The position numbers and the translations under genes are program-made. Below the pieces are notes generated by a model that saw nothing but the letters and a program-made list of their open reading frames with translations, was not told the origin of the DNA and searched no databases. Below, in pieces: positions 1 to 62,630 of a DNA stretch of 62,630 bases. Position 1 is the first letter of the stretch; the number at the start of each line of letters is the position of its first letter. This DNA comes from Bacteroidales bacterium (GTDB taxonomy: Bacteria; Bacteroidota; Bacteroidia; Bacteroidales; UBA932): contig JAFYME010000044.1 of assembly GCA_017556765.1 (NCBI GenBank), forward strand, positions 1 to 62,630, given 5' to 3'.

Positions 1-83
1 ACAGGAGGTCTTCCCCATCCCTGGGCAAAGACTGAAGCCGCACCCATCATGAGGGTAAGGGCAATCATTGAGATTTTTTTCAT
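1..83 (-). CDS. Secreted protein, N-terminal fragment only
   Basis: The gene runs off the left edge. The minus strand opens with ATG at 83 and reads a classic signal peptide: basic start (MKK), a hydrophobic stretch, and a cleavage site near FAQ, followed by GWGRPP. Only 27 codons are visible, so the mature protein cannot be identified. It is divergent from the porin gene at 236, and about 150 bp of intergenic DNA separates them. Exported or periplasmic location is supported; function is unknown. Confidence 0.6.
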   Translation of the reverse strand, partial: MKKISMIALTLMMGAASVFAQGWGRPP

Positions 84-182
84 GAATAATGCTATTAGTG
101 TTATTAGGTAATTTCTTTACAATACAAATATAGACGTAAAAGCCGGCACTCGGTTTAATAAATGAACTTTTTATTTGCAAAA

Positions 183-214
183 TTGTATCATGAAACGGAA
201 TTTTCATACATTTG
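183..214 (+). promoter_or_regulatory. Bacteroidetes-type promoter of the porin operon
   Basis: TTG at 183-185 and TACATTTG at 207-214 are separated by 21 nt and match the Bacteroidetes pattern TTTG / TAnnTTTG. The predicted start of transcription near 220 leaves a short leader before the ATG at 236. Confidence 0.5.
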
Positions 215-235
215 CATATACTAAACACCTAACTT

Positions 236-1267
236 ATGAAACGCATAATGCTTTTGGCCCTCATGATGCTCATCCCCGCATTCATGCAGGCACAGGAAAA
301 CGGATTGGTAAATCTCAGGATCGAGGCTCGCCTCGACTACATGCAGGAGATGCGTCATGGAGAAACCGTCAACGACAATTCCGGATTCAAGGGAAGATAC
401 CTGAACATAAGGATGGACGGACAGCTTTCCGAACATTTCTCCTATTCATACCGTCAGAGGCTCAACAAGCCTAACAACAGCATCACCTTCTTCGACGCGA
501 CCGACTGGATACATCTTACATATACGAACAAGAACTGGAGCGTATCGGCCGGAAAGCAGGTAGTAGGCATCGGAGGATACGAATATGACGTAGCTCCTAT
601 CGACCTCTACATCTATTCTGAGTACTGGGGCAACATCCCATGCTTCAGGGTCGGAGTGAGCGGCACATATACCACTGACGACATGAATGACAAGTTCATG
701 TTTCAGTTCTGCGAGAGCCCTTTCCGCGGCCATGAGCTCAACATCAACAACGAGCAGATGTTCGCATACAATGCCGTATGGTACGGCACTCACGGCATCT
801 TCAGCAGCATATGGTCAGTGAACATGATGGAGTATCTCCCGGGAAAGTTCATGAACTACATCGCTCTCGGAAACAGATTTACTTTCGGAGATTTCCAGTT
901 TGACATCGACCTCATGAACAGAGCCGTAAGCACAAGGAACTTCTTCGGAAAGGACATGTCTTTCATGAGCAAGTTCATGTGGAAGCCGAGCGACCGCTTC
1001 AATGTATTCCTCATCGCGACTCACGACTTCAACCATGCTGACGAAATCGGCGACTGGTCGATCCTCCCGGGTACTCAGATCACAAGAGTCGGAGCCGGTC
1101 TCGAGTACTTCCCTCTCAAAAATTCACAGGACATCCGTCTTCACCTGAACTGCAGCTATTCGGACGGAGTGAACACCAATCCTGCAGGCCTTCTCTTCCC
1201 GCAGCAGACAGTTGTCGATGCCGGCGTGACATGGAGAATGGACCTTCTTAAGATCAAGCGTAAATAA
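236..1267 (+). CDS. Phosphate-selective porin O/P-like outer-membrane beta-barrel protein
   Basis: 343 residues with a signal peptide (MKRIMLLALMMLIPAFMQAQ) and then alternating aromatic/polar beta strands (SYSYRQRLN, WSVSAGKQVVGIGGYEYD, FNVFLIATHDFNHA) typical of 16-strand OprO/OprP-like barrels. It lacks a TonB box or plug, so passive diffusion of a small solute through the outer membrane is the likely role; the substrate cannot be told from sequence. It ends 18 bp before a Gate-domain membrane protein and may be co-transcribed with it and the SDR gene. A second protein of the same fold is at 58953-60170. Confidence 0.75.
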   Translation: MKRIMLLALMMLIPAFMQAQENGLVNLRIEARLDYMQEMRHGETVNDNSGFKGRYLNIRMDGQLSEHFSYSYRQRLNKPNNSITFFDATDWIHLTYTNKNWSVSAGKQVVGIGGYEYDVAPIDLYIYSEYWGNIPCFRVGVSGTYTTDDMNDKFMFQFCESPFRGHELNINNEQMFAYNAVWYGTHGIFSSIWSVNMMEYLPGKFMNYIALGNRFTFGDFQFDIDLMNRAVSTRNFFGKDMSFMSKFMWKPSDRFNVFLIATHDFNHADEIGDWSILPGTQITRVGAGLEYFPLKNSQDIRLHLNCSYSDGVNTNPAGLLFPQQTVVDAGVTWRMDLLKIKRK

Positions 1268-1285
1268 CACTACAACATACTGTCA

Positions 1286-2434
1286 ATGAAATCCTTACTA
1301 CGCAAGCTCCAGCGACTGGTTCCGTCCGGAGTGACATGTCTTCTGATCGTATTCGGACTGTTTGCATACCTCGGTTCGAAGATGGGTACGGCCAACATGC
1401 TGAACACATTGATGAACACGGCCCACGACCTGCTCCTCAACACGGTATTCTACATCATGGCCATATGTGTCATTACCGGAGCGATAGGACGCATCTTTGT
1501 CGAATTCGGCGTGGTAAGACTGCTTGAAAAGCTTCTCAGACCTCTGATGAAGCCGCTTTTCAACCTCCCGGGAGTTGCAGCTCTTGGAGCGATCCTGACA
1601 TTCCTTTCAGACAATCCTGCGATCATTTCGCTCGCTCAGGACAAGCAGTTCAGCAGCTATTTCAAGAAGTACCAGTTCATCTCGCTGACCAACTTCGGCA
1701 CAGCATTCGGAATGGGACTTCTCGTGATAGTGTTCATGGTAGGCCAGGGATTCTACTCAGAGCCTTTCATCGGCCTTTTCGGAGCCGTCTGCGGCTGCAT
1801 CGTATCTACAAGACTCATGCAGAGATTCGTCATCAAGGCTTACCCTGAATATAAGGAAGAGAATGTATGCGAAGATACTGAGGAAACCCATAAGGACCTT
1901 AAGATCGAGAGACGCCCTATGTTCCAGAGGATTCTGGACTCCCTGCTTGACGGAGGACGCACCGGAGTGGACGTAGGTATAGCGATCATCCCTGGAGTGC
2001 TCATCATCTCTACTCTCGTGATGCTCCTGACCTTCGGTCCGGACTCAGCTACAGGCGAATACAACGGTGCAGCATACCAGGGCGTAGGCCTTCTTCCATG
2101 GGTCGGAGGCAAGCTCGGATTCCTTTTCAAATGGCTCTTCGGATTTACCGATCCGCACCTCATAGCCTTCCCTATCACAGCTCTCGGAGCTGTAGGAGCA
2201 GCCCTCGGACTTGTTCCTAACTTCATGGCAGCCGGATGGATCGACGGAAACGCCATAGCTGTCTTCACCGCAATCGGAATGTGCTGGAGCGGATATCTCA
2301 GCACTCATACTGCAATGCTTGACACACTCGGTTACCGCAAGCTCACATCAAAGGCGATCCTTGCCCACACCATAGGCGGTCTTGTCGCAGCCATAGTCGC
2401 ACATTGGGGTTACATGCTTTTCTCACTCATCTAA
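1286..2434 (+). CDS. Nucleoside-recognition (Gate) domain integral membrane protein
   Basis: 382 residues, about 9-10 hydrophobic segments, with two Gate-like halves: residues about 50-170 (GAIGRIFVEFGVVRLLEKLL, FLSDNPAIISLAQ) and about 225-382 (GVDVGIAIIPGVLIISTLVM ... GYLSTHTAMLDTLGYRK). A cytoplasmic charged loop lies at about 190-215. The Gate fold is found in nucleoside transporters and spore-maturation-like proteins; the cargo is unknown. It sits between the porin (18 bp upstream) and an SDR enzyme (4 bp downstream), so a shared uptake or catabolic role is plausible but inferred. Confidence 0.6.
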   Translation: MKSLLRKLQRLVPSGVTCLLIVFGLFAYLGSKMGTANMLNTLMNTAHDLLLNTVFYIMAICVITGAIGRIFVEFGVVRLLEKLLRPLMKPLFNLPGVAALGAILTFLSDNPAIISLAQDKQFSSYFKKYQFISLTNFGTAFGMGLLVIVFMVGQGFYSEPFIGLFGAVCGCIVSTRLMQRFVIKAYPEYKEENVCEDTEETHKDLKIERRPMFQRILDSLLDGGRTGVDVGIAIIPGVLIISTLVMLLTFGPDSATGEYNGAAYQGVGLLPWVGGKLGFLFKWLFGFTDPHLIAFPITALGAVGAALGLVPNFMAAGWIDGNAIAVFTAIGMCWSGYLSTHTAMLDTLGYRKLTSKAILAHTIGGLVAAIVAHWGYMLFSLI

Positions 2435-2438
2435 GCGT

Positions 2439-3149
2439 ATGGAAAATACTTTCAAAGACAAGGTCGTCGTCGTCACAGGCGGCGCCCAGGGCATCGGCAG
2501 ATGCATTGCGGAGGAATTCACGAAAGCCGGCGCGCACGTCTGCGTGATCGACAAGCAGGCCGGTGACCACTATGTCGGAGACATATCTGACAAAGGCACA
2601 CTGGAGACATTTGCAGCCTATGTCATAGCTAAATACGGCAAGATCGATGTACTGGTAAACAATGCCCTTCCGATCATGAGGGGTATCGACGAATGTTCAT
2701 ATGAAGAGTTCCAGTACGCTCTGAGCGTGGGAGTCACAGCTCCTTTCTACCTTGCAAAGCTGTTCTCCAAGCATTTCACCCAAGGCGCGAGCATCATAAA
2801 CATCTCATCTTCCCGCGACCGCATGAGCCAGCCTCAGACAGAGAGTTACACGGCTGCCAAAGGAGGCATCGCAGCTCTCACCCACGCTCTGGCGGTAAGC
2901 TTCGCCGGAAAGGTCCGCGTAAACTCGATCTCACCGGGATGGATAGACACTTCATATCAGGTCTACGAAGGCCCTGACGCCGCCCAGCAGCCATGCGGAC
3001 GCGTCGGAAACCCTCTCGACATCGCCAACATGGTCATGTATCTGAGTACAGAAAAAGCCGGGTTCATTTCCGGCGAAAACATATGCATCGACGGCGGAAT
3101 GACCCGACTTATGATATATCATGGAGATAACGGCTGGAAACTTGAGTAA
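2439..3149 (+). CDS. SDR-family NAD(P)-dependent oxidoreductase
   Basis: 236 residues, the normal size of a classical short-chain dehydrogenase. The N-terminal Rossmann motif TGGAQGIG (residues about 12-19), the NNA motif (about 89-91) and the catalytic S-x12-YxxxK signature (INISSS ... SYTAAKGG) are all present, as is the C-terminal SGENICIDGG segment. The substrate is not predictable. It starts 4 bp after the Gate-domain gene, so the two are very likely translated from one message. The coding end forms part of a terminator hairpin. Confidence 0.8.
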   Translation: MENTFKDKVVVVTGGAQGIGRCIAEEFTKAGAHVCVIDKQAGDHYVGDISDKGTLETFAAYVIAKYGKIDVLVNNALPIMRGIDECSYEEFQYALSVGVTAPFYLAKLFSKHFTQGASIINISSSRDRMSQPQTESYTAAKGGIAALTHALAVSFAGKVRVNSISPGWIDTSYQVYEGPDAAQQPCGRVGNPLDIANMVMYLSTEKAGFISGENICIDGGMTRLMIYHGDNGWKLE

Positions 3150-3160
3150 CCAGCCGTTAT
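3127..3160. terminator. Bidirectional terminator between the SDR gene and the GH operon
   Basis: Perfect 11-bp stem, ATAACGGCTGG at 3127-3137 with CCAGCCGTTAT at 3150-3160, 12-nt loop containing the SDR stop codon, followed on the plus strand by a T-rich tract. It separates convergent genes. Confidence 0.7.
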
Positions 3161-3164
3161 TTCT

Positions 3165-5699
3165 TTATTTATTCAGAGCTGCAGCAACTTCCTCGCATGC
3201 AAGTGAAAGCATCACGTATGGAGGAACTGTACCTGTACAGCACTCGTTCTCACCCCAGAGGAAAGGATAGTCGTCCTTATGCTCCATGTAATCAGGATTC
3301 ATGATCATGATACCAGGAACGATACCGCCTGGGATCACTGTATAATCCGCTCTGTTGTTTCCGTAAGCCACCTTCTTTGTGTTTACGCCAACAGATGTAA
3401 CGAATGATACATTAGATACAGGATGGCATCCATAAAGGAAGTTAAGGCCTGAAAGAACCATCTCAGGATCGATCATGTTAGGGAAATACTTCCATACCAT
3501 GTAGTTGTTGAATGCCCATGAGATCACAGAACCGTTACCTCCCCAGCCGCGTCCGGTCACAGGGACTCCGTATGGAGTAGACTGTGCTGTAGCCTTCTGA
3601 GCCTTCACGAATGCAGGTACAGCCGCCTTTACCTTCTTCTGGAAGTTCTTGTCCATATGAGGATAGAGAGAAAGAGCTGTATTGAGGTTTGGTCTTTCGC
3701 CGGTAAGCTGAGCAAGAACCTTGTCATAGAAGAAGTCCTTGTACTTCTGCTCTCCGGTTGTGAGCCAGAGCTGGATAGCTGCATTGATGCGTCCGTCACC
3801 TCTCATACGACGTCCGTCACCCTGATTGTTCGCAGGATCTGCCGCCTCGAAATTCTCGTCCCAGAGCTTTACAGCAAGGGCAAGAGACTTCTCGGCAACT
3901 TCCGGTCTGTACTCCTTGAGGACACGTGCAGCAGAAGCCATGGCAGCGATTGTGGACATCTGTCCTGCAGGGCTGTAATTGCTTGTGAAAGCGACGCGGT
4001 CGTCACGAGTACCTGATGTCTGGCCATAGATCTGATATGGCTGGAGAGCCGGGTTGTAAAGGAATCCGTCAGTCTGCGAACCACCGTCACCAAGGAACGG
4101 ATACTGCCACATGTTGACCTGGACGATACCCTGAGCCACGAAACCGATATTCTCCACCTGAGCGATGAGATTGATGACACCATGCTCTACCTGCTGGATC
4201 ACGTCAGGAGTTCCGTCAGGACGGTGCATGTCCACGAACTGAGTCTTCTGGTCGATGAATGTCTGGTCTCTCTCAGGATTGAACTTCTCCCAGAGGTCTG
4301 AAAGCTGTGATGTCATACCGATGACGGTACCGGCCTGGATGTCGAAATCACCGGCATCATACCATGCGCCTACTCCGAGACCAGGGATGTGCTCCCATGG
4401 CTCATAGTCAGTAAATGTCTCAGGGCCAGACCTGTAGCCATCATGCATCTCGAAGTTTACAGGAGCCTGGAGAGCGTCGTCTACGTTCGAAAGGTCATGC
4501 CATATACGATATGCTTCCTTCACCCTCATATGGTCCATCTGAGCAGGAAGCCATACGTCCATTGTAGTGTGCCACTTGCCTGCATAAACGTCCTTGCTGA
4601 TAGGGAAAGCATTCGACTTGAAGCCGTCATACTCGATATAGTAAAGACCTGGCTTTGTAACCTTTGTGAAGTCGATGAGGGCATAGTTGTATCTGCTGTT
4701 GAACACACCCCACTCCTTTACTGCAGGCTGGAGAACTACAACATCATTTCCATTCTCATCGATCCTGTGGATCTTGGCCTTTGCAGCAACCTTTGAGTTC
4801 TTGTCAAGCTCGACTACTGAAACCTTCTTCTGCGCTGGAGTATAACCGATCTGAGAGATACCGATGTTTGGATCTCTTCTCCACTGAGGATCATATGAAG
4901 GAACCACTGTCCACTCGAGAACCTTTCCGGTCTTGCCGCCAGGAAGGAATGAACGTACCACGAAAGTACCGTTCTGAGAAAGGTTTCTGCCGTCATAGAG
5001 GTTGATCTCCGAGTCAGATGTGAATGTGACGCGAAGGTCGTCATCTTCCGGAGCGAGAACAAGGTTGTTGCCGGTAGCTATAGGATGAGCCACGAGGAAC
5101 TCTCCACGTCCGCGGTCGTCGAATGTAGAAAGACCGAAGATCTGAGTGACCTTCTCCTCCACCGGTCTTGCGTCAACAGAACTTGCCGGATGACGCGGAA
5201 GGATTGCAGACTTTCCGTTCATCATATAGGTCTTTCCGAAATATGGCGCAGGGAAGAACTCCATGTTCAATCCCGCTTTGCCTACAAGCTCTGCCGGTAC
5301 CGGCTTGTCGAGATAAACCGCCATCTTCACGCCCTTCTCGGCTGGAGACACCTTGATAGAATAATTGAAGTCATACTGCTTATAGACGAAGTCCACTGTA
5401 ATGGTGTTGGACGCCTTGTCGACTGTCCTTTCCACAAGCTCCGCATAGATGTCCCACTGCTCCGGAGTGTTCATCAGACGTACTCCTCCGCCTGTGGAAA
5501 TGCGCTCTCCGCGCTGGATGATCTCAATACCGGCAGTCTTCTCGTCGCAGAAGATTCCGTTGTACTGATTACTGAATACCAGAACGTTAGCTCCGTTCAC
5601 CTCGAAATAATCAAGCTCGTTCAGCTTGTATTCCTGAGCATGGGCTGACGTCCATGAAAGAATCGTGCCCAATATCAATAAAATGTATCTGTTTCTCAT
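3165..5699 (-). CDS. Glycoside hydrolase family 9 enzyme (first copy), secreted
   Basis: 844 residues with signal peptide (cleavage near AHAQ), an N-terminal region of about 270 residues, an immunoglobulin-like cellulase N-domain (about 280-380, ISQIGYTPAQKKV) and a GH9 (alpha/alpha)6 barrel. The catalytic DAGD motif is GAWYDAGDFD at 444-453 (D448, D451); the C-terminal acid region is WGENECC at 815-821. GH9 enzymes are mostly endo-beta-1,4-glucanases, but related Bacteroidetes members also act on other beta-glucans or as exo-glucosidases, so specificity stays open. It is the last gene of a five-gene operon, 9 bp after its paralogue. Confidence 0.8.
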   Translation of the reverse strand: MRNRYILLILGTILSWTSAHAQEYKLNELDYFEVNGANVLVFSNQYNGIFCDEKTAGIEIIQRGERISTGGGVRLMNTPEQWDIYAELVERTVDKASNTITVDFVYKQYDFNYSIKVSPAEKGVKMAVYLDKPVPAELVGKAGLNMEFFPAPYFGKTYMMNGKSAILPRHPASSVDARPVEEKVTQIFGLSTFDDRGRGEFLVAHPIATGNNLVLAPEDDDLRVTFTSDSEINLYDGRNLSQNGTFVVRSFLPGGKTGKVLEWTVVPSYDPQWRRDPNIGISQIGYTPAQKKVSVVELDKNSKVAAKAKIHRIDENGNDVVVLQPAVKEWGVFNSRYNYALIDFTKVTKPGLYYIEYDGFKSNAFPISKDVYAGKWHTTMDVWLPAQMDHMRVKEAYRIWHDLSNVDDALQAPVNFEMHDGYRSGPETFTDYEPWEHIPGLGVGAWYDAGDFDIQAGTVIGMTSQLSDLWEKFNPERDQTFIDQKTQFVDMHRPDGTPDVIQQVEHGVINLIAQVENIGFVAQGIVQVNMWQYPFLGDGGSQTDGFLYNPALQPYQIYGQTSGTRDDRVAFTSNYSPAGQMSTIAAMASAARVLKEYRPEVAEKSLALAVKLWDENFEAADPANNQGDGRRMRGDGRINAAIQLWLTTGEQKYKDFFYDKVLAQLTGERPNLNTALSLYPHMDKNFQKKVKAAVPAFVKAQKATAQSTPYGVPVTGRGWGGNGSVISWAFNNYMVWKYFPNMIDPEMVLSGLNFLYGCHPVSNVSFVTSVGVNTKKVAYGNNRADYTVIPGGIVPGIMIMNPDYMEHKDDYPFLWGENECCTGTVPPYVMLSLACEEVAAALNK

Positions 5700-5708
5700 A
5701 GTATGGTC

Positions 5709-8297
5709 TTATTTGTTCAAAGCCTTTGTGATCTCCTCTGCACCAAGGGTGAGCATAACGAAGTTAGGTACATTACGTGTACAGCACTCGTTCTCGCCCC
5801 AAAGGAATGGATAGTCATCCTTGTTCTCCATGAAGTCCGGATTCATGATAAGAAGGCCTGGAACGATACCGCCAGGGATTACAGTATAATCCGCACGGTT
5901 GGTTCCATAAGCGACATTCTTTGTGTTGACTCCGACTGAATTCACGAATGAAACATTTGAATACGGGTGACGTCCGAAGATGAAATGCATACCGTTGAGA
6001 ACAAGCTCAGGGTCGATCATATCAGGGAAGTACTTCCATACGAGATAGTTGTTGTATGCCCAGTTGAGAGCGACCTCGGTACCGCCCCATCCACGTCCCT
6101 GTACTGGAACTCCGTATGGATTCTCGGCAGCTATCGCTTCCACTGACTTCACATATGCAGGAACTGCTGCCTTCACCGCTGCCTTGAATTCGTCGTCAAG
6201 GAGAGGATAAAGTTCGAGGGCCGCACTGAGGTTAGGAGCACGGAATGATCCACCCTGGCCTCCATGCTGTTGCTGAGGCTGCTGAGTAAGCTGCTCCATG
6301 ACCTTAGGAAGGAAGAAATCCTTATACTTCTGCTCTCCTGCAGCCCTCCAGAGCTGGATTGCCGCAGAAGTCCTCTGCTCACCACGCATCCATCTGTTGT
6401 TCGAGTTCTGATTCTTTGAAGGATCTGCAGCCTCGAAATTCTCATCCCAAAGCTTCACGGCAAGCTTGAGCGCCTTTGCTGAAAGCTCAGGATTATAATC
6501 CTTCAATGCACGCGCAGCTGCTGCCATTGCAGCGATTGTAGACATCTGACCTGCAGGAGAATAGTTTCCTGTGAATGCGAAACGGTCATCACATGTACCT
6601 GATGTTCCGCCTACTATCGCATACGGCTGGAGAGCCGGGTTGTACACATATCCGTCGGTCTGCGAAGCGCCGTCACCGATATGGACATACTGCCATGTAT
6701 TTCCCTGCACGATACCCTGCGCAACGAATCCGATGTTCTCTACCTGTGCGATGAGATTGAGCAGACCATGCTCGCACTGCTGAAGTACGTCAGGCTGTCC
6801 ATCAGGACGATGTATGTCGACGAACTGAGTCTTCTGGTCGATGTATGTCTGGTCGCGGTCCTCTCCGAAGAGATCCCAAAGCAATGCGAACTGCGAAGTA
6901 AGTCCGATCACAGTACCCGACTGGATGTCGAAGTCTCCGGCATCATACCATGCTCCTACAGAAAGGCCAGGGATATGCTCGTAAGGCTTGTACTTGGTAT
7001 TTGTCTGGTCGCCCATCCTGTAACCGTCATGCATAGAGACATTGAGAGGTGCCTGGAGAGCATCGTCCATATTCGAACGGCCGTGCCATACCCTGTAGCC
7101 TTCCTTCACTTCCATATGGTCCATCTGAGCAGGAAGCCATACATCCATTGTAGTGTGCCACTTGTCACCATACACATTCTCCGCGATCGGGAATACATTT
7201 GAAGTATGATCGCCGAACTGAAGCACATAAAGACCCGGCTCCTTTACTGAAGTGAAGTCCACCTGAGCATAGTTGTAACGGTTGTAATATACACCCCATT
7301 CCTTTACAGCAGGCTCAGCAACCACACTGCGCTGGCCGTCTTCTGCGACACGGATGATCTTTGCCTTTGCAGGAAGCTTGTAGTTCTTGTCAAGCTCGAC
7401 TACAGCAACCTTCTTCTGTCCAGGAGTGTAACCTACCTGTGAGATACCGATGTTAGGCTCTCTGACCCACTGAGGATCAAATCCCTGCTCGATGTACCAC
7501 TCGACAACCTTACCTGTCTTTCCTTCAGGAAGGAACGACCTTACCACGAATGTACCGTTTGATGAGAGGTTACGTCCGTCATAAAGATTGATGTCAGACT
7601 CAGATTTGAATGTCACGCGGATATCCTTGTCTTCCGGAGCCATGACAAGAGTCTTTCCAGTTGCGATAGGATGAGCCACAAGGAATTCATCCCTCTTTCT
7701 GTCATCGAATGTAGAGTAGCTGTAGCCCTCGCCATAGATCTGTGTGATCTTCTCGGCAAGAGGACGGACTTCTGTATTTCCTGCCGGATGCTTAGGAAGG
7801 ATATCATATTTTCCATCCATCATGAATGACTTGCCGAAATAGGTCGCAGGGAAGAACTCCATGTTCACGCCCGCCTTTCCTACAAGCTCTGCAGGAAGCG
7901 GCTTGTCAAGATGTACAGCCATCGCAACGCCCTTGTCCTTGCCTGTAACCTTGATTGTAGCCCTGAAGTCATAGTCCGGATAATAAAGGACCACAGAGAT
8001 TGTATTGCCGTCCTTGTCAACGTTTCTGGACTCGAGAACAGGATAGATATCCCACTGCTCAGGTGTGTTCATCAGACGGATACCGCCGCCTGTGGCAATA
8101 CGCACACCCCTCTGGATGATTTCGATCGCTGCGGTCTTTTCATCGCAGAACATGCCGTTGTACTCATTGCTGTACACAAGGAAGTTCACTCCCCTGTCTT
8201 CAAAATACTCAAGATCGTTTACCTTGAGCGACTGTGCCGAGAGCATCGTACCTGCCAATGCCGTCAGCGCAGTTATAAGTAAAAATTTATATTTCAT
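5709..8297 (-). CDS. Glycoside hydrolase family 9 enzyme (second copy), secreted
   Basis: 862 residues, clearly paralogous to the neighbouring GH9 over its whole length. It has a signal peptide, an N-terminal extension of about 280 residues, an Ig-like domain (ISQVGYTPGQKKV) and a GH9 barrel with GAWYDAGDFD at 448-457 (D452, D455) and WGENECC at 833-839. It carries a Gln/Gly-rich insertion (QQPQQQHGGQGG) near residue 680 that the first copy lacks, probably a surface loop. The gap to GH43 upstream is 16 bp. Tandem duplication followed by divergence suggests the copies handle different chain lengths or linkages; this is inference. Confidence 0.8.
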   Translation of the reverse strand: MKYKFLLITALTALAGTMLSAQSLKVNDLEYFEDRGVNFLVYSNEYNGMFCDEKTAAIEIIQRGVRIATGGGIRLMNTPEQWDIYPVLESRNVDKDGNTISVVLYYPDYDFRATIKVTGKDKGVAMAVHLDKPLPAELVGKAGVNMEFFPATYFGKSFMMDGKYDILPKHPAGNTEVRPLAEKITQIYGEGYSYSTFDDRKRDEFLVAHPIATGKTLVMAPEDKDIRVTFKSESDINLYDGRNLSSNGTFVVRSFLPEGKTGKVVEWYIEQGFDPQWVREPNIGISQVGYTPGQKKVAVVELDKNYKLPAKAKIIRVAEDGQRSVVAEPAVKEWGVYYNRYNYAQVDFTSVKEPGLYVLQFGDHTSNVFPIAENVYGDKWHTTMDVWLPAQMDHMEVKEGYRVWHGRSNMDDALQAPLNVSMHDGYRMGDQTNTKYKPYEHIPGLSVGAWYDAGDFDIQSGTVIGLTSQFALLWDLFGEDRDQTYIDQKTQFVDIHRPDGQPDVLQQCEHGLLNLIAQVENIGFVAQGIVQGNTWQYVHIGDGASQTDGYVYNPALQPYAIVGGTSGTCDDRFAFTGNYSPAGQMSTIAAMAAAARALKDYNPELSAKALKLAVKLWDENFEAADPSKNQNSNNRWMRGEQRTSAAIQLWRAAGEQKYKDFFLPKVMEQLTQQPQQQHGGQGGSFRAPNLSAALELYPLLDDEFKAAVKAAVPAYVKSVEAIAAENPYGVPVQGRGWGGTEVALNWAYNNYLVWKYFPDMIDPELVLNGMHFIFGRHPYSNVSFVNSVGVNTKNVAYGTNRADYTVIPGGIVPGLLIMNPDFMENKDDYPFLWGENECCTRNVPNFVMLTLGAEEITKALNK

Positions 8298-8313
8298 AGT
8301 TTAAAAGTTATGA

Positions 8314-9678
8314 TTACTTCATCTGCCACCAGTCGAAGTCGAAGAGCTCCTCATCGCCTCCGCGGAAGAGGATGTAAACGTCATGTTTTCCTGTAACAGG
8401 ACGTCTGCTTCTAACTTCTACTGTCTGTTCAGCAGCTGTTCCGTCTACCTTCACAGTCGCAAACGGAGCATCGCTCAATGCGTTGAGATAGAACTCCACG
8501 GTACCAGGATTCTTGAAGTTCAGAGTCTTGACAGTCACCTGCTTAGGGCCTTCTGTGCCGAACTCTACTTCACGTATCTTGATCCAGTCTCCGTTGTCTA
8601 TCTTCCTTACATAGTGATCCTTTCCAGGAAGGCGGTCTGTCTTAAGACCCCAGCTGTGAGCCATGGTCTCTGCCTCTACCCTCTCGTATGGATTGAGCGT
8701 ACCTACAGGTGCAGGACCATTGTCTGTGAAAGGAATGAAAGGAATTGTTCCGTCTGGATTATATTTGAACTCCTCCACTGCTGCGGAGCGATGGAAACCG
8801 GCTCCGTTCGGAAGTTTTCCGTTGTGATAGAACATGTAGCTGTGTCCCTTGTATGTCACCTCACCGCCATGGATTGTGAATGAATTCACAGCCTCATCCA
8901 TGATGCGTCCGCGGTATGTCCACGGGCCGTTCACTGTCGGAGCTGTAGAGTATGCCATGTGCTCTGGAACACCGCCTGCAGGATATGTAAGGTAATAAAG
9001 ATCTCCTCTCTTCGAGATCCAAGGACCTTCCTCGAAACCTACCATCAGTTCCTCCTTGCCCTTGGCCCAGTTCATCTTCATTGACTGCGGGCCGAAGCAC
9101 TTAGGATCATGGAAACCAGGCACTTCCTGATATCCGTTCTTGAACGAGATCATGTCGTCATTGAGCTCTCCGTACCAGAGACCCTTGTTTCCCCAGAAGA
9201 GGTAAGCACGTCCGTCATCATCGATGAACACGGTCGGATCTATGAATGACCAGCCTGTAGCAAGAGGACCGCCGATTGCGTCGACATATGGTCCCTGAGG
9301 GTCATCAGCAACCGCTACAGCAAGCACATCGCTCTTGTTGGCGTCATTGAGACATACATACCAATACCATTTTCCGTTTCTTTCGATCGCCTGTGAAGCC
9401 CATGCGCGGTCGCCATGGAAAGCCCATTTGAATGTCTCGGTCGAAATCGGTGTTCCAAGATATGTCCAGTTGACCATGTCCTCTGTAGAGAAAACCTGCC
9501 AGTCGTTCATTTTGAAGTATGTAGCATCATCCTCGTCGTGTCCTGTGAACATGTAGAGCTTGTCGCCATGTACATAAGGGGCCGGATCCGGCGTATACGA
9601 GGTCGTGATGATCGGATTCTGGGCAAAACATGCAGCAGAAGCCAGAAAGAGTGCAGAAACTATAATTGTTTTTTTCAT
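8314..9678 (-). CDS. GH43 arabinofuranosidase/xylosidase with C-terminal CBM6-like domain
   Basis: 454 residues. A signal peptide is followed by a five-bladed GH43 propeller: catalytic base D31 in YTPDPAPYV, pKa-tuning D147 in FIDPTVFIDDDG, and acid E217 in GFEEGPW. From about residue 335 a CBM6-like beta-sandwich begins (RVEAETMAHSWG, DNGDWIKIREVEFG). GH43 enzymes remove arabinofuranose side chains or cut xylo-oligosaccharides; the CBM suggests polymer binding. It sits between GH51 and GH9 with gaps of 10 and 16 bp, in one xylan-directed operon. The exact subfamily cannot be set without a search. Confidence 0.85.
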   Translation of the reverse strand: MKKTIIVSALFLASAACFAQNPIITTSYTPDPAPYVHGDKLYMFTGHDEDDATYFKMNDWQVFSTEDMVNWTYLGTPISTETFKWAFHGDRAWASQAIERNGKWYWYVCLNDANKSDVLAVAVADDPQGPYVDAIGGPLATGWSFIDPTVFIDDDGRAYLFWGNKGLWYGELNDDMISFKNGYQEVPGFHDPKCFGPQSMKMNWAKGKEELMVGFEEGPWISKRGDLYYLTYPAGGVPEHMAYSTAPTVNGPWTYRGRIMDEAVNSFTIHGGEVTYKGHSYMFYHNGKLPNGAGFHRSAAVEEFKYNPDGTIPFIPFTDNGPAPVGTLNPYERVEAETMAHSWGLKTDRLPGKDHYVRKIDNGDWIKIREVEFGTEGPKQVTVKTLNFKNPGTVEFYLNALSDAPFATVKVDGTAAEQTVEVRSRRPVTGKHDVYILFRGGDEELFDFDWWQMK

Positions 9679-9688
9679 AGTATGTGAT

Positions 9689-12223
9689 TTAGAATTTCTT
9701 TTCGATTCTCATGACACCGGCTGAAAGAGGAGCGACTTCAAGAACTACCTCCTCATCTGTAAATGCAGGAGTGAACATCTTGAGAGACACGGCATCCTTC
9801 TTCTCCATGCTGTTGGCAACATCGAGAGAGCCCGGAGCATAGTACTCATACTTGGTCGAAGCAATACCCTTCCAATCACCGTTGACCTTGAGTCTGTATG
9901 CTTTTTCAGTTGGGTTAACGACCTTCACGATGACGTCGCGACCGTTTTCGGACATGGTTGTCACAACGCTGAGATCCTTTGTATCTCCCTCATGGTCAAG
10001 ACGATATCTTGAGAAGTTATCATACCAGAGTTCAGTCACCTGATAGTTAGGAGCAACGAACACATCCTTATAGTCGAAGTTGATGAATGCATTGTTCCAG
10101 TCAGGCATGTCTGTACGACGGATGAAGAGGGCTGCGGCACCCATTGCCACAACGTCACGTGCCTCGCACACATTGAGGAAACCGCCTGCGAAGAGACCTG
10201 TCTTCCAGTCGATGCTCTGAAGGTTCCACTCCGAGATAAAGAGCTTGATGTTCGGATTTGGAGACTCCGCAATCATCTTGGCGTAATTGTCATACTGCTC
10301 TCCGAGTCTCTTAGGACCAGTGGCGTATCCGCCCTGCTGCTCATAATGATGGAGGCTGAGGTAGTCGAAATACTGGCCGGAGCGATTGATGAATCCCTCG
10401 TCCTCGCCACGGAAACCACCGCATGCGATGATCTTGATCGTAGGATCAATCTCACGCATCTTCACCGACAGCTCACGCACGAAGCTTTCATATCTCTCGA
10501 TACCCATCTCCCACATTTCGTTGTCGATCTCCCAATACTTCACGTTGTACGGCTCCGGATGTCCGTTAGCGGCACGAACCTTACCCCACTCGCCTGTAGC
10601 AGGCTCGTTGCAGTATCTGAGCCAATCCAATGCCTCCTGAATGATCTCTTCTCTTTCTGATTCAGGACGCTCGAAATGAACTGAAACCACGATTACAGGC
10701 TCAGTGTTGACCTCACGGCAGAACTTGATGAACTCGTCTGTTCCGAAGCAGTTCTGATCATAATCCATCCACATCCAGTTCGGCCATCTGTGCCTTTCCT
10801 CCTGAGGTCCGATACCCCATTTCCAGTTATACTGAGCTACATAGCCACCGCCTGGCCAGCGCAGACATGTCGGATGAAGGTCCTTTACAGTCTGAAGGAT
10901 GTCAGGACGGAAACCGCCGAGAGCCTGACCTGTAGCTGTAGAAAGTGTAACCTGATCGATCTGAACGGTTCCATTCTCGACTGCGACAGCAAAGTCAGCG
11001 TCACCGCTGTTCTCTCCTGCAGGAAGAGTGATGTCGAACTTCTTCCACTCATTGCCAGGTACGCCGATCTTCTGCTCGACGATGAAGCTGTCTCCCCTCT
11101 TCAGGCCGACAGAAAGAGTACCGTTGCCCTTAGCATAGATGGAGCCCACGAAAGTCTCGCCTGCAACCACGTTCTGAGGTCCCTGTGAAACACCTGACTT
11201 TGATGTTGCTGTTATCTTCTGAGAGTATTCCATGTTGACCGCGTCACCCTTCACCATCTCGAACTGTCCGTCTCCGAAAGAGTTCCACTGAGGAGCGACT
11301 GCAGGTATCTTCACATCTTCAGGAGTTCCCTCGAAGTATACCTCCTTGCCATTCAATGAAGTGACCTTGATGTTCTTGTAAAGAGCCTCTGTATAGTTCA
11401 CCCAGAAGACGATGTCATTCTTGCCTGCCGCATCCAACTTATTGGTGCTGACCACCTTCTTGCCGTCCCAATACACAGTGATGGTACTTGCCTTGCAGAC
11501 GATGCGGAGCTTGTGCCAGTCCTGGTTCTCGTTGATCTGAGATGAGTTCGCGATCTTGTATGCGATAGGATCGAGAGTCACGACCTTACGCATTCTGCCG
11601 CCCCAGCCGGCAACTTCCCTCTCGACTCTCTTTGAAACCGAGAAGTTCGGCTCTGTCACCTGCATGGCATTCTGACGAGCCTGCGCAAGGCTCTGTGCCT
11701 GTCTCTGTGACTCAGTCTGACCGGTGCTGAGGATACGTGCCTCATAGTAAGGATTGTGCAGACGCACGAAATAAGGCTCGCCGTCCGCCTGATTCTTCAC
11801 TGCGAATCTGATGTCCATGAGACCGCCGCTCCAAGAACGGTTCGCCAGTCTGTATGAACGCCAGTTCACGTCCATGGTGATCTCATAATCATTGCCGTCG
11901 ACGGTAGTGATGTTCAGAGGCTGCTCATATCTTGTCGGAGAATGAAGCACCTTGTCATCATCCATGTACCATCCGTCGAAGAATCCGTCCCTCGGGTGGA
12001 TTCCGGGATACTGCTCAGGCTCGAATGAGCGCTCATAGATGAGCTCCTGCCATACACCATTGTTGGCTGAAAAATAGATGTGCTCGAAAAGCTGTCCGTA
12101 AAGCATCGGATCGATCATTCCCGACGGAGCTTTCGATTTCACATCAATGCTGACAGTCTCCTGTGCAGCGGTGCTGACAGAGAACAATGCCAACGAAAGA
12201 AAAATGGTTAGAAGTCTGTTCAT
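9689..12223 (-). CDS. GH51 alpha-L-arabinofuranosidase, secreted, with N-terminal binding domains
   Basis: 844 residues. After the signal peptide comes a family-specific N-terminal region (about 20-170), a LamG/concanavalin-like segment (about 170-300, WHKLRIVCKAS, ITVYWDGKKVV), a CBM4/9-like sandwich (about 310-440), and the GH51 (beta/alpha)8 barrel with C-terminal beta domain. The catalytic acid/base is E569 in WEIDNEMW and the nucleophile E665 in LFISEWNLQS. It releases alpha-L-arabinofuranose from arabinoxylan or arabinan and is longer than plain GH51 enzymes because of the added modules. It follows the esterase gene by 12 bp in the same operon. Confidence 0.88.
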   Translation of the reverse strand: MNRLLTIFLSLALFSVSTAAQETVSIDVKSKAPSGMIDPMLYGQLFEHIYFSANNGVWQELIYERSFEPEQYPGIHPRDGFFDGWYMDDDKVLHSPTRYEQPLNITTVDGNDYEITMDVNWRSYRLANRSWSGGLMDIRFAVKNQADGEPYFVRLHNPYYEARILSTGQTESQRQAQSLAQARQNAMQVTEPNFSVSKRVEREVAGWGGRMRKVVTLDPIAYKIANSSQINENQDWHKLRIVCKASTITVYWDGKKVVSTNKLDAAGKNDIVFWVNYTEALYKNIKVTSLNGKEVYFEGTPEDVKIPAVAPQWNSFGDGQFEMVKGDAVNMEYSQKITATSKSGVSQGPQNVVAGETFVGSIYAKGNGTLSVGLKRGDSFIVEQKIGVPGNEWKKFDITLPAGENSGDADFAVAVENGTVQIDQVTLSTATGQALGGFRPDILQTVKDLHPTCLRWPGGGYVAQYNWKWGIGPQEERHRWPNWMWMDYDQNCFGTDEFIKFCREVNTEPVIVVSVHFERPESEREEIIQEALDWLRYCNEPATGEWGKVRAANGHPEPYNVKYWEIDNEMWEMGIERYESFVRELSVKMREIDPTIKIIACGGFRGEDEGFINRSGQYFDYLSLHHYEQQGGYATGPKRLGEQYDNYAKMIAESPNPNIKLFISEWNLQSIDWKTGLFAGGFLNVCEARDVVAMGAAALFIRRTDMPDWNNAFINFDYKDVFVAPNYQVTELWYDNFSRYRLDHEGDTKDLSVVTTMSENGRDVIVKVVNPTEKAYRLKVNGDWKGIASTKYEYYAPGSLDVANSMEKKDAVSLKMFTPAFTDEEVVLEVAPLSAGVMRIEKKF

Positions 12224-12235
12224 AATGTTATCTGG

Positions 12236-13771
12236 TTATTGATTTCTTCTTGATTCGAAGTATGAGTTCAGCACCCAGAGGGCATCCTCGTCCGGAACCG
12301 GAGCAGGATACGGACTGTCGCCTTTGAGAACCATGGTCACATGGCTGTCCTTCGTGAACTCAGGCCACTGCGGAAGGCCTTCACCGTTCGGATCGCCGTA
12401 CTTTGCGAAATTCGTCCAGTATGTAGCCATGATATCAGAAAGTTCGAAATCAGTGTCGACCTCCTCTTTCTTCAAAGCCTTGAATACGAAATCCACGTCC
12501 TGGCCATGTGGAGAGCCATTTCCATAATTTGGAGAATCCTCCGGATATTCCGGATGCTGGTCGAAATAGTACATGTAGACTTTCGAGTTTCCATTCTCTG
12601 ACTGAAGGCGTGCCCAGCTCCATGTATGCCATCCGAAAGCAGCGTCGCGAGAAAGATCGCGTCCTGTCTTCGTAACCACAGGGCCGTCTACCGGATAGAC
12701 TTCGAGAAGTCTTTCTGCGAATGTTCCGAAACGCTCTTCAACGCTGGCCTTGTGTGCTGCAGCATCGTTTCCACCGAACGAGAAGCTTGCTCCTTCGTCG
12801 GAATTATATCCTACCAGAATGTCCACATCATTGAATTTTCCGGCCTCATAAAGTCTGTACTGGTCGTCAGGAATAACGTATCCGTCGACGATCGGCCACG
12901 CTCCTCCGGCCATAGCAAAAGGACGTCCCAGCTTCGAAGCAGGCATAGCTCTGAGCTCCGCAAGAGACTGAGCTCCAACGCCTTCCATAAACTTGACTCC
13001 ATCTCTCTCGGCGATTTCGAGACTTGTCATGTTCTCGCCTGGATATGACCTTTCCTCTACCGGTCCGAACGATCCGCCGCTCTGGGAAATCGCTCCTCTG
13101 AAAAGTCCCTTTGCAAGAGGAGACGCACAAAGCATGCTCACGGAAATACCTCCGGCAGACTCTCCGAAGATGGTCACCTTGGCAGGGTCACCGCCGAATG
13201 CTGCTATATTATTCTGGATCCATTCCAATGCAGCGATCTGGTCAAGGATACCGTAGTTTCCGGATACTCCGTTCGGATTTTCCGCGCTGAGTTCCGGATG
13301 GGCGAAGAATCCCATCTGGCCTACACGGTAGTTGAAGCTCACGAGTACGACTCCCTTGCGGGCAAGCTCGGCACCGTCGTTGAATGCCGATGAACCCATC
13401 GAAAATCCTCCTCCATAAATCCATACAAGCACAGGAAGCTTGTCTTTCGCTGACTTTGCAGGAGTCCATACGTTGAGATAGAGACAGTCTTCGGAGAAAT
13501 CCTCTCCCTCCTGTCCGAATCCCTGGATCGGGCCCGGACCGTACTTCACTGTCTCCTTGACACCTTCCCACGGCACTACCGGCTGAGGAGCCTTCCACCT
13601 GAGGTCTCCTACCGGCGGAGCGGCAAACGGAATTCCCTTGTAAATCGTCAGATCTTCAGTGACTTCTCCCTGGATCCATCCTCCTTCGACCTTCACTTGA
13701 CCAGGCTCCGCCTTATGGCACGAAACAGCCAGCAGAAGGACCGAAAACAATGCAGCAAAAGTATGTTTCAT
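12236..13771 (-). CDS. Type B carboxylesterase lipoprotein, first gene of the GH operon
   Basis: 511 residues with a lipobox (LLAVSC, C18), so probably anchored on a membrane surface. It is an alpha/beta hydrolase of the carboxylesterase type B family: oxyanion-hole GGGFSMGSS, nucleophile S205 in GESAGG, acid Glu in NSDEGASF, and a likely catalytic His in NGSPHGQDVDFVF. Its place at the head of an arabinoxylan operon suggests removal of acetyl or feruloyl esters, but this family is broad and substrate assignment is inference. It is the promoter-proximal gene of esterase-GH51-GH43-GH9-GH9. Confidence 0.8.
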   Translation of the reverse strand: MKHTFAALFSVLLLAVSCHKAEPGQVKVEGGWIQGEVTEDLTIYKGIPFAAPPVGDLRWKAPQPVVPWEGVKETVKYGPGPIQGFGQEGEDFSEDCLYLNVWTPAKSAKDKLPVLVWIYGGGFSMGSSAFNDGAELARKGVVLVSFNYRVGQMGFFAHPELSAENPNGVSGNYGILDQIAALEWIQNNIAAFGGDPAKVTIFGESAGGISVSMLCASPLAKGLFRGAISQSGGSFGPVEERSYPGENMTSLEIAERDGVKFMEGVGAQSLAELRAMPASKLGRPFAMAGGAWPIVDGYVIPDDQYRLYEAGKFNDVDILVGYNSDEGASFSFGGNDAAAHKASVEERFGTFAERLLEVYPVDGPVVTKTGRDLSRDAAFGWHTWSWARLQSENGNSKVYMYYFDQHPEYPEDSPNYGNGSPHGQDVDFVFKALKKEEVDTDFELSDIMATYWTNFAKYGDPNGEGLPQWPEFTKDSHVTMVLKGDSPYPAPVPDEDALWVLNSYFESRRNQ

Positions 13772-13812
13772 ATCAGTTTTTTGTTATTGGTTACATGGTT
13801 TCGCAATAAATA

Positions 13813-13820
13813 CAAATTTA
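13813..13820 (-). promoter_or_regulatory. Putative -7 box of the five-gene GH operon
   Basis: On the minus strand TAAATTTG matches TAnnTTTG exactly and would place the transcript start about 35 nt upstream of the esterase ATG. No good -33 TTTG is seen at the usual distance, so an activator may be needed. Confidence 0.35.
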
Positions 13821-13877
13821 TCTAAAAAAAACGAGAAATTCTATATTCTGAAGTAACTTTGCTCAAAATTCCGCACA

Positions 13878-13961
13878 ATGAATCACACAGGGGAAATCAT
13901 AGCCCAAATTTCTGCAGTATCATTCACTGCCACAGCGCTTTTCTTCCTGTTTCAGGGTTGA
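13878..13961 (+). CDS. Possible 27-residue hydrophobic peptide
   Basis: A short reading frame with ATG at 13878 encodes MNHTGEIIAQ followed by a hydrophobic C-terminal half ending LFFLFQG. A TAACTTTG box lies at 13854-13861. It could be a small membrane peptide, the residue of a lost gene, or chance. It lies in the 224-bp gap between the divergent esterase and GH127 genes. Nothing confirms translation. Confidence 0.2.
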   Translation: MNHTGEIIAQISAVSFTATALFFLFQG

Positions 13962-13988
13962 CTTTGTCATTTAAATCAGCTATCTTTA
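13958..13988 (+). promoter_or_regulatory. Promoter of the GH127 gene
   Basis: TTG at 13958-13960, 20 nt, then TATCTTTA at 13981-13988, one base off TAnnTTTG. The ATG follows at 13996, so the message would be leaderless or nearly so. Confidence 0.45.
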
Positions 13989-13995
13989 CAAGATT

Positions 13996-16350
13996 ATGAA
14001 AATCTACAGATTCATTCTCTCCGCAGCCCTCATTGCATCCGCATGGGGCGCGGACGCGCAGATTCCTGCGAAAGTGGAAAACTTCAACATCGGCGACGTC
14101 CGGATCACGACCGGCGCATTCAAGCATGCGGAGGAAATGGACCTCAGATACATCCTCGGCATGGATCCGGACAGGCTTCTCGCTCCATATCTCAAGGAGG
14201 CAGGACTCGAGCCGAAGGCTGAAAATTACACAAACTGGGAGAATACCGGTCTTGACGGCCACGTAGGAGGTCATTACCTCTCTGCATTGTCATACATGTA
14301 CGCAGCAACAGGAGACCAGGAGATCAAGGGAAGACTTGATTATTATATCTCTGAGCTGAAGCGATGCGCAGATGCAAGCGGCAACGGATACCTCAGCGGA
14401 GTTTCAAACGGAAAGAACAAGATCTGGAAGGAGATTTCCGAAGGCGACATACGTGCGGCCTCATTCGGCCTGAACGACGGCTGGGTTCCTCTTTACAACA
14501 TCCACAAGATCTATGCAGGTCTTCGCGACGCATACCTGATCACAGGCAGCAAGGATGCGAAGAAGATGTTCCTCGACCTTACCGGATGGATGTACGATCT
14601 CGTGTCAGGACTGACTGACGAGCAGATGCAGGACATGCTCCGAAGCGAGCACGGCGGTCTGAACGAGGTATTTGCAGATGCTGCGGAGCTGAGCGGCGAC
14701 CAAAGATACATGGAGCTTGCTAAGAGATTCTCGCACAAGGCTCTGCTTGAGCCGCTTCTTCGCGGTGAGGACAGGCTTACCGGAATGCATGCAAACACAC
14801 AGATCCCTAAGGTCATCGGTTACAAGAGGATCGCCGACCTTGAGGGCAACAAGGAGTGGGACAAGGCAGCTCAGTTCTTCTGGAACACAGTCGTCGAGAA
14901 GAGGAGCATAAGCATCGGAGGAAACAGCGTGTTCGAGCATTTCCACCCGTCGGAAGACTTCACAAGCATGCTTGACAGCGAGCAGGGCCCTGAGACATGC
15001 AACACCTACAACATGCTCAGGCTCACCAAGTTGCTCTACACAACAAGCGCCGACCCACACTATATGGACTACTACGAAAGGGCTCTGTACAACCATATCC
15101 TTTCGACAGTGAACCCTATCCAGGGAGGTTTCGTATACTTCACCCCTATGCGTTCGGGACATTACCGCGTGTACTCACAGCCGCAGACAAGCTTCTGGTG
15201 CTGCGTGGGTTCCGGCATCGAGAACCATGCACGTTACGGCGAGATGATCTATTCGCATAAAGGCGACGACGAGCTGATCGTGAACCTCTTCATCCCTTCA
15301 AAGCTCACATGGGGCAAGACAATCGTGGAGCAGGTCAATGACTTCCCTGCTGAAGAAGGAACCACACTCCTCATCAACCCTAAGAAGGCTTCAGAGTTTA
15401 CAGTAAGCATCCGTATCCCAGAATGGACAGAGGCTGCACGCATGAACGCAAAGGTAAACGGCGAAGCCGTGAAGGCGCAGATCGAGGGCGGCTATCTCAA
15501 GATCGACAGAAAATGGGCGAAAGGCGACAAGCTTACCGTAGATCTTCCTATGTCACTCAGAGCTGTACAGCTTCCTGACATGTCGGAGAATTACTCATTC
15601 ATGTACGGCCCTGTGGTTCTGGCGGCATCGCTTGGCAAGCACAATCAGCTCGGAATGTACGCAGACGACAGCCGTGGCGGCCATATCGCTGCCGGCGAGA
15701 AGCTTCCGCTCCATGAAATGCCTCTTATCGTAGGCGAAAAGGAAGATATGCTTTCACGCATCAGCAAGGTAGAAGGCAAGCCGCTCACATTCAAGATGAC
15801 AGGTCTCGCTCCGCTCAAGTACAAGGAGCTGACTCTCGTTCCTTTTTACTCGCTCCATGAGTGCAGATACATGGTCTACTGGCCTCTCGTTTCTGAGGAG
15901 GAGTGGAAGGTAAGACTTGCAAAGCAGGAGGCTGACGAAATGGCGAGAATCGCTATCGAAATGCTTACTGCTGACAAGGTTACATGCGGTGAGCAGCAGC
16001 CTGAAAACGACCATTTCGCCGAGGTTGCGAACTCAAGAAACGGCAACGACAACAACCGCCACTGGAGAATGGCTGGTCCGGAGGGATGGTTCAGCTACGT
16101 AATGAATCCTAAGGGTCAGCCTGTACAGCAGGTAAGAATCGTATGTACAGGACGCGAAGGCAGCGAGGCTGCGATCCTGGTCAACGGAATCGAGGCCGGC
16201 AGACTGAAGACAATGGTTGCCGGAGAGGTTGAGACTCACCTTATCGACATCCCTGAAAGCCAGAAGAACGAAAACCTGATGACGGTCACAATCAAGGGAA
16301 CAGACGGCAAGGCAACTCCAAGACTCTTCGAGGTAAGACTCTACAAATAA
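13996..16350 (+). CDS. GH127 beta-L-arabinofuranosidase (DUF1680 family), secreted
   Basis: 784 residues with signal peptide (cleavage near ADAQ). The (alpha/alpha)6 catalytic domain covers about 25-440, followed by beta-sandwich domains and a C-terminal DUF4986/DUF6805-like region (about 580-784). The GH127 zinc-cysteine centre is visible: PETC at 332-335 (E333, C335) and WCCVGSG with C402 and C403; one of these paired cysteines is the nucleophile in characterised family members. It removes beta-linked L-arabinofuranose, complementing the alpha-acting GH51 and GH43 next door. It is transcribed away from the esterase operon and ends at a shared terminator with GH115. Confidence 0.85.
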   Translation: MKIYRFILSAALIASAWGADAQIPAKVENFNIGDVRITTGAFKHAEEMDLRYILGMDPDRLLAPYLKEAGLEPKAENYTNWENTGLDGHVGGHYLSALSYMYAATGDQEIKGRLDYYISELKRCADASGNGYLSGVSNGKNKIWKEISEGDIRAASFGLNDGWVPLYNIHKIYAGLRDAYLITGSKDAKKMFLDLTGWMYDLVSGLTDEQMQDMLRSEHGGLNEVFADAAELSGDQRYMELAKRFSHKALLEPLLRGEDRLTGMHANTQIPKVIGYKRIADLEGNKEWDKAAQFFWNTVVEKRSISIGGNSVFEHFHPSEDFTSMLDSEQGPETCNTYNMLRLTKLLYTTSADPHYMDYYERALYNHILSTVNPIQGGFVYFTPMRSGHYRVYSQPQTSFWCCVGSGIENHARYGEMIYSHKGDDELIVNLFIPSKLTWGKTIVEQVNDFPAEEGTTLLINPKKASEFTVSIRIPEWTEAARMNAKVNGEAVKAQIEGGYLKIDRKWAKGDKLTVDLPMSLRAVQLPDMSENYSFMYGPVVLAASLGKHNQLGMYADDSRGGHIAAGEKLPLHEMPLIVGEKEDMLSRISKVEGKPLTFKMTGLAPLKYKELTLVPFYSLHECRYMVYWPLVSEEEWKVRLAKQEADEMARIAIEMLTADKVTCGEQQPENDHFAEVANSRNGNDNNRHWRMAGPEGWFSYVMNPKGQPVQQVRIVCTGREGSEAAILVNGIEAGRLKTMVAGEVETHLIDIPESQKNENLMTVTIKGTDGKATPRLFEVRLYK

Positions 16351-16373
16351 AGCTCAGGCACATATTCACAAAA

Positions 16374-16405
16374 GAAACAGGCGTCCTTCACAGGATGCCT
16401 GTTTC
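16374..16405. terminator. Bidirectional terminator between GH127 and GH115
   Basis: GAAACAGGCGTCC at 16374-16386 pairs with GGATGCCTGTTTC at 16393-16405 (one G-T pair, 6-nt loop). It lies between convergent genes. Confidence 0.65.
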
Positions 16406-16447
16406 ACACTAACCAACATAACAACCATTACTAATAAAAATAATGAT

Positions 16448-18997
16448 TTACTTTCTTGAATGCGGAGACTCATTTCCCATCAGGTAAGAAGGGACATATC
16501 CTCCGAAATCTATTACTATCTTTTCAAAGACGATACCCGGATCGAGAGGCTCGACAACGAGTTCGTATACTCCATCATTTCCTGCAGGCAGATTCAGGTC
16601 TATCTTTTCCACGGCCACTCTCTGGGCTACTGTCGGGTAATATACCGAATAAATATTCTCTGGCTTTTCATTGAGTCTGTCATTGAAGCAACGCTCAACA
16701 GCCTCAGTGCCCTTGAATCCTACTCTGTAACTATGGCCCGCAGCATCGTGGAATGCAAGGGTCGACTTGGTCGCCACATGTACCGTAACATTCTGAACAT
16801 CAGAAGGAAGCTCGACTTTATAAGTCAAAGATGCGCCATCAACCGAAACCGTATATGGCATCAAGGCAACACCTCCAAGAGTTCTTCCCATATCCTCGAT
16901 CAATGTCCATTTTCCCTCTGCCGAATCATCAGTCGCATACACATGAGGAGCCTCGATCGACACATATCCCGCTGATGGCTTGAATGTGAATCCGTCAGTC
17001 AACGGCTCAGCATCTTCTATGCGGAAAATACGCGGAAGAATGTCTTCAGGGAAGTTGTCGTTCCAGCTTCTGTAGCCGATATGCTTCTGGATCATCATGT
17101 CCTTCCACTTTCCGTCAGCCATCACATTGTTGTACTGATCTGTCAGGAACTTATCACGTGCAAAACATGCCTCTACCTTGTCAGCCCATTCGTTTGCCGC
17201 AGGATCACCTGCATTGTAAAGGGCATGGTTCATTGCCTGAGCGTAATACATCTCATAAAGGTTCGCCATAGCCTGAACCGGGAAGAGGATCAGCTGGAAA
17301 TAGGCATCACGCATCTCCTCAGGAAGAGTCATGTACTGTCTCAATGCCTCTGCCTCAAGCTTGATATATTCGTCCGAAACCTGCTTCCACTCTCCTGTCT
17401 GAAGATTATATGTACGGCTGTCAAGCATTTCCGCTGTCACGCGTCCGTTGTATTTGCTATAAAGGTTGAGGATTCTCGCAGCTTCAGCGGCCTGCTCCTC
17501 TCCGAACTGCTGGCGGCAGAAGTCTACAGTATGATCCTTGAGGTTCTCAGCATTGAATCGTTCAGGATTCCATGCGATGTCAAGGAAGAGGGTGATAGGA
17601 TATTCCATAGGCTTGAGGTCTCCCACGTTCAACACCCAGAGACGGTCGACGCCATATGAATATGTAAGTTGCATCTGCTCCCAAAGATTCTGTACAGGGG
17701 TGACGTTCAACCACTTGGAGTTACGCGGCGCTCCCACATAATCCACATGGTAATACATTCCCCAGCCGCCTTTGCGCTTGAGTTCCTCTGCATTCGGAAG
17801 ACGTCTTACGTCTCCCCAGTTGTCGTCAGAAAGAAGGATTGTAACATCGTCAGGCACGCGAAGTCCTGCATCATAATAATCCTGAACCTCCTTGTAGAGA
17901 GCCCATACCTGAGGAGTCTGGTCTGCCGGCTTCTTTGTCACCTTGCGGATGATCTTTCTCTGATTGTCGATCACCTTCTCGAGCAATGCAACGTCAGCCT
18001 CGGCGCTCATGGCCTCGTCTCCGTCGCCTCGCATACCTATTGTGATAAGGTCTTCTGTATCCTTGGCTCTTTCGATACCTTCAGTGAAGAATTTATCGAT
18101 GACCTTCTTGTTTGTCGCATAGTTCCATGCTCCGTACTCTCCCCTCTTGCGGGCCCATTCCTGATGGTTACGCGCCATAGGCTCATGGTGGGACGTACCC
18201 ATGATGACGCCCATCTCATCCGCTACGCGGCTGTTTTCAGGATCGTCCGCATAAAATGCCCAGCTCCACATAGCCGGCCAGAGGAAATTTCCTCTCAGAC
18301 GAAGAATGAGCTCAAAGACTCTCGCGTAAAAATTATGGTCGCCGTAATCTGTCCCATAGGTATTCTTAACCCAACCGGTAAGGCATGGAGCCTCATCATT
18401 GAGGAAGATTCCCCTGTACCTCACGGCAGGCTCTCCTGCCGTGTAAGTACCGCGGGCGATTGACAGATTCTGCTGCCTTGCTACAGGGACGTCTGCCCAG
18501 TCGTACCAAGGTGAGACTCCTATCTGCTCGGAGATCTCATATATACCATACACAACACCACGTCGGTCACTTCCTGTAATGACAAGAGCTTCATTTATTC
18601 CGTCAGCAGGATCAGTGACTGTAGTTATCATATATTTCTCAGTAAGGCCGACAAGCTGCCCGGCGTCGATCCTACCCTTGCTCACCATCTCTTTGATAAG
18701 AGGCGAATCCAATGTTCCTATAATGATTGCGGTCTCCGCCTGTGTATTGTCACCCATGAAAGGAAGAATTCCGGTGACTCTCTCGAAGTCTTTCTGAAGA
18801 TTCTTTGCTGCATGAAGGACAGCCGGATTATCATTGGATGAAACCACTATCGGCAGAGGCTTTCCAGCCGAAACCAATGAAAGACGCTCCGGCGAAGCCA
18901 CAGGAAGCGTAGCGCCGGGATGATCAATGGCTTCTGCACTCAAAATTCCGAGAGTGAAAAGCGCTGCAATTGCAATTATGTATCTGGACTTTCTCAT
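16448..18997 (-). CDS. GH115 xylan alpha-1,2-glucuronidase, secreted
   Basis: About 849 residues from the chosen ATG at 18997 (MRKSRYIIAI, a proper signal peptide); an upstream in-frame start at 19021 would add eight residues before it. Family hallmarks run in order: N-terminal alpha/beta domain (VVSSNDNPAVLHAAKNLQKD), GVVYGIYEISE, GNFLWPAMWSW, LLSDDNWGDVRRLP, YYHVDYVGAPRNSKWLNV, then a helical and a beta-sandwich C-terminal domain. GH115 removes (4-O-methyl-)glucuronic acid from internal xylose units of xylan. With GH51, GH43 and GH127 it makes this a complex glucuronoarabinoxylan debranching set. Monocistronic, divergent from the GH3 pair. Confidence 0.88.
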   Translation of the reverse strand: MRKSRYIIAIAALFTLGILSAEAIDHPGATLPVASPERLSLVSAGKPLPIVVSSNDNPAVLHAAKNLQKDFERVTGILPFMGDNTQAETAIIIGTLDSPLIKEMVSKGRIDAGQLVGLTEKYMITTVTDPADGINEALVITGSDRRGVVYGIYEISEQIGVSPWYDWADVPVARQQNLSIARGTYTAGEPAVRYRGIFLNDEAPCLTGWVKNTYGTDYGDHNFYARVFELILRLRGNFLWPAMWSWAFYADDPENSRVADEMGVIMGTSHHEPMARNHQEWARKRGEYGAWNYATNKKVIDKFFTEGIERAKDTEDLITIGMRGDGDEAMSAEADVALLEKVIDNQRKIIRKVTKKPADQTPQVWALYKEVQDYYDAGLRVPDDVTILLSDDNWGDVRRLPNAEELKRKGGWGMYYHVDYVGAPRNSKWLNVTPVQNLWEQMQLTYSYGVDRLWVLNVGDLKPMEYPITLFLDIAWNPERFNAENLKDHTVDFCRQQFGEEQAAEAARILNLYSKYNGRVTAEMLDSRTYNLQTGEWKQVSDEYIKLEAEALRQYMTLPEEMRDAYFQLILFPVQAMANLYEMYYAQAMNHALYNAGDPAANEWADKVEACFARDKFLTDQYNNVMADGKWKDMMIQKHIGYRSWNDNFPEDILPRIFRIEDAEPLTDGFTFKPSAGYVSIEAPHVYATDDSAEGKWTLIEDMGRTLGGVALMPYTVSVDGASLTYKVELPSDVQNVTVHVATKSTLAFHDAAGHSYRVGFKGTEAVERCFNDRLNEKPENIYSVYYPTVAQRVAVEKIDLNLPAGNDGVYELVVEPLDPGIVFEKIVIDFGGYVPSYLMGNESPHSRK

Positions 18998-19202
18998 AAG
19001 GACAAATTTTCGACAATGCAAAATTAGACAATACGATAGACTATATGTTTCTCATTTGTTACAAATGGTTTTAAATACAATTCAGAGTATATCAAAATTG
19101 ACACAATTTGTGTAAACTCGGTTACTTAGACATGCAGAATCCGGGTAAATTGTTACCTTTACATTTAATATGTAAAAAACTGATAACCTACATTTAATCA
19201 TA

Positions 19203-21794
19203 ATGAAACATTTTTTCACCTCCGTACTGCTTCTGATCGCATTATGCATTACTTCCGAAGCACAGGAAAACAAGTTCAGAGACACGTCATTATCTTTTGA
19301 AGAGCGTGTCGAAAGTCTGATTTCAATCCTTACCCCTGAAGAGAAGGTCGGCCTTATGATGAACAAGGCCATATCCGTCGACAGACTCGGAATCCCGTCA
19401 TACAACTGGTGGAGCGAGGCATGTCACGGCGTCGTGAAGGCCGGTTATACAGTGTACCCCCAGCCTATCGGAATGGCGGCAGCCTTCAATCCGGAAATGA
19501 TCTACAATGTGTTCGCGCAGGTTTCTGACGAGGCCCGTGCAAACTGGAACAGATCCGAAAGGGAGTTCAACGTCGCTATGGGAGCGATCAACTACCCAGG
19601 CAACCCTGAGCTCACATTCTGGTGTCCGAACGTAAACATCGTACGTGACCCAAGATGGGGACGCGGCCAGGAGTCATACGGCGAGGACCCATACCTGAAT
19701 TCCATCCTTGGAGTACAGAACGTACTCGGAATGCAGGGAAATGACGACAAGTATTTCAAGACCCATGCATGTGCAAAGCACTATGCGGTACACAGCGGTC
19801 CGGAGCCATTGAGACACACATACAACGCGTCGGTATCGATGCGTGACCTCTGGGAGACATACCTTCCTGCCTTCAAGGCCCTCGTCCAGAAGGGAAATGT
19901 ACGCGAGGTCATGTGCGCATACAACCGTTATGAGGGCGTTCCATGCTGTACAAGCGACCGTCTTCTCGTGGATATCCTCCGCCGCAAATGGGGCTTCGAC
20001 GGCATAGTCCTCACAGACTGCGACGCGATCAACAACTTCTACAGAAAGGGCCAGCACGAGACTCATGCAGGTCCGCTTGAAGCATCGGTAGACGCTGTCC
20101 TCAACGGTACAGACCTCGAGTGCGGAAGAGTGTTCCAGATCCTCCAGGAAGGTCTTGAGAAAGGCCTCATCAAGGAAGATGTGCTCGACGATCACCTCCG
20201 CAGAACCCTCTACGGCCGTTTCGAGCTCGGTATGTTCGATCCTGCGGAAATGCTTCCATGGGCAGGACTTACTCCTGATGTGATCAGCAGCGAAGAGCAC
20301 CACCAGCTCGCAGTGCAGGCCGCAAGAGAGTCAATGGTACTCCTTGAGAACAAGGGTGGTATCCTCCCTCTCGCAAAGAACCTCAAGAAGATTGCCGTCG
20401 TTGGTCCTAACGCGCACGACACAGCGCTTCTCGACGGAAATTACGCAGGCTCCCCTACCCCTGAGCATACAGCATCACTTCTGGACGGCATCAGAAAGGC
20501 CGTTCCTGGAACAGAAGTATACTACAACCCTGTATGTCCTCTCAACGACAACATCGTGACAATCACCCACCTCCACGAATTCAACGACGGAAAGGGCGTA
20601 TACGTAGAGTTCTACAACAACAAGAACCTCGAAGGCAACCCTGATGTGACAGGATACTACGACGCGCTGAACTTCTCCACATTCGGAGCATACGGCTTCG
20701 CTGACGGAGTGAACACAGAAGACCTTTCGATCCGTGTGACAGGAAAGTACACTGCCACTTTCACAGGTGAGATGAAATACAACATCAACACTGACAACGG
20801 CTATCTCCTGAAGATCAACGGTGAGACAATCGAGGAAGCTGCAGCTGGCGGCGGCCGTGGAAGAAGAGGCGGAGTCCAGTACAAGAGCTTCAATGTTGTA
20901 GAAGGTCAGACATACGACGTCATGATCGAGTACAAGAGAGGCACAGACCATTTCGCCACATTCAAGGCTGACATCTGCGAGCGTAAGCCGGTTGAATATG
21001 AGACAGTTGCAAAGGATGTTGCGGACGCTGACGTGATCATCGTGATCGGAGGTATCTCGGCTCAGATGGAAGGCGAAGGCGGCGACAAGGCCACAATCGA
21101 GCTTCCTGAGGTACAGAGAGACCTTATCCGAGCTATGCACGCTACAGGCAAGCCTGTCGTAGTGGTTAACTGTTCAGGTTCGGCAATGGCATTCGGATGT
21201 CTCGAGGGGCAGTATGACGCCCTCATCCAGGCATGGTACCCAGGTCAGGGTGGTTCGCAGGCTCTTGCCGAGGTAATCTTCGGCGACCACAACCCTGGTG
21301 GAAAGCTCCCTGTCACATTCTACGCATCAAACGACGATCTACCGGACTTCCTCGACTACAGCATGGAGAACAGGACATACCGTTATTTCCGCGGTGTTCC
21401 TCAGTATGCATTCGGCTATGGCCTCTCGTACACAACTTTCGAGGTCGGCAAGGGCAAGCTCTCAAAGAAGTCGATGAAGGCTGACGGTTCCGTAAAAGTC
21501 ACCGTACCTGTTCAGAACACAGGAGACCGTGAAGGAACAGAGACAATCCAGGTATATGTGAAGGCTCTTGACTACGCAGAAGCTCCGATCAAATCTCTCA
21601 AGGGATTTGCAAAGGTAAGCCTCAAGCCAGGCGAAAAGACAAAGGCCGAGATCGTTCTTGACGGAGAGTCTTTCGAGTACTACGATCCTTCTATCGACGA
21701 GCTTTCGACACGTCCGGGCAGATATGAGATCCTCTACGGTACTTCATCTCTTGACAAGGACCTCAAGTCTCTCGGTTTTGTAGTGAAACTTTAA
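19203..21794 (+). CDS. GH3 beta-glucosidase/beta-xylosidase with PA14 insertion
   Basis: 863 residues. A signal peptide is followed by the GH3 N-terminal TIM barrel (about 25-310) with nucleophile D272 in GIVLTDCDAINNF, then the GH3 C-terminal alpha/beta domain. This domain is interrupted by a PA14-like domain (about 445-600, VYVEFYNNKNLEGNP, DNGYLLKINGE). A fibronectin-III-like domain closes the protein (about 760-860). The layout matches GH3 enzymes cutting beta-xylosides or beta-glucosides. The neighbourhood favours xylo-oligosaccharides. It shares high identity with the next gene, 20 bp downstream. Confidence 0.85.
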   Translation: MKHFFTSVLLLIALCITSEAQENKFRDTSLSFEERVESLISILTPEEKVGLMMNKAISVDRLGIPSYNWWSEACHGVVKAGYTVYPQPIGMAAAFNPEMIYNVFAQVSDEARANWNRSEREFNVAMGAINYPGNPELTFWCPNVNIVRDPRWGRGQESYGEDPYLNSILGVQNVLGMQGNDDKYFKTHACAKHYAVHSGPEPLRHTYNASVSMRDLWETYLPAFKALVQKGNVREVMCAYNRYEGVPCCTSDRLLVDILRRKWGFDGIVLTDCDAINNFYRKGQHETHAGPLEASVDAVLNGTDLECGRVFQILQEGLEKGLIKEDVLDDHLRRTLYGRFELGMFDPAEMLPWAGLTPDVISSEEHHQLAVQAARESMVLLENKGGILPLAKNLKKIAVVGPNAHDTALLDGNYAGSPTPEHTASLLDGIRKAVPGTEVYYNPVCPLNDNIVTITHLHEFNDGKGVYVEFYNNKNLEGNPDVTGYYDALNFSTFGAYGFADGVNTEDLSIRVTGKYTATFTGEMKYNINTDNGYLLKINGETIEEAAAGGGRGRRGGVQYKSFNVVEGQTYDVMIEYKRGTDHFATFKADICERKPVEYETVAKDVADADVIIVIGGISAQMEGEGGDKATIELPEVQRDLIRAMHATGKPVVVVNCSGSAMAFGCLEGQYDALIQAWYPGQGGSQALAEVIFGDHNPGGKLPVTFYASNDDLPDFLDYSMENRTYRYFRGVPQYAFGYGLSYTTFEVGKGKLSKKSMKADGSVKVTVPVQNTGDREGTETIQVYVKALDYAEAPIKSLKGFAKVSLKPGEKTKAEIVLDGESFEYYDPSIDELSTRPGRYEILYGTSSLDKDLKSLGFVVKL

Positions 21795-21814
21795 AACACT
21801 AAAATAAACAACTA

Positions 21815-24754
21815 ATGAAAAAAATCATCCTTACACTTTTCTGTGCGCTGGGCATCATTGCTGCCAGTGACGCGCAGAACAGGAAAAGTCCTGTCGTATT
21901 CGATGCATACGAATGGGATTTCGGCACAATCGAGGCCGCTGAAGGTACCGTAAGCCATACCTTCACATTCACAAACACATCAAAGGAAGCTGTCAAGATC
22001 GACAGAGACATTCCAAGCTGCAAGTGCATCAGGGCATTCTATGACGACGTTGTCGTAGAGCCTGGCCAGAAGGCTGAAGTCATGATTTCCTTCTCTCCAA
22101 AGGAGGAGAACGGAAAGAGCAACCGCCGTGTCGAGCTCGTTGACAAGGACGGAAACACACTCGCCTCTCTTGAAGTGAAGGCTGACGTGAAGCACACTGA
22201 GGGAGGTAATGACCTCGAAAGAAACTATCCTTACAGAGACCATACCCTTTCATATGCAGAGCGTACTGAAAACCTCATCTCCCTCCTTACTCCACAGGAG
22301 AAGGTCGGTCTGATGATGAACAAGTCGGTTTCTGTTGACCGTCTCGGAATCGAGTCATACAACTGGTGGAGCGAGGCTTGCCACGGTGTCCGTCAGAGCG
22401 ACTACACAGTGTATCCTCAGCCTATCGGTATGGCCGCAGCATTCAACTCCGAGCTGGTATACGACGTATTCTCAGAGGTATCAGACGAGGCAAGAGCAAA
22501 CTGGAACCGTTCAGAGCGCGTTTACAATGTGCCTATGGGCGTGATCTATTATCCTGGCAACCCTGAGCTCACATTCTGGTGTCCTAACGTGAACATCTTC
22601 CGTGACCCAAGATGGGGACGCGGTCAGGAGACTTACGGTGAGGACCCTTACATGAACGCAGTTCTCGGAGTACAGAACGTACTCGGTATGCAGGGTAACG
22701 ACGACAAGTACTTCAAGACACACGCATGCGCAAAGCATTATGCCGTACACAGCGGTCCGGAGCCACTCCGTCATACTTATGATGCATCTGTTTCGATGCG
22801 TGACCTCTGGGAGACATACCTCCCTGCATTCAAGGCCCTCGTTCAGAAGGGTAATGTACGTGAGGTGATGTGCGCATACAACCGTTACGAGGGCGAGCCT
22901 TGCTGTACAAGCGACCGTCTTCTCGTTGACATCCTCCGCCGCAAGTGGGGTTACGACGGTATCGTCCTCACAGACTGCGACGCTATCAACAACTTCTATA
23001 ACAAGGGTCAGCACGAGACTCATGCAGGTCCGCTTGAGGCATCGGTAGACGCAGTCCTCAACGGTACTGACCTTGAGTGCGGTAAGGTATTCATGGTTCT
23101 CGAGGAGGCTCTCGAGAAGGGTATGATCGACGAGGAAGTTCTCGACGGACACCTCCGCAGAACCCTCTACGGCCGATTCGAGCTCGGTATGTTCGACCCT
23201 GCAGACATGATTCCTTGGAAGGATCTCGGCCCTGAGGTAATCAGCAGCGAGAAGAACCACCAGACTGCAATCCAGGCTGCACGTGAGTCAATGACTCTCC
23301 TCCACAACAACGGCATTCTCCCTCTCGCAAAGAACCTCAAGAAGATCGCTGTCGTAGGTCCTAACGCAAACGACGCAGCTCTCCTTAACGGTAACTACGG
23401 CGGTACTCCTACTCAGGAGCACACTTTCACTCTCCTCGACGGTATCAAGAAGGCAGTCCCTGGCACAGAGGTTTACTACAACCAGGCATGTCCTCTTACA
23501 GAAGGATACCAGACAATCTCTTACATGAAGGATTTCAATGACGGTAAGGGTATCTACGTTGAGTTCTACAACAACAACGACCTCGAGGGTACTCCTGACG
23601 TTACAGGTTACTACGACAAGGCCCTCAACTTCTCTACATTCGGTGCATGGGGCTTTGCAGAAGGCATCAGCACAGACAAGATCTCTGTAAGAGCAAGCGG
23701 TAAGTTCGTCGCTCCTTTCACAGGCGAGATGAAGTATGCTCTTTCTTCAGACAACGGTTACGTTCTCAAGATCAACGGTGAGGTTCACGAAGAGGCTAAG
23801 GGCGGAATGCGTCGCGGATTCGGATTCAGAAGAGGCGCAGAGTACAAGTCTTTCAATGTTGTCAAGGGTGAGACTTACGACATCGTTATCGAGTACAAGA
23901 GAGGTGCAGGTAACTTCGCAATGCTCAGCGCAGACATCTGCGAGCGCAGACTCATCGAGTTCGACGAGGTTGCAAAGGACGTAGCTGATGCTGACGTGAT
24001 CATCGTCATCGGCGGTATCTCTGCACAGCTCGAGGGAGAAGGCGGCGACAAGGCTGACATCGAGCTTCCTGAGGTACAGCAGCGCCTTATCCGCGCAATG
24101 AAGGCTACAGGCAAGCCGGTAGTTGTTGTAAACTGCTCAGGTTCTGCAATCGCATTCGGAAGCGTGAAGGGTCAGTACGACGCTCTCCTCCAGGCATGGT
24201 ATCCTGGTCAGGGTGGTTCACAGGCTCTTGCTGAGGTAATCTTCGGCGACTACAACCCAGGCGGTAAGCTCCCTGTGACATTCTATGAGTCTACAAAGGA
24301 TCTTCCTGATTTCCTTGACTACAGCATGGAGAACAGAACATACCGTTACTTCCGCGGCGTTCCTCAGTACGCATTCGGTTACGGTCTCTCATACACTACA
24401 TTCGAGGTAGGTAAGGGCAAGATCTCAAAGAAGTCTATGAAGACTGACGGTTCTGTAAAGATCACTGTTCCAGTTGAGAACACAGGCGACCGCGAAGGAA
24501 CAGAGACCATCCAGGTTTATGTAAAGGCCCTCGACTATGCTGAGGCTCCTATCAAGTCTCTCAAGGGCTTCCAGAAGATCAACCTCAAGGCTGGTGAGAA
24601 GGGCAAGGTTGAGATCGTTCTCGACGGCGAGTCATTCCAGTACTATGACCCATCTATCGACGAGCTCTCTACACGTACAGGCAGATATCAGATCCTCTAC
24701 GGAACATCATCACTTGAAAAAGATCTCAAGAGCATCGATTTCGTAGTGAAGTAG
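21815..24754 (+). CDS. DUF1573-GH3 fusion enzyme with PA14 insertion
   Basis: 979 residues: signal peptide, then an added Ig-like DUF1573-type domain (about 25-125, SPVVFDAYEWDFGTI, TFTNTSKEAVKI, VVEPGQKAEVMISF), then the same GH3-PA14-GH3C-FnIII layout as the upstream paralogue. The nucleophile is D387 in GIVLTDCDAINNF. The two GH3 cores are nearly collinear, so tandem duplication is clear, and the extra domain is the main difference. DUF1573 usually occurs alone in Bacteroidetes secreted proteins; here it may tether or orient the enzyme. Codons in this copy differ synonymously at many sites, so the duplication is not recent. Confidence 0.82.
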   Translation: MKKIILTLFCALGIIAASDAQNRKSPVVFDAYEWDFGTIEAAEGTVSHTFTFTNTSKEAVKIDRDIPSCKCIRAFYDDVVVEPGQKAEVMISFSPKEENGKSNRRVELVDKDGNTLASLEVKADVKHTEGGNDLERNYPYRDHTLSYAERTENLISLLTPQEKVGLMMNKSVSVDRLGIESYNWWSEACHGVRQSDYTVYPQPIGMAAAFNSELVYDVFSEVSDEARANWNRSERVYNVPMGVIYYPGNPELTFWCPNVNIFRDPRWGRGQETYGEDPYMNAVLGVQNVLGMQGNDDKYFKTHACAKHYAVHSGPEPLRHTYDASVSMRDLWETYLPAFKALVQKGNVREVMCAYNRYEGEPCCTSDRLLVDILRRKWGYDGIVLTDCDAINNFYNKGQHETHAGPLEASVDAVLNGTDLECGKVFMVLEEALEKGMIDEEVLDGHLRRTLYGRFELGMFDPADMIPWKDLGPEVISSEKNHQTAIQAARESMTLLHNNGILPLAKNLKKIAVVGPNANDAALLNGNYGGTPTQEHTFTLLDGIKKAVPGTEVYYNQACPLTEGYQTISYMKDFNDGKGIYVEFYNNNDLEGTPDVTGYYDKALNFSTFGAWGFAEGISTDKISVRASGKFVAPFTGEMKYALSSDNGYVLKINGEVHEEAKGGMRRGFGFRRGAEYKSFNVVKGETYDIVIEYKRGAGNFAMLSADICERRLIEFDEVAKDVADADVIIVIGGISAQLEGEGGDKADIELPEVQQRLIRAMKATGKPVVVVNCSGSAIAFGSVKGQYDALLQAWYPGQGGSQALAEVIFGDYNPGGKLPVTFYESTKDLPDFLDYSMENRTYRYFRGVPQYAFGYGLSYTTFEVGKGKISKKSMKTDGSVKITVPVENTGDREGTETIQVYVKALDYAEAPIKSLKGFQKINLKAGEKGKVEIVLDGESFQYYDPSIDELSTRTGRYQILYGTSSLEKDLKSIDFVVK

Positions 24755-24775
24755 GACATACTTTAAATTAAATTT

Positions 24776-24820
24776 GATAACTTTACATGGTTTTAACAGA
24801 TCATGTAAAGTTATCTTTTT
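24776..24820 (+). terminator. Perfect 14-bp inverted repeat with T-tract before the glutamine synthetase gene
   Basis: GATAACTTTACATG at 24776-24789 and CATGTAAAGTTATC at 24802-24815 are exact inverse complements around a 12-nt loop, followed by TTTTT. It fits an A/T-rich terminator for the GH3 pair. Because it ends only a few bases before the glutamine synthetase start, it could also be an operator or attenuator for that gene. Confidence 0.6.
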
Positions 24821-24824
24821 ATAT

Positions 24825-26327
24825 ATGAACAAAGAGTTAGAGATGAATCCGAACAAGCTGGTGGCTTATCTCGGAAAGCCTGCCAAGGAATTCACAAAGG
24901 CAGACATCGTACGTTACATCAAGGAAAACGGAGTAAGAATGGTGAACTTCATGTATCCTGCGGGAGACGGAAGGCTCAAGACCCTCAACTTCGTGATCAA
25001 CAACGAAGCATATCTTGACGCTATCCTCACATGCGGAGAGCGCGTTGACGGATCGAGCCTCTTCTCGTTCATCGAGGCTGGAAGCAGCGACCTCTATGTG
25101 CTTCCGAGATTCTGTACTGCATTCATCGACCCGTTTGCGGAGCTCCCTACCCTTTCGATGCTCTGCTCATATTTCAACAAGGACGGCGAGCCGCTTGAAA
25201 GCTCTCCGGAGCATACGCTGAAGAAGGCATGCAAGGCTTTCAAGGATGTGACCGGAATGGAATTCCAGGCCATGGGAGAGCTGGAATACTACGTCATCGC
25301 TCCTGACTCTGGCCTCTACCCTGCTACAGACCAGAAAGGTTACCACGAGTCGGCTCCGTACGCAAAGTTCAACGAATTCCGCACCCAGTGCATGGCTTAT
25401 ATAGCACAGGCCGGAGGCCAGATCAAATATGGACATTCCGAGGTAGGAAACTTCACCATCCAGGAGTTCGTATACGAGCAGAACGAGATCGAGTTCCTTC
25501 CTGTGAATGCAGAAGACGCAGCAGACCAGCTGATGATTGCAAAATGGATCATCAGAAACCTCGCCTGCCAGTATGGATATGACGTAACATTCGCCCCTAA
25601 GATCACAGCCGGAAAGGCAGGATCTGGACTTCATGTACATATGCGCATAGTGAAAGACGGTCAGAACCAGATGCTCGAAAACGGAGTGCTTTCTGCCACT
25701 GCACGCAAGGCTATCGCAGGAATGATGGAGCTTGCGCCGTCGATCACAGCCTTCGGAAACACAAACCCTACATCATATTTCCGTCTCGTACCTCATCAGG
25801 AGGCTCCTACAAACGTATGCTGGGGTGACAGAAACCGTTCGGTTCTGGTACGCGTTCCTCTCGGATGGGCGGCCAAGAGCGACATGTGCAGGATAGCAAA
25901 TCCTCTCGAGGCGGCAAGCGACTATGACACGACTCAGAAGCAGACAGTCGAGATGCGTTCGCCGGACGGATCTGCAGACCTCTATCAGCTCATAGCCGGC
26001 CTTGCAGTGGCCTGCAGGCATGGTTTCGAGATGGAGAACGCGCTCGAAGTCGCAGAAAAGACATATGTAAACGTAAACATCCACCAGAAGGAAAACGAAG
26101 ACAAGCTCAAGGATCTCGCACAGCTTCCTGACAGCTGCGAGGCTTCTGCCGATTGCCTTGAAAAACAGAGGGCGGTGTTCGAAAAGCATGGAGTGTTCAG
26201 CCCGGCAATGATAGACGGCATCATAAAGAAGCTCCGCTCATATCAGGACAGAACCCTGCGTCAGGACATCGGCGACGACCAGGACCAGATGCTCAAGCTC
26301 GTTTACAGATACTTCCACTGCGGATAA
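24825..26327 (+). CDS. glnA: Glutamine synthetase, type I-like
   Basis: About 500 residues from ATG at 24825 (MNKELEMNPNKL); ATG at 24843 is equally possible and the longer TTG frame at 24774 runs through a hairpin, so I rejected it. The N-terminal beta-grasp region (about 25-110) is followed by the catalytic domain with MGELEYYVIAP, KAGSGLHVHMRI, FGNTNPTSYFRLVP and DRNRSVLVRVP, which form the glutamate/ATP/ammonia sites. It condenses ammonia and glutamate in the cytoplasm. It is somewhat longer than the usual 440-470 residues. A 14-bp inverted repeat ends about 10 nt before the start and may control expression. Confidence 0.85.
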   Translation: MNKELEMNPNKLVAYLGKPAKEFTKADIVRYIKENGVRMVNFMYPAGDGRLKTLNFVINNEAYLDAILTCGERVDGSSLFSFIEAGSSDLYVLPRFCTAFIDPFAELPTLSMLCSYFNKDGEPLESSPEHTLKKACKAFKDVTGMEFQAMGELEYYVIAPDSGLYPATDQKGYHESAPYAKFNEFRTQCMAYIAQAGGQIKYGHSEVGNFTIQEFVYEQNEIEFLPVNAEDAADQLMIAKWIIRNLACQYGYDVTFAPKITAGKAGSGLHVHMRIVKDGQNQMLENGVLSATARKAIAGMMELAPSITAFGNTNPTSYFRLVPHQEAPTNVCWGDRNRSVLVRVPLGWAAKSDMCRIANPLEAASDYDTTQKQTVEMRSPDGSADLYQLIAGLAVACRHGFEMENALEVAEKTYVNVNIHQKENEDKLKDLAQLPDSCEASADCLEKQRAVFEKHGVFSPAMIDGIIKKLRSYQDRTLRQDIGDDQDQMLKLVYRYFHCG

Positions 26328-26339
26328 CATTCTAGAACC

Positions 26340-26456
26340 ATGACAGAAACATATATTTCCCCCAACATCGAGGTAGTTGAAATCCTCACAGAACAGACCA
26401 TTCTTACTGGAAGCGACCCGAACAGTCCTTATATCGAACCTGGCGAAGACCTTTAA
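26340..26456 (+). CDS. 38-residue peptide upstream of the M64 lipoprotein
   Basis: ATG at 26340 encodes MTETYISPNIEVVEILTEQT and a tail ILTGS followed by an acidic, proline-containing end (PYIEPGEDL). The YISPxIEVVEI...ILTGS pattern recalls a recurrent class of short Bacteroidales peptides found just before surface lipoprotein genes, for which I know no assigned function. It starts 12 bp after the glutamine synthetase stop and ends 11 bp before the M64 gene, so it is probably in one transcript with the latter. No signal peptide or membrane segment. Confidence 0.55.
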   Translation: MTETYISPNIEVVEILTEQTILTGSDPNSPYIEPGEDL

Positions 26457-26467
26457 AACAGCATGAT

Positions 26468-28639
26468 ATGAAACGATTATTCAAGGTACTGGGATTGTGC
26501 GCGGCCATCATTGTTGCAGGATGTACCGAAAGCATTGAACCGGCTGAGACACCTATCCTGACAGAATCCGCAGAACCTGCGAGGCTATATATCGGACTTC
26601 CGGGAGATGACACAGACACACGTCTGAGCCATCAGGAAACCGATATGTCAGGCAGAACCGCAATAAAAACGCTCTGGGAAACGGATGACATAATAATAGC
26701 GAATGGAATTCCAGGCAGTAAAGATTACGTATACGAATTCAAACTTGTTGAAGGCAACGGCACGTCAAGAGGTGTTTTCGAATGTACGGAATTCCCGAGC
26801 GGATACCGTCCGGAAAACTTGTCCACCAATTCATGGACCATATACTTCCCTGGAGACAAGATTCAGGGAGAAGGCGACTATCTGGCATTCTCCTACAATG
26901 GTCAGACGCAGTACGGAAACGGAAACATGGATCACCTGAAGGCTTATCACACTTTAAGATTGGTATGCGGCGACATGAATCAATACGCCACCTTCAACAA
27001 AGAAAACATAAACCTGTCAGGAGAAGACCTTGAGGAATCATCATGCATGAAATTCAACCTGAAAGGCCTTCCCGCTGCAGTTCCTGCTGAAATCGAATTA
27101 TCATATTCTGCTCCGGCAGGCGGAACTTCATCATGCTTCAGCATCCATAACAGGCTGGACTCATGGTGGACCGGCAACCATTCATCAAACAACACAACAT
27201 CCAGCAAGATCAAGCTGACCTTGGAAGACTTTACAGCAACATCTGACATCACAGCCTACATGATGATGTCAAATTACCCTGTAAATCTTCAAAATGGCGG
27301 TACATTGAGAGTGACCGTGAGGATGGAGGACGGAAGATATTATTATTGTGACAAGGCATTGTCAAAGAACACGACATTGCATGGAGGACGTCTCCATTCG
27401 ATAACATGTACCTCATGGACTGAGAAGCAGGTAAGCAATATTGACGGATTTGACAATCCTGAAGACGGAGTACAGGTTCTGCAGGAAGCGACTGTCGGAA
27501 ACGGAACGGACATCATCATCATGGGTGACGGATTCGCCGCTGACCAGTTCGGCAAGGGAGGAAACTACGAGAGAGTGATGCTTAAGGCTTATGAAGACTT
27601 CTTCAGCGTTGAGCCTTACAGGTCATTAAAGCAATATTTCAATGTATACTACATCAATGCAGTATCTGATGAAAACCACGATGCAGAGCCATATTTCGAC
27701 AGTTGGGGCGCACAGAACGGCGCTGTAAACGGCTCAGCCTCGACTGTATTCAGCACACAATTCACTCCGGGAGCGACCACTATCACTGGAGACAATGACG
27801 CGGCTCTTGAATACGCGATGCAGGCTCTGAGAGCAAAAGGCGGAAAAGGAGGCACTGAATGCAATGATGAGCAGGAAGTAAGTATAAGAGCAAACCAATC
27901 CTTGATAATGGTGATGACAAATGTACATTGTCACGCGGGCACATGCAATATGGTATGGACATACGGAAGCGATTATGGTAACGCATTCTCTATTGCATAC
28001 ACTGCTTTAGGTAACAACGACGACGAGCAATGCAGATGGACAACCATCCATGAAGCAGGTGGTCACGGATTCGGAAAGCTGGCTGACGAATACGGAGGAT
28101 ACAGATACACCTCTTTCAACACAAGCATCTGGTATAATCTGAGAAACAACCATTCGTACGGCGTCAGCAGAAACATCAACGAACACTGGACGGAGGAAGA
28201 AGCTGCCGGATGGAACGGTTTTGACTGGCCGTACACAACATCGTCCAACGTGTACTGGAGCGAACTTCTTAATGAGGATCTCGGATACGTCACAAGCGAA
28301 AGTCTGGGTATCTACAAGGGCGCCAATACCTTGGAGCACATGTTCTGTCGTGCCACACCGAACAGTATCATGAGAAATCAGTTTGCAGATGACGGCAGAT
28401 TCTTCAATGCGATTTCCAGATGGGCAATCTGGTACCGTCCGATGAAACTTACAGGAAGTACTTCAGCTCCGGATTTCGAGTCATCACTTGATGAATTCCT
28501 GGCATTCGACCGCACTATAACCGTCGAAACCGAAGCACGTACAAGAAGCATTTCATACGATCCGGGAATGCTTCCGCTTGGTCCTCCGGTTCTGATCGAA
28601 GGACGATGGGAAGACGGAAAACTTATCATAGTTGAGTAA
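26468..28639 (+). CDS. M64-family metallopeptidase lipoprotein with fimbrillin-like N-terminus
   Basis: 723 residues. The lipobox IIVAGC (C19) marks a lipoprotein. Residues about 35-320 resemble the fimbrillin/Mfa-like beta-sandwich that many Bacteroidales surface proteins carry (KTLWETDDIIIANG, HLKAYHTLRLVCGD). The catalytic part begins near 335 (TDIIIMGDGFAADQF), and the zinc motif is HEAGGHGFGKLADEY at 528-542 (H528, E529, H533). M64 was founded on an IgA protease, but most members have unknown targets. It lies 11 bp after the 38-residue peptide gene and 5 bp before msrC. Confidence 0.82.
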   Translation: MKRLFKVLGLCAAIIVAGCTESIEPAETPILTESAEPARLYIGLPGDDTDTRLSHQETDMSGRTAIKTLWETDDIIIANGIPGSKDYVYEFKLVEGNGTSRGVFECTEFPSGYRPENLSTNSWTIYFPGDKIQGEGDYLAFSYNGQTQYGNGNMDHLKAYHTLRLVCGDMNQYATFNKENINLSGEDLEESSCMKFNLKGLPAAVPAEIELSYSAPAGGTSSCFSIHNRLDSWWTGNHSSNNTTSSKIKLTLEDFTATSDITAYMMMSNYPVNLQNGGTLRVTVRMEDGRYYYCDKALSKNTTLHGGRLHSITCTSWTEKQVSNIDGFDNPEDGVQVLQEATVGNGTDIIIMGDGFAADQFGKGGNYERVMLKAYEDFFSVEPYRSLKQYFNVYYINAVSDENHDAEPYFDSWGAQNGAVNGSASTVFSTQFTPGATTITGDNDAALEYAMQALRAKGGKGGTECNDEQEVSIRANQSLIMVMTNVHCHAGTCNMVWTYGSDYGNAFSIAYTALGNNDDEQCRWTTIHEAGGHGFGKLADEYGGYRYTSFNTSIWYNLRNNHSYGVSRNINEHWTEEEAAGWNGFDWPYTTSSNVYWSELLNEDLGYVTSESLGIYKGANTLEHMFCRATPNSIMRNQFADDGRFFNAISRWAIWYRPMKLTGSTSAPDFESSLDEFLAFDRTITVETEARTRSISYDPGMLPLGPPVLIEGRWEDGKLIIVE

Positions 28640-28644
28640 TCGAC

Positions 28645-29130
28645 ATGGCAGAAAACCTTATTATTTCGGCCGGAAGCAAGGAGGAAAAGTACGCTGTTCT
28701 GTACGGACAGGTCAAGGCCCTTGCGGAAGGCGAAAACGACATTATCGCCAATATGGCGAACATATCATCCATGATCCACCAGACCTTCGGGTTCTGGTGG
28801 ACCGGATTTTACAGGGTATGCGGTCAGGAGCTCGTTCTGGGGCCGTTCCAAGGCCCGCTTGCCTGCAGCAGGATCCGATTCGGACGAGGAGTATGCGGAA
28901 CTGCATGGAAGGAAGCCAAGACGATCGTAGTACCTGATGTAGAGCAGTTCCCCGGCCACATAGCATGCAGCAGCGCTTCCCGAAGCGAGATCGTTGTACC
29001 TGTATTCAATGAGTGCAATACGGAAGTCGTGGCTGTTCTCGACATCGACAGCGCCGAGCTTGACACATTCGACCAGACTGACAAGGAATGGCTGGAGAAG
29101 ATCGCAAGACTGCTGTACCCTATTCGTTAA
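28645..29130 (+). CDS. msrC: Free methionine-(R)-sulfoxide reductase (GAF domain)
   Basis: 161 residues, a single GAF domain. All three family cysteines are in place: C74 (LACSRI), C84 (GRGVCGTA) and C108 (GHIACSS), with the SEIVVPV strand and VLDIDS motif. The enzyme reduces free Met-R-sulfoxide in the cytoplasm with thioredoxin. It starts 5 bp after the M64 gene, so the two may be co-transcribed. Its 3' end overlaps the convergent MauE-like gene by 11 bp. Confidence 0.88.
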   Translation: MAENLIISAGSKEEKYAVLYGQVKALAEGENDIIANMANISSMIHQTFGFWWTGFYRVCGQELVLGPFQGPLACSRIRFGRGVCGTAWKEAKTIVVPDVEQFPGHIACSSASRSEIVVPVFNECNTEVVAVLDIDSAELDTFDQTDKEWLEKIARLLYPIR

Positions 29131-30016
29131 AGAAAGAAGCCAGTTCCTTTTCGTCGAGAGAAAGATAGTCGTATTCTTTTACAAGGTTTCCATCCTTGAA
29201 AAGAGTCACGAGGGGCATGGAACCGTTTGTGAGAGGAATAAAGTCGAACGGATGCAGATCATGGTATGGAAGCACAAGTCCGTCACCATGTTCGGCATAA
29301 AAAGCCGTTACTACAGAGTCCTGAGCGGCATGCGTCTGCATGAAGAGAACAGAGACAGAATCGAGCGGAATATCATGTCTTCTTATGATTCCGGCCATCT
29401 TTGAAGCGCAATGTCTGCAATGTTCGCATGTAGCGCTGTAAAAACAGATTATACGACGTCCTTTCGAAAGATCAAGGCTGTCTGCAACAGGGCGGAAGGC
29501 TTCTTGAGAAAGGTCATTCGACTCTGATGTATTCCTATAATAAAAGTCCGGAGGACATACAAGAAAGACGGTGGCCGCGGTGACCGCAGCAGTCAGAAAA
29601 GCAATAAGATTCTGACGGTTGAAAACGCGGCTGTCAGTATTCCAGCTGAAAGCCAGCATGATCGCCAGAACCGCATTCTTTATCAAAGATTGGATCGGAT
29701 TCATGTCTATGACGTCTCCCATGCAATGACATGATTCCGTATCTCCTGCGATCATCCTCCACAGAAGGAAAATGGAAAAAATGGCCAGGAAGGACGCTGT
29801 AATCCACTTCGTGAACCGATGAAGCAGATTGAAGACCAGAAATGAGCCCAGAAGAAACTCCATGATGACTACTGCTCTGGCCACTAATGAACAAATGTCA
29901 AAGGTCGCGAAGCCAAATGAGAATATATATAGTTCGAAGCTCTCCATTGAGGAGAGCTTCGCTATTGATGAGAGCATGAAGATTACTCCCAATATTATTC
30001 TGACTATGCTGCGCAA
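29120..30016 (-). CDS. MauE/DoxX-like membrane protein with C-terminal thiol domain
   Basis: 298 residues: four to five membrane segments in a MauE/DoxX-like half (about 1-150, VRIILGVIFMLSSIAKL, and a cysteine pair in ESCHCMG) and a soluble half with CEHCRHC (about 195-202) resembling a TlpA-type thiol-disulfide domain. It probably moves electrons or disulfides across the inner membrane. The conserved N-terminus begins with a TTG codon at 30016, only three bases and in the same frame after the stop of the upstream lipoprotein; the first ATG (29977) would cut into the first membrane helix. Translational coupling is likely. Confidence 0.65.
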   Translation of the reverse strand: MRSIVRIILGVIFMLSSIAKLSSMESFELYIFSFGFATFDICSLVARAVVIMEFLLGSFLVFNLLHRFTKWITASFLAIFSIFLLWRMIAGDTESCHCMGDVIDMNPIQSLIKNAVLAIMLAFSWNTDSRVFNRQNLIAFLTAAVTAATVFLVCPPDFYYRNTSESNDLSQEAFRPVADSLDLSKGRRIICFYSATCEHCRHCASKMAGIIRRHDIPLDSVSVLFMQTHAAQDSVVTAFYAEHGDGLVLPYHDLHPFDFIPLTNGSMPLVTLFKDGNLVKEYDYLSLDEKELASFFNE

Positions 30017-30019
30017 GTA

Positions 30020-30265
30020 TTAGTCGTTATAGTTGACACACTTTACAGAACCGATCTTTGAAAGGTCTACTGAAACAACATCACCCTTAATGTCCTCGAC
30101 CTTGATCTGCGAGCAGTTCATGTCTTCAGGACGCTGGATAATCTGATCCTTGAGCTCGATGTCGATGATAGAAGTATTCAGTTCGAACGAACACTTGCAT
30201 TTGTCAGGCTTTGCGCATGATGAAAGCGCGAATACAGCCAATAATACGATAATTGCTTTTTTCAT
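30020..30265 (-). CDS. Small cysteine-containing lipoprotein
   Basis: 81 residues with lipobox ALSSC (C17), then KCKCSFELNTS and a short beta-rich domain ending CVNYND. No recognised family. Its cysteines and its direct coupling to the MauE-like redox gene (TAA, one codon, TTG) suggest a partner in periplasmic thiol chemistry; that is inference from context. Confidence 0.6.
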   Translation of the reverse strand: MKKAIIVLLAVFALSSCAKPDKCKCSFELNTSIIDIELKDQIIQRPEDMNCSQIKVEDIKGDVVSVDLSKIGSVKCVNYND

Positions 30266-30297
30266 GATATAATAAGTTTATCCTATTCTTAGTTCAG

Positions 30298-30305
30298 CAA
30301 AATTA
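30298..30305 (-). promoter_or_regulatory. Putative -7 box of the lipoprotein-MauE operon
   Basis: On the minus strand TAATTTTG matches TAnnTTTG, about 33 nt before the ATG at 30265. No clear -33 element. Confidence 0.35.
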
Positions 30306-30349
30306 TAAAGAAAAGGATGAAAAAACAATCAAAATGCCTCGAAATAAGC

Positions 30350-30357
30350 TAAATTTG
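30350..30357 (+). promoter_or_regulatory. Putative -7 box of the TauE gene
   Basis: TAAATTTG matches TAnnTTTG and lies 18 nt before the ATG at 30375. Confidence 0.4.
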
Positions 30358-30374
30358 CATAATTGCAGCATTAG

Positions 30375-31100
30375 ATGGAGAATATCATGAACATATTCCT
30401 TCTCACGATCGGAGCCAGTTTCGTACAGCGTACGACCGGCTTCGGTTTCGGAATTTTCATAATGACCATGCTGCCGTTCATGATGCCGTCATATGGCGAA
30501 GCCACTACCCTTTCGGGACTTCTGGCCATGACGACCTCCACGCTCATATGCATCAGGATGAGGAAGTTCATCACCTGGAAAAGGCTCATTCCGATCCTGC
30601 TGACATTTGTCGTCATATCGACTCCAACCATCTTCCTGAGCACCCGGATAGACAATCAGAGCCTTAACAGAATCTTAGGTATCACACTGATACTGACCAC
30701 ATTATACTTCACATTCTTCAGTAAGAAGATAAAGCTCAAGACCACACTTCCCTACCAGGTCGGAGCCGGAACCGTAAGCGGAGTCATGGGCGGTTTCTTC
30801 GGAATGCAGGGTCCTCCGGCCGTATTGTATTTCATTTCGTCGGAGCCGGACAAGAACCATTACATCGCTATGGCACAGACGTATTTCCTGCTTGGAAATT
30901 CAGTCATGACCGTAGTACGTGCAGCCAACGGCTTCCTTACAGCGACCGTAGGCCGCAACTACCTCTTCTGCCTTGCAGCCGTGTTCATAGGCACGATGCT
31001 CGGCTCATGGGCTTTCAAACGTATCCCGGGAAAGATTTTCCCTTACATTGTATATTCATATATAGGAATCAGCGGACTCGTCATATTCCTTACTGCTTAA
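30375..31100 (+). CDS. TauE/SafE-family sulfite/anion exporter
   Basis: 241 residues, about eight membrane helices. The duplicated TauE pattern is visible in TTGFGFGIFIMTMLP (about 20-34) and in GTVSGVMGGFFGMQGPP (second half). Family members export sulfite, sulfoacetate or other organic anions, or serve in sulfur metabolism; the substrate here is not predictable. It ends 12 bp before the ABC exporter gene, so the two are likely one operon. Confidence 0.75.
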   Translation: MENIMNIFLLTIGASFVQRTTGFGFGIFIMTMLPFMMPSYGEATTLSGLLAMTTSTLICIRMRKFITWKRLIPILLTFVVISTPTIFLSTRIDNQSLNRILGITLILTTLYFTFFSKKIKLKTTLPYQVGAGTVSGVMGGFFGMQGPPAVLYFISSEPDKNHYIAMAQTYFLLGNSVMTVVRAANGFLTATVGRNYLFCLAAVFIGTMLGSWAFKRIPGKIFPYIVYSYIGISGLVIFLTA

Positions 31101-31112
31101 CTTTATCTGACT

Positions 31113-32906
31113 ATGAATCTGATCGAACTTTTTAAAAGAATCAAGCCGTACGTATATCCATACCGTTGGCTGGTCATCGTAACCCTCATCCTTACCCTTA
31201 TCGGTTCCCTCATGGCACAGGTCAATGCAATCGTGCTCGACAGGACAGTCGACGCAATCAACGCATTGGTCAATCCCGAGGGTTTCGCATGGTCCAAGGC
31301 TGCCAGGATCCTTACCATCATCACAATCGTCCTGCTCGGAAAGGAAATCCTATCAGCCGGCATCACATTCGCCCAGAACTTCTTCGGCGAGAAGATGCGA
31401 ATCAATGTGTCCAAAGACCTCTCGCAGGCCGTCATAGACCGCATGCTGACCTACAGGATGGGATTCTTCTCGGCCAAGGACAATGAGACCGGAAAGCTAC
31501 AGACACGTATCGATCAGGGAGTCAGCAGCCTTTCGTCGACAGTGCAGAATTTCTTCATCGATCTTTTGCCTCTGTTCACCAGCGCCGTCCTGGCCCTTAT
31601 CCTCATGTTCGCCGCAAATGTCTACGTAGGACTCACAGCCCTGATGATCGTACCGATCTACATCTTCATCACCATCCGTCAGGCACGCAGGCTTCAGGGA
31701 TGGCGCAGGAACATGCGTACATACAGGGAGCAGAAGAGCCACGGAGTGAAGAACATCATCGACAGCATGAATGTGATCAAGTCATTCAACAGAGAAGGGA
31801 TCGAGAGCGAGAAGCAGTGGAAAATTCAGACAGAATTCTCTGACAATCAGATGCTTGTACGCAAGACCTCATTCTACTACGACGGAATGAAAAGTTTCAT
31901 AAGGCAGATCGGAACCGTGCTGATCATCATCCTTACCGCGTATCTCGTGCTGATAGAATACCCGGGAATGACCATAGGTAAGATCATGTACCACATCATG
32001 CTCTTCACTAACGTGACTGCTCCTATCACACAGCTCCACCGTATCTTCGACCAGATGAACGACGCCCTGATCTATGCGGAAGGATTCTTCGACATCCTCA
32101 ATGCAGACGATCAGGTAGAGCATACAGGAAAATATCGTCCTGAGAAGGTTGAAGGCCGTTTTGAGATCTCCGGAGTGGACTTCACATATCCAAACGGAAC
32201 CAAGGCTCTGCACAACATCAATATGGACATTAACAGCGGAAAGATAACTGCATTCGTAGGTCTTTCCGGTGCCGGCAAGTCGACTATCCTGAACCTCCTC
32301 GTGCGTTTCTACGACCCAGACTGCGGCTCGATCAAGCTCGACGGAGTCGACATCCGCGACTATGACATCCACTTCCTCCGCGAGAACATCGGAATGGTCC
32401 TCCAGAAGAACCACATCTTCGACGGAACCATTGAGGAAAACATCCGATACGGAAGGTCAGAAGCTACAATCGAAGAAATCCATGAAGCAGCACGCAAGGC
32501 CTACATCTACGATCAGGTCATGAAGCTTCCACTCGGATTCCAGTCGAAGGCCCAGCTCCTTTCCGGAGGCCAGCAGCAGAGGATAGCGATCGCCCGCCTT
32601 TTCCTCAAGAACCCGCCGATCATCTTCCTCGACGAGCCTACAGCCAGCCTTGACGCGATCGCCACAGAGCAGATCAAGGCCAGCATCGACGCCATCAAGC
32701 GTGACAGGACAGTCGTCGTGATCTCCCACAGCATCTCACAGATCATCGACAGCGACATCATATACGCCCTCAAGGACGGCCGCGTCGAGCAGTCGGGCGA
32801 TCCTGACGGTCTCTACAAGAAAGGCGGCATCTACAAGGACATTGTCGATGCCTCCGCCCGCAGCCTCAACATCGAAAAGCTCGCCGACACTCTGGACATC
32901 GACTAG
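31113..32906 (+). CDS. ABC exporter half-transporter (fused permease and ATPase)
   Basis: 597 residues. Six-helix ABC type I transmembrane domain (about 15-310) fused to an ATPase with Walker A GLSGAGKS at 383-390, signature LLSGGQQQR (L483, S484), and Walker B FLDEP (D507, E508), followed by the H-loop in VVISHS. It would work as a homodimer. The family exports lipids, peptides or drugs; the cargo is unknown. It follows the TauE gene by 12 bp and ends at a strong terminator hairpin. Confidence 0.85.
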   Translation: MNLIELFKRIKPYVYPYRWLVIVTLILTLIGSLMAQVNAIVLDRTVDAINALVNPEGFAWSKAARILTIITIVLLGKEILSAGITFAQNFFGEKMRINVSKDLSQAVIDRMLTYRMGFFSAKDNETGKLQTRIDQGVSSLSSTVQNFFIDLLPLFTSAVLALILMFAANVYVGLTALMIVPIYIFITIRQARRLQGWRRNMRTYREQKSHGVKNIIDSMNVIKSFNREGIESEKQWKIQTEFSDNQMLVRKTSFYYDGMKSFIRQIGTVLIIILTAYLVLIEYPGMTIGKIMYHIMLFTNVTAPITQLHRIFDQMNDALIYAEGFFDILNADDQVEHTGKYRPEKVEGRFEISGVDFTYPNGTKALHNINMDINSGKITAFVGLSGAGKSTILNLLVRFYDPDCGSIKLDGVDIRDYDIHFLRENIGMVLQKNHIFDGTIEENIRYGRSEATIEEIHEAARKAYIYDQVMKLPLGFQSKAQLLSGGQQQRIAIARLFLKNPPIIFLDEPTASLDAIATEQIKASIDAIKRDRTVVVISHSISQIIDSDIIYALKDGRVEQSGDPDGLYKKGGIYKDIVDASARSLNIEKLADTLDID

Positions 32907-32978
32907 GATCAGCAGTTTGGCCTATAACCCGCGGCCCACTGCTGGCCGGCAAGTATCTAGGAATCAGTAAATTAAACA

Positions 32979-33012
32979 AACCGCGTGCTCCCCTTTGGCT
33001 GCACGCGGTTTT
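32979..33012 (+). terminator. Terminator after the ABC exporter gene
   Basis: AACCGCGTGC at 32979-32988 pairs with GCACGCGGTT at 33001-33010 (10 bp, 12-nt loop), then TT. It lies between convergent genes and could serve both. Confidence 0.65.
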
Positions 33013-33064
33013 CACATTCCACTGATTATCAATACATTACAGGGCAGAGAGTTTCTCTATGCAG

Positions 33065-34732
33065 TTACAGGCTGCTGCCGCCGATAAAGCTTCTCAAGAG
33101 GGAGGTTGAAGGGACGTCCTTGTCAGAAACTGGGGTGAAGTAGCTGAGGAACTTCTTGAGGCGATGGACTTCGCTGTATTCGGGACAGTTCTTCGGAACG
33201 GTCATGAGGATCTTTTCCGCATGGGCACGTACTACGGCAAACTCGACCAGATATGCGGAGTTGAAGAGCACATCGGCGTTTTCCTGATATGGATATATCC
33301 ACTGCACCTCGGAGCGGCGGACATTCGGCCAATGCATGATCGATTCGCGGGCTGTAAACGCTCCCTTGTTGAAATCGCGTACGATGCGTCTGAGGAGACG
33401 GTTGTCGCTTGTCGGGATACAGTTGTGGTCGTCCAGAGAGATGCTGGTGATCGTGTTGATGAAGATCCTGTATTTGCATGAATCGTCGACCTGATCGGTA
33501 AGACGAGGGTTCAATGCATGGATTCCCTCAATCAGAAGAATCGAGCCCGGCTCGAGCTTGAGCTTCTTGCCATTGAACTCACGAAGACCTGTAACAAAGT
33601 TATACTCAGGCACATCCACAGTTTCTCCCGCAAGAAGTTTCAAAACGTCACTCTGAAGATATTTATGGTCAACTGTCTCGAAATTGTCGAAGTCAAACTC
33701 TCCGTTCGGAAGACGCGGAGTATCCAGACGGTTCACGAAATAGTCGTCGGTCGAAAATGAGATAGGACGAATACCGCATGCCTTCAGCTGGATGCTAAGA
33801 CGCTTGCAGAATGTAGACTTTCCGCTTGAGCTCGGACCTGTTATGAGCACAAGACGAACCGGATCTGAAGGATCATTGACACGCCTCTCGATCTCCTCGG
33901 CGATCTGCACGATCTTCTTTTCCTGAAGAGCTTCGGCGATCTTGATGAGGTCGGAAGCCTCTCCCCTCTGGCATGCCTGATTCACGTCACCGACATTCTC
34001 AAGACCCATGATCCTGTTCCACTTCAGATTTTCCGCAAACACATCGAATGTCTTCGGCTGTTCCACGAACGGAGCCAGTTCCTCCGGCTTATGCCTGTTC
34101 GGAACTCTAAGAAGCAGACCGTCACGATACATTTCCAGGCCCCATACCTTCAGGTTGCCGGTACTTGAGAGCAATGCATCATAATAATAATCCGGAGTCT
34201 CATCCAATGTATAATAATTCACATACACATCTCCTGACGTCTCCAGAAGCTTGACCTTGTCATCATAACCCAGGCTGCGGAACAGCTCGATAGCCTCCTC
34301 CACCAGCACTTCATGACGACGGAACGGAATGTCTGCCTCGACAAGCTCCGACATTCGGGCCTTGATCTGTCCGAGGTCGCCAAGACTGATCTGAGCGCCG
34401 TCTCCTTTGTCGATGGAGCAGAAATAGCCCTTGGATATAGGTCTGCGCAGGATCACGCGGCAGCCCGGGAAGATATCCTTTGCAGCCTTGCAAAGAAGGA
34501 AGCAGAGCGAATTGCAGTACACGCTTCTGCCAAGATATGACGTATAATCATGGAACTCCACCTTGCGGCTGTTGAAAGCTCTATACTTCAAGCCCTGGCT
34601 TACATTGTTCACCTTGGCGCACAAAATCGGATATGGCCTTTCAAACTCGAACGACGGAAGCATGTCCATCAATGTGGTTCCCTCAGGGAAGGTCTTGCTG
34701 GTCTGCGTATTGACGCAAAAAATCTTTACCAT
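33065..34732 (-). CDS. Uridine kinase-like nucleoside kinase with TGS-type N-terminus
   Basis: 555 residues. An N-terminal TGS-like domain (about 1-60) and a threonyl-tRNA-synthetase-like second domain (about 61-210) precede a P-loop kinase domain with GPSSSGKST at 299-307, then FSTDDYFVNR and EGIHALNPRL, all of the phosphoribulokinase/uridine kinase superfamily. The same three-part layout recurs in Bacteroidetes and Firmicutes proteins annotated as nucleoside kinases. Substrate unproven. Monocistronic, divergent from the PTS IIC-like gene. Confidence 0.8.
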   Translation of the reverse strand: MVKIFCVNTQTSKTFPEGTTLMDMLPSFEFERPYPILCAKVNNVSQGLKYRAFNSRKVEFHDYTSYLGRSVYCNSLCFLLCKAAKDIFPGCRVILRRPISKGYFCSIDKGDGAQISLGDLGQIKARMSELVEADIPFRRHEVLVEEAIELFRSLGYDDKVKLLETSGDVYVNYYTLDETPDYYYDALLSSTGNLKVWGLEMYRDGLLLRVPNRHKPEELAPFVEQPKTFDVFAENLKWNRIMGLENVGDVNQACQRGEASDLIKIAEALQEKKIVQIAEEIERRVNDPSDPVRLVLITGPSSSGKSTFCKRLSIQLKACGIRPISFSTDDYFVNRLDTPRLPNGEFDFDNFETVDHKYLQSDVLKLLAGETVDVPEYNFVTGLREFNGKKLKLEPGSILLIEGIHALNPRLTDQVDDSCKYRIFINTITSISLDDHNCIPTSDNRLLRRIVRDFNKGAFTARESIMHWPNVRRSEVQWIYPYQENADVLFNSAYLVEFAVVRAHAEKILMTVPKNCPEYSEVHRLKKFLSYFTPVSDKDVPSTSLLRSFIGGSSL

Positions 34733-34780
34733 AAAGTCATCAGATGTGATTACAGTCAGCTAATATACAAATAAATTCGG

Positions 34781-34788
34781 TATATTTG
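34781..34788 (+). promoter_or_regulatory. Putative -7 box of the PTS IIC-like gene
   Basis: TATATTTG matches TAnnTTTG and lies 23 nt before the ATG at 34812. Confidence 0.4.
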
Positions 34789-34811
34789 CATGGATATATT
34801 GCTTTTGGACG

Positions 34812-35816
34812 ATGTTACGACGACTATTCAATAAATATGTGGTCAAAGCCTTGAGCCATATGGCCCAGGGACTCTTTTGTTCCCTCATCCTCGGCCTTAT
34901 CATAGGCCAGATTGCAAAGATACCCGGCCTGGATTTCCTGAACTTCATTGCTGAAGCTCTTTCAGCCTCGTCTCCTCTGGTCGGAGCATGCATAGGCCTC
35001 GCCATCGCATACGGCCTTTCCTGCGCCCCTCTGGTCATGATTTCATCTGCCATAACAGGAGCATTGGGCTACCAGTTCGGAGGCCCTGTAGGAGCATATC
35101 TGGCGGTGATCGTCGGCGAAGAACTCGGAGGCCTCGTATCACGCAAGACCCCGGTAGACATCATCATAACGCCTCTGGTGACCATTGTCGCGGGAGGACT
35201 TTTCGCAAAATACTGTTGCTCCCCTATCAATGATTTCATGCTCTATCTGGGAGAAGTGATCAACAAGGCGACAATGCTTAGCCCGTTCATGATGGGAATT
35301 GCAGTGTCTGTTCTGGTAGGATGTGCCTTGACGCTGCCTATCAGCTCTGTAGCGATATGCGTGATGCTCGGAATAGACGGCCTTGCAGCAGGTGCGGCGA
35401 CTGTCGGATGCTGCGCGCAGATGGTCGGATTCGCGGTCATCAGCTACCGTGACAACGGCATGGGAGGCCTGCTTTCGCAGGGATTAGGCACATCAATGCT
35501 TCAGATCGGAAACATAGCAAGAAAGCCTGTCATATGGCTCGCGCCTACCCTTACCTCTGCCATACTCGGCCCGGTATCGACCGTATGGCTCCAGATGACA
35601 AACAATGCCTTGGGAGCCGGCATGGGTACGTCGGGTCTTGTAGGTCCGCTGGCGACATTCGCGACCATGACTGAAGCAGGCGCGGCCGCAGGCCCTCTTA
35701 CCATAAAGATATTGTGCCTTTATTTCCTTGCTCCGGCACTGATCAGCCTGGGCATACATATGCTCATGAAGAAGGCGGGATGGGTGAAGGCAGGCGACAT
35801 GAAACTCGAACAATGA
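34812..35816 (+). CDS. PTS_EIIC_2-family membrane protein
   Basis: 334 residues, about nine to ten membrane segments, rich in small residues (GPVGAYLAVIVGEELGGLV, AGAATVGCCAQMVGF). It resembles the stand-alone PTS_EIIC_2 family, which lacks the phosphorylated IIA and IIB domains; none of these is present here or nearby, so real phosphotransfer is doubtful and plain transport is possible. Solute unknown. The LOG-family gene starts one base after its stop (35818), so they are translated together. Confidence 0.65.
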   Translation: MLRRLFNKYVVKALSHMAQGLFCSLILGLIIGQIAKIPGLDFLNFIAEALSASSPLVGACIGLAIAYGLSCAPLVMISSAITGALGYQFGGPVGAYLAVIVGEELGGLVSRKTPVDIIITPLVTIVAGGLFAKYCCSPINDFMLYLGEVINKATMLSPFMMGIAVSVLVGCALTLPISSVAICVMLGIDGLAAGAATVGCCAQMVGFAVISYRDNGMGGLLSQGLGTSMLQIGNIARKPVIWLAPTLTSAILGPVSTVWLQMTNNALGAGMGTSGLVGPLATFATMTEAGAAAGPLTIKILCLYFLAPALISLGIHMLMKKAGWVKAGDMKLEQ

Positions 35817-35817
35817 T

Positions 35818-36939
35818 ATGAGATACACTGAAATCGACAATTGCGAGGCATTGAGGAAGGCCCTCGAAGCCGGCGGAACATTGAGACATTACGCATTCCA
35901 GGGCATGGACTTCCATCCTTGCATGGAGGCTGCACGCCAATGCAGATTCTCGGACTGTCTCTTCCTCGGAGGCTTCGGAGTCAATGAGCTCAAGGACAGG
36001 ATGGACGAGACATGTTCCGTATTCCCACGCTTTCACGGACTGCCTTTCAGGGCTTTCAGAAGCGGCCTGTACAACGCGAAATCGCTTTATGAAGGCTATC
36101 GTCTCGGCGATCCGGACTCATACAAGGACTGCTTCGACAGCAAGGTGTATGAACATTATCTGGCAGCTGGAAAACAGACCGGAGACATAAAGGAGACCCT
36201 CGCACGCATCCTCCACGACCATTCGATGAACGACGGGCTCGACGATTTCCTGCGTTCATTCGAGGATAGGAGCATTGTCGGAATCATGGGCGGACACGGA
36301 CTTTCACGATGTGACGAGAGCTATCGTAAAGTGGTGATGGTCAGCAAGAAGCTTACTGAAGGAGGCAGCCTCATGGTCAGTGGTGGAGGCCCGGGAGCTA
36401 TGGAGGCGACACACCTTGGAGCATGGATGGCGGGAAGACCTGATTCCGAGGTCGAAGAGGCCTTGGAAATGCTCGCAGCCGCTCCGTCATACAAGGACAG
36501 GCTCTGGCTTGAGACCGCCTTCCGCGTGATGGAGCGTTTCCCTTCTCCGAAGTACGTCAGCCTCGGTGTGCCGACATGGCTTTATGGACATGAGCCTGCG
36601 ACTCCGTTCGCGACCCACATAGCGAAATACTTCGACAACAGCACCCGCGAAGACTCCATACTGACAATATCCAAAGGAGGAGTCATCTACTCTCCTGGCA
36701 GCGCCGGCACCATGCAGGAGATCTTCCAGGACGCCGTTCAGAACCACTACCTCAGCTTCGGATACGCCAGTCCTATGGTCTTCCTCGGCAAGGAATTCTG
36801 GACAGAGGAGATGCCGGTATACCGCCTGATGCAATACCTGATCGAAAAGGGAAAGTACAACAACCTTCTCCTATCGATCACAGACTCTGTCGACGAAATC
36901 GTCAGCACAATCGAAGATTTCCGCGATCAGCAGAAATAA
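35818..36939 (+). CDS. LOG-family Rossmann-fold nucleotide-binding protein
   Basis: 373 residues. The central domain carries the family pair SGGGPGAMEATHLG (about 187-200) and PGSAGTMQE (about 296-304), the latter a variant of the PGGxGTxxE motif used for AMP/phosphoribohydrolase chemistry. About 150 N-terminal residues precede this core, as in the longer PpnN-type relatives. It may cleave nucleotide monophosphates to base and ribose-5-phosphate. Directly coupled to the PTS IIC-like gene. Confidence 0.7.
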   Translation: MRYTEIDNCEALRKALEAGGTLRHYAFQGMDFHPCMEAARQCRFSDCLFLGGFGVNELKDRMDETCSVFPRFHGLPFRAFRSGLYNAKSLYEGYRLGDPDSYKDCFDSKVYEHYLAAGKQTGDIKETLARILHDHSMNDGLDDFLRSFEDRSIVGIMGGHGLSRCDESYRKVVMVSKKLTEGGSLMVSGGGPGAMEATHLGAWMAGRPDSEVEEALEMLAAAPSYKDRLWLETAFRVMERFPSPKYVSLGVPTWLYGHEPATPFATHIAKYFDNSTREDSILTISKGGVIYSPGSAGTMQEIFQDAVQNHYLSFGYASPMVFLGKEFWTEEMPVYRLMQYLIEKGKYNNLLLSITDSVDEIVSTIEDFRDQQK

Positions 36940-36941
36940 AC

Positions 36942-37406
36942 TTACCTGCCCTTGCGGTGAAAATCGAGGAACCCGGAGATTTCTGGGTCTGAAGACTGGA
37001 GGTCACCCTTACGAGGGCCATCCGTACGCCCGGCATGGCCTGATTCTCTTTCTGGTACTGTCCTGACACCCTCCGAAGTGACCTTCTTCTTTGACTTGCG
37101 GGGCTTAGGCAAAGGGAGTTCCTCCCACATGGCCTGACTCACGCTCTTGAGAAGATGGGCATTGCCCTCGTCTGCAAAAAGGATGAAGAGTTTGGAGCCG
37201 GGAAAGAGTTCCCTCATTTCGGCATCCGGAAGAAGCTTGCATGCCGTAGGCGTGTTCTGCAGCAGAATCTGTTCATCCGCAAGAAATCCGAGCACACGGC
37301 CTTGCAGATACAGGGCATATTCCCCAAACATACGGCGCATGGAAAAACCATCCAGTCCTCTGAACTGGTTTTCCACAAACTGCGCGTATTCCGGAGAAGT
37401 AGCCAT
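36942..37406 (-). CDS. TfoX N-terminal-domain protein
   Basis: 154 residues. The first about 100 fit the TfoX/Sxy N-terminal domain (SMRRMFGEYALYLQGRVLGFLADEQILLQNT). The last about 50 are basic and disordered. Unlike competence regulators it lacks the C-terminal TfoX domain. It overlaps the stop of the FKBP gene by one base (TAATG), so it is translated with FKBP. Function unknown; DNA binding is possible from the basic tail. Confidence 0.7.
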   Translation of the reverse strand: MATSPEYAQFVENQFRGLDGFSMRRMFGEYALYLQGRVLGFLADEQILLQNTPTACKLLPDAEMRELFPGSKLFILFADEGNAHLLKSVSQAMWEELPLPKPRKSKKKVTSEGVRTVPERESGHAGRTDGPRKGDLQSSDPEISGFLDFHRKGR

Positions 37407-37804
37407 TATCTTACATCAAGAAGAGTGATGTCAAAAATAAGGGTCGAGAAGGCCTTGATTGCTCCTGCAGGACGAGAGCCATAACCCAGATTATAAGGAA
37501 TGACAATCTCCCAGCGGGAGCCGACAGGCATTTCGCGAAGCGCTGTTATCCAGCCTGTTATGAGTTCATTCAGACGAAATGTCGCGGGACGGCCCTTCTG
37601 GGTCTGGTCGAAGACCTTTCCGTTTATGAGCTTGCCGGTATAATACACGGTCACGAAACTCTTAGGGGATGGCTTGGGGCCATGTCCCTTTGTGATTTCA
37701 CGGTACATGACACCGTTGAACATTATCTTTACGCCCGGCTTCTGAGCGTATTCCTGAAGAAACTCCTGGTTTCTCAGCTTGTATGCATTATCTGTTGGAG
37801 GCAT
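37406..37804 (-). CDS. FKBP-type peptidyl-prolyl cis-trans isomerase
   Basis: 132 residues, a single FKBP domain without signal peptide, so cytoplasmic. Landmarks: SFVTVYYTGKLINGKVFDQT, RLNELITGWITALREMPVGS, and PYNLGYGSRPAGAI. It speeds proline isomerisation during folding. It lies between the NifX-like gene (3 bp upstream) and the TfoX-domain gene. Confidence 0.85.
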   Translation of the reverse strand: MPPTDNAYKLRNQEFLQEYAQKPGVKIMFNGVMYREITKGHGPKPSPKSFVTVYYTGKLINGKVFDQTQKGRPATFRLNELITGWITALREMPVGSRWEIVIPYNLGYGSRPAGAIKAFSTLIFDITLLDVR

Positions 37805-37807
37805 GGC

Positions 37808-38155
37808 TTAATGGCAGTCGTGATGGTCGCAAAGCTCCCCGTTATCCTTGATGTTTCCTGCGAGGTACTCCTTCACGAGCTCCTCTACGTCTCCGCTGCA
37901 TCCTCGGATCACTTCGATCCTCTGCGCCTCGAGGACATTCTTCGCTCCCTGGCCCATGTTTCCTGCCAGCATCACAGCCACGCCCATCTGTCTGAGCACC
38001 GGCGCAATTCCGCTCTTGCATCCGCATCCCTCTGGTGAGGCCAGCTTTGATGAACCGGCAACCTTTCCGTCGATGATGTCGAAAATCGTATAATATGCGC
38101 AATGTCCGAAATGATCGTCCACGCGTCCGTCTCTTGTTGGTACAGCAATCTTCAT
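37808..38155 (-). CDS. NifX/NafY-like dinitrogenase iron-molybdenum cofactor domain protein
   Basis: 115 residues from the chosen ATG at 38155 (MKIAVPTRDGRVDDHFGHC); an upstream start at 38203 would add 16 residues not typical of the family. Motifs: DDHFGHC, EGCGCKSGI and a Cys/His tail CDHHDCH that could bind metal. No nitrogenase genes are present, and such proteins are widespread in non-diazotrophs, so a general role in metal or Fe-S handling is more likely. Divergent from the flavodiiron gene. Confidence 0.75.
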   Translation of the reverse strand: MKIAVPTRDGRVDDHFGHCAYYTIFDIIDGKVAGSSKLASPEGCGCKSGIAPVLRQMGVAVMLAGNMGQGAKNVLEAQRIEVIRGCSGDVEELVKEYLAGNIKDNGELCDHHDCH

Positions 38156-38259
38156 TTCTTGTATATTTTCTTCAAAGTTAACCCTTAATGCAGAATTATG
38201 CAAATCATGGAGTATGGCACAAGCGTTGCTTTATCGGTCAGGAAAAGAATTGAATTGTC

Positions 38260-39606
38260 ATGAGCAAGATCAGCGAAAGGATCCGCTATGTAGGCGTGAA
38301 CGACTGCGAGAAGTCTCTTTTTGAAGGAATCTGGCCTTTACCCTTTGGTATAAGTTATAATTCCTATCTCATTGTAGATAAAAAGATTGCATTGATAGAT
38401 ACAATCGACGAGGGTTTCGAGAAGGAATATCTCGAAAAGATACGCGACGAGATTGGTTCAAGGGCCATAGATTACCTCATCGTGAACCATATGGAACCCG
38501 ACCATTCGTCAATGATTTCCCTCATTCTGGACATATATCCCGGAATTCTGGTTGTCGCGGATGCCAAGGCCCTGCCTATGCTGAAGGGTTATTACGGGCT
38601 GAGCGAGGATGACGTGCTGGTCGTAAGGGACGGTGACAAGCTGAGTCTGGGAGGCTGCGAGCTGATCTTCCACATGACTCCGATGGTTCATTGGCCAGAG
38701 ACGATGATGACCTGGCTTCCGGCCGAGAAGACTTTATTTTCGGGAGACGCATTCGGCACATTCGGAGCATTGAAACATGGAATCAAGGACACGGAATACT
38801 CGTTCTGCGGGGATAAATGTACATGCGACGAGGGATGCATCTGTCATGACGGAGTATCTGTCGAAGAAGAAGGCATAGACGACGAAAGCTGTGACTGTCA
38901 GGAAGTTGCAGAGAACGGTGAATGTACCCACTATAGTTCGGAGCGATTCTGCCACGGCAAGGCGGATGCATTCGAGATGTACAGAAGCGAGATGGTCAGG
39001 TATTATGCGAGCATCATAGGAAAGTACGGCGGAGCTGTGCAGACGGCCTTGAGGAAGATCGGAGCACTGCCGGTCGAGAGGCTTTGCAGCACGCATGGTC
39101 CCGTATGGGAAGAGCATGCGCAGCAGGTCATCGGACAGTACGAAAGCCTGAGCCGGTACGAGGCCGAACCTGGGGTATGCATCGTGTACGGCACCATGTA
39201 CGGAAACACAGCGGAAGCGGCACGCAGCCTTGAGCGTGAGCTTTCATTGCTTGGCATCCCGACTGCCCTGCACAACCTCAATGTGGAAAACGGCTCTGCA
39301 GCGCTCCGCGACCTTTTCCGGTACAACACCCTCGCAGTCGGCTCCCCTACCTATAACGGAGGTGTCTTCCCGCCTGTCGAGGCCTTCATGCGCGCTGTGA
39401 CATCACGTATGGTCAAGGACCGCGGCTTCTTCGCATTCGGCTCATATACATGGGCAGCCGCCAGCGTACGCATCCTCAACGACATCGCCACAACGCACGG
39501 CTTCCGCCTCCTGCACGACGGCCTGTCCTTCCCGCAGGCCTTCTCACCCGACAAATGCGACATGGCGGAGATCGCCCGGCTGCTGGCAGCGAAAATGAAA
39601 GGGTAA
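38260..39606 (+). CDS. Flavodiiron protein (FprA type) with cysteine-rich insertion
   Basis: 448 residues. The metallo-beta-lactamase-like half binds the diiron site (HMEPDHS, HWPETMMTW, GDAFGTFGA, STHGPVWEEH), and the C-terminal flavodoxin domain holds FMN (IVYGTMYGNTAEAAR). It reduces O2 to water or NO to N2O, fed by rubredoxin, whose gene lies 123 bp downstream. Unusual: residues about 183-232 form an insertion with nine cysteines (183, 187, 189, 193, 195, 211, 213, 222, 231) between the diiron region and the SEMVRYYASIIGKYG helix, where typical FprA proteins have a short linker. It may bind an extra metal or Fe-S centre. Confidence 0.85.
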   Translation: MSKISERIRYVGVNDCEKSLFEGIWPLPFGISYNSYLIVDKKIALIDTIDEGFEKEYLEKIRDEIGSRAIDYLIVNHMEPDHSSMISLILDIYPGILVVADAKALPMLKGYYGLSEDDVLVVRDGDKLSLGGCELIFHMTPMVHWPETMMTWLPAEKTLFSGDAFGTFGALKHGIKDTEYSFCGDKCTCDEGCICHDGVSVEEEGIDDESCDCQEVAENGECTHYSSERFCHGKADAFEMYRSEMVRYYASIIGKYGGAVQTALRKIGALPVERLCSTHGPVWEEHAQQVIGQYESLSRYEAEPGVCIVYGTMYGNTAEAARSLERELSLLGIPTALHNLNVENGSAALRDLFRYNTLAVGSPTYNGGVFPPVEAFMRAVTSRMVKDRGFFAFGSYTWAAASVRILNDIATTHGFRLLHDGLSFPQAFSPDKCDMAEIARLLAAKMKG

Positions 39607-39729
39607 GGCGTCAGTTTGGGTGGAGCACAACTTACTCATTTTCAAGGATTTAACCTTTGATTGGTGGTCATTTCAACCCACCCATCAAACATTAAACAAT
39701 TCAATATCAACCATTTACGAAACACAGTC

Positions 39730-39891
39730 ATGAAGAAAATGAAATGCGCAAAATGCGGCTGGATATACGATCCGGCCATCGGAGACCCGAAGAACGGCAT
39801 TCCTCCTGGTACTCCATTCGAAAACCTTCCCGCAGACTGGCGCTGCCCGGTTTGCAAGCAACCGAAGTCCATGTTCTTCCCGACAGAATAG
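39730..39891 (+). CDS. Rubredoxin
   Basis: 53 residues starting at ATG 39730. Two CxxCG/CxxC iron-binding loops (KCAKCGWIY and RCPVCKQPK), with [14 protein letters not shown] between them, are diagnostic. It carries electrons to the flavodiiron protein just upstream. The in-frame start at 39661 would add 23 residues unrelated to the family. Confidence 0.93.
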
Positions 39892-39936
39892 GACGGGAGT
39901 TGTTTTATCAAAAACGACTTTGGGTCAAGACCTTAC

Positions 39937-39974
39937 AAAGCAGTCTGTCATAGTATAATGACCGGCTGCTTTTT
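39937..39974 (+). terminator. Terminator after rubredoxin
   Basis: AAAGCAG at 39937-39943 pairs with CTGCTTT at 39966-39972, with inner stem GTCAT/ATGAC, then a T-run. It marks the left border of the A/T-rich CRISPR island. Confidence 0.6.
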
Positions 39975-40066
39975 CAATTTGTATGTGAATAACCGGAAGT
40001 TTGCACGTAATCAACGACAACATTATGTCAAAAATAACATCTTCCTTAAAATAGTCATCAATTTAC

Positions 40067-40097
40067 TTTTTCATACGGAACAGATTGCTTAAATTTG
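40067..40097 (+). promoter_or_regulatory. Putative promoter of the WYL regulator
   Basis: TTTT at 40067-40070, 19 nt, then TAAATTTG at 40090-40097, which fits TAnnTTTG. The ATG follows at 40113. Confidence 0.4.
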
Positions 40098-40112
40098 GCA
40101 AAACACTTTGAC

Positions 40113-41039
40113 ATGGATCAGCCAAAGATTGAGCGTCTACTCAGGCTCATGGTCATGATGACCGGAAATACAAATTCCACAATCGAAGATTTTGCACATT
40201 CTCTGAAAACGACTTCGCGTTCAGTTTACAGATACATCGACACTATCAGATCCAGTGGCTTTGTCGTTGAAAAAATGCGTAGCAACGTATATAAACTTGG
40301 AAAAATGCCACGCGGTTCAGTTGACTTCAGCAAACTTATTTACTTCTCTGAAGAAGAGGCACACATAATTAATTCATTAATCCACAACCTAGATAACACT
40401 AATCTTCTCAAGAGAAATCTGCAAAAGAAACTGGCCGCGTTATGCGAATATGTCACACCAGCCGAAATCATATGCGACAAAACGGCGTCAATCAAAGTGG
40501 AAGCTCTTGGCAATGCGATCTTTCACAAAAAATCTGTCATCTTAAGGAATTACGAATCAGCAAATTCCGACCATACTAGCGATCGGCTGATCGAACCTTT
40601 TGCCTTTTCTGCAAATTATATTGACATCTGGGGATACGATCTTGAAAAAGGAGAAAACAGGGTCTATAAAGTCTCCCGTATCGGGAATGTAGAAATAACA
40701 TCTGACTCATGGATAAATGAAGATGATCACAGAAAAGTAGAGGCAGATTGTTTCCGAATGAACGGAGAGACAGACATCCGAGTAAAGCTGCATTTAAGTC
40801 TTCGGGCGAAGAATCTGTTGGTTGAGGAATATCCTCTTGCAGAAAAAGATCTGAAACATCAAAAAGAGCATTGGACACTCGAGACAATTGTCCATGACAT
40901 GGCCGGAGTTGGAAGATTCGTCATAGGCCTAGCTGATGAAATCGAGATTTCAGATTCACCAGAATTGGAACAATACATTCATGACTATGCGCTCAGGCAC
41001 ATTATAAACAGAAAGCGAGACCCGGAGGCCCCACTTTAA
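40113..41039 (+). CDS. WYL-domain transcriptional regulator next to the CRISPR locus
   Basis: 308 residues from ATG at 40113; a TTG frame start at 40095 would overlap the promoter. An N-terminal winged helix (about 5-60, NSTIEDFAHSLKTTSRSVYRY) is followed by a WYL-type ligand-sensing domain (about 150-220, IEPFAFSANYIDIWGYDL, VYKVSRIGNVEIT) and a C-terminal extension (about 230-300). WYL proteins regulate several CRISPR-Cas and other defence loci, likely by sensing nucleic acids or nucleotides. Its stop codon lies beside the terminal hairpin of the opposing tracrRNA gene. More A/T-ending codons than genes to its left. Confidence 0.78.
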   Translation: MDQPKIERLLRLMVMMTGNTNSTIEDFAHSLKTTSRSVYRYIDTIRSSGFVVEKMRSNVYKLGKMPRGSVDFSKLIYFSEEEAHIINSLIHNLDNTNLLKRNLQKKLAALCEYVTPAEIICDKTASIKVEALGNAIFHKKSVILRNYESANSDHTSDRLIEPFAFSANYIDIWGYDLEKGENRVYKVSRIGNVEITSDSWINEDDHRKVEADCFRMNGETDIRVKLHLSLRAKNLLVEEYPLAEKDLKHQKEHWTLETIVHDMAGVGRFVIGLADEIEISDSPELEQYIHDYALRHIINRKRDPEAPL

Positions 41040-41085
41040 ATGTTTTCACAACGGAATAATCCTTATTGTGAATTGCTTCGAAATT
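41006..41085 (-). ncRNA. tracrRNA of the type II-C CRISPR-Cas9 system
   Basis: Read on the minus strand. An anti-repeat of 22 nt (41086-41065) is complementary to the 5' end of the crRNA repeat, with one single-base bulge and a terminal G-U pair. Then comes a nexus-like hairpin (GGA-TTAT-TCC) and a single-stranded GTTGTGAAAACA tract. The terminal hairpin at 41034-41015 has an 8-bp stem GTGGGGCC/GGTCTCGC with a TCCG loop, and a T-rich tail ends near 41006. The sequence after the anti-repeat resembles tracrRNA tails of Bacteroidetes II-C systems. Its length of about 80 nt is normal. The gene overlaps the 3' end of the WYL coding region in antisense. Confidence 0.85.
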
Positions 41086-41089
41086 TCTG

Positions 41090-41120
41090 CAAAGTTATGC
41101 ATTAGTTTGAGAAAAGCAAT
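41090..41120 (-). promoter_or_regulatory. tracrRNA promoter
   Basis: On the minus strand ATTG (41120-41117), 19 nt, then TAACTTTG (41097-41090): a near-perfect Bacteroidetes promoter. It predicts transcription from about 41085, exactly where the anti-repeat begins. Confidence 0.75.
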
Positions 41121-41136
41121 AAACTCATTAAATTTA
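41106..41136 (+). promoter_or_regulatory. Promoter of the rhuM-cas9-cas1-cas2 operon
   Basis: TTTG at 41106-41109, exactly 19 nt, then TAAATTTA at 41129-41136 (last base off consensus). It shares 15 bp with the opposing tracrRNA promoter, and the two -33 boxes are interleaved. A small inverted repeat AGTTT-N12-AAACT (41104-41125) lies in the shared zone and could be an operator. Confidence 0.65.
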
Positions 41137-41161
41137 CTGAAAGATTTTATAGAGCTTTATT

Positions 41162-42169
41162 ATGGAATGCGAAAAGAAAGATATAATCATATATAGGACG
41201 CACGACGGAAAGGCATCAGTAGCTCTCTTTGCAAAGGACGGAAAGGTCTGGCTTAATCAAAAAAGCCTTGCAGAACTTTTTGCCACCTCTAAGCAATCCA
41301 TCAGCAGACATATAGCCAACATACTAAATGACAAAGAGTTAGAATCTGATTCAGTTGTCAAAGATTTTTTGACAACTGCCGAGGACGGAAAGAATTACAA
41401 GGTAACATTCTACTCTTTGGAAATGATTCTTGCAATTGGCTATAGAGTGCACAGCATAAGAGGAGTCCAATTTCGTCAATGGGCGACACAGCATCTTTCG
41501 GAATACCTGATAAAAGGATTCACAATGGACGACGAACGTCTTAAGAACCCTGATGGACGACCCGACTATTTCGATGAGCTTCTGGCTAGAATCCGCGACA
41601 TCAGAGCTTCAGAGAAAAGGTTCTATCAAAAGCTCAGGGAACTTTTCTCGCTCAGCAGTGACTACGAATCGCAAGAAAAAGCCACTCAGATGTTCTATGC
41701 CGAGACTCAAAACAAGCTCCTGTATGCTGTTACACATAAGACAGCGGCTGAAATCGTCCTGAATAGAGCTGATGCTGACAAACCTAATATGGGGCTGACA
41801 TCATGGAAAGGCTCCATTGTAAGAAAACAAGATATAATTATTGCCAAGAACTATCTCAGCAAGGATGAAATTGACACTCTTAACAGACTGACTACCATAT
41901 TCCTGGAAACAGCAGAACTTCACGTAAAAGAACGTAAGGATCTGACATTGGATTTCTGGAGAAGAAATGTAGATGCGATATTGACCCTTCAAGGTAAAGA
42001 AATTCTTGACAACAAAGGGCATATCACCAACCAACAGATGGAAGAGGCCGTCAAAGAAATATATGAACGTTTCGACACAAAAAGAAAGGCATACGAAGCA
42101 AGGCTTGCAGATGAAGATGACCTGAGACTTTTAGAAGAAATGGCAAAATACGGTAAGGACAACAGATAG
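41162..42169 (+). CDS. rhuM: RhuM-family protein, first gene of the cas9 operon
   Basis: 335 residues. The N-terminal half shows a helix-turn-helix-like segment (KVWLNQKSLAELFATSKQSI, about 30-50) and the RhuM/Bro-like core (VTFYSLEMILAIGYRVHSIRG, about 85-105; QFRQWATQHLSEYLIKGF). The C-terminal half is helical. RhuM proteins occur on pathogenicity islands and mobile elements; no activity is firmly assigned. It is separated from cas9 by 4 bp and read from the promoter opposite the tracrRNA, so it is made together with the Cas proteins. This suggests a CRISPR-linked accessory or regulatory role, which is inference. Confidence 0.78.
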   Translation: MECEKKDIIIYRTHDGKASVALFAKDGKVWLNQKSLAELFATSKQSISRHIANILNDKELESDSVVKDFLTTAEDGKNYKVTFYSLEMILAIGYRVHSIRGVQFRQWATQHLSEYLIKGFTMDDERLKNPDGRPDYFDELLARIRDIRASEKRFYQKLRELFSLSSDYESQEKATQMFYAETQNKLLYAVTHKTAAEIVLNRADADKPNMGLTSWKGSIVRKQDIIIAKNYLSKDEIDTLNRLTTIFLETAELHVKERKDLTLDFWRRNVDAILTLQGKEILDNKGHITNQQMEEAVKEIYERFDTKRKAYEARLADEDDLRLLEEMAKYGKDNR

Positions 42170-42173
42170 CATT

Positions 42174-45100
42174 ATGAAAAAGATACTTGGACTGGATTTG
42201 GGAACCAACAGCATCGGATGGGCTGTTGTAAATGAAGAGCATATAGAAGACACGTCATACCTTACCGGTATAGATGGTGCAGGCAGCAGAATAATACCGA
42301 TGGCTGCAGATCAATTAGGAGAGTTTGAAAAAGGGAACAGTGTATCACAGACAAAGGACAGAACTGGTTATAGAGGAACAAGAAGGCTGCGCGAGCGCTT
42401 TCTGTTAAGGCGTGAACGCCTGCACCGTACCTTGAGAGTTATGGGATTCCTACCGGAGCATTACGCCGCATCTCTTGATGAGTTCGGAAAATTTCATAAA
42501 GGAACAGAGCCTAAAATAGAATGGAGAAGAGCGGATAACGGTAAATATGAGTTCATATTTCAATCATCATTCAACGAAATGCTTGATGACTTCCAGGCAT
42601 TTCACCCTGAATTATGCGACAGGAAAATTCCTTCTGACTGGACATTATACTATTTGCGTAAAAAAGCTTTGACCAAGAAGATCTCTAAAGAAGAGCTTGC
42701 ATGGATTCTACTCAACTTCAACCAGAAGCGAGGATATTATCAGCTGCGTGGAGAAGATGACGTGGTTGACACTTCCAAAAAAGAGGAGTACATGAAACTT
42801 ACCGTCATCGATGTCATAGATAGCGGAGAGAAAAAAGGCAAAGCCACATGGTACAATGTCAAGCTGAACAACGGACTGATATACAGAAGAGCATCAGAGC
42901 AGCCATTGGATTGGATCGGGAAAGAAAAGGAATTCATTATTACCACCAAACTCGAAAAGGACGGTAGTGTCAAGAAAGACAAAGACGGACTTTCCCAGGT
43001 GTCTATACGCTCGCCCAAAGATGACGACTGGAACCTGCTGAAAAAACGTACTGAGTCGGATATAGAAGGTTCATGTAAGACTGTCGGAGAGTATATTTAT
43101 GACAACGTTCTCTCTAATCCTGGCCTTAAGATTATAGGCAAATTAGTAAGAACCATAGAACGCAAATACTACCGCGCCGAGCTTAAGGAAATCATTCGCA
43201 AGCAAAGCGAGTTTCATCCCGAACTATCTGACAAGACACTTTATGAAAAGTGTCTGAATGAATTGTACCCTAATAATGAAGCATATAGGAACAGTATTCT
43301 GGGAAAGGGCTTCATATACCTGCTTGCCGAAGACCTCATCTTCTACCAAAGACCTCTGAAGAGCAAAAAGCACCTCATCAGTAACTGTCCATATGAAACC
43401 AGAACATATCTTGACAAAGAGAGCGGAGAGCTGAAGACCGAGCCGATCAAATGCATCGCAAAGTCACACCCTCTGTTTCAGGAGTTCAGACTATGGCAAT
43501 TCATCAGCAACCTTAGGATTTACTCCAATGACGGCACTAATACAGATGTAACTGACCAATATCTCTGCACAATCAAAGACTGGGAAAAACTTTTTGAATT
43601 CTTTAACGACAAAAAAGATATAGACCAGGCGACATTCTTATCTAAATTCCTCGGACTTAAAAAAGTCGGAGATAAATTCCCTGTGCGATGGAACTATGTA
43701 GAAGACAAGAAATACCCTTGCAATAAGACCAGACATGAAATCTGCGCCAAGTTATCGAAAGAAGAATCCGGCAAGCTGACAGATGATCTCCTGGCTAAAA
43801 TCTGGCATCTCCTTTATTCGGTCAAGACCAAAGAAGAAATTGACGCAGTATTTTCAGATTCGAAAATCGGAACTGAAGGTATATACGACGAACTGTTGAA
43901 ACATTTCAGCAAAGAGTCTATTGAAAGAATCAAATCCATAAGAATGGAAGAGGAAGACTACGGTTCATATTCAGAAAAAGCGATCAAGAAACTTCTATCG
44001 CTGATGAGGCTGGGTAAATACTGGGCTCCAGATTCGATTGATTCCAGAACATCAGATAGAATCGCTAAAATTCTATCCGGGGAGTTTGATCCGGGCATTA
44101 AGGACAACATCAGACAAAGGGCTGCCGGCTTCACCTCCATTAACGATTTCCAAGGCCTTCCTGTATGGTTTGCATGCTACGTCGTATACGGCAGACATTC
44201 AGAAGGTAAAGAGGCAAGAAAATGGCACTGTCCTAAAGATATTGACTTCTTCTTAGCTGGGTTCAAGCAGCACTCGATGCGAAACCCGATAGTCGAGCAG
44301 GTTGTGACAGAAACACTGCGTACGGTTAGAGACATTTGGATAAAAACCGGACGTATTGATGAAATCCACATAGAGCTCGGTAGAGAACTGAAGAGCACAA
44401 AAGAACAGCGAGAACGTATCACGCGCCGCAATATAGAAAACGAAAATACTAATCAAAGAATCAGGACTTTGCTTACAGAGTTCTTTAATTCAGATTTCAA
44501 TATACATGGCAAACGTATAGAAGGAGTGCGACCACACTCTCCTTCGCAACAGGACACATTAAAGATTTATGAGGAAACCGTGCTCCAAAACGATAGAGAG
44601 AGAAATGATGAGATAAACAATATAATCAATAAGCTAAACTCAACTGACTCAGCAAAACGTCCTACAAAAGCAGAAATACTGAAGTATGCTCTTTGGCTGG
44701 ACCAGAAGTACTGCTCTCCATATACAGGGCAGCCGATTCCATTGGCTAAACTGTTTACACACGAGTATGAAATAGAGCACATCATTCCGCAGTCACGATA
44801 CTTTGATGACTCTTTCCAAAATAAAGTCATATGTGAAGCAGAGGTAAACAAACTCAAGGACAGGTTGTTAGGCAAAGAGTTCATAAATAAGCATCATGGT
44901 GAGATTGTAAGATGCACAAGCGGCAGAACCGTGACCATACAATCTATAGAAGGTTACGAAGAGTTCGTGAAGAAACATTATTCAGGAAACCGCGCCAAAC
45001 TACGTAATCTGCTTCTCGAAGATATACCTGACGGCTTCATAGAACGACAGATGAATGACACACGTTACATCAGTAGATATATCATGGGATTATTGTCAAA

Positions 45101-46736
45101 TATCGTTCGAGAAGAGATAGCTCCAGGGGTATTTGAAGAAGAAGCGACATCAAAGAATCTTATTGCCTGCAACGGCAGCATAACTACCCGCCTCAAGAAA
45201 GACTGGGGACTTAATGATGTATGGAACAGTATCATCCTTCCACGATTCATATGCCTCAACGAGATCTGCAAAACAGACAGATTCACAAGCAAGAATTCTG
45301 AAGGTCATACTATCCCTGACATGCCCGACGAACTACTTAGAGGATTCAGTAAAAAGCGAATTGACCACAGGCATCATGCAATGGACGCCATAGTAATCGC
45401 TTGCGCCACAAGAAGCCATATCCATCTTTTGAACAATGAGGCAGCAAAATCTTCGAACAAGGCAATAAGGCACCAGCTTTCGCACAAGCTGAGACGCTAT
45501 GAGAAGATTGTCATCAACGGAGAAGAAAGACAGGTTGCAAAAGAATTCCTGAAACCTTGGGAGACATTCACTCAGGACGTGCATAAGATTCTTAAAGAGA
45601 TAATCGTCAGCTTTAAACAAAACTTAAGGGTCATCAATAAAGCCTCAAATAAATATATATCATACTACGACGAAAACGGGAATCTTCGCCTTGATAAATC
45701 TGGTCTTCCTGTCAAAGGAATGACAACACAGAAGACTAATGCGAACTGGTGGGCTATCAGAAAGCCGCTGCACAAGGACACTGTATTTGCTAAAGTACAC
45801 CTGAGAAAGGTCAAGGAGGTGCGCCTCTCACTTGCATTATCATGCGTAGATACCATTGTAGATAAAGAACTAAAGAAAGAAATCAAGAGACTTCTGAGCA
45901 TGGGTTATGATGAGAAACGCATCAAGAAGTTCTTCACTGATGGAGAGAATAAAGACATATGGGCCGAGTTCAATCCGAATAAGATAAAGGTATATTATTT
46001 TACCGAGGACACTTTTGCTACAAGGAAAGCTCTTGACGATAGTTTTGATGAGAAGAAAATCAAGACATCGGTTACAGATTCCGGTATACAGAAAATACTT
46101 CTCAAGCACCTGGAGGAAAACAAAGGAGACCCCAAGGTTGCATTCAGTCCAGATGGCATTGAAAAGATGAATGCAAACCTGTATAATCTCAACGGAGGGA
46201 AAAAACACCAGCCGATATACAAAGTTCGTATATATGAAGCAGCCAGCAAATTCGCAGTTGGCAGAAGTGGCAACAAAGCAGACAAATTCGTTGAGGCTGC
46301 CAAAGGTACTAACTTATATTTTGGCGTATATGCTGATGAAAATGGTGTACGCACATTCGGAACTGTAGCACTGAACGAAGTAATTGAGCGTTTGAAACAG
46401 GGGTTATCACCTGTACCGGAAACTGATGAAAATAATGCAAAATTACTATTCTTCCTTTCACCTAATGACTTGGTATATGTGCTGACTGAGGATGAAATCA
46501 AAAATGGAGTAACAGATTTAAATGTCAATCAAATATTCAAAATAGTATCATTTACTAATAAACGCTTGTACGCTCTCCCATATTATGTAAGTAGAAGCAT
46601 TGTTGACAAAATAGAATACACTCAGCTCAACAAAATCGAGTTTACATTAGAGAAAGAAGTCTGTGTACCTATCAAAGTCAACAGACTCGGCCAAATAACC
46701 TATTTAGGAATCGAACATATGCCCAACTCGAAGTAA
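42174..46736 (+). CDS. cas9: Cas9 endonuclease, type II-C
   Basis: 1520 residues, at the large end for II-C. RuvC-I at the N-terminus (ILGLDLGTNSIGWAV, catalytic D8); arginine-rich bridge helix about 63-93; REC lobe about 95-690; RuvC-II with E734 in IHIELGREL; HNH with YEIEHIIPQSRYFDDS (H869) and N892; RuvC-III with HRHHAMDAIVIA (H1068, D1071); WED and PAM-interacting C-terminus from about 1110. All catalytic residues are intact, so it should cut DNA guided by crRNA:tracrRNA. Start ATG at 42174 is 4 bp after rhuM; cas1 follows 6 bp after the stop. A/T-rich codons set it apart from the flanking metabolic genes. Confidence 0.95.
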   Translation: MKKILGLDLGTNSIGWAVVNEEHIEDTSYLTGIDGAGSRIIPMAADQLGEFEKGNSVSQTKDRTGYRGTRRLRERFLLRRERLHRTLRVMGFLPEHYAASLDEFGKFHKGTEPKIEWRRADNGKYEFIFQSSFNEMLDDFQAFHPELCDRKIPSDWTLYYLRKKALTKKISKEELAWILLNFNQKRGYYQLRGEDDVVDTSKKEEYMKLTVIDVIDSGEKKGKATWYNVKLNNGLIYRRASEQPLDWIGKEKEFIITTKLEKDGSVKKDKDGLSQVSIRSPKDDDWNLLKKRTESDIEGSCKTVGEYIYDNVLSNPGLKIIGKLVRTIERKYYRAELKEIIRKQSEFHPELSDKTLYEKCLNELYPNNEAYRNSILGKGFIYLLAEDLIFYQRPLKSKKHLISNCPYETRTYLDKESGELKTEPIKCIAKSHPLFQEFRLWQFISNLRIYSNDGTNTDVTDQYLCTIKDWEKLFEFFNDKKDIDQATFLSKFLGLKKVGDKFPVRWNYVEDKKYPCNKTRHEICAKLSKEESGKLTDDLLAKIWHLLYSVKTKEEIDAVFSDSKIGTEGIYDELLKHFSKESIERIKSIRMEEEDYGSYSEKAIKKLLSLMRLGKYWAPDSIDSRTSDRIAKILSGEFDPGIKDNIRQRAAGFTSINDFQGLPVWFACYVVYGRHSEGKEARKWHCPKDIDFFLAGFKQHSMRNPIVEQVVTETLRTVRDIWIKTGRIDEIHIELGRELKSTKEQRERITRRNIENENTNQRIRTLLTEFFNSDFNIHGKRIEGVRPHSPSQQDTLKIYEETVLQNDRERNDEINNIINKLNSTDSAKRPTKAEILKYALWLDQKYCSPYTGQPIPLAKLFTHEYEIEHIIPQSRYFDDSFQNKVICEAEVNKLKDRLLGKEFINKHHGEIVRCTSGRTVTIQSIEGYEEFVKKHYSGNRAKLRNLLLEDIPDGFIERQMNDTRYISRYIMGLLSNIVREEIAPGVFEEEATSKNLIACNGSITTRLKKDWGLNDVWNSIILPRFICLNEICKTDRFTSKNSEGHTIPDMPDELLRGFSKKRIDHRHHAMDAIVIACATRSHIHLLNNEAAKSSNKAIRHQLSHKLRRYEKIVINGEERQVAKEFLKPWETFTQDVHKILKEIIVSFKQNLRVINKASNKYISYYDENGNLRLDKSGLPVKGMTTQKTNANWWAIRKPLHKDTVFAKVHLRKVKEVRLSLALSCVDTIVDKELKKEIKRLLSMGYDEKRIKKFFTDGENKDIWAEFNPNKIKVYYFTEDTFATRKALDDSFDEKKIKTSVTDSGIQKILLKHLEENKGDPKVAFSPDGIEKMNANLYNLNGGKKHQPIYKVRIYEAASKFAVGRSGNKADKFVEAAKGTNLYFGVYADENGVRTFGTVALNEVIERLKQGLSPVPETDENNAKLLFFLSPNDLVYVLTEDEIKNGVTDLNVNQIFKIVSFTNKRLYALPYYVSRSIVDKIEYTQLNKIEFTLEKEVCVPIKVNRLGQITYLGIEHMPNSK

Positions 46737-46742
46737 TTCATT

Positions 46743-47663
46743 ATGATAAAACGTACATTATACTTCGGCAATCCGGCTTATCTTTCTTTAAAGATGAAGC
46801 AGCTGATGGTACGGATGCCTCAAGGTGATGACGGAGATCTTCCGACAGATGAAGAAATCGTAAGGACATTACCGATTGAGGATCTTGGAGTCATAATACT
46901 TGACAACAAGCAGATTACCATCACTCATGGTGCGATGGAGGCGCTTCTTGAAAACAATTGTGCGATAATCACTTGCGACTCCAAAAGAATGCCAGTGGGA
47001 TTGATGCTACCTTTGGCTGGAAATACGGTGCAGAACGAGCGTTTCAGGAGCCAGATAGACTCCTCGCTTCCCTTGCGCAAACAGCTTTGGCAGCAAACAA
47101 TTGAAGCAAAAATCCGCAATCAAGCCGCTGTGCTTCAATATGTAACAGGTGAAAAGCACAATAATATGCTCAAATGGTCCGAATCTATCCGAAGTGGAGA
47201 TACAGACAATATGGAAGCAAGAGCTGCGGTATATTATTGGAAGACCATTTTCCCGGATAATCCGTATTTTGTAAGAGATCATGATGCAGAAGGTCCCAAT
47301 GCTTTGTTGAACTATGGATATGCTATTTTAAGAGCTGTAGTTGCCAGAGCCTTAGTGGGAAGCGGTCTGTTGCCCACATTAGGCATTCATCATCACAACC
47401 GTTACAATGCATATTGTCTTGCAGATGATATAATGGAGCCATATCGACCATATGTGGATAAATTAGTGACGGAATTGCTGGATGAAGATGCGACTGGAAA
47501 ACTTAATGCAAAGGTTAAAGTCAAGCTATTGAATATTCCTGTGATAGAAGTACTTATCAACGGAAAAAGAAGTCCTTTGATGATTGCTGTATCACAGACT
47601 ACAACTTCGTTGGTAAAATGTTTCAGAGGTGAGAGCAGGAGGCTGACATATCCGGAAATGTAA
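46743..47663 (+). CDS. cas1: Cas1 integrase, type II-C
   Basis: 306 residues with N-terminal beta domain (about 1-75) and helical catalytic domain. Metal-binding residues: E158 in EARAAVYYW, the histidines of GIHHHNRYN (216-218), and D229/E232 in LADDIMEPYRP. With Cas2 it integrates new spacers. It is intact, suggesting an acquisition-competent locus. Six bp after cas9, 3 bp before cas2. Confidence 0.94.
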   Translation: MIKRTLYFGNPAYLSLKMKQLMVRMPQGDDGDLPTDEEIVRTLPIEDLGVIILDNKQITITHGAMEALLENNCAIITCDSKRMPVGLMLPLAGNTVQNERFRSQIDSSLPLRKQLWQQTIEAKIRNQAAVLQYVTGEKHNNMLKWSESIRSGDTDNMEARAAVYYWKTIFPDNPYFVRDHDAEGPNALLNYGYAILRAVVARALVGSGLLPTLGIHHHNRYNAYCLADDIMEPYRPYVDKLVTELLDEDATGKLNAKVKVKLLNIPVIEVLINGKRSPLMIAVSQTTTSLVKCFRGESRRLTYPEM

Positions 47664-47666
47664 TAA

Positions 47667-47999
<333 letters not shown>

Positions 48000-48031
48000 A
48001 AATAGAAATACAAAATCATCTACTATAACGT

Positions 48032-48060
48032 AAAAAATCCGGTATTACACCGGATTTTTT
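48032..48060. terminator. Bidirectional terminator between cas2 and the CRISPR array
   Basis: Perfect 12-bp stem AAAAAATCCGGT (48032-48043) with ACCGGATTTTTT (48049-48060) and a 5-nt loop. With T-runs on both strands it can stop the cas operon from the left and crRNA transcripts from the right. Confidence 0.8.
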
Positions 48061-48114
48061 AAATTCTGACAACCCATGATAACCATTTAACTGTCAACAC
48101 ATTACCCATATCCT

Positions 48115-48941
48115 GTTGTTATCAGTCTGTCAAAGATATAAATTTCGAAAGCAATTCACAACTAAGACAGTTTCAAAACTCGATGCAAAAATGTTGTTAT
48201 CAGTCTGTCAAAGATATAAATTTCGAAAGCAATTCACAACCCGGCTTGGGCTTGTTATTCGCGATAACAGGTTGTTATCAGTCTGTCAAAGATATAAATT
48301 TCGAAAGCAATTCACAACGCGATAGATTGCGATTTGTACTCAGAATGGGTTGTTATCAGTCTGTCAAAGATATAAATTTCGAAAGCAATTCACAACAAAC
48401 GCTCAGGTCGGTGAGCTTGCATCTCGGTTGTTATCAGTCTGTCAAAGATATAAATTTCGAAAGCAATTCACAACCCTCCGGGATTCCCCCTACCTTTCTC
48501 AATTGTTGTTATCAGTCTGTCAAAGATATAAATTTCGAAAGCAATTCACAACTATGGCAACTTTTGCGGGATGTACATCGTTGTTGTTATCAGTCTGTCA
48601 AAGATATAAATTTCGAAAGCAATTCACAACGGTTTGACTTTTTCATTGTCATTTGGTCAGTTGTTATCAGTCTGTCAAAGATATAAATTTCGAAAGCAAT
48701 TCACAACAGTCTGCACAGGCTGATTGAGATGATGCCGGTTGTTATCAGTCTGTCAAAGATATAAATTTCGAAAGCAATTCACAACATACCAACAGCCCTT
48801 ATAGTGGGTGAAAGCGTTGTTATCAGTCTGTCAAAGATATAAATTTCGAAAGCAATTCACAACCCTACAAAAATACATAAATAGCTGATTTTCGTTGTTA
48901 TCAGTCTGTCAAAGATATAAATTTCGAAAGCAATTCACAAC
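48115..48941 (-). CRISPR. CRISPR array, 11 repeats of 48 bp, 10 spacers
   Basis: Eleven 48-bp repeats that I find identical start at 48115, 48193, 48271, 48349, 48427, 48505, 48583, 48660, 48738, 48816 and 48894. Nine spacers are 30 bp and one (48631-48659) is 29 bp. The repeat reads GTTGTTATCAG...CAATTCACAAC on the plus strand. The functional crRNA direction is minus, because the tracrRNA anti-repeat matches the minus-strand 5' end GTTGTGAATTGC, the usual start of Bacteroidetes II-C repeats. On that strand every repeat contains GTTG, 20 nt, TATCTTTG, a Bacteroidetes promoter, so each unit can start its own transcript toward cas2. Confidence 0.97.
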
Positions 48942-48975
48942 TTTTTCACAAATGAAGGACGAGACCATAGACAAA

Positions 48976-49001
48976 AAAAGGACAGCCGAAGCTGCCCTTT
49001 T
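48976..49001 (-). terminator. Terminator of the two-gene mini-cassette
   Basis: Stem AAAAGGACAGC (48976-48986) with GCTGCCCTTTT (48991-49001), CGAA loop and one mismatch; on the minus strand it is followed by seven T. It isolates the array from transcription coming from the right. Confidence 0.65.
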
Positions 49002-49015
49002 ATGAAGTCTTTTAG

Positions 49016-49153
49016 TTAAATGATTCCCTTGTTGCCCAATATGAATATTATCGCAAGAACTATTATTCCAAGTATGAGCCCAATGCCGGAACCCTTAATT
49101 GTTTTTAGTATCAGCTCGGCCAGCTCATCAGCGTGACCTTTCTTCTTTCCCAT
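49016..49153 (-). CDS. 45-residue single-pass membrane peptide
   Basis: ATG at 49153 encodes MGKKKGHADELAELILKTIK and then one hydrophobic helix (GIGLILGIIVLAIIFILG) ending NKGII. The charged amphipathic N-terminus with one membrane helix could act as a membrane anchor or a holin/toxin-like peptide; nothing identifies it. It follows the small basic protein gene by 19 bp and precedes a strong terminator, so the two form a mini-operon lying between the array and a lone degenerate repeat. Confidence 0.5.
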   Translation of the reverse strand: MGKKKGHADELAELILKTIKGSGIGLILGIIVLAIIFILGNKGII

Positions 49154-49172
49154 ATCATTCAATGTTTTTGTG

Positions 49173-49325
49173 TTATTCAATAGTATCCTTGATCGCGTTG
49201 ATCATTATGTCAGGCACCAGCCTGTTCAGTTTGCGTGCCACATCCGACTTCAAATATCCGTACACATACTTATTGTATATCGGTGCATACCGTTTCTTCC
49301 TCTTGCCGTTCCTGCCCTTCTTCAT
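49173..49325 (-). CDS. Small basic protein, probably 5'-truncated mobile-element gene
   Basis: From ATG at 49325 the product has 50 residues (MKKGRNGKRKKRYAPIYNKY ...), very basic at the start. The frame stays open to 49451, and codons before the ATG also look coding (IELSYPIHIRFLD), but no ATG/GTG/TTG start is found at the natural place. The original start appears to have been lost where the degenerate CRISPR repeat joins. It resembles small proteins of Bacteroidetes plasmids or phages in general style only; I do not recognise a named family. Confidence 0.4.
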   Translation of the reverse strand: MKKGRNGKRKKRYAPIYNKYVYGYLKSDVARKLNRLVPDIMINAIKDTIE

Positions 49326-49383
49326 GTCGAGGAAGCGGATGTGTATCGGGTAGCTCAGCTCAATGCGTGTGCAGTTCGGTTGT

Positions 49384-49414
49384 AAAGATAAAAATTTCGA
49401 AAGCAATTCACAAT
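49384..49414 (-). repeat. Lone degenerate CRISPR half-repeat
   Basis: 31 nt matching the crRNA-handle half of the array repeat at 29 positions, 443 bp beyond the last true repeat. On the minus strand it keeps TTG, 20 nt, TATCTTTA, so it retains a weakened copy of the repeat promoter pointing into the mini-cassette. The plus strand lacks the nexus found in the real tracrRNA, so I do not call it a second tracrRNA. Confidence 0.75.
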
Positions 49415-49523
49415 AGGTTTCTTTTTGACTTTTGGAAACTAATTTCCACATTTCTCGTTTGAGATTGTCTTACCTATTATTTCCAGTAACGAAGATCATT
49501 ATCTGATGATCAAGGATGTTTAG

Positions 49524-49632
49524 CACGCGATAAATTATAATGCATTGAGGTTCTGCATATTATTGAACGATCATGTGTCAGACAACATCTTTAAAACATA
49601 GGTTTGACACACGCTAAACCATAAAACACTGA
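49524..49632 (+). repeat. Imperfect direct repeat pair in mobile-element debris
   Basis: 49524-49547 (CACGCGATAAATTATAAT...) and 49610-49632 (CACGCTAAACCATAAAACAC...) both read CACGC, an A/T-rich middle, then a TTGA/CTGA end. Such pairs resemble integrase or plasmid binding sites. The 468-bp stretch 49452-49919 holds no intact gene. Confidence 0.35.
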
Positions 49633-49784
49633 TAATAAAGGACTTTAAAAGGAAAGCGTGGAAGATATCGGAATACATTCAAGACAGCCGCTCATGGTAT
49701 ACCGCACGAGCTAAGGCAAAGTTAAAAGGAAAATCTGATCAATCCATCACTTCCCTCATGAATTTTTCCCATCTTTGCAGATGA
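49608..49784 (+). pseudogene. Start-less remnant of a small mobile-element protein
   Basis: An open frame without any start codon reads KRKAWKISEYIQDSRSWYTA and on to a stop at 49782-49784. The KISEYI...SRSWY pattern recalls short Bacteroidetes phage or conjugative-element proteins (DUF5053-like in flavour). No frame upstream restores a start. Probably debris from an excised element. Confidence 0.3.
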
Positions 49785-49806
49785 GAGATGAGGGGCAGGC
49801 GTGATG

Positions 49807-49886
49807 CGAGCACAAAAGTGAGGAAAACGTGCTCGTTTGGGAGGAAAACGTGGCATTTGAGCACGTTTTTAATGATTTTGTGCTCG
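49807..49886. repeat. Nested long inverted repeat upstream of the HAD gene
   Basis: Two perfect nested 11-bp stems: outer CGAGCACAAAA (49807-49817) with TTTTGTGCTCG (49876-49886), inner AAAACGTGCTC (49824-49834) with GAGCACGTTTT (49859-49869). Six-nt internal loops separate them, and the apical loop is 24 nt and itself repeats GGAAAACGTG. It lies 33 bp before the HAD start and would form a strong hairpin in the leader RNA. Confidence 0.7.
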
Positions 49887-49919
49887 TGACTAACCATTAT
49901 TAAGCAAAACACTGACGAA

Positions 49920-50558
49920 ATGATAAAGATAGCAATTCTGGACTTTGACGGAACACTCGGCGATACGACAGCGCTGATCGTAAGGACGACGCAGGCGGCG
50001 ATCAGGGAGCTGGGACTGCCGGAGCGAAGCGATGAGCAGTGCGCGGCGATGATCGGGCTGAGGCTGGTGGAGATCCCGCCGGTATTGTTTCCTGAGCTCG
50101 AGGTCGACAGGGAGCTTTATGCGGCGACATACCGCAGGATATTCAATGAGTTCAATACTGAAGGAGCCGTGGAGCTGTACCCGCATGTAATGGAGACATT
50201 GAAGGAGCTGAAGAAACGCGGAATCATCCTGACCATAGCGAGCAGCCGCAGCAACGCCTCACTGACCGAGTACATCAACAACCTCGGGCTCGCCTCGACT
50301 ATCACATACATCCTCGGAGCGAACGACGTGAAGGAGGGAAAACCTAACCCCGAGGCGGTACTGAAGACACTTGCAGCCCATGGTATCCCGGCAGACGAGG
50401 CCATCGTGGTCGGCGACACTGTCTTCGACATCGACATGGGCCGTAACGCCGGCGTGAAGACCTGCGGAGTAACTTACGGAAACGGAAGCAGGGAGAGCCT
50501 AAGCAATGCCGACTGGCTGATAGACGACTTCGGAAAGCTGCTGGAACTGACTGCATGA
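49920..50558 (+). CDS. HAD-family phosphatase, phosphoglycolate phosphatase-like
   Basis: 212 residues, the usual size of HAD subfamily I enzymes. Motif I DFDGTLGDT (nucleophile D8, acid D10), motif II in TIASSRS, the lysine in KEGKPNPE, and motif IV GDTVFDIDMG. It hydrolyses a small phosphorylated metabolite in the cytoplasm; the substrate is unknown. GC-rich codons return here, marking the right edge of the CRISPR island. The gene lies 25 bp before the DUF418 gene. Confidence 0.82.
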   Translation: MIKIAILDFDGTLGDTTALIVRTTQAAIRELGLPERSDEQCAAMIGLRLVEIPPVLFPELEVDRELYAATYRRIFNEFNTEGAVELYPHVMETLKELKKRGIILTIASSRSNASLTEYINNLGLASTITYILGANDVKEGKPNPEAVLKTLAAHGIPADEAIVVGDTVFDIDMGRNAGVKTCGVTYGNGSRESLSNADWLIDDFGKLLELTA

Positions 50559-50583
50559 TCAACAACGCAAAAACTGACTGACT

Positions 50584-51771
50584 ATGAATAAATACACACA
50601 TTCGGGCAAACCGAACACAAGAATCGATGTTGCGGACATCCTCAGAGGAATCGCCATCGGAGGCATCATCCTCATTCATTTCATCGAGCACATGAATTTC
50701 TACAGCTTCCCGGAAGCGACAAGCGCATTCTGGGCCAAGATGAACCAGGCTGTATGGGATTCGACATTCTTCCTCCTTGCGGGCAAGATGTACGCCATCT
50801 TCGCCATGCTTTTCGGACTGAGCTTCTACATCCAGCACGACAACCAGGCACAGAAAGGCATCGACTTCCGCCCACGCTTCGTATGGAGAATGATCCTTCT
50901 GATGCTCTTCGGTCTCTTTGACCTGCTCTTCTACAACGGCGACATCCTCTTCCTTTACGCCGTATGCGGACTTCTCGTGATTCCGTTCATCAGAGCAAGC
51001 GACAAGATCATACTGTTTGTAGCATCGTTCCTCCTGCTTCAGCCGGTCGAAATCGCATACATAATCAAGGGTCTGATTGACCCTACCGCATTGCCTATGG
51101 ACCTGGGCAGCGGAGCATGCTGGGGACCGCTCTACCAGGCTACCGGAGGAGGCTCGATCTTAGATGTAGCAGCCGCAGGAATACGTTACGGACTGCCTGT
51201 AAACTTCCTTTGGGCCATTGAAAACGGCAGAATGACCCAGACAGTGTGCTTTTTCCTCTTCGGAATCCTCCTCGGACGTAAAAGGCTGTTCTACAACGAA
51301 GGAAACAATCTTGTCATCTGGAAGAACATTTTTGTTATCGCACTTTCGGGCTTCATTCTGCTGGTTCCGGCGTACTATATGGCACCAAAAGCGACCCAGA
51401 GCATACCATGCGTATCCCACAGCCTCGAGGTCATGCTCAACATGTGGAAGAACTTCTGCATGATGCTCATGATCGTGTCCGGAGTTACCCTCGCATACTA
51501 CAAGACAAGCGCGAAAAACTGGCTCATAAAGATAGCTCCATACGGAAAGATGAGCCTCACAAACTACCTGTCTCAGTCGATCATCGGAGGTCTGATTTTC
51601 TACAACTGGGGCTTCGGTCTTTTCAGACATTGCGGTCATACTGCAAGCTTCCTGATGGGTGCGGGATTCATCATCATCCAGTTCATCTTCTGCCACTGGT
51701 GGCTCAGAAATCATAAGAGAGGTCCGTTTGAAGAACTTTGGAACAAGGCCACATGGGTCGGAAAACATTAA
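50584..51771 (+). CDS. DUF418-family membrane protein (YeiB-like)
   Basis: 395 residues, about ten membrane helices. The N-terminal RIDVADILRGIAIGGIILIH (about 13-32) is the YeiB/acyltransferase-3-like start, and the C-terminal DUF418 region carries YGKMSLTNYLSQSIIGGLIF. Function in the family is unclear, probably lipid or surface-sugar related. It follows the HAD gene by 25 bp and ends before a terminator. Confidence 0.8.
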   Translation: MNKYTHSGKPNTRIDVADILRGIAIGGIILIHFIEHMNFYSFPEATSAFWAKMNQAVWDSTFFLLAGKMYAIFAMLFGLSFYIQHDNQAQKGIDFRPRFVWRMILLMLFGLFDLLFYNGDILFLYAVCGLLVIPFIRASDKIILFVASFLLLQPVEIAYIIKGLIDPTALPMDLGSGACWGPLYQATGGGSILDVAAAGIRYGLPVNFLWAIENGRMTQTVCFFLFGILLGRKRLFYNEGNNLVIWKNIFVIALSGFILLVPAYYMAPKATQSIPCVSHSLEVMLNMWKNFCMMLMIVSGVTLAYYKTSAKNWLIKIAPYGKMSLTNYLSQSIIGGLIFYNWGFGLFRHCGHTASFLMGAGFIIIQFIFCHWWLRNHKRGPFEELWNKATWVGKH

Positions 51772-51805
51772 AAAAAAGACAAAACCTTTCAAAAAAAGAA
51801 AAATC

Positions 51806-51848
51806 TGCGTTCCGCAGCGTCTGAAAAGGCACTTCGGAACGCATTTTT
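51806..51848 (+). terminator. Terminator after the DUF418 gene
   Basis: TGCGTTCCG at 51806-51814 pairs with CGGAACGCA at 51835-51843, then six T. Confidence 0.75.
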
Positions 51849-51922
51849 TACATAGCTTTGCAGAAAAGGTATCAAGGTTCATAAGGCAGTCACATTATAC
51901 ATTAACCCTAATAAAACTGATT

Positions 51923-52411
51923 ATGAACACAGAAAACATTACAATTGCGGAGCTCGAATCCACAATCAGCCGTATCATCGAAGGCTACAGACAAGAGGCT
52001 TACCTCACCATCGAGAAGCTGATGTTCGAGGCTTTCAGACATGTCGGGATCTTACTGGAGGGCAACACATCCACGCTTACCAGAAAACCCATAAACGGCA
52101 TATCGGCCCAAACTCTGAAAGACATTGCAGGCATGCCTCTGGACGGACTGGCATTTCATGAAACAAGCAATCCTAAGCGCAGGTCATACATGCTCGAATT
52201 CATCAAGGCCCGATCGCTTACATTTGAGGCGACACGTCTCAAGTACCCGAACTACCTTAAGCCATGGAAGGAGGAAGACGACCAGGAGCTGGAAAGGCTC
52301 TGGCGCGAAGGCGTATCCGTAAATGACATTGCGGTAATGTTCATGAGGAATCCGGGGGCGATAAAGTCGCGTATAGAAAAGCTTGAGCTTGCAGAAAAGT
52401 ACGGAGATTAA
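51923..52411 (+). CDS. Hypothetical protein with Myb/SANT-like C-terminal helix-turn-helix
   Basis: 162 residues from ATG at 51923; the frame is open further upstream but runs through the terminator. N-terminal helix (MNTENITIAELESTISRIIE). The C-terminal 50 residues (KPWKEEDDQELERLW, GVSVNDIAVMFMRNPGAIKS) look like a SANT/sigma-4-like DNA-binding helix set. This pattern of WxxEED...IA..F.R..GAI..R is common in small Bacteroidetes proteins of unknown role. Monocistronic. Confidence 0.55.
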   Translation: MNTENITIAELESTISRIIEGYRQEAYLTIEKLMFEAFRHVGILLEGNTSTLTRKPINGISAQTLKDIAGMPLDGLAFHETSNPKRRSYMLEFIKARSLTFEATRLKYPNYLKPWKEEDDQELERLWREGVSVNDIAVMFMRNPGAIKSRIEKLELAEKYGD

Positions 52412-52420
52412 ATAATTTCC

Positions 52421-52428
52421 TATCTTTG
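52421..52428 (+). promoter_or_regulatory. -7 box of the transporter-clpS-clpA operon
   Basis: TATCTTTG matches TAnnTTTG exactly, 20 nt before the ATG at 52449. Confidence 0.45.
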
Positions 52429-52448
52429 TAGGTTCAATATACAAAGAC

Positions 52449-53150
52449 ATGCCAAACGAGATACTAATATTACTCTCATTCATCATCATCTACGGCGGAG
52501 TGGTGGCCTTCTACCGGTTCTTCGGAAAAGGAGGCCTGCTGGCCTTCAATGTGCTCGCCACCTTGCTTGCGAACATCGAAGTACTGATCCTCGTACGTGC
52601 ATTCGGGGTTGAAATGACCTTGGGCAACGTATTGTTTGCCAGCACATTCCTCATCACGGACATATTAAGCGAAAACCATAGTCGCAAGGATGCCAACAAG
52701 GCCGTAGTGATAAGTACATTATGTTCAGTTGTATTCATAGCCATATCCCAGATGTGGCTTCTGTATACCCCGAGCGAAAACGACTGGGCCAGCGGATCGA
52801 TACACACGATCTTCAGCAGCACACCTCGCATCGTATGTGCCTCGCTGCTGGTATACCTCATTTCGCAGCTGACAGACGTATGGCTTTACCACAGATGGTG
52901 GGACTGGTGCAGAAAGCGTTTCAAGGACGAGAAGAAGGGCCTGTGGATAAGGAACAACGGATCGACGATGATTTCCCAGCTCCTGAACACTTTCCTTTAT
53001 ACGGTCTTCGCCTTTTATGGCACATATGAGACACAGACCCTGGTATCCATATTCTTGAGCAGCTACGTGATCTACTTCATAATCTGCCTGCTGGATACCC
53101 CTGTGGTATACTGGTGCAGGAAGATACATGAAAAACATAATATAGCTTAA
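52449..53150 (+). CDS. Queuosine precursor transporter (VUT/YhhQ family)
   Basis: 233 residues, about six membrane helices. Family signatures: NVLATLLANIEVLILVRAFG, FLITDILSENHSRKDA and the C-terminal VSIFLSSYVIYFIICLLDTP. It imports the queuosine precursors preQ0/preQ1. It starts a run of tightly packed genes: clpS begins one base after its stop. Confidence 0.8.
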   Translation: MPNEILILLSFIIIYGGVVAFYRFFGKGGLLAFNVLATLLANIEVLILVRAFGVEMTLGNVLFASTFLITDILSENHSRKDANKAVVISTLCSVVFIAISQMWLLYTPSENDWASGSIHTIFSSTPRIVCASLLVYLISQLTDVWLYHRWWDWCRKRFKDEKKGLWIRNNGSTMISQLLNTFLYTVFAFYGTYETQTLVSIFLSSYVIYFIICLLDTPVVYWCRKIHEKHNIA

Positions 53151-53151
53151 T

Positions 53152-53460
53152 ATGCCGCAGGAACAGATTCAGAACAAGGCCAACACGACAGTAAGGGCCG
53201 TTTCCGGAGAGCCCAGAAAGCACCGCGTGATCGTCCTGAACGACGACTTCACGACTTTCGAGTTCGTGATAATGGTCATGATGACCGTCTTCATGAAGAC
53301 TCTCGAAGAGGCAGAAGACATAGCCGAAAACACCCACGTGAACCAGAAGGCCACTGTGGGCACATACGCATTGGACATAGCCAGAAGCAAGGTTGCCAAG
53401 GCTGTAAACATGGCGAGGGCCGAAGGCTTTCCGCTAAGATTCGACATACAGGCAGAATGA
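53152..53460 (+). CDS. clpS: ClpS, N-degron adaptor
   Basis: 102 residues. The core VIVLNDDFTTFEFVIMVM (about 24-41) contains the ND pair that holds N-terminal amino groups; the GTYALDIARSKV segment and the helix contacting ClpA follow. ClpS hands proteins with destabilising N-termini to ClpA. Its stop overlaps the clpA start (ATGA), ensuring matched production. Confidence 0.88.
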   Translation: MPQEQIQNKANTTVRAVSGEPRKHRVIVLNDDFTTFEFVIMVMMTVFMKTLEEAEDIAENTHVNQKATVGTYALDIARSKVAKAVNMARAEGFPLRFDIQAE

Positions 53461-55679
53461 TAAATCAGACAGCAAACGTTACTACCGCCTTGGTAGAGGC
53501 ATACGGTATCGCTACGGAGAAGCGAAACGACTTCCTTACCCCGGAACACCTCCTTGCGGGCTTCCTCAAGGACAGCGACTTCTGGGAGGCTCTCAGCGGA
53601 TGCGGACGAGCAGAAGAACTCGAGGAAAAGCTATACGGATACATAAACGGACTGGACACGGTTCCGGAAGATCAGGAGCTGGCGATTGAGTTTTCGTCAC
53701 AGCTCCATGAGCTTTTCGAAAGAGCGGCCCAGACTGCGGTTTCTGCAGCGTCACAGACCATGCAGACCCACCATGTCATCTACTCGATCTTCCATCTCGA
53801 GGAATCTTACGCGAGATTCTACCTCGAGTCGTGCCTGACATGCACCATTCCGGATTTCCTGAACTCGCTTCTCGCCTTTGCGGAAAACGAAGAAGCCGGC
53901 GCTCCGCAGTCATGGGGCCGCTACTTCAGGGAGATGGACGATATGGGCACATTCGTGGGCAAGAAGGAAGAGATAAGCCAGATGTACAGGATACTCTGCC
54001 GCCACAGGAAGGCAAACGTACTTATCGTCGGATCCCATGGAGTCGGAAAGACCGCGATAGCTTCAGAAATGGCAAGGCTTCTCACAGACGAGAGAGCCTG
54101 GGACAGACATGACGAAGCATCATGGGAGGAAGGCCTTGATGGGGAGGTAGAGGTACCGAAGAAGCTGCAGGGCATGAGAATGCTGCAGCTGGACACATCC
54201 CTTCTGCTTGGCGGAGCCCAGTACAGGGGCGATCTGGAGATGCGCATGAAGGATATCCTCGAAGGAATCGCAGCAGACGGAAACGTGATCATCTACATCG
54301 ACGAACTGCGTTCCCTCGGAGGAAACAGCAGGAACGACGACGGCTCAAAAGACATCCTCAGCCTGCTTATCCCATACTTGAAGTCAGGTAAGATAAGATG
54401 CGTTGTATCAGCAACTCACGAAGATATAAAGAAGGTGGAAAACTTCTCTCCGGGAGCTCTCGGTCTCTTCTTCAGAGTCGAGCTGAACGAGCCTGATGCA
54501 GAGGAGACGCTGGAAATAATAAAGAACAACACTCTGAGACAGCTGAGGGAAAGCCATGGTGTTAAGTATTCTATCGAGGCATGCAGGTTTGCGATCGAGA
54601 AAAGCATGAGACACATGCCGGACCGTTGTCTTCCGGAAAAGGCAATAGACCTCCTTGATCAGGCCGGAGCATACTGTGCAGCCGGAAGATGCACGGATGT
54701 TGACAATACAATCGTAATGCTGGCCCTTAAAGACATCTGCAAGGAAGACATCAGCACATCGGCATCTAACAACGAGCTTTTCACCCTTGAGAAGAATCTG
54801 AAGGAAAGGATTTACGGACAGGACCAGGCGATAAGCAAGATCACAGAGGCCATCCTCATGTCCAAAGCAGGCCTTCTCGACAGCGACAAGACCATAGGAA
54901 ACTTCCTCTTCGTCGGCCCTACAGGAGTCGGAAAGACTGAGCTTTCCAAGGTTTTAGCCCAGCAGATGCATGTGCCTCTGCACCGTTTCGACATGAGCGA
55001 GTATTCCGAAAAGCACTCGGTCGCAAAACTCATCGGCTCTCCTGCCGGCTATGTAGGCTATGACGACGGAGGCATCCTGACCGACACGGTACGCAAGAAC
55101 CCATACTGCGTCCTCCTTCTCGACGAGATCGAAAAGGCGCATGAGGACATCTACAACCTCCTGCTGCAGGTGATGGACTATGCAGTCATCAGCGACAACA
55201 AGGGACGCAAGGTCGATTTCAGGAATGTGATCCTTATCATGACATCAAACGCAGGAGCCCGTTATGCACATAAGGCATCCGTAGGATTCGAGAGGAAGAT
55301 CAATGCGGGAGAGGCCATGGCTAAGGAAGTCAAGAAGGTGTTTGCTCCGGAATTCATCAACAGGCTCAGCTCCGTTGTCGTCTTCAACGACATGGATGAA
55401 AAGATGGCAAGCCTCATACTTGACGACAAGATCAAGAAGCTCGAGGGCAGACTCGGATCAAGGAACGTCAAGCTGGAGATCACGCCGGAAGCATATCAGA
55501 AGCTTCTCAAGGAAGGATTCTCCCCTGAGTACGGAGCCCGTGAGATCGAGAGAGTTCTCAATGCACGCCTTACTCCGCTCCTTATGAAAGAGCTCCTTTT
55601 CGGCCGAAAGGCAGGCTTCACAGCTACAGTCATTCCGACTGAAGACGGCTTCAAGCTGCAATGCCATCCCGAACAATGA
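53457..55679 (+). CDS. clpA: ClpA, AAA+ unfoldase of the Clp protease
   Basis: 740 residues: Clp N-domain (about 1-145), first AAA+ module with Walker A GSHGVGKT at 192-199 and IIYIDE, second AAA+ module with GPTGVGKT at 487-494 and Walker B LLLDEIEKAH (D556, E557), then a C-terminal D2-small domain. No ClpB/C-type middle coiled coil is present, which with clpS next door fixes ClpA. It unfolds substrates for ClpP, whose gene is not in this window. Confidence 0.88.
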   Translation: MINQTANVTTALVEAYGIATEKRNDFLTPEHLLAGFLKDSDFWEALSGCGRAEELEEKLYGYINGLDTVPEDQELAIEFSSQLHELFERAAQTAVSAASQTMQTHHVIYSIFHLEESYARFYLESCLTCTIPDFLNSLLAFAENEEAGAPQSWGRYFREMDDMGTFVGKKEEISQMYRILCRHRKANVLIVGSHGVGKTAIASEMARLLTDERAWDRHDEASWEEGLDGEVEVPKKLQGMRMLQLDTSLLLGGAQYRGDLEMRMKDILEGIAADGNVIIYIDELRSLGGNSRNDDGSKDILSLLIPYLKSGKIRCVVSATHEDIKKVENFSPGALGLFFRVELNEPDAEETLEIIKNNTLRQLRESHGVKYSIEACRFAIEKSMRHMPDRCLPEKAIDLLDQAGAYCAAGRCTDVDNTIVMLALKDICKEDISTSASNNELFTLEKNLKERIYGQDQAISKITEAILMSKAGLLDSDKTIGNFLFVGPTGVGKTELSKVLAQQMHVPLHRFDMSEYSEKHSVAKLIGSPAGYVGYDDGGILTDTVRKNPYCVLLLDEIEKAHEDIYNLLLQVMDYAVISDNKGRKVDFRNVILIMTSNAGARYAHKASVGFERKINAGEAMAKEVKKVFAPEFINRLSSVVVFNDMDEKMASLILDDKIKKLEGRLGSRNVKLEITPEAYQKLLKEGFSPEYGAREIERVLNARLTPLLMKELLFGRKAGFTATVIPTEDGFKLQCHPEQ

Positions 55680-55711
55680 TGCCATCCTGAACAAAGAGAA
55701 GGACCTTCTAC

Positions 55712-56377
55712 ATGATATTCCAGCTAGACCATACAGATACATTTCCCGACCCACGCTACGGTAATCCTGACGGTTTTTATGCCGTCGGAGGGGAAATTAC
55801 GCCAGAAAGGCTTGCCAAGTGCTACCCTATGGGCATATTCCCCTACTTTGCTTTCAGGCAAGAGCCGATAATATGGTGGGCACCTCAGGAAAGATTCGTC
55901 ATCCATACAGATGAGATATATGTCTCCCATTCGATGAGGAATATGATCAACAAACGCAGATACTATTGCACGATCAACGAATCATTCGCTGATGTGCTGG
56001 CCGGATGCGCATGTACGGACAACAGGATCGAGGAAGACAACGCATGGCTGGGCCCGGATCTTCTGGACACATGGATGCTGCTTAATGAAGACGGACACGC
56101 CAAGAGCGTCGAGGTATGGGAAGGAGACGAGCTGGTCGGAGGACTTTATGGATTCGTATGCGGCAGGGCATTCATCGGAGACAGCATGTTTTCCCTCGTG
56201 CCGAGCGCGTCGAAACTCGCCATGATCCACCTTGCCCGGCACATGCAGTCGCAAGGAGGAGGCATCATAGACTGCCAGCTCGAAACGCCACACCTCAAAT
56301 CGATGGGAGCACGTTACATCTCCTATGACGACTTCCTCTGCAGCACTCTCTCGCCTGACACCATCCTCTGGCCATAA
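55712..56377 (+). CDS. aat: Leucyl/phenylalanyl-tRNA--protein transferase
   Basis: 221 residues of the Aat family: YGNPDGFYAVGGEITPERL, GIFPYFAFRQEPIIWWAP, GGLYGFVCGRAFIGDSMFS. The enzyme adds Leu or Phe to proteins beginning with Arg or Lys, creating N-degrons for ClpS-ClpA. It starts 32 bp after clpA, so recognition, tagging and unfolding functions are encoded side by side. Confidence 0.9.
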   Translation: MIFQLDHTDTFPDPRYGNPDGFYAVGGEITPERLAKCYPMGIFPYFAFRQEPIIWWAPQERFVIHTDEIYVSHSMRNMINKRRYYCTINESFADVLAGCACTDNRIEEDNAWLGPDLLDTWMLLNEDGHAKSVEVWEGDELVGGLYGFVCGRAFIGDSMFSLVPSASKLAMIHLARHMQSQGGGIIDCQLETPHLKSMGARYISYDDFLCSTLSPDTILWP

Positions 56378-56395
56378 CCCAGATGGAGGGCAACA

Positions 56396-57421
56396 TTATA
56401 TGGCAGCGATGAGGGCATCGACTGCTTCGGGCTTTGTAGCCCAGCTGGTACAGAATCGAACGGCAGTATGAGTATCGTCTATCTTCTGCCAGAATGAGAA
56501 GAGGAAATCTGACGAGAGTCTCTCCATTGTAGCATTATCCAAAATAGGAAACTGCTGATTTGAAGGACTTTGAACAAGGAAACCGAAACCTTTGCTTTCA
56601 AAGGCGTCACGTATCCTCATGGCCTGTGAAACAGCATGTTCCGAGAGCTGGAAATAGAGTCCGTCCTCAAAGAGGGTAAGGAACTGGATTCCGAGAAGAC
56701 GTCCCTTGGCAAGCATTCCCCCGTTCTGCTTGATGAAATATCTGAAATCCCTTTTCAAGGAATCATTGACAATCACCACTGCCTCACCGAAGAGGGCTCC
56801 CTGCTTCGTACCTCCAAGATAGAAGACGTCAGCGAGAGCAGCTATATCAGCAAGAGTTACATTGCACCCTTCCGAAGCAAGTCCATACCCCATGCGGGCG
56901 CCGTCTATGAACAGAGGAAGTCCATACTCATGACAAACTTCACTGATGGCCTTTAGCTGAGCCAGCGAATAGATAGTGCCTACCTCAGACGAGAAGGAGA
57001 TGTACACCATTCCCGGCTGGACCATATGTTCCGGACCGTCCTCAGCATAGTGCAGCAGCACAGCCTCGCGGATTGATTCCGCAGAAAGCAATCCGTCCTC
57101 TGCTTCGAGAGCAAGCACCTTATGTCCGCTATGCTCTATCGCTCCGGTCTCATGGACATTGATATGTCCGGTCGTCGCGCAAAGGACACCCTGATAGGGG
57201 CGGAGGATCGAAGATATGACGGTCGCGTTTGCCTGTGTTCCGCCGACAAGAAAATGCACATCCACATCCTCCCTGCCGACAGCCTTGCGGACAGCTTCCC
57301 GCGCCGCAGCGCAATAATGATCCTCGCCGTAACCGACCGTCTGTTCAAGATTGGTTTCGATCAGGCGCTCCATGATACGCGGATGCGCTCCTTCGTTATA
57401 ATCACACTGAAACTGGTACAT
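56396..57421 (-). CDS. Low-specificity L-threonine aldolase-like PLP enzyme
   Basis: 341 residues of the fold-type I aldolase/beta-eliminating lyase family. K206 in YLGGTKQGA is the PLP lysine, D173 in LFIDGARMGYG contacts the cofactor, and VGGTQANATVI forms the phosphate-binding loop. It would split L-threonine or allo-threonine to glycine and acetaldehyde. Single gene, convergent with aat and divergent from DUF4250. Confidence 0.82.
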   Translation of the reverse strand: MYQFQCDYNEGAHPRIMERLIETNLEQTVGYGEDHYCAAAREAVRKAVGREDVDVHFLVGGTQANATVISSILRPYQGVLCATTGHINVHETGAIEHSGHKVLALEAEDGLLSAESIREAVLLHYAEDGPEHMVQPGMVYISFSSEVGTIYSLAQLKAISEVCHEYGLPLFIDGARMGYGLASEGCNVTLADIAALADVFYLGGTKQGALFGEAVVIVNDSLKRDFRYFIKQNGGMLAKGRLLGIQFLTLFEDGLYFQLSEHAVSQAMRIRDAFESKGFGFLVQSPSNQQFPILDNATMERLSSDFLFSFWQKIDDTHTAVRFCTSWATKPEAVDALIAAI

Positions 57422-57473
57422 ATGTCTGCTGTTTTATCGGAGACAAATATATCAAACTCTTTCGTATTTTCCG

Positions 57474-57481
57474 TATCTTTG
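57474..57481 (+). promoter_or_regulatory. -7 box of the DUF4250 gene
   Basis: TATCTTTG matches TAnnTTTG exactly, 20 nt before the ATG at 57502. A minus-strand TATATTTG at 57451-57444 probably serves the aldolase gene. Confidence 0.45.
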
Positions 57482-57501
57482 CTGAATAAAACAAAAGCAT
57501 T

Positions 57502-57681
57502 ATGACATACTTTCCCAAAGATCCGGCAATGCTCATGAGCTGGATAAATCTTAAGTTGAGGGACTTCTACGGGAACCTCGACGACCTGTGCGAAGACCTC
57601 GAAATCGACAGAAATGAGGTCGAAACGATCCTGAAACAGGCCGGATTTGAGTACAACGACGAGTTACACAAGGTCTGGTAG
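57502..57681 (+). CDS. DUF4250 small protein
   Basis: 59 residues: MTYFPKDPAMLMSWINLKLR, then a helix-turn-helix-like DLCEDLEIDRNEVETILKQAGFEY. This matches the DUF4250 family of short, conserved Bacteroidetes/Firmicutes proteins. Role unknown; the fold suggests nucleic-acid or protein binding. Followed 75 bp later by the symporter gene. Confidence 0.85.
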   Translation: MTYFPKDPAMLMSWINLKLRDFYGNLDDLCEDLEIDRNEVETILKQAGFEYNDELHKVW

Positions 57682-57756
57682 GTCCATCGTGATAAAACGC
57701 TGAAACACAGATAGTAAAACAAAATTATTCCTATTATTAACATTTTTGTTAACCAC

Positions 57757-58938
57757 ATGAAAAAGCTTAAAATCGGACTTCTCGGCAAGATTTTGATAGC
57801 GATCGCTCTCGGTGTCGGCCTCGGACTCATAGCCCCTGCATGGATGGTAAGAATATTCCTCACATTCAACGGAATCTTCAGCCAGTTCCTCGGCTTCGCC
57901 ATCCCTCTGATCATCGTCGGACTCGTCGCTCCGGCGATCTCGGATATAGGAAAGACAGCGGGCAAGATGCTCCTGATCACAGTCGGAATCGCATACGGAT
58001 CGACTGTATTTGCAGGCATTGTTTCATACCTGACAGGAGCCACTTTATTCCCGGGAATGATACAGAGCGGAGCAGCTCTTCAGGAGGTAGCGTCAGCCGC
58101 CGAACTCGCGCCTTACTTTACCGTGACCATACCGCCGCTGATGAATGTAATGACAGCTCTGATCCTCGCATTCACCCTCGGACTCGGCCTTGCCGCCCTC
58201 GAGAGTCATACCCTCAAGGATGCCATCCATGACTTTGAACAGGTCATCATCAAGACCATCAAGTCAGCCATCATCCCGCTCCTCCCCCTCTACATCTTCG
58301 GCATATTCCTCAACATGACACATGTCGGCCAGGTCTTCTCGATCCTGACCGTATTCATCAAGATCATAGGCATAATATTCCTCATCCATATCGGCATCCT
58401 CATCCTCCAGTTCACGATCGCAGGAGGCTTCGCCAAGAAGAACCCGTTCAAGCTCCTCTGGACCATGATGCCGGCCTATTTCACAGCCCTTGGCACGCAG
58501 TCCTCAGCTGCGACAATCCCCGTGACTCTGGAGCAGACACGCAAGAACGGCGTATCGGAAGAAGTAGCAGGATTTACGATCCCATTGTGCGCGACCATCC
58601 ACATGTCCGGAAGCACGCTGAAGATCGTCGCATGCGCCCTCGCGCTGATGATAATGCAGGGAATGCCGTATGATTTCGGCATGTTCTTCGGATTCATATG
58701 CATGCTTGGAATCACCATGGTAGCGGCCCCGGGAGTGCCTGGAGGCGCAATAATGGCCTCTCTCGGCCTTCTCCAGTCCATGCTGGGATTCGGCCAGGAG
58801 GCGCAGGCCCTCATGATCGCGCTCTACATAGCTATGGACAGCTTCGGTACGGCATGCAATGTGACCGGCGACGGAGCCATCGCGCTTATCGTGGACAGAA
58901 TTATGGGAAGAAATTTTCCGACAAGCTTTAAGAAATGA
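57757..58938 (+). CDS. Dicarboxylate/amino acid:cation symporter (DAACS family)
   Basis: 393 residues, eight membrane helices plus two re-entrant hairpins. Landmarks: LGKILIAIALGVGLGLIAP, the serine-rich hairpin GTQSSAATIPVT, PLCATIHMSGSTLKI, and the substrate site region MDSFGTACNVTGDGAIAL. It imports glutamate, aspartate, C4-dicarboxylates or small neutral amino acids with sodium or protons. Convergent with the porin gene downstream. Confidence 0.85.
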   Translation: MKKLKIGLLGKILIAIALGVGLGLIAPAWMVRIFLTFNGIFSQFLGFAIPLIIVGLVAPAISDIGKTAGKMLLITVGIAYGSTVFAGIVSYLTGATLFPGMIQSGAALQEVASAAELAPYFTVTIPPLMNVMTALILAFTLGLGLAALESHTLKDAIHDFEQVIIKTIKSAIIPLLPLYIFGIFLNMTHVGQVFSILTVFIKIIGIIFLIHIGILILQFTIAGGFAKKNPFKLLWTMMPAYFTALGTQSSAATIPVTLEQTRKNGVSEEVAGFTIPLCATIHMSGSTLKIVACALALMIMQGMPYDFGMFFGFICMLGITMVAAPGVPGGAIMASLGLLQSMLGFGQEAQALMIALYIAMDSFGTACNVTGDGAIALIVDRIMGRNFPTSFKK

Positions 58939-58952
58939 CAATGACGGCGGTC

Positions 58953-60170
58953 CTAAAGGACTGGCATCACATATACAAGACCAAGGGAAATGCGCTGGGT
59001 ATGAGGCTTATAAGCATTCAGGCTCAGCGCATTTTCTGTAAGATGATGGCCGTGATACACATAGTGAGCGAAGAGCTTCAGGCCCTTGTCCTGAGTAAGC
59101 GGGAACCACTCCAGGCATGCCTGAGCATTCCACGAAGTGATATAGCGGCCTTTGCCGAAGATACCGTTTGATTCGTATACACCGGCAGTCTCATATGCAC
59201 CTTTGAGATACGCGTTCCACTTAGGATGGAACTGATAGTCGCAGTCTGCAATGACGGTGAAATGCTGCGTATTCTGTGCAGTCATAGGCAAAAAGCCCCT
59301 ATTCTGCCCCTGAAGCGTCGTAATACGCTGCTGGCTGTCTATACCTTCGCGAGAGTACAGAACGTCGAGATAAGCGATTACAGGGCCTTTTTCGTAGATG
59401 TTTCCGCACATGAGATAGTAGATGTTCTTTCCCTTCGCCTGCTGACCGGCAGAAGCCGAATACATCAGATGCACGGTCTTGTCCGCGAACCATCCGTTCC
59501 AGTTTGCCGTAGTCAAAACAGGAATCTTCGCAGGCTCCACACCTTCAGGAAGGCCATACACATAAAGATCCGCATCGCTTCCGCTTCTGAGATTGGTCAC
59601 CTGAAGGGTGAACTGATTGTTTTCGTTCGGATGCATTACGCCCATGATACCCGCCTGATATACAGCCACATTATCGTTGAAATTACAGAACTCCCTGACC
59701 TCCAATGCATTCAGATAGCCCTCATAACCGGCAAAAGCGACGAACTGCTTACCCGCCACGAGCTCGAAGAAGTCGCTCTGGTGCCACTTGATGTTTGCAT
59801 ATTCGATAGATGAAGAGAGGTTGTCCACCGAATGCGGATTGCTGTACTTGTTGAAGGACTGGCGGAAATGATACGAAAGATGCTGGTTGAGTCTTCCGTA
59901 CATCTCAAGCCTCACACGGTTAAGCTTGAATGATGCCTCGTCGAAGTTTCCATCAGTAAGATACGCATTAGCCGAAGTCACGAACTCGAGATTTATATGA
60001 GACGTAAGCTTACGGGGCTGGTATCCTCCCCATTTCGCGGAATCCTTCTGAGCTATCAGACGCTCGATCATGGAAGGTATCGAATCATTTGATGAAATGA
60101 GGGTCTTTTCATTCTGGGCTGAAGCCAGCATCGGCAGCAGTAAAGCAATTATCAAAAACAATCTTTTCAT
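58953..60170 (-). CDS. Second OprO/P-like porin
   Basis: 405 residues with signal peptide (cleavage near ASAQ), an N-terminal linker (about 20-55) and a beta-barrel with GRLNQHLSYHFRQSFNKY, FELVAGKQFVAFAGYEGYLN and a C-terminal strand ending in hydrophobic residues. Same fold class as 236-1267 but longer. Solute unknown. Promoter boxes of its own overlap the stop of the preceding lipoprotein gene, so it can be expressed apart from the sigma operon. Confidence 0.75.
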   Translation of the reverse strand: MKRLFLIIALLLPMLASAQNEKTLISSNDSIPSMIERLIAQKDSAKWGGYQPRKLTSHINLEFVTSANAYLTDGNFDEASFKLNRVRLEMYGRLNQHLSYHFRQSFNKYSNPHSVDNLSSSIEYANIKWHQSDFFELVAGKQFVAFAGYEGYLNALEVREFCNFNDNVAVYQAGIMGVMHPNENNQFTLQVTNLRSGSDADLYVYGLPEGVEPAKIPVLTTANWNGWFADKTVHLMYSASAGQQAKGKNIYYLMCGNIYEKGPVIAYLDVLYSREGIDSQQRITTLQGQNRGFLPMTAQNTQHFTVIADCDYQFHPKWNAYLKGAYETAGVYESNGIFGKGRYITSWNAQACLEWFPLTQDKGLKLFAHYVYHGHHLTENALSLNAYKPHTQRISLGLVYVMPVL

Positions 60171-60193
60171 GTCTGTGTTATCCTATTCTGGCA

Positions 60194-60225
60194 CAAAGGT
60201 AGCCAAAATAAACGATAAAAGACAA
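60194..60225 (-). promoter_or_regulatory. Promoter of the second porin
   Basis: On the minus strand TTG (60225-60223), 21 nt, then TACCTTTG (60201-60194), about 24 nt before the ATG at 60170. Confidence 0.5.
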
Positions 60226-61257
60226 TCAGCTCTCTTTCGCAAAGACTTTAGCGAAGACCTGAAGCAGAAGCGCAATCGCGGCAAATGTGACCAGAAACGC
60301 CCATAAATTGACCTGTCGTGAGGTTGCAATCAACTTTAGGTCACCGGCCATAAGTCTATAAGCATCAACCTTCCACGTAGGAGAGCTACCCAGGGAATCA
60401 ACAGCATTTCCTGCCACATACCTTCCAGGCAGATTCACCGTATACATGAAGGCCGTCTCGAAGCACCCGATGATTTCGGTCTCCTTTTCATACGCCTGAT
60501 CGATTGCTTCGGAATTATCCTCATAAATGTTTCCGAAACCTGATTCCGGAAGCACTGCCGCAAGTCTGTCTTCAAACTCATCCGGCTTCATTGCAAACAT
60601 GATATCTCGCTCCATTCCCTCCATAAAGCGACACTTCAATGTATACAACGCAACTATCTGTTGTTTAGTACAATATGGTTTAAAGATGCCACACATCACA
60701 TAATAGGTCGCATCCGAATGCCACTTCGCAAAATTCTGGTTTATATCATCAAGCAGACAGTACATCTCGACCCCGTTCCATCCTTCAGGAGGATTGGCTC
60801 CCCTGAAGAAGAGTTCCAGCTGCTCGTCGGTAAGGTAGCCTTCGAACGGAAGCGGGAGTCTGTCCTTCAAGCCTTCGAATTCAGCACTGTAATCATAGTA
60901 TGTATAGAACCACCTGAACCTCTTGTCAAGGTTCTCTGACGGCTTAAGAAGAGGATTGAGACCATCCTTGCCTGCCAAGGAGACATCTCCGACTCTTCCT
61001 GATGAAGATGCTTCATGAGTCATCTTTACCACAGCATCACAAAAGTCGACCTCATACGCTTCCGGCAGCTTGGATATGCTCCAGCGACCTGATATCACAA
61101 ACGGAAAATCCACAGACGAGCCATCTGCAGAAGATGCATATACACTCCTTTTCACATCCAGATTCTTTGCGACATCAGTGTATACATAATAATATGTAGT
61201 ACAAGAATTTACAATTATCATCAAAAGTATTGCCACAAGCAGATAAACTGTCTTCAT
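60226..61257 (-). CDS. Lipoprotein with C-terminal membrane helix, third gene of the sigma operon
   Basis: 343 residues from ATG at 61257, chosen because it overlaps the upstream stop as ATGA; an earlier ATG at 61263 is possible. Lipobox IIVNSC (C19), a long soluble domain with no family I recognise, and a C-terminal hydrophobic helix (VNLWAFLVTFAAIALLLQVF). Its topology, exposed domain between two membrane attachments, suits a sensor or an effector of the sigma/anti-sigma pair. Confidence 0.6.
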   Translation of the reverse strand: MKTVYLLVAILLMIIVNSCTTYYYVYTDVAKNLDVKRSVYASSADGSSVDFPFVISGRWSISKLPEAYEVDFCDAVVKMTHEASSSGRVGDVSLAGKDGLNPLLKPSENLDKRFRWFYTYYDYSAEFEGLKDRLPLPFEGYLTDEQLELFFRGANPPEGWNGVEMYCLLDDINQNFAKWHSDATYYVMCGIFKPYCTKQQIVALYTLKCRFMEGMERDIMFAMKPDEFEDRLAAVLPESGFGNIYEDNSEAIDQAYEKETEIIGCFETAFMYTVNLPGRYVAGNAVDSLGSSPTWKVDAYRLMAGDLKLIATSRQVNLWAFLVTFAAIALLLQVFAKVFAKES

Positions 61258-61652
61258 AAGCATTCCCTATAAAATTTCTCCTTGATTTCCTTTGAGTGTT
61301 CATACGCCTCATACAGTCTCAGCGCTCCCCTCGGCCCTCTGTCTTCGACACGGGCGCGGTTCCACAGCCCTTCCCGAGCCTCATTCTCCCTTGCTTTATC
61401 CCTTCCTGCCTTATCCCCTCCTGCAGCAGAAGCATACCCCAGGCCAGCGGCTCCCAACGCACAAACCAATACGATCGCAGCCGCAATGCTCAAGCTCTTC
61501 AGCAGCGACAAAGCAGTCTGCAGCTCGGTACGCTCCTCTGCCCTCGCCAATACAGCATTCCTCAGCCTGTCCGGATCAGCCGGCTCCCCAGTCACCTTCC
61601 CCAGGTAACGCATATAGGCTTTGAAATCAATATACTCATCTGACTTTCCCAT
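61254..61652 (-). CDS. Single-pass membrane protein, likely anti-sigma factor
   Basis: 132 residues from ATG at 61652 (MGKSDEYIDFKAYMRYLGKV); a TTG start at 61661 gives a longer frame but is less likely. A cytoplasmic N-terminal helical region (about 1-60), one membrane helix (AAAIVLVCALGAAGLGYA, about 60-78) and a charged periplasmic tail. Overlap with the sigma gene (17 bp) and this topology fit an anti-sigma factor, though no zinc HxxxCxxC motif is visible. Confidence 0.55.
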   Translation of the reverse strand: MGKSDEYIDFKAYMRYLGKVTGEPADPDRLRNAVLARAEERTELQTALSLLKSLSIAAAIVLVCALGAAGLGYASAAGGDKAGRDKARENEAREGLWNRARVEDRGPRGALRLYEAYEHSKEIKEKFYRECL

Positions 61653-62214
61653 ACCTTTCAAGTTCTTGCCTGATTTTCTTTCTGGCTATATGGAGATTGT
61701 CTTTGACCTCATCCGTCGTCATTCCGGTAATGGATATGACCTCCTCGGCTGATAGTCCTTCAAGGTCGAGAAGGGTAAAGACGGCCCTCTGCCTGGGCGA
61801 AAGTTTCTGCGAAGCCCTGCAGAATATCGCCCACGTCTCTTTCGTGATGAAGTCCTCCTCAGGGGACATGGCAGCCGGAGCAGACAACTCATAGACCGAC
61901 GGGCGGATGGAGAAAAGTTCCATAATCCGACGTCGACGCAGACGTTTGAGACAGAAATTGCAGGTGATCCCGTATAGCCATGTGGACACGCTGTAACGTC
62001 CATCATACGAAGATGCATTCCTCCATACCATTATGAACACCTCCCGGGTAATGTCCTCACTGTCCGGACGGTCGCACATGATCCTGTACGCGGTTCGAGA
62101 CACCATGTACATATATCTGTCCATGATAACCTTCAAGGCCTCCCGCCTTCCAAGGACTGCCTCCCGTATCAAAGATGCGTCGCTCGCCTGCCCTATCCTC
62201 ATATGTCCGTTCAT
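61636..62214 (-). CDS. ECF-type RNA polymerase sigma factor
   Basis: 192 residues from ATG at 62214 (MNGHMRIGQAS); ATGs at 62223 and 62202 are alternatives. The frame stays open to 62619 but only through tandem repeats, so the longer form is rejected. Region 2: YRIMCDRPDSEDITREVFIM; region 4: LSPRQRAVFTLLDLEGLSAE and ITGMTTDEVKDNLHIARKKI. It directs RNA polymerase to a set of promoters, held in check by the overlapping membrane protein gene. Confidence 0.82.
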   Translation of the reverse strand: MNGHMRIGQASDASLIREAVLGRREALKVIMDRYMYMVSRTAYRIMCDRPDSEDITREVFIMVWRNASSYDGRYSVSTWLYGITCNFCLKRLRRRRIMELFSIRPSVYELSAPAAMSPEEDFITKETWAIFCRASQKLSPRQRAVFTLLDLEGLSAEEVISITGMTTDEVKDNLHIARKKIRQELERYGKVR

Positions 62215-62303
62215 CAAGTTCATCCAAGGAGCACTTTTCAAAAACAATTCCGAACACGCTCCCTCCGACAGCAAAAAGCAAAACGCACATTTCCTTTCAG
62301 CCC

Positions 62304-62381
62304 GTGCAGCGGTTCTGCGCAGCGGTTCCGTGCAGAGGGTTCGTGCAGAGGTTCTGTGCAGAGGTTCTGTGCAGAGGTTCC
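62304..62381. repeat. 13-bp tandem repeats, six copies
   Basis: Units of the form GTGCAGAGGTTCT start at 62304, 62317, 62330, 62343, 62356 and 62369. They match the junction sequence between the adjacent 72-bp units, so they probably arose from it by slippage. Confidence 0.85.
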
Positions 62382-62630
62382 GTGCAGCGACACACCATTT
62401 CAAGAAGAAAAACCTGTATCGCGACAGCCGGATACAGGAAAAGCAGTGGCACAATGCAGCGACACACCCTTTTCCGCGAAATTCCCTGTATCGCGAACAG
62501 GAAGCGGCGTTCTTTCTGCGATTCCGTGCAGCGACACACCATTTTCCGCAAAATTCCCTGTATCGCGAAAGGGATACTGCCGTTCTGCCGAGGTTTCGTG
62601 CAGCGACACACCATTTCAAGAGGAAAAACC
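62382..62630. repeat. 72-bp tandem repeats, three copies and a partial fourth, continuing past the window
   Basis: Units start at 62382, 62454, 62526 and 62598, exactly 72 bp apart. Each begins GTGCAGCGACACACC (first base A in the second copy) and contains CCTGTATCGCGA near position 32-43; the last about 29 bp are more variable but still related. Because 72 is divisible by three, the minus-strand frames stay open through the units. No gene can be assigned in this stretch. Confidence 0.88.

Follow-up and report, generated by a model that had tools for sequence, protein, structure and literature searches.

How the crRNAs of a type II-C CRISPR-Cas9 system are transcribed in a Bacteroidota bacterium, and from which promoters, is the question raised by the locus described here, found within a stretch of 62,630 nucleotides (hereafter, the window). 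The plus strand of the window carries a RhuM-family gene, cas9, cas1 and cas2, in this order, followed by a CRISPR array. This Bacteroidota locus is a CRISPR-Cas9 system of type II-C: cas9 (42174..46736, 1520 aa, with Pfam matches to RuvC_III, HNH_4 and bridge-helix), cas1 (46743..47663) and cas2 (47667..47999), the last two also with Pfam matches, lie side by side up to the array, and a tracrRNA with an anti-repeat, as expected of type II-C, is present as well. No csn2 or cas4 was found among the genes of the locus scanned with profiles, which were the cas genes and three neighbours: the RhuM-family gene, a gene with a WYL domain on the far side of the tracrRNA, and a fragment of a small ORF, for which no Pfam match was obtained. 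The RhuM-family gene (41162-42169), placed between the tracrRNA and cas9, stops 4 nt ahead of the latter, and because of this short distance both genes may share a common transcript. A scan of the window with Rfam gave two matches, both under the gathering score.

The array itself (48115..48941, read from the minus strand) is made of 11 identical repeats of 48 nt, which start at positions 48115, 48193, 48271, 48349, 48427, 48505, 48583, 48660, 48738, 48816 and 48894, and 10 spacers of 30 nt, except for one of 29 nt. The tracrRNA (41005..41086, minus strand) sits ahead of the RhuM-family gene, and comprises an anti-repeat (41086-41066), a conserved tail (TAAGGATTATTCCGTTGTGAAAACAT) and a terminator hairpin (41037-41012). 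Since this anti-repeat is complementary to the minus-strand repeat, the crRNAs are read from the minus strand, towards cas2, as an earlier reading of the sequence alone had proposed.

The possibility of a promoter in each repeat has precedents. In the type II-C system of Campylobacter jejuni each crRNA has its own promoter, located in the preceding repeat (Dugar 2013, PMC3656092), and per-repeat crRNA promoters were also described in Neisseria meningitidis (Zhang 2013, as cited in PMC7038990). Within the same phylum as our window, a repeat-encoded promoter was proposed for the II-C array of Flavobacterium columnare, where eight RNA reads run towards the leader (Hoikkala 2021, PMC8092290), and for that of Flavobacterium psychrophilum, which is transcribed (PMC10309648), although for these arrays only a TTG is named in the repeats, 33 or 35 bp before the spacer, and no -7 box. 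A survey of more than 650 II-C systems concerned with extraneous crRNAs describes each repeat as having its own promoter (Feussner 2025, PMC12080349); its main text has neither words beginning with Bacteroid or Flavobacter nor the motif TAnnTTTG. The latter is the -7 element of the housekeeping promoters recognized by sigma-ABfr in Bacteroides, which also show a TTTG at about -33 (PMC7366714). The promoters of that study precede genes and sRNAs, whereas the boxes considered below lie inside CRISPR repeats, and the B. thetaiotaomicron studied there has no annotated CRISPR array.

The minus-strand repeat of the window, GTTGTGAATTGCTTTCGAAATTTATATCTTTGACAGACTGATAACAAC, shows a TTG at positions 2-4, followed by 20 nt and a box TATCTTTG at positions 25-32. 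All 11 repeats thus match the TAnnTTTG of the sigma-ABfr -7 element, with a TTG at N20, inside the range of about 19-21 nt expected between the TTG or TTTG and the box of a sigma-ABfr promoter. The fuller TTTG is absent from the window repeat, which has GTTG instead. In the crRNA sense, the putative promoter of repeat 1 spans 48910..48940 (TTG at 48940-48938, box at 48917-48910, predicted start at about 48906-48904), and the same TTG-N20-TATCTTTG arrangement recurs on the minus strand at 48832..48862, 48754..48784, 48676..48706, 48599..48629, 48521..48551, 48443..48473, 48365..48395, 48287..48317 and 48209..48239 (repeats 2 to 10), and at 48131..48161 in repeat 11, the leader-proximal one, which has no spacer after it. 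The sequence-only reading had described exactly this, a GTTG, 20 nt and an exact TAnnTTTG box per repeat, and its details hold in 11 out of 11 copies. Of the 14 instances of TTG-N20-TANNTTTG in the window, 11 belong to the array, whereas shuffles predict 0.54 (sd 0.78) for the whole; for a single repeat, composition shuffles yield TTG-N19..21-TAnnTTTG in 0.1% of cases and the box alone in 4.1%. A sigma-70 scan of the window showed no excess (26 sites for 21.5 expected). The box ends 16 nt ahead of the end of the repeat, which finishes in ACAAC, and the window repeat lacks a -10 element at its 3′ end of the Campylobacter and Neisseria kind. Because the 11 repeats are copies of one sequence, the evidential weight falls on conservation among relatives and not on the array of the window.

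To this end, the Cas1 of the window was matched against genomes of the phylum (63 matches in 395) and of the order (141 in 393, own genome included), and 140 cas1-centred stretches were taken from relatives. In 123 of the 141 sources, window included, the search yielded candidate arrays, although a few of these were short and spurious. After orientation by the handle alone, with the box ignored, there were 124 arrays with a consensus of at least 36 nt and 115 distinct repeats, and 121 arrays entered the later steps (set 1). Among the 92 distinct repeats of at least 44 nt (44-48), TAnnTTTG was present in 60 and TTG-N17..23-TAnnTTTG in 59; neither occurred on the reverse strand, and dinucleotide shuffles gave 6.5 boxes (maximum 12) and 0.8 full motifs (maximum 4). 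In three of the 60 only 7 nt separate the box from the repeat end, and matches so far back are possibly due to chance. A second set, formed by the best 80 loci of a scan based on Cas1 alignments, mostly from Bacteroidales or Bacteroidia, gave arrays in 63 of these 80 loci with the same array finder, and its new distinct long repeats carry the full motif in 46 of 50 cases (0 on the reverse strand), with two arrays of short consensus (37 and 40 nt) excluded from the count. Set 2 shares genomes with set 1, so identical repeats were removed; both lean to the order of the window, and the repeats share ancestry, so that counts of distinct repeats are not independent. The nearest relative among the set-2 loci listed, L194, had no array in the stretch examined.

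The distance between both elements mostly differs from the 19-21 nt that the sequence-only reading had put forward for testing: among the 60 boxed repeats of set 1, N18 (26) and N19 (21) account for 47, followed by N20 (6), N21 (3) and N22 (3), while the N20 of the window coincides with the peak of the set-1 tracrRNA promoters (see below). The GTTG highlighted in that reading does begin almost all the long repeats. It also pairs with the tracrRNA, and no -33 motif could be recognized in the promoters of Flavobacterium johnsoniae (PMC7366714), so that the -33 TTG counts as weak evidence; it may serve tracrRNA pairing or integration instead.

Outside the long repeats and the order of the window the box is scarcer. 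The 21 distinct repeats of 36 nt show it in three cases, and the full motif in one. Several long repeats from outside the order keep a TAnnTT with a relaxed end. In loci L054-L061, which belong to other families, the repeats of 45-46 nt mostly have TTCTTTG replacing TAnnTTTG, and some of their tracrRNA genes deviate too (TATGTTTC, TATGTTGC), hinting at the use of another promoter code. In L250, L253, L257 and L268, from Bacteroidaceae or Prevotellaceae bins, TTCATCTTTG or TTCGTCTTTG is found, in which the strict box is absent and TCTTTG is kept. The idea that repeats are long in order to house a promoter was discarded, given that in several 36-nt repeats a box-like element lies about as far from the 5′ end as in the long ones, and that the extra nucleotides of long repeats fall behind the box.

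The ends of the arrays tell which repeats are the newest. On the crRNA strand, the repeat at the 3′ end is free of mismatches in all the set-1 arrays listed and in 54 of 55 among the best 80 loci of set 2, and because the intact repeat marks the leader side, as stated for II-C systems (PMC12080349), the leader lies at the 3′ end of the crRNA strand, in agreement with the orientation derived from the tracrRNA. At the opposite end, the oldest repeat is cut from the handle side in 29 of the 75 set-1 long-repeat arrays with enough flank, and in 10 of 36 among the best 80 loci of set 2 (one further match of 8 nt there, in L264, fell below the score cut and was dropped). The cut falls at positions 6-29 in 38 of the 39 cases. 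Where the consensus is boxed, the cut oldest repeat keeps the box in 22 of 29 cases and breaks it in seven. In 357 II-C systems, the oldest repeats were reported to be mutated mostly in the first 15 nt, and it was suggested that they may need to stay as promoters, although avoiding a useless crRNA gives a second reason for their decay (PMC12080349). With this other published reason and seven broken boxes, the cut oldest repeats were rejected as a decisive promoter test, and they offer weak support to a promoter in the repeat.

One alternative would be a single long pre-crRNA, transcribed from an outside promoter or by read-through and converted into crRNAs by RNase III, with the box as a by-product. 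This is the type II-A arrangement (PMC12080349), and for Riemerella a promoter was proposed in the leader, while the repeats were reported to have none (PMC5006608). In our window, however, a terminator hairpin with a T run (48976..49001, minus strand; -16 kcal/mol, z -5.0) points into the array and ends, in the crRNA direction, about 30 nt ahead of the first repeat, so that there is no space for a whole -33/-7 promoter in between. On the leader side, the interval between cas2 and the array (48000..48114) holds another hairpin (~48031-48060) with T/A runs on both strands (z -4.7 and -4.8). Terminators on both sides of the array had been read from the sequence, and both hairpins fold better than shuffles. 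A simple terminator scan of the window shows no excess (9 versus 9.7 expected) and lists, of these two flanking hairpins, only that at 49001-48976; within the array there is one weak terminator-like site on the minus strand, in a spacer (48416-48401). Among relatives, a search restricted to this one promoter class and to the 150 nt of 5′ flank found the full motif in 2 of 74 set-1 arrays, against 8 on the reverse strand, and the box alone in 9, against 16; for the best 80 loci of set 2 the figures were 1 of 34 (reverse 1) and 6 of 34 (reverse 5). Strict outside promoters are thus rare and no commoner than on the reverse strand. Moreover, the leader lies downstream on the crRNA strand, and altogether we consider transcription from outside the array unlikely. 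The terminator of the window, like the cut oldest repeats of its relatives, fits the II-C survey, where terminators are said to be able to insulate arrays, while in that same survey upstream terminators were no commoner than in other intergenic regions (11% versus 12%; PMC12080349).

Upstream of the array there is also a solitary repeat fragment in crRNA sense (49384..49413, minus strand), 97% identical to repeat positions 2-31, which spans from the TTG to TATCTTT and has lost the tail. It was rejected as a tracrRNA, since it is in crRNA sense, has no tracrRNA tail and is in frame with a shortened gene, and the true tracrRNA lies elsewhere. The fragment is in frame with the front of a small ORF (49173-49451), whose counterpart in L192, a relative from the same genus, shows similarity only from residue 28 onwards. 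The next ORF in L192 resembles, by reading and not by profile, a phage tape-measure protein, and for this reason the array may adjoin a phage remnant; the array flank gave no match in a plasmid collection, nor did the small ORF in a phage collection. Solitary copies upstream of arrays occur as well in L116 (7270-7301) and L139 (3819-3849), both in crRNA sense, which keep positions 1 to 30/31 and end at the box like the fragment of the window.

Further evidence comes from the tracrRNA genes. The tracrRNA of the window is preceded by a putative promoter of the same kind (41090..41119, minus strand), TTG-N19-TAACTTTG, with the TTG at 41119-41117 and the box at 41097-41090. In relatives, tracrRNA genes were located by the conserved tail in 80 of the 121 set-1 arrays, and a TAnnTTTG stands just before the anti-repeat in 53 of these 80, and in 43 of 45 among the best 80 loci of set 2. 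The spacing to the TTG was N20 in 19, N19 in 7 and N18 in 4 of the 53 boxed genes of set 1, and N19 and N20 in 14 each of the 43 from the best 80 loci of set 2; most repeats, with N18-N19, are therefore shorter in this respect than the N20 peak of the set-1 tracrRNA promoters. The distance from the tracrRNA box to the first paired tracrRNA base is 3-5 nt in 40 of 52 loci, and from this geometry, together with the naming of the -7 element, we infer a transcription start in the window some 11-13 nt before the spacer. Within the order, the strict box is found in 46 of 52 tracrRNA genes and in 45 of 52 repeats, and in the other long-repeat loci in 6 of 22 and 4 of 22, so the expectation that related repeats would keep the box holds mainly within the order, and beyond it the strict box is mostly absent. 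This association between both boxes is visible only as a contrast between clades, with no significant link within groups (Fisher p 1.0 in the order, 0.29 in the other long-repeat loci).

The anti-repeat pairs with positions 2 to ~24 of the repeat. Among the 68 long-repeat loci of set 1 above the anti-repeat score cut, 44 are boxed, and none of these shows pairing beyond the fourth letter of the box. For the best 80 loci of set 2, at most three box letters are paired in 36 of 40, and in the other four the anti-repeat alignment runs 7-11 nt into or past the box. With both sets taken together, the crRNA:tracrRNA duplex does not reach the TTTG in 80 of 84 loci, and pairing with the tracrRNA does not account for the box.

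A different function for the box, as a DNA motif for Cas1-Cas2 integration or as an RNA feature of the repeat, would account for the conservation seen outside the handle, which falls on the repeat ends and on the box. Yet the same 8-mer grammar, with free nn, precedes the tracrRNA genes; the box stands at a fixed distance from neither end of the repeat, because it starts mostly at positions 23-27 with mostly 14-17 nt behind it (55/60); the oldest repeat, where integration does not take place, often retains it; and a single repeat shows no folding advantage over shuffles (z -0.7). These observations make such a role very improbable.

Substitution rates were obtained by parsimony on the Cas1 tree, with a repeat alignment built from sequence only. 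In 68 loci of the order, the fixed positions of the box changed 6, 8, 1, 7, 6 and 10 times and the free nn 11 and 13 times, while the eleven scored columns right behind the box changed 18-28 times each, and two columns ahead of it 11 and 16 times. In all 94 long-repeat loci, the corresponding numbers were 11, 14, 2, 10, 14 and 23 for the fixed positions, 18 and 23 for nn, and 23-36 behind. The last G of the box, with 10 changes in the order loci, is hardly below nn, and in the 26 long-repeat loci from outside the order the A and G columns of the box are not conserved; some of the changes are whole-box shifts caused by indels, with the motif kept elsewhere. The box thus changes more slowly than the sequence behind it, and the proposal that II-C repeats would retain the box while other positions drift is borne out for the positions behind. 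That the box is a functionless accident inherited from a common ancestral repeat is hardly credible, for even if TATCTTTG dominates, with TC at nn in 48 of 60 as common ancestry would predict, the columns behind it, of equal ancestry, changed 18-28 times against 1-10 at the fixed positions, and the nn takes nine different forms next to an unaltered TA and TTTG, although a few of these may be chance matches located further along the repeat.

These data are best read as a working sigma-ABfr promoter in every repeat, a very probable interpretation in our opinion: the motif and its strand, its conservation, its independence from pairing, the grammar shared with tracrRNA promoters and the rarity of strict outside promoters all point to it, and the interpretation first made from the sequence alone is supported at that same level of evidence. 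The promoter activity, the sigma factor, the start site and the processing steps are predictions of this model. The first ~23 nt of the repeat would be the crRNA handle that pairs with the tracrRNA, with the -33 element (TTG) inside it; the middle would hold the -7 box (TAnnTTTG), and the last ~16 nt would include the start site and the bases transcribed first. Bound to each repeat, RNA polymerase would initiate some 4-6 nt past the box, 11-13 nt before the spacer, and the transcript would pass through the spacer into the next handle, where the tracrRNA would pair and RNase III would cut. Transcription would proceed towards the leader, away from the shielding terminator.

The comparison with Neisseria-type repeats made in the sequence-only reading was a fair one: as in Campylobacter and Neisseria, the promoter would reside in the repeat ahead of each crRNA, with no single leader promoter. 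The architecture differs, however. In C. jejuni, the repeat terminates at its 3′ end exactly with the extended -10 element (GGTAAAAT), and the RNA starts at spacer position 5, while RNase III and the tracrRNA make the 3′ end of the crRNA (PMC3656092), so one cut completes it because the start lies in the spacer. In our window, a -33/-7 promoter would occupy the middle of the repeat, and with a predicted start inside the repeat, 11-13 nt of repeat, and whatever spacer is in excess, would need either trimming or tolerance. Promoters in each repeat, the TTG half of the motif in Flavobacterium, terminators around II-C arrays and decayed oldest repeats are all published. What seems new, as far as open-licence papers show, is a complete promoter housed in the long repeats of Bacteroidota, together with its conservation and with a start predicted to fall ~11-13 nt ahead of the spacer; we found no description in the open-licence literature of a complete TAnnTTTG promoter within Bacteroidota repeats.

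A tentative extension of this model, for which we would not go as far as an even chance, is that II-C arrays of Bacteroidota consist of individual crRNA genes in a row, every one of them with its own full sigma-ABfr promoter that starts transcription within the repeat. Since all these promoters would point to the leader and no strong terminator separates them, read-through would accumulate and the newest spacer would be the most transcribed. If true, the gradient of spacer transcription would be the reverse of the decay expected from a distal promoter, and the presence of handle and promoter in a single 48-nt word would explain why the middle of the repeat drifts so little. In any case, the one-promoter-per-repeat design of type II-C systems would be written here in the different housekeeping sigma code of the Bacteroidota, with predicted exact 5′ ends for the crRNAs. 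The genera concerned include Bacteroides, Phocaeicola, Prevotella and Alistipes, in whose repeats searches based on other promoter consensus sequences could miss such promoters.
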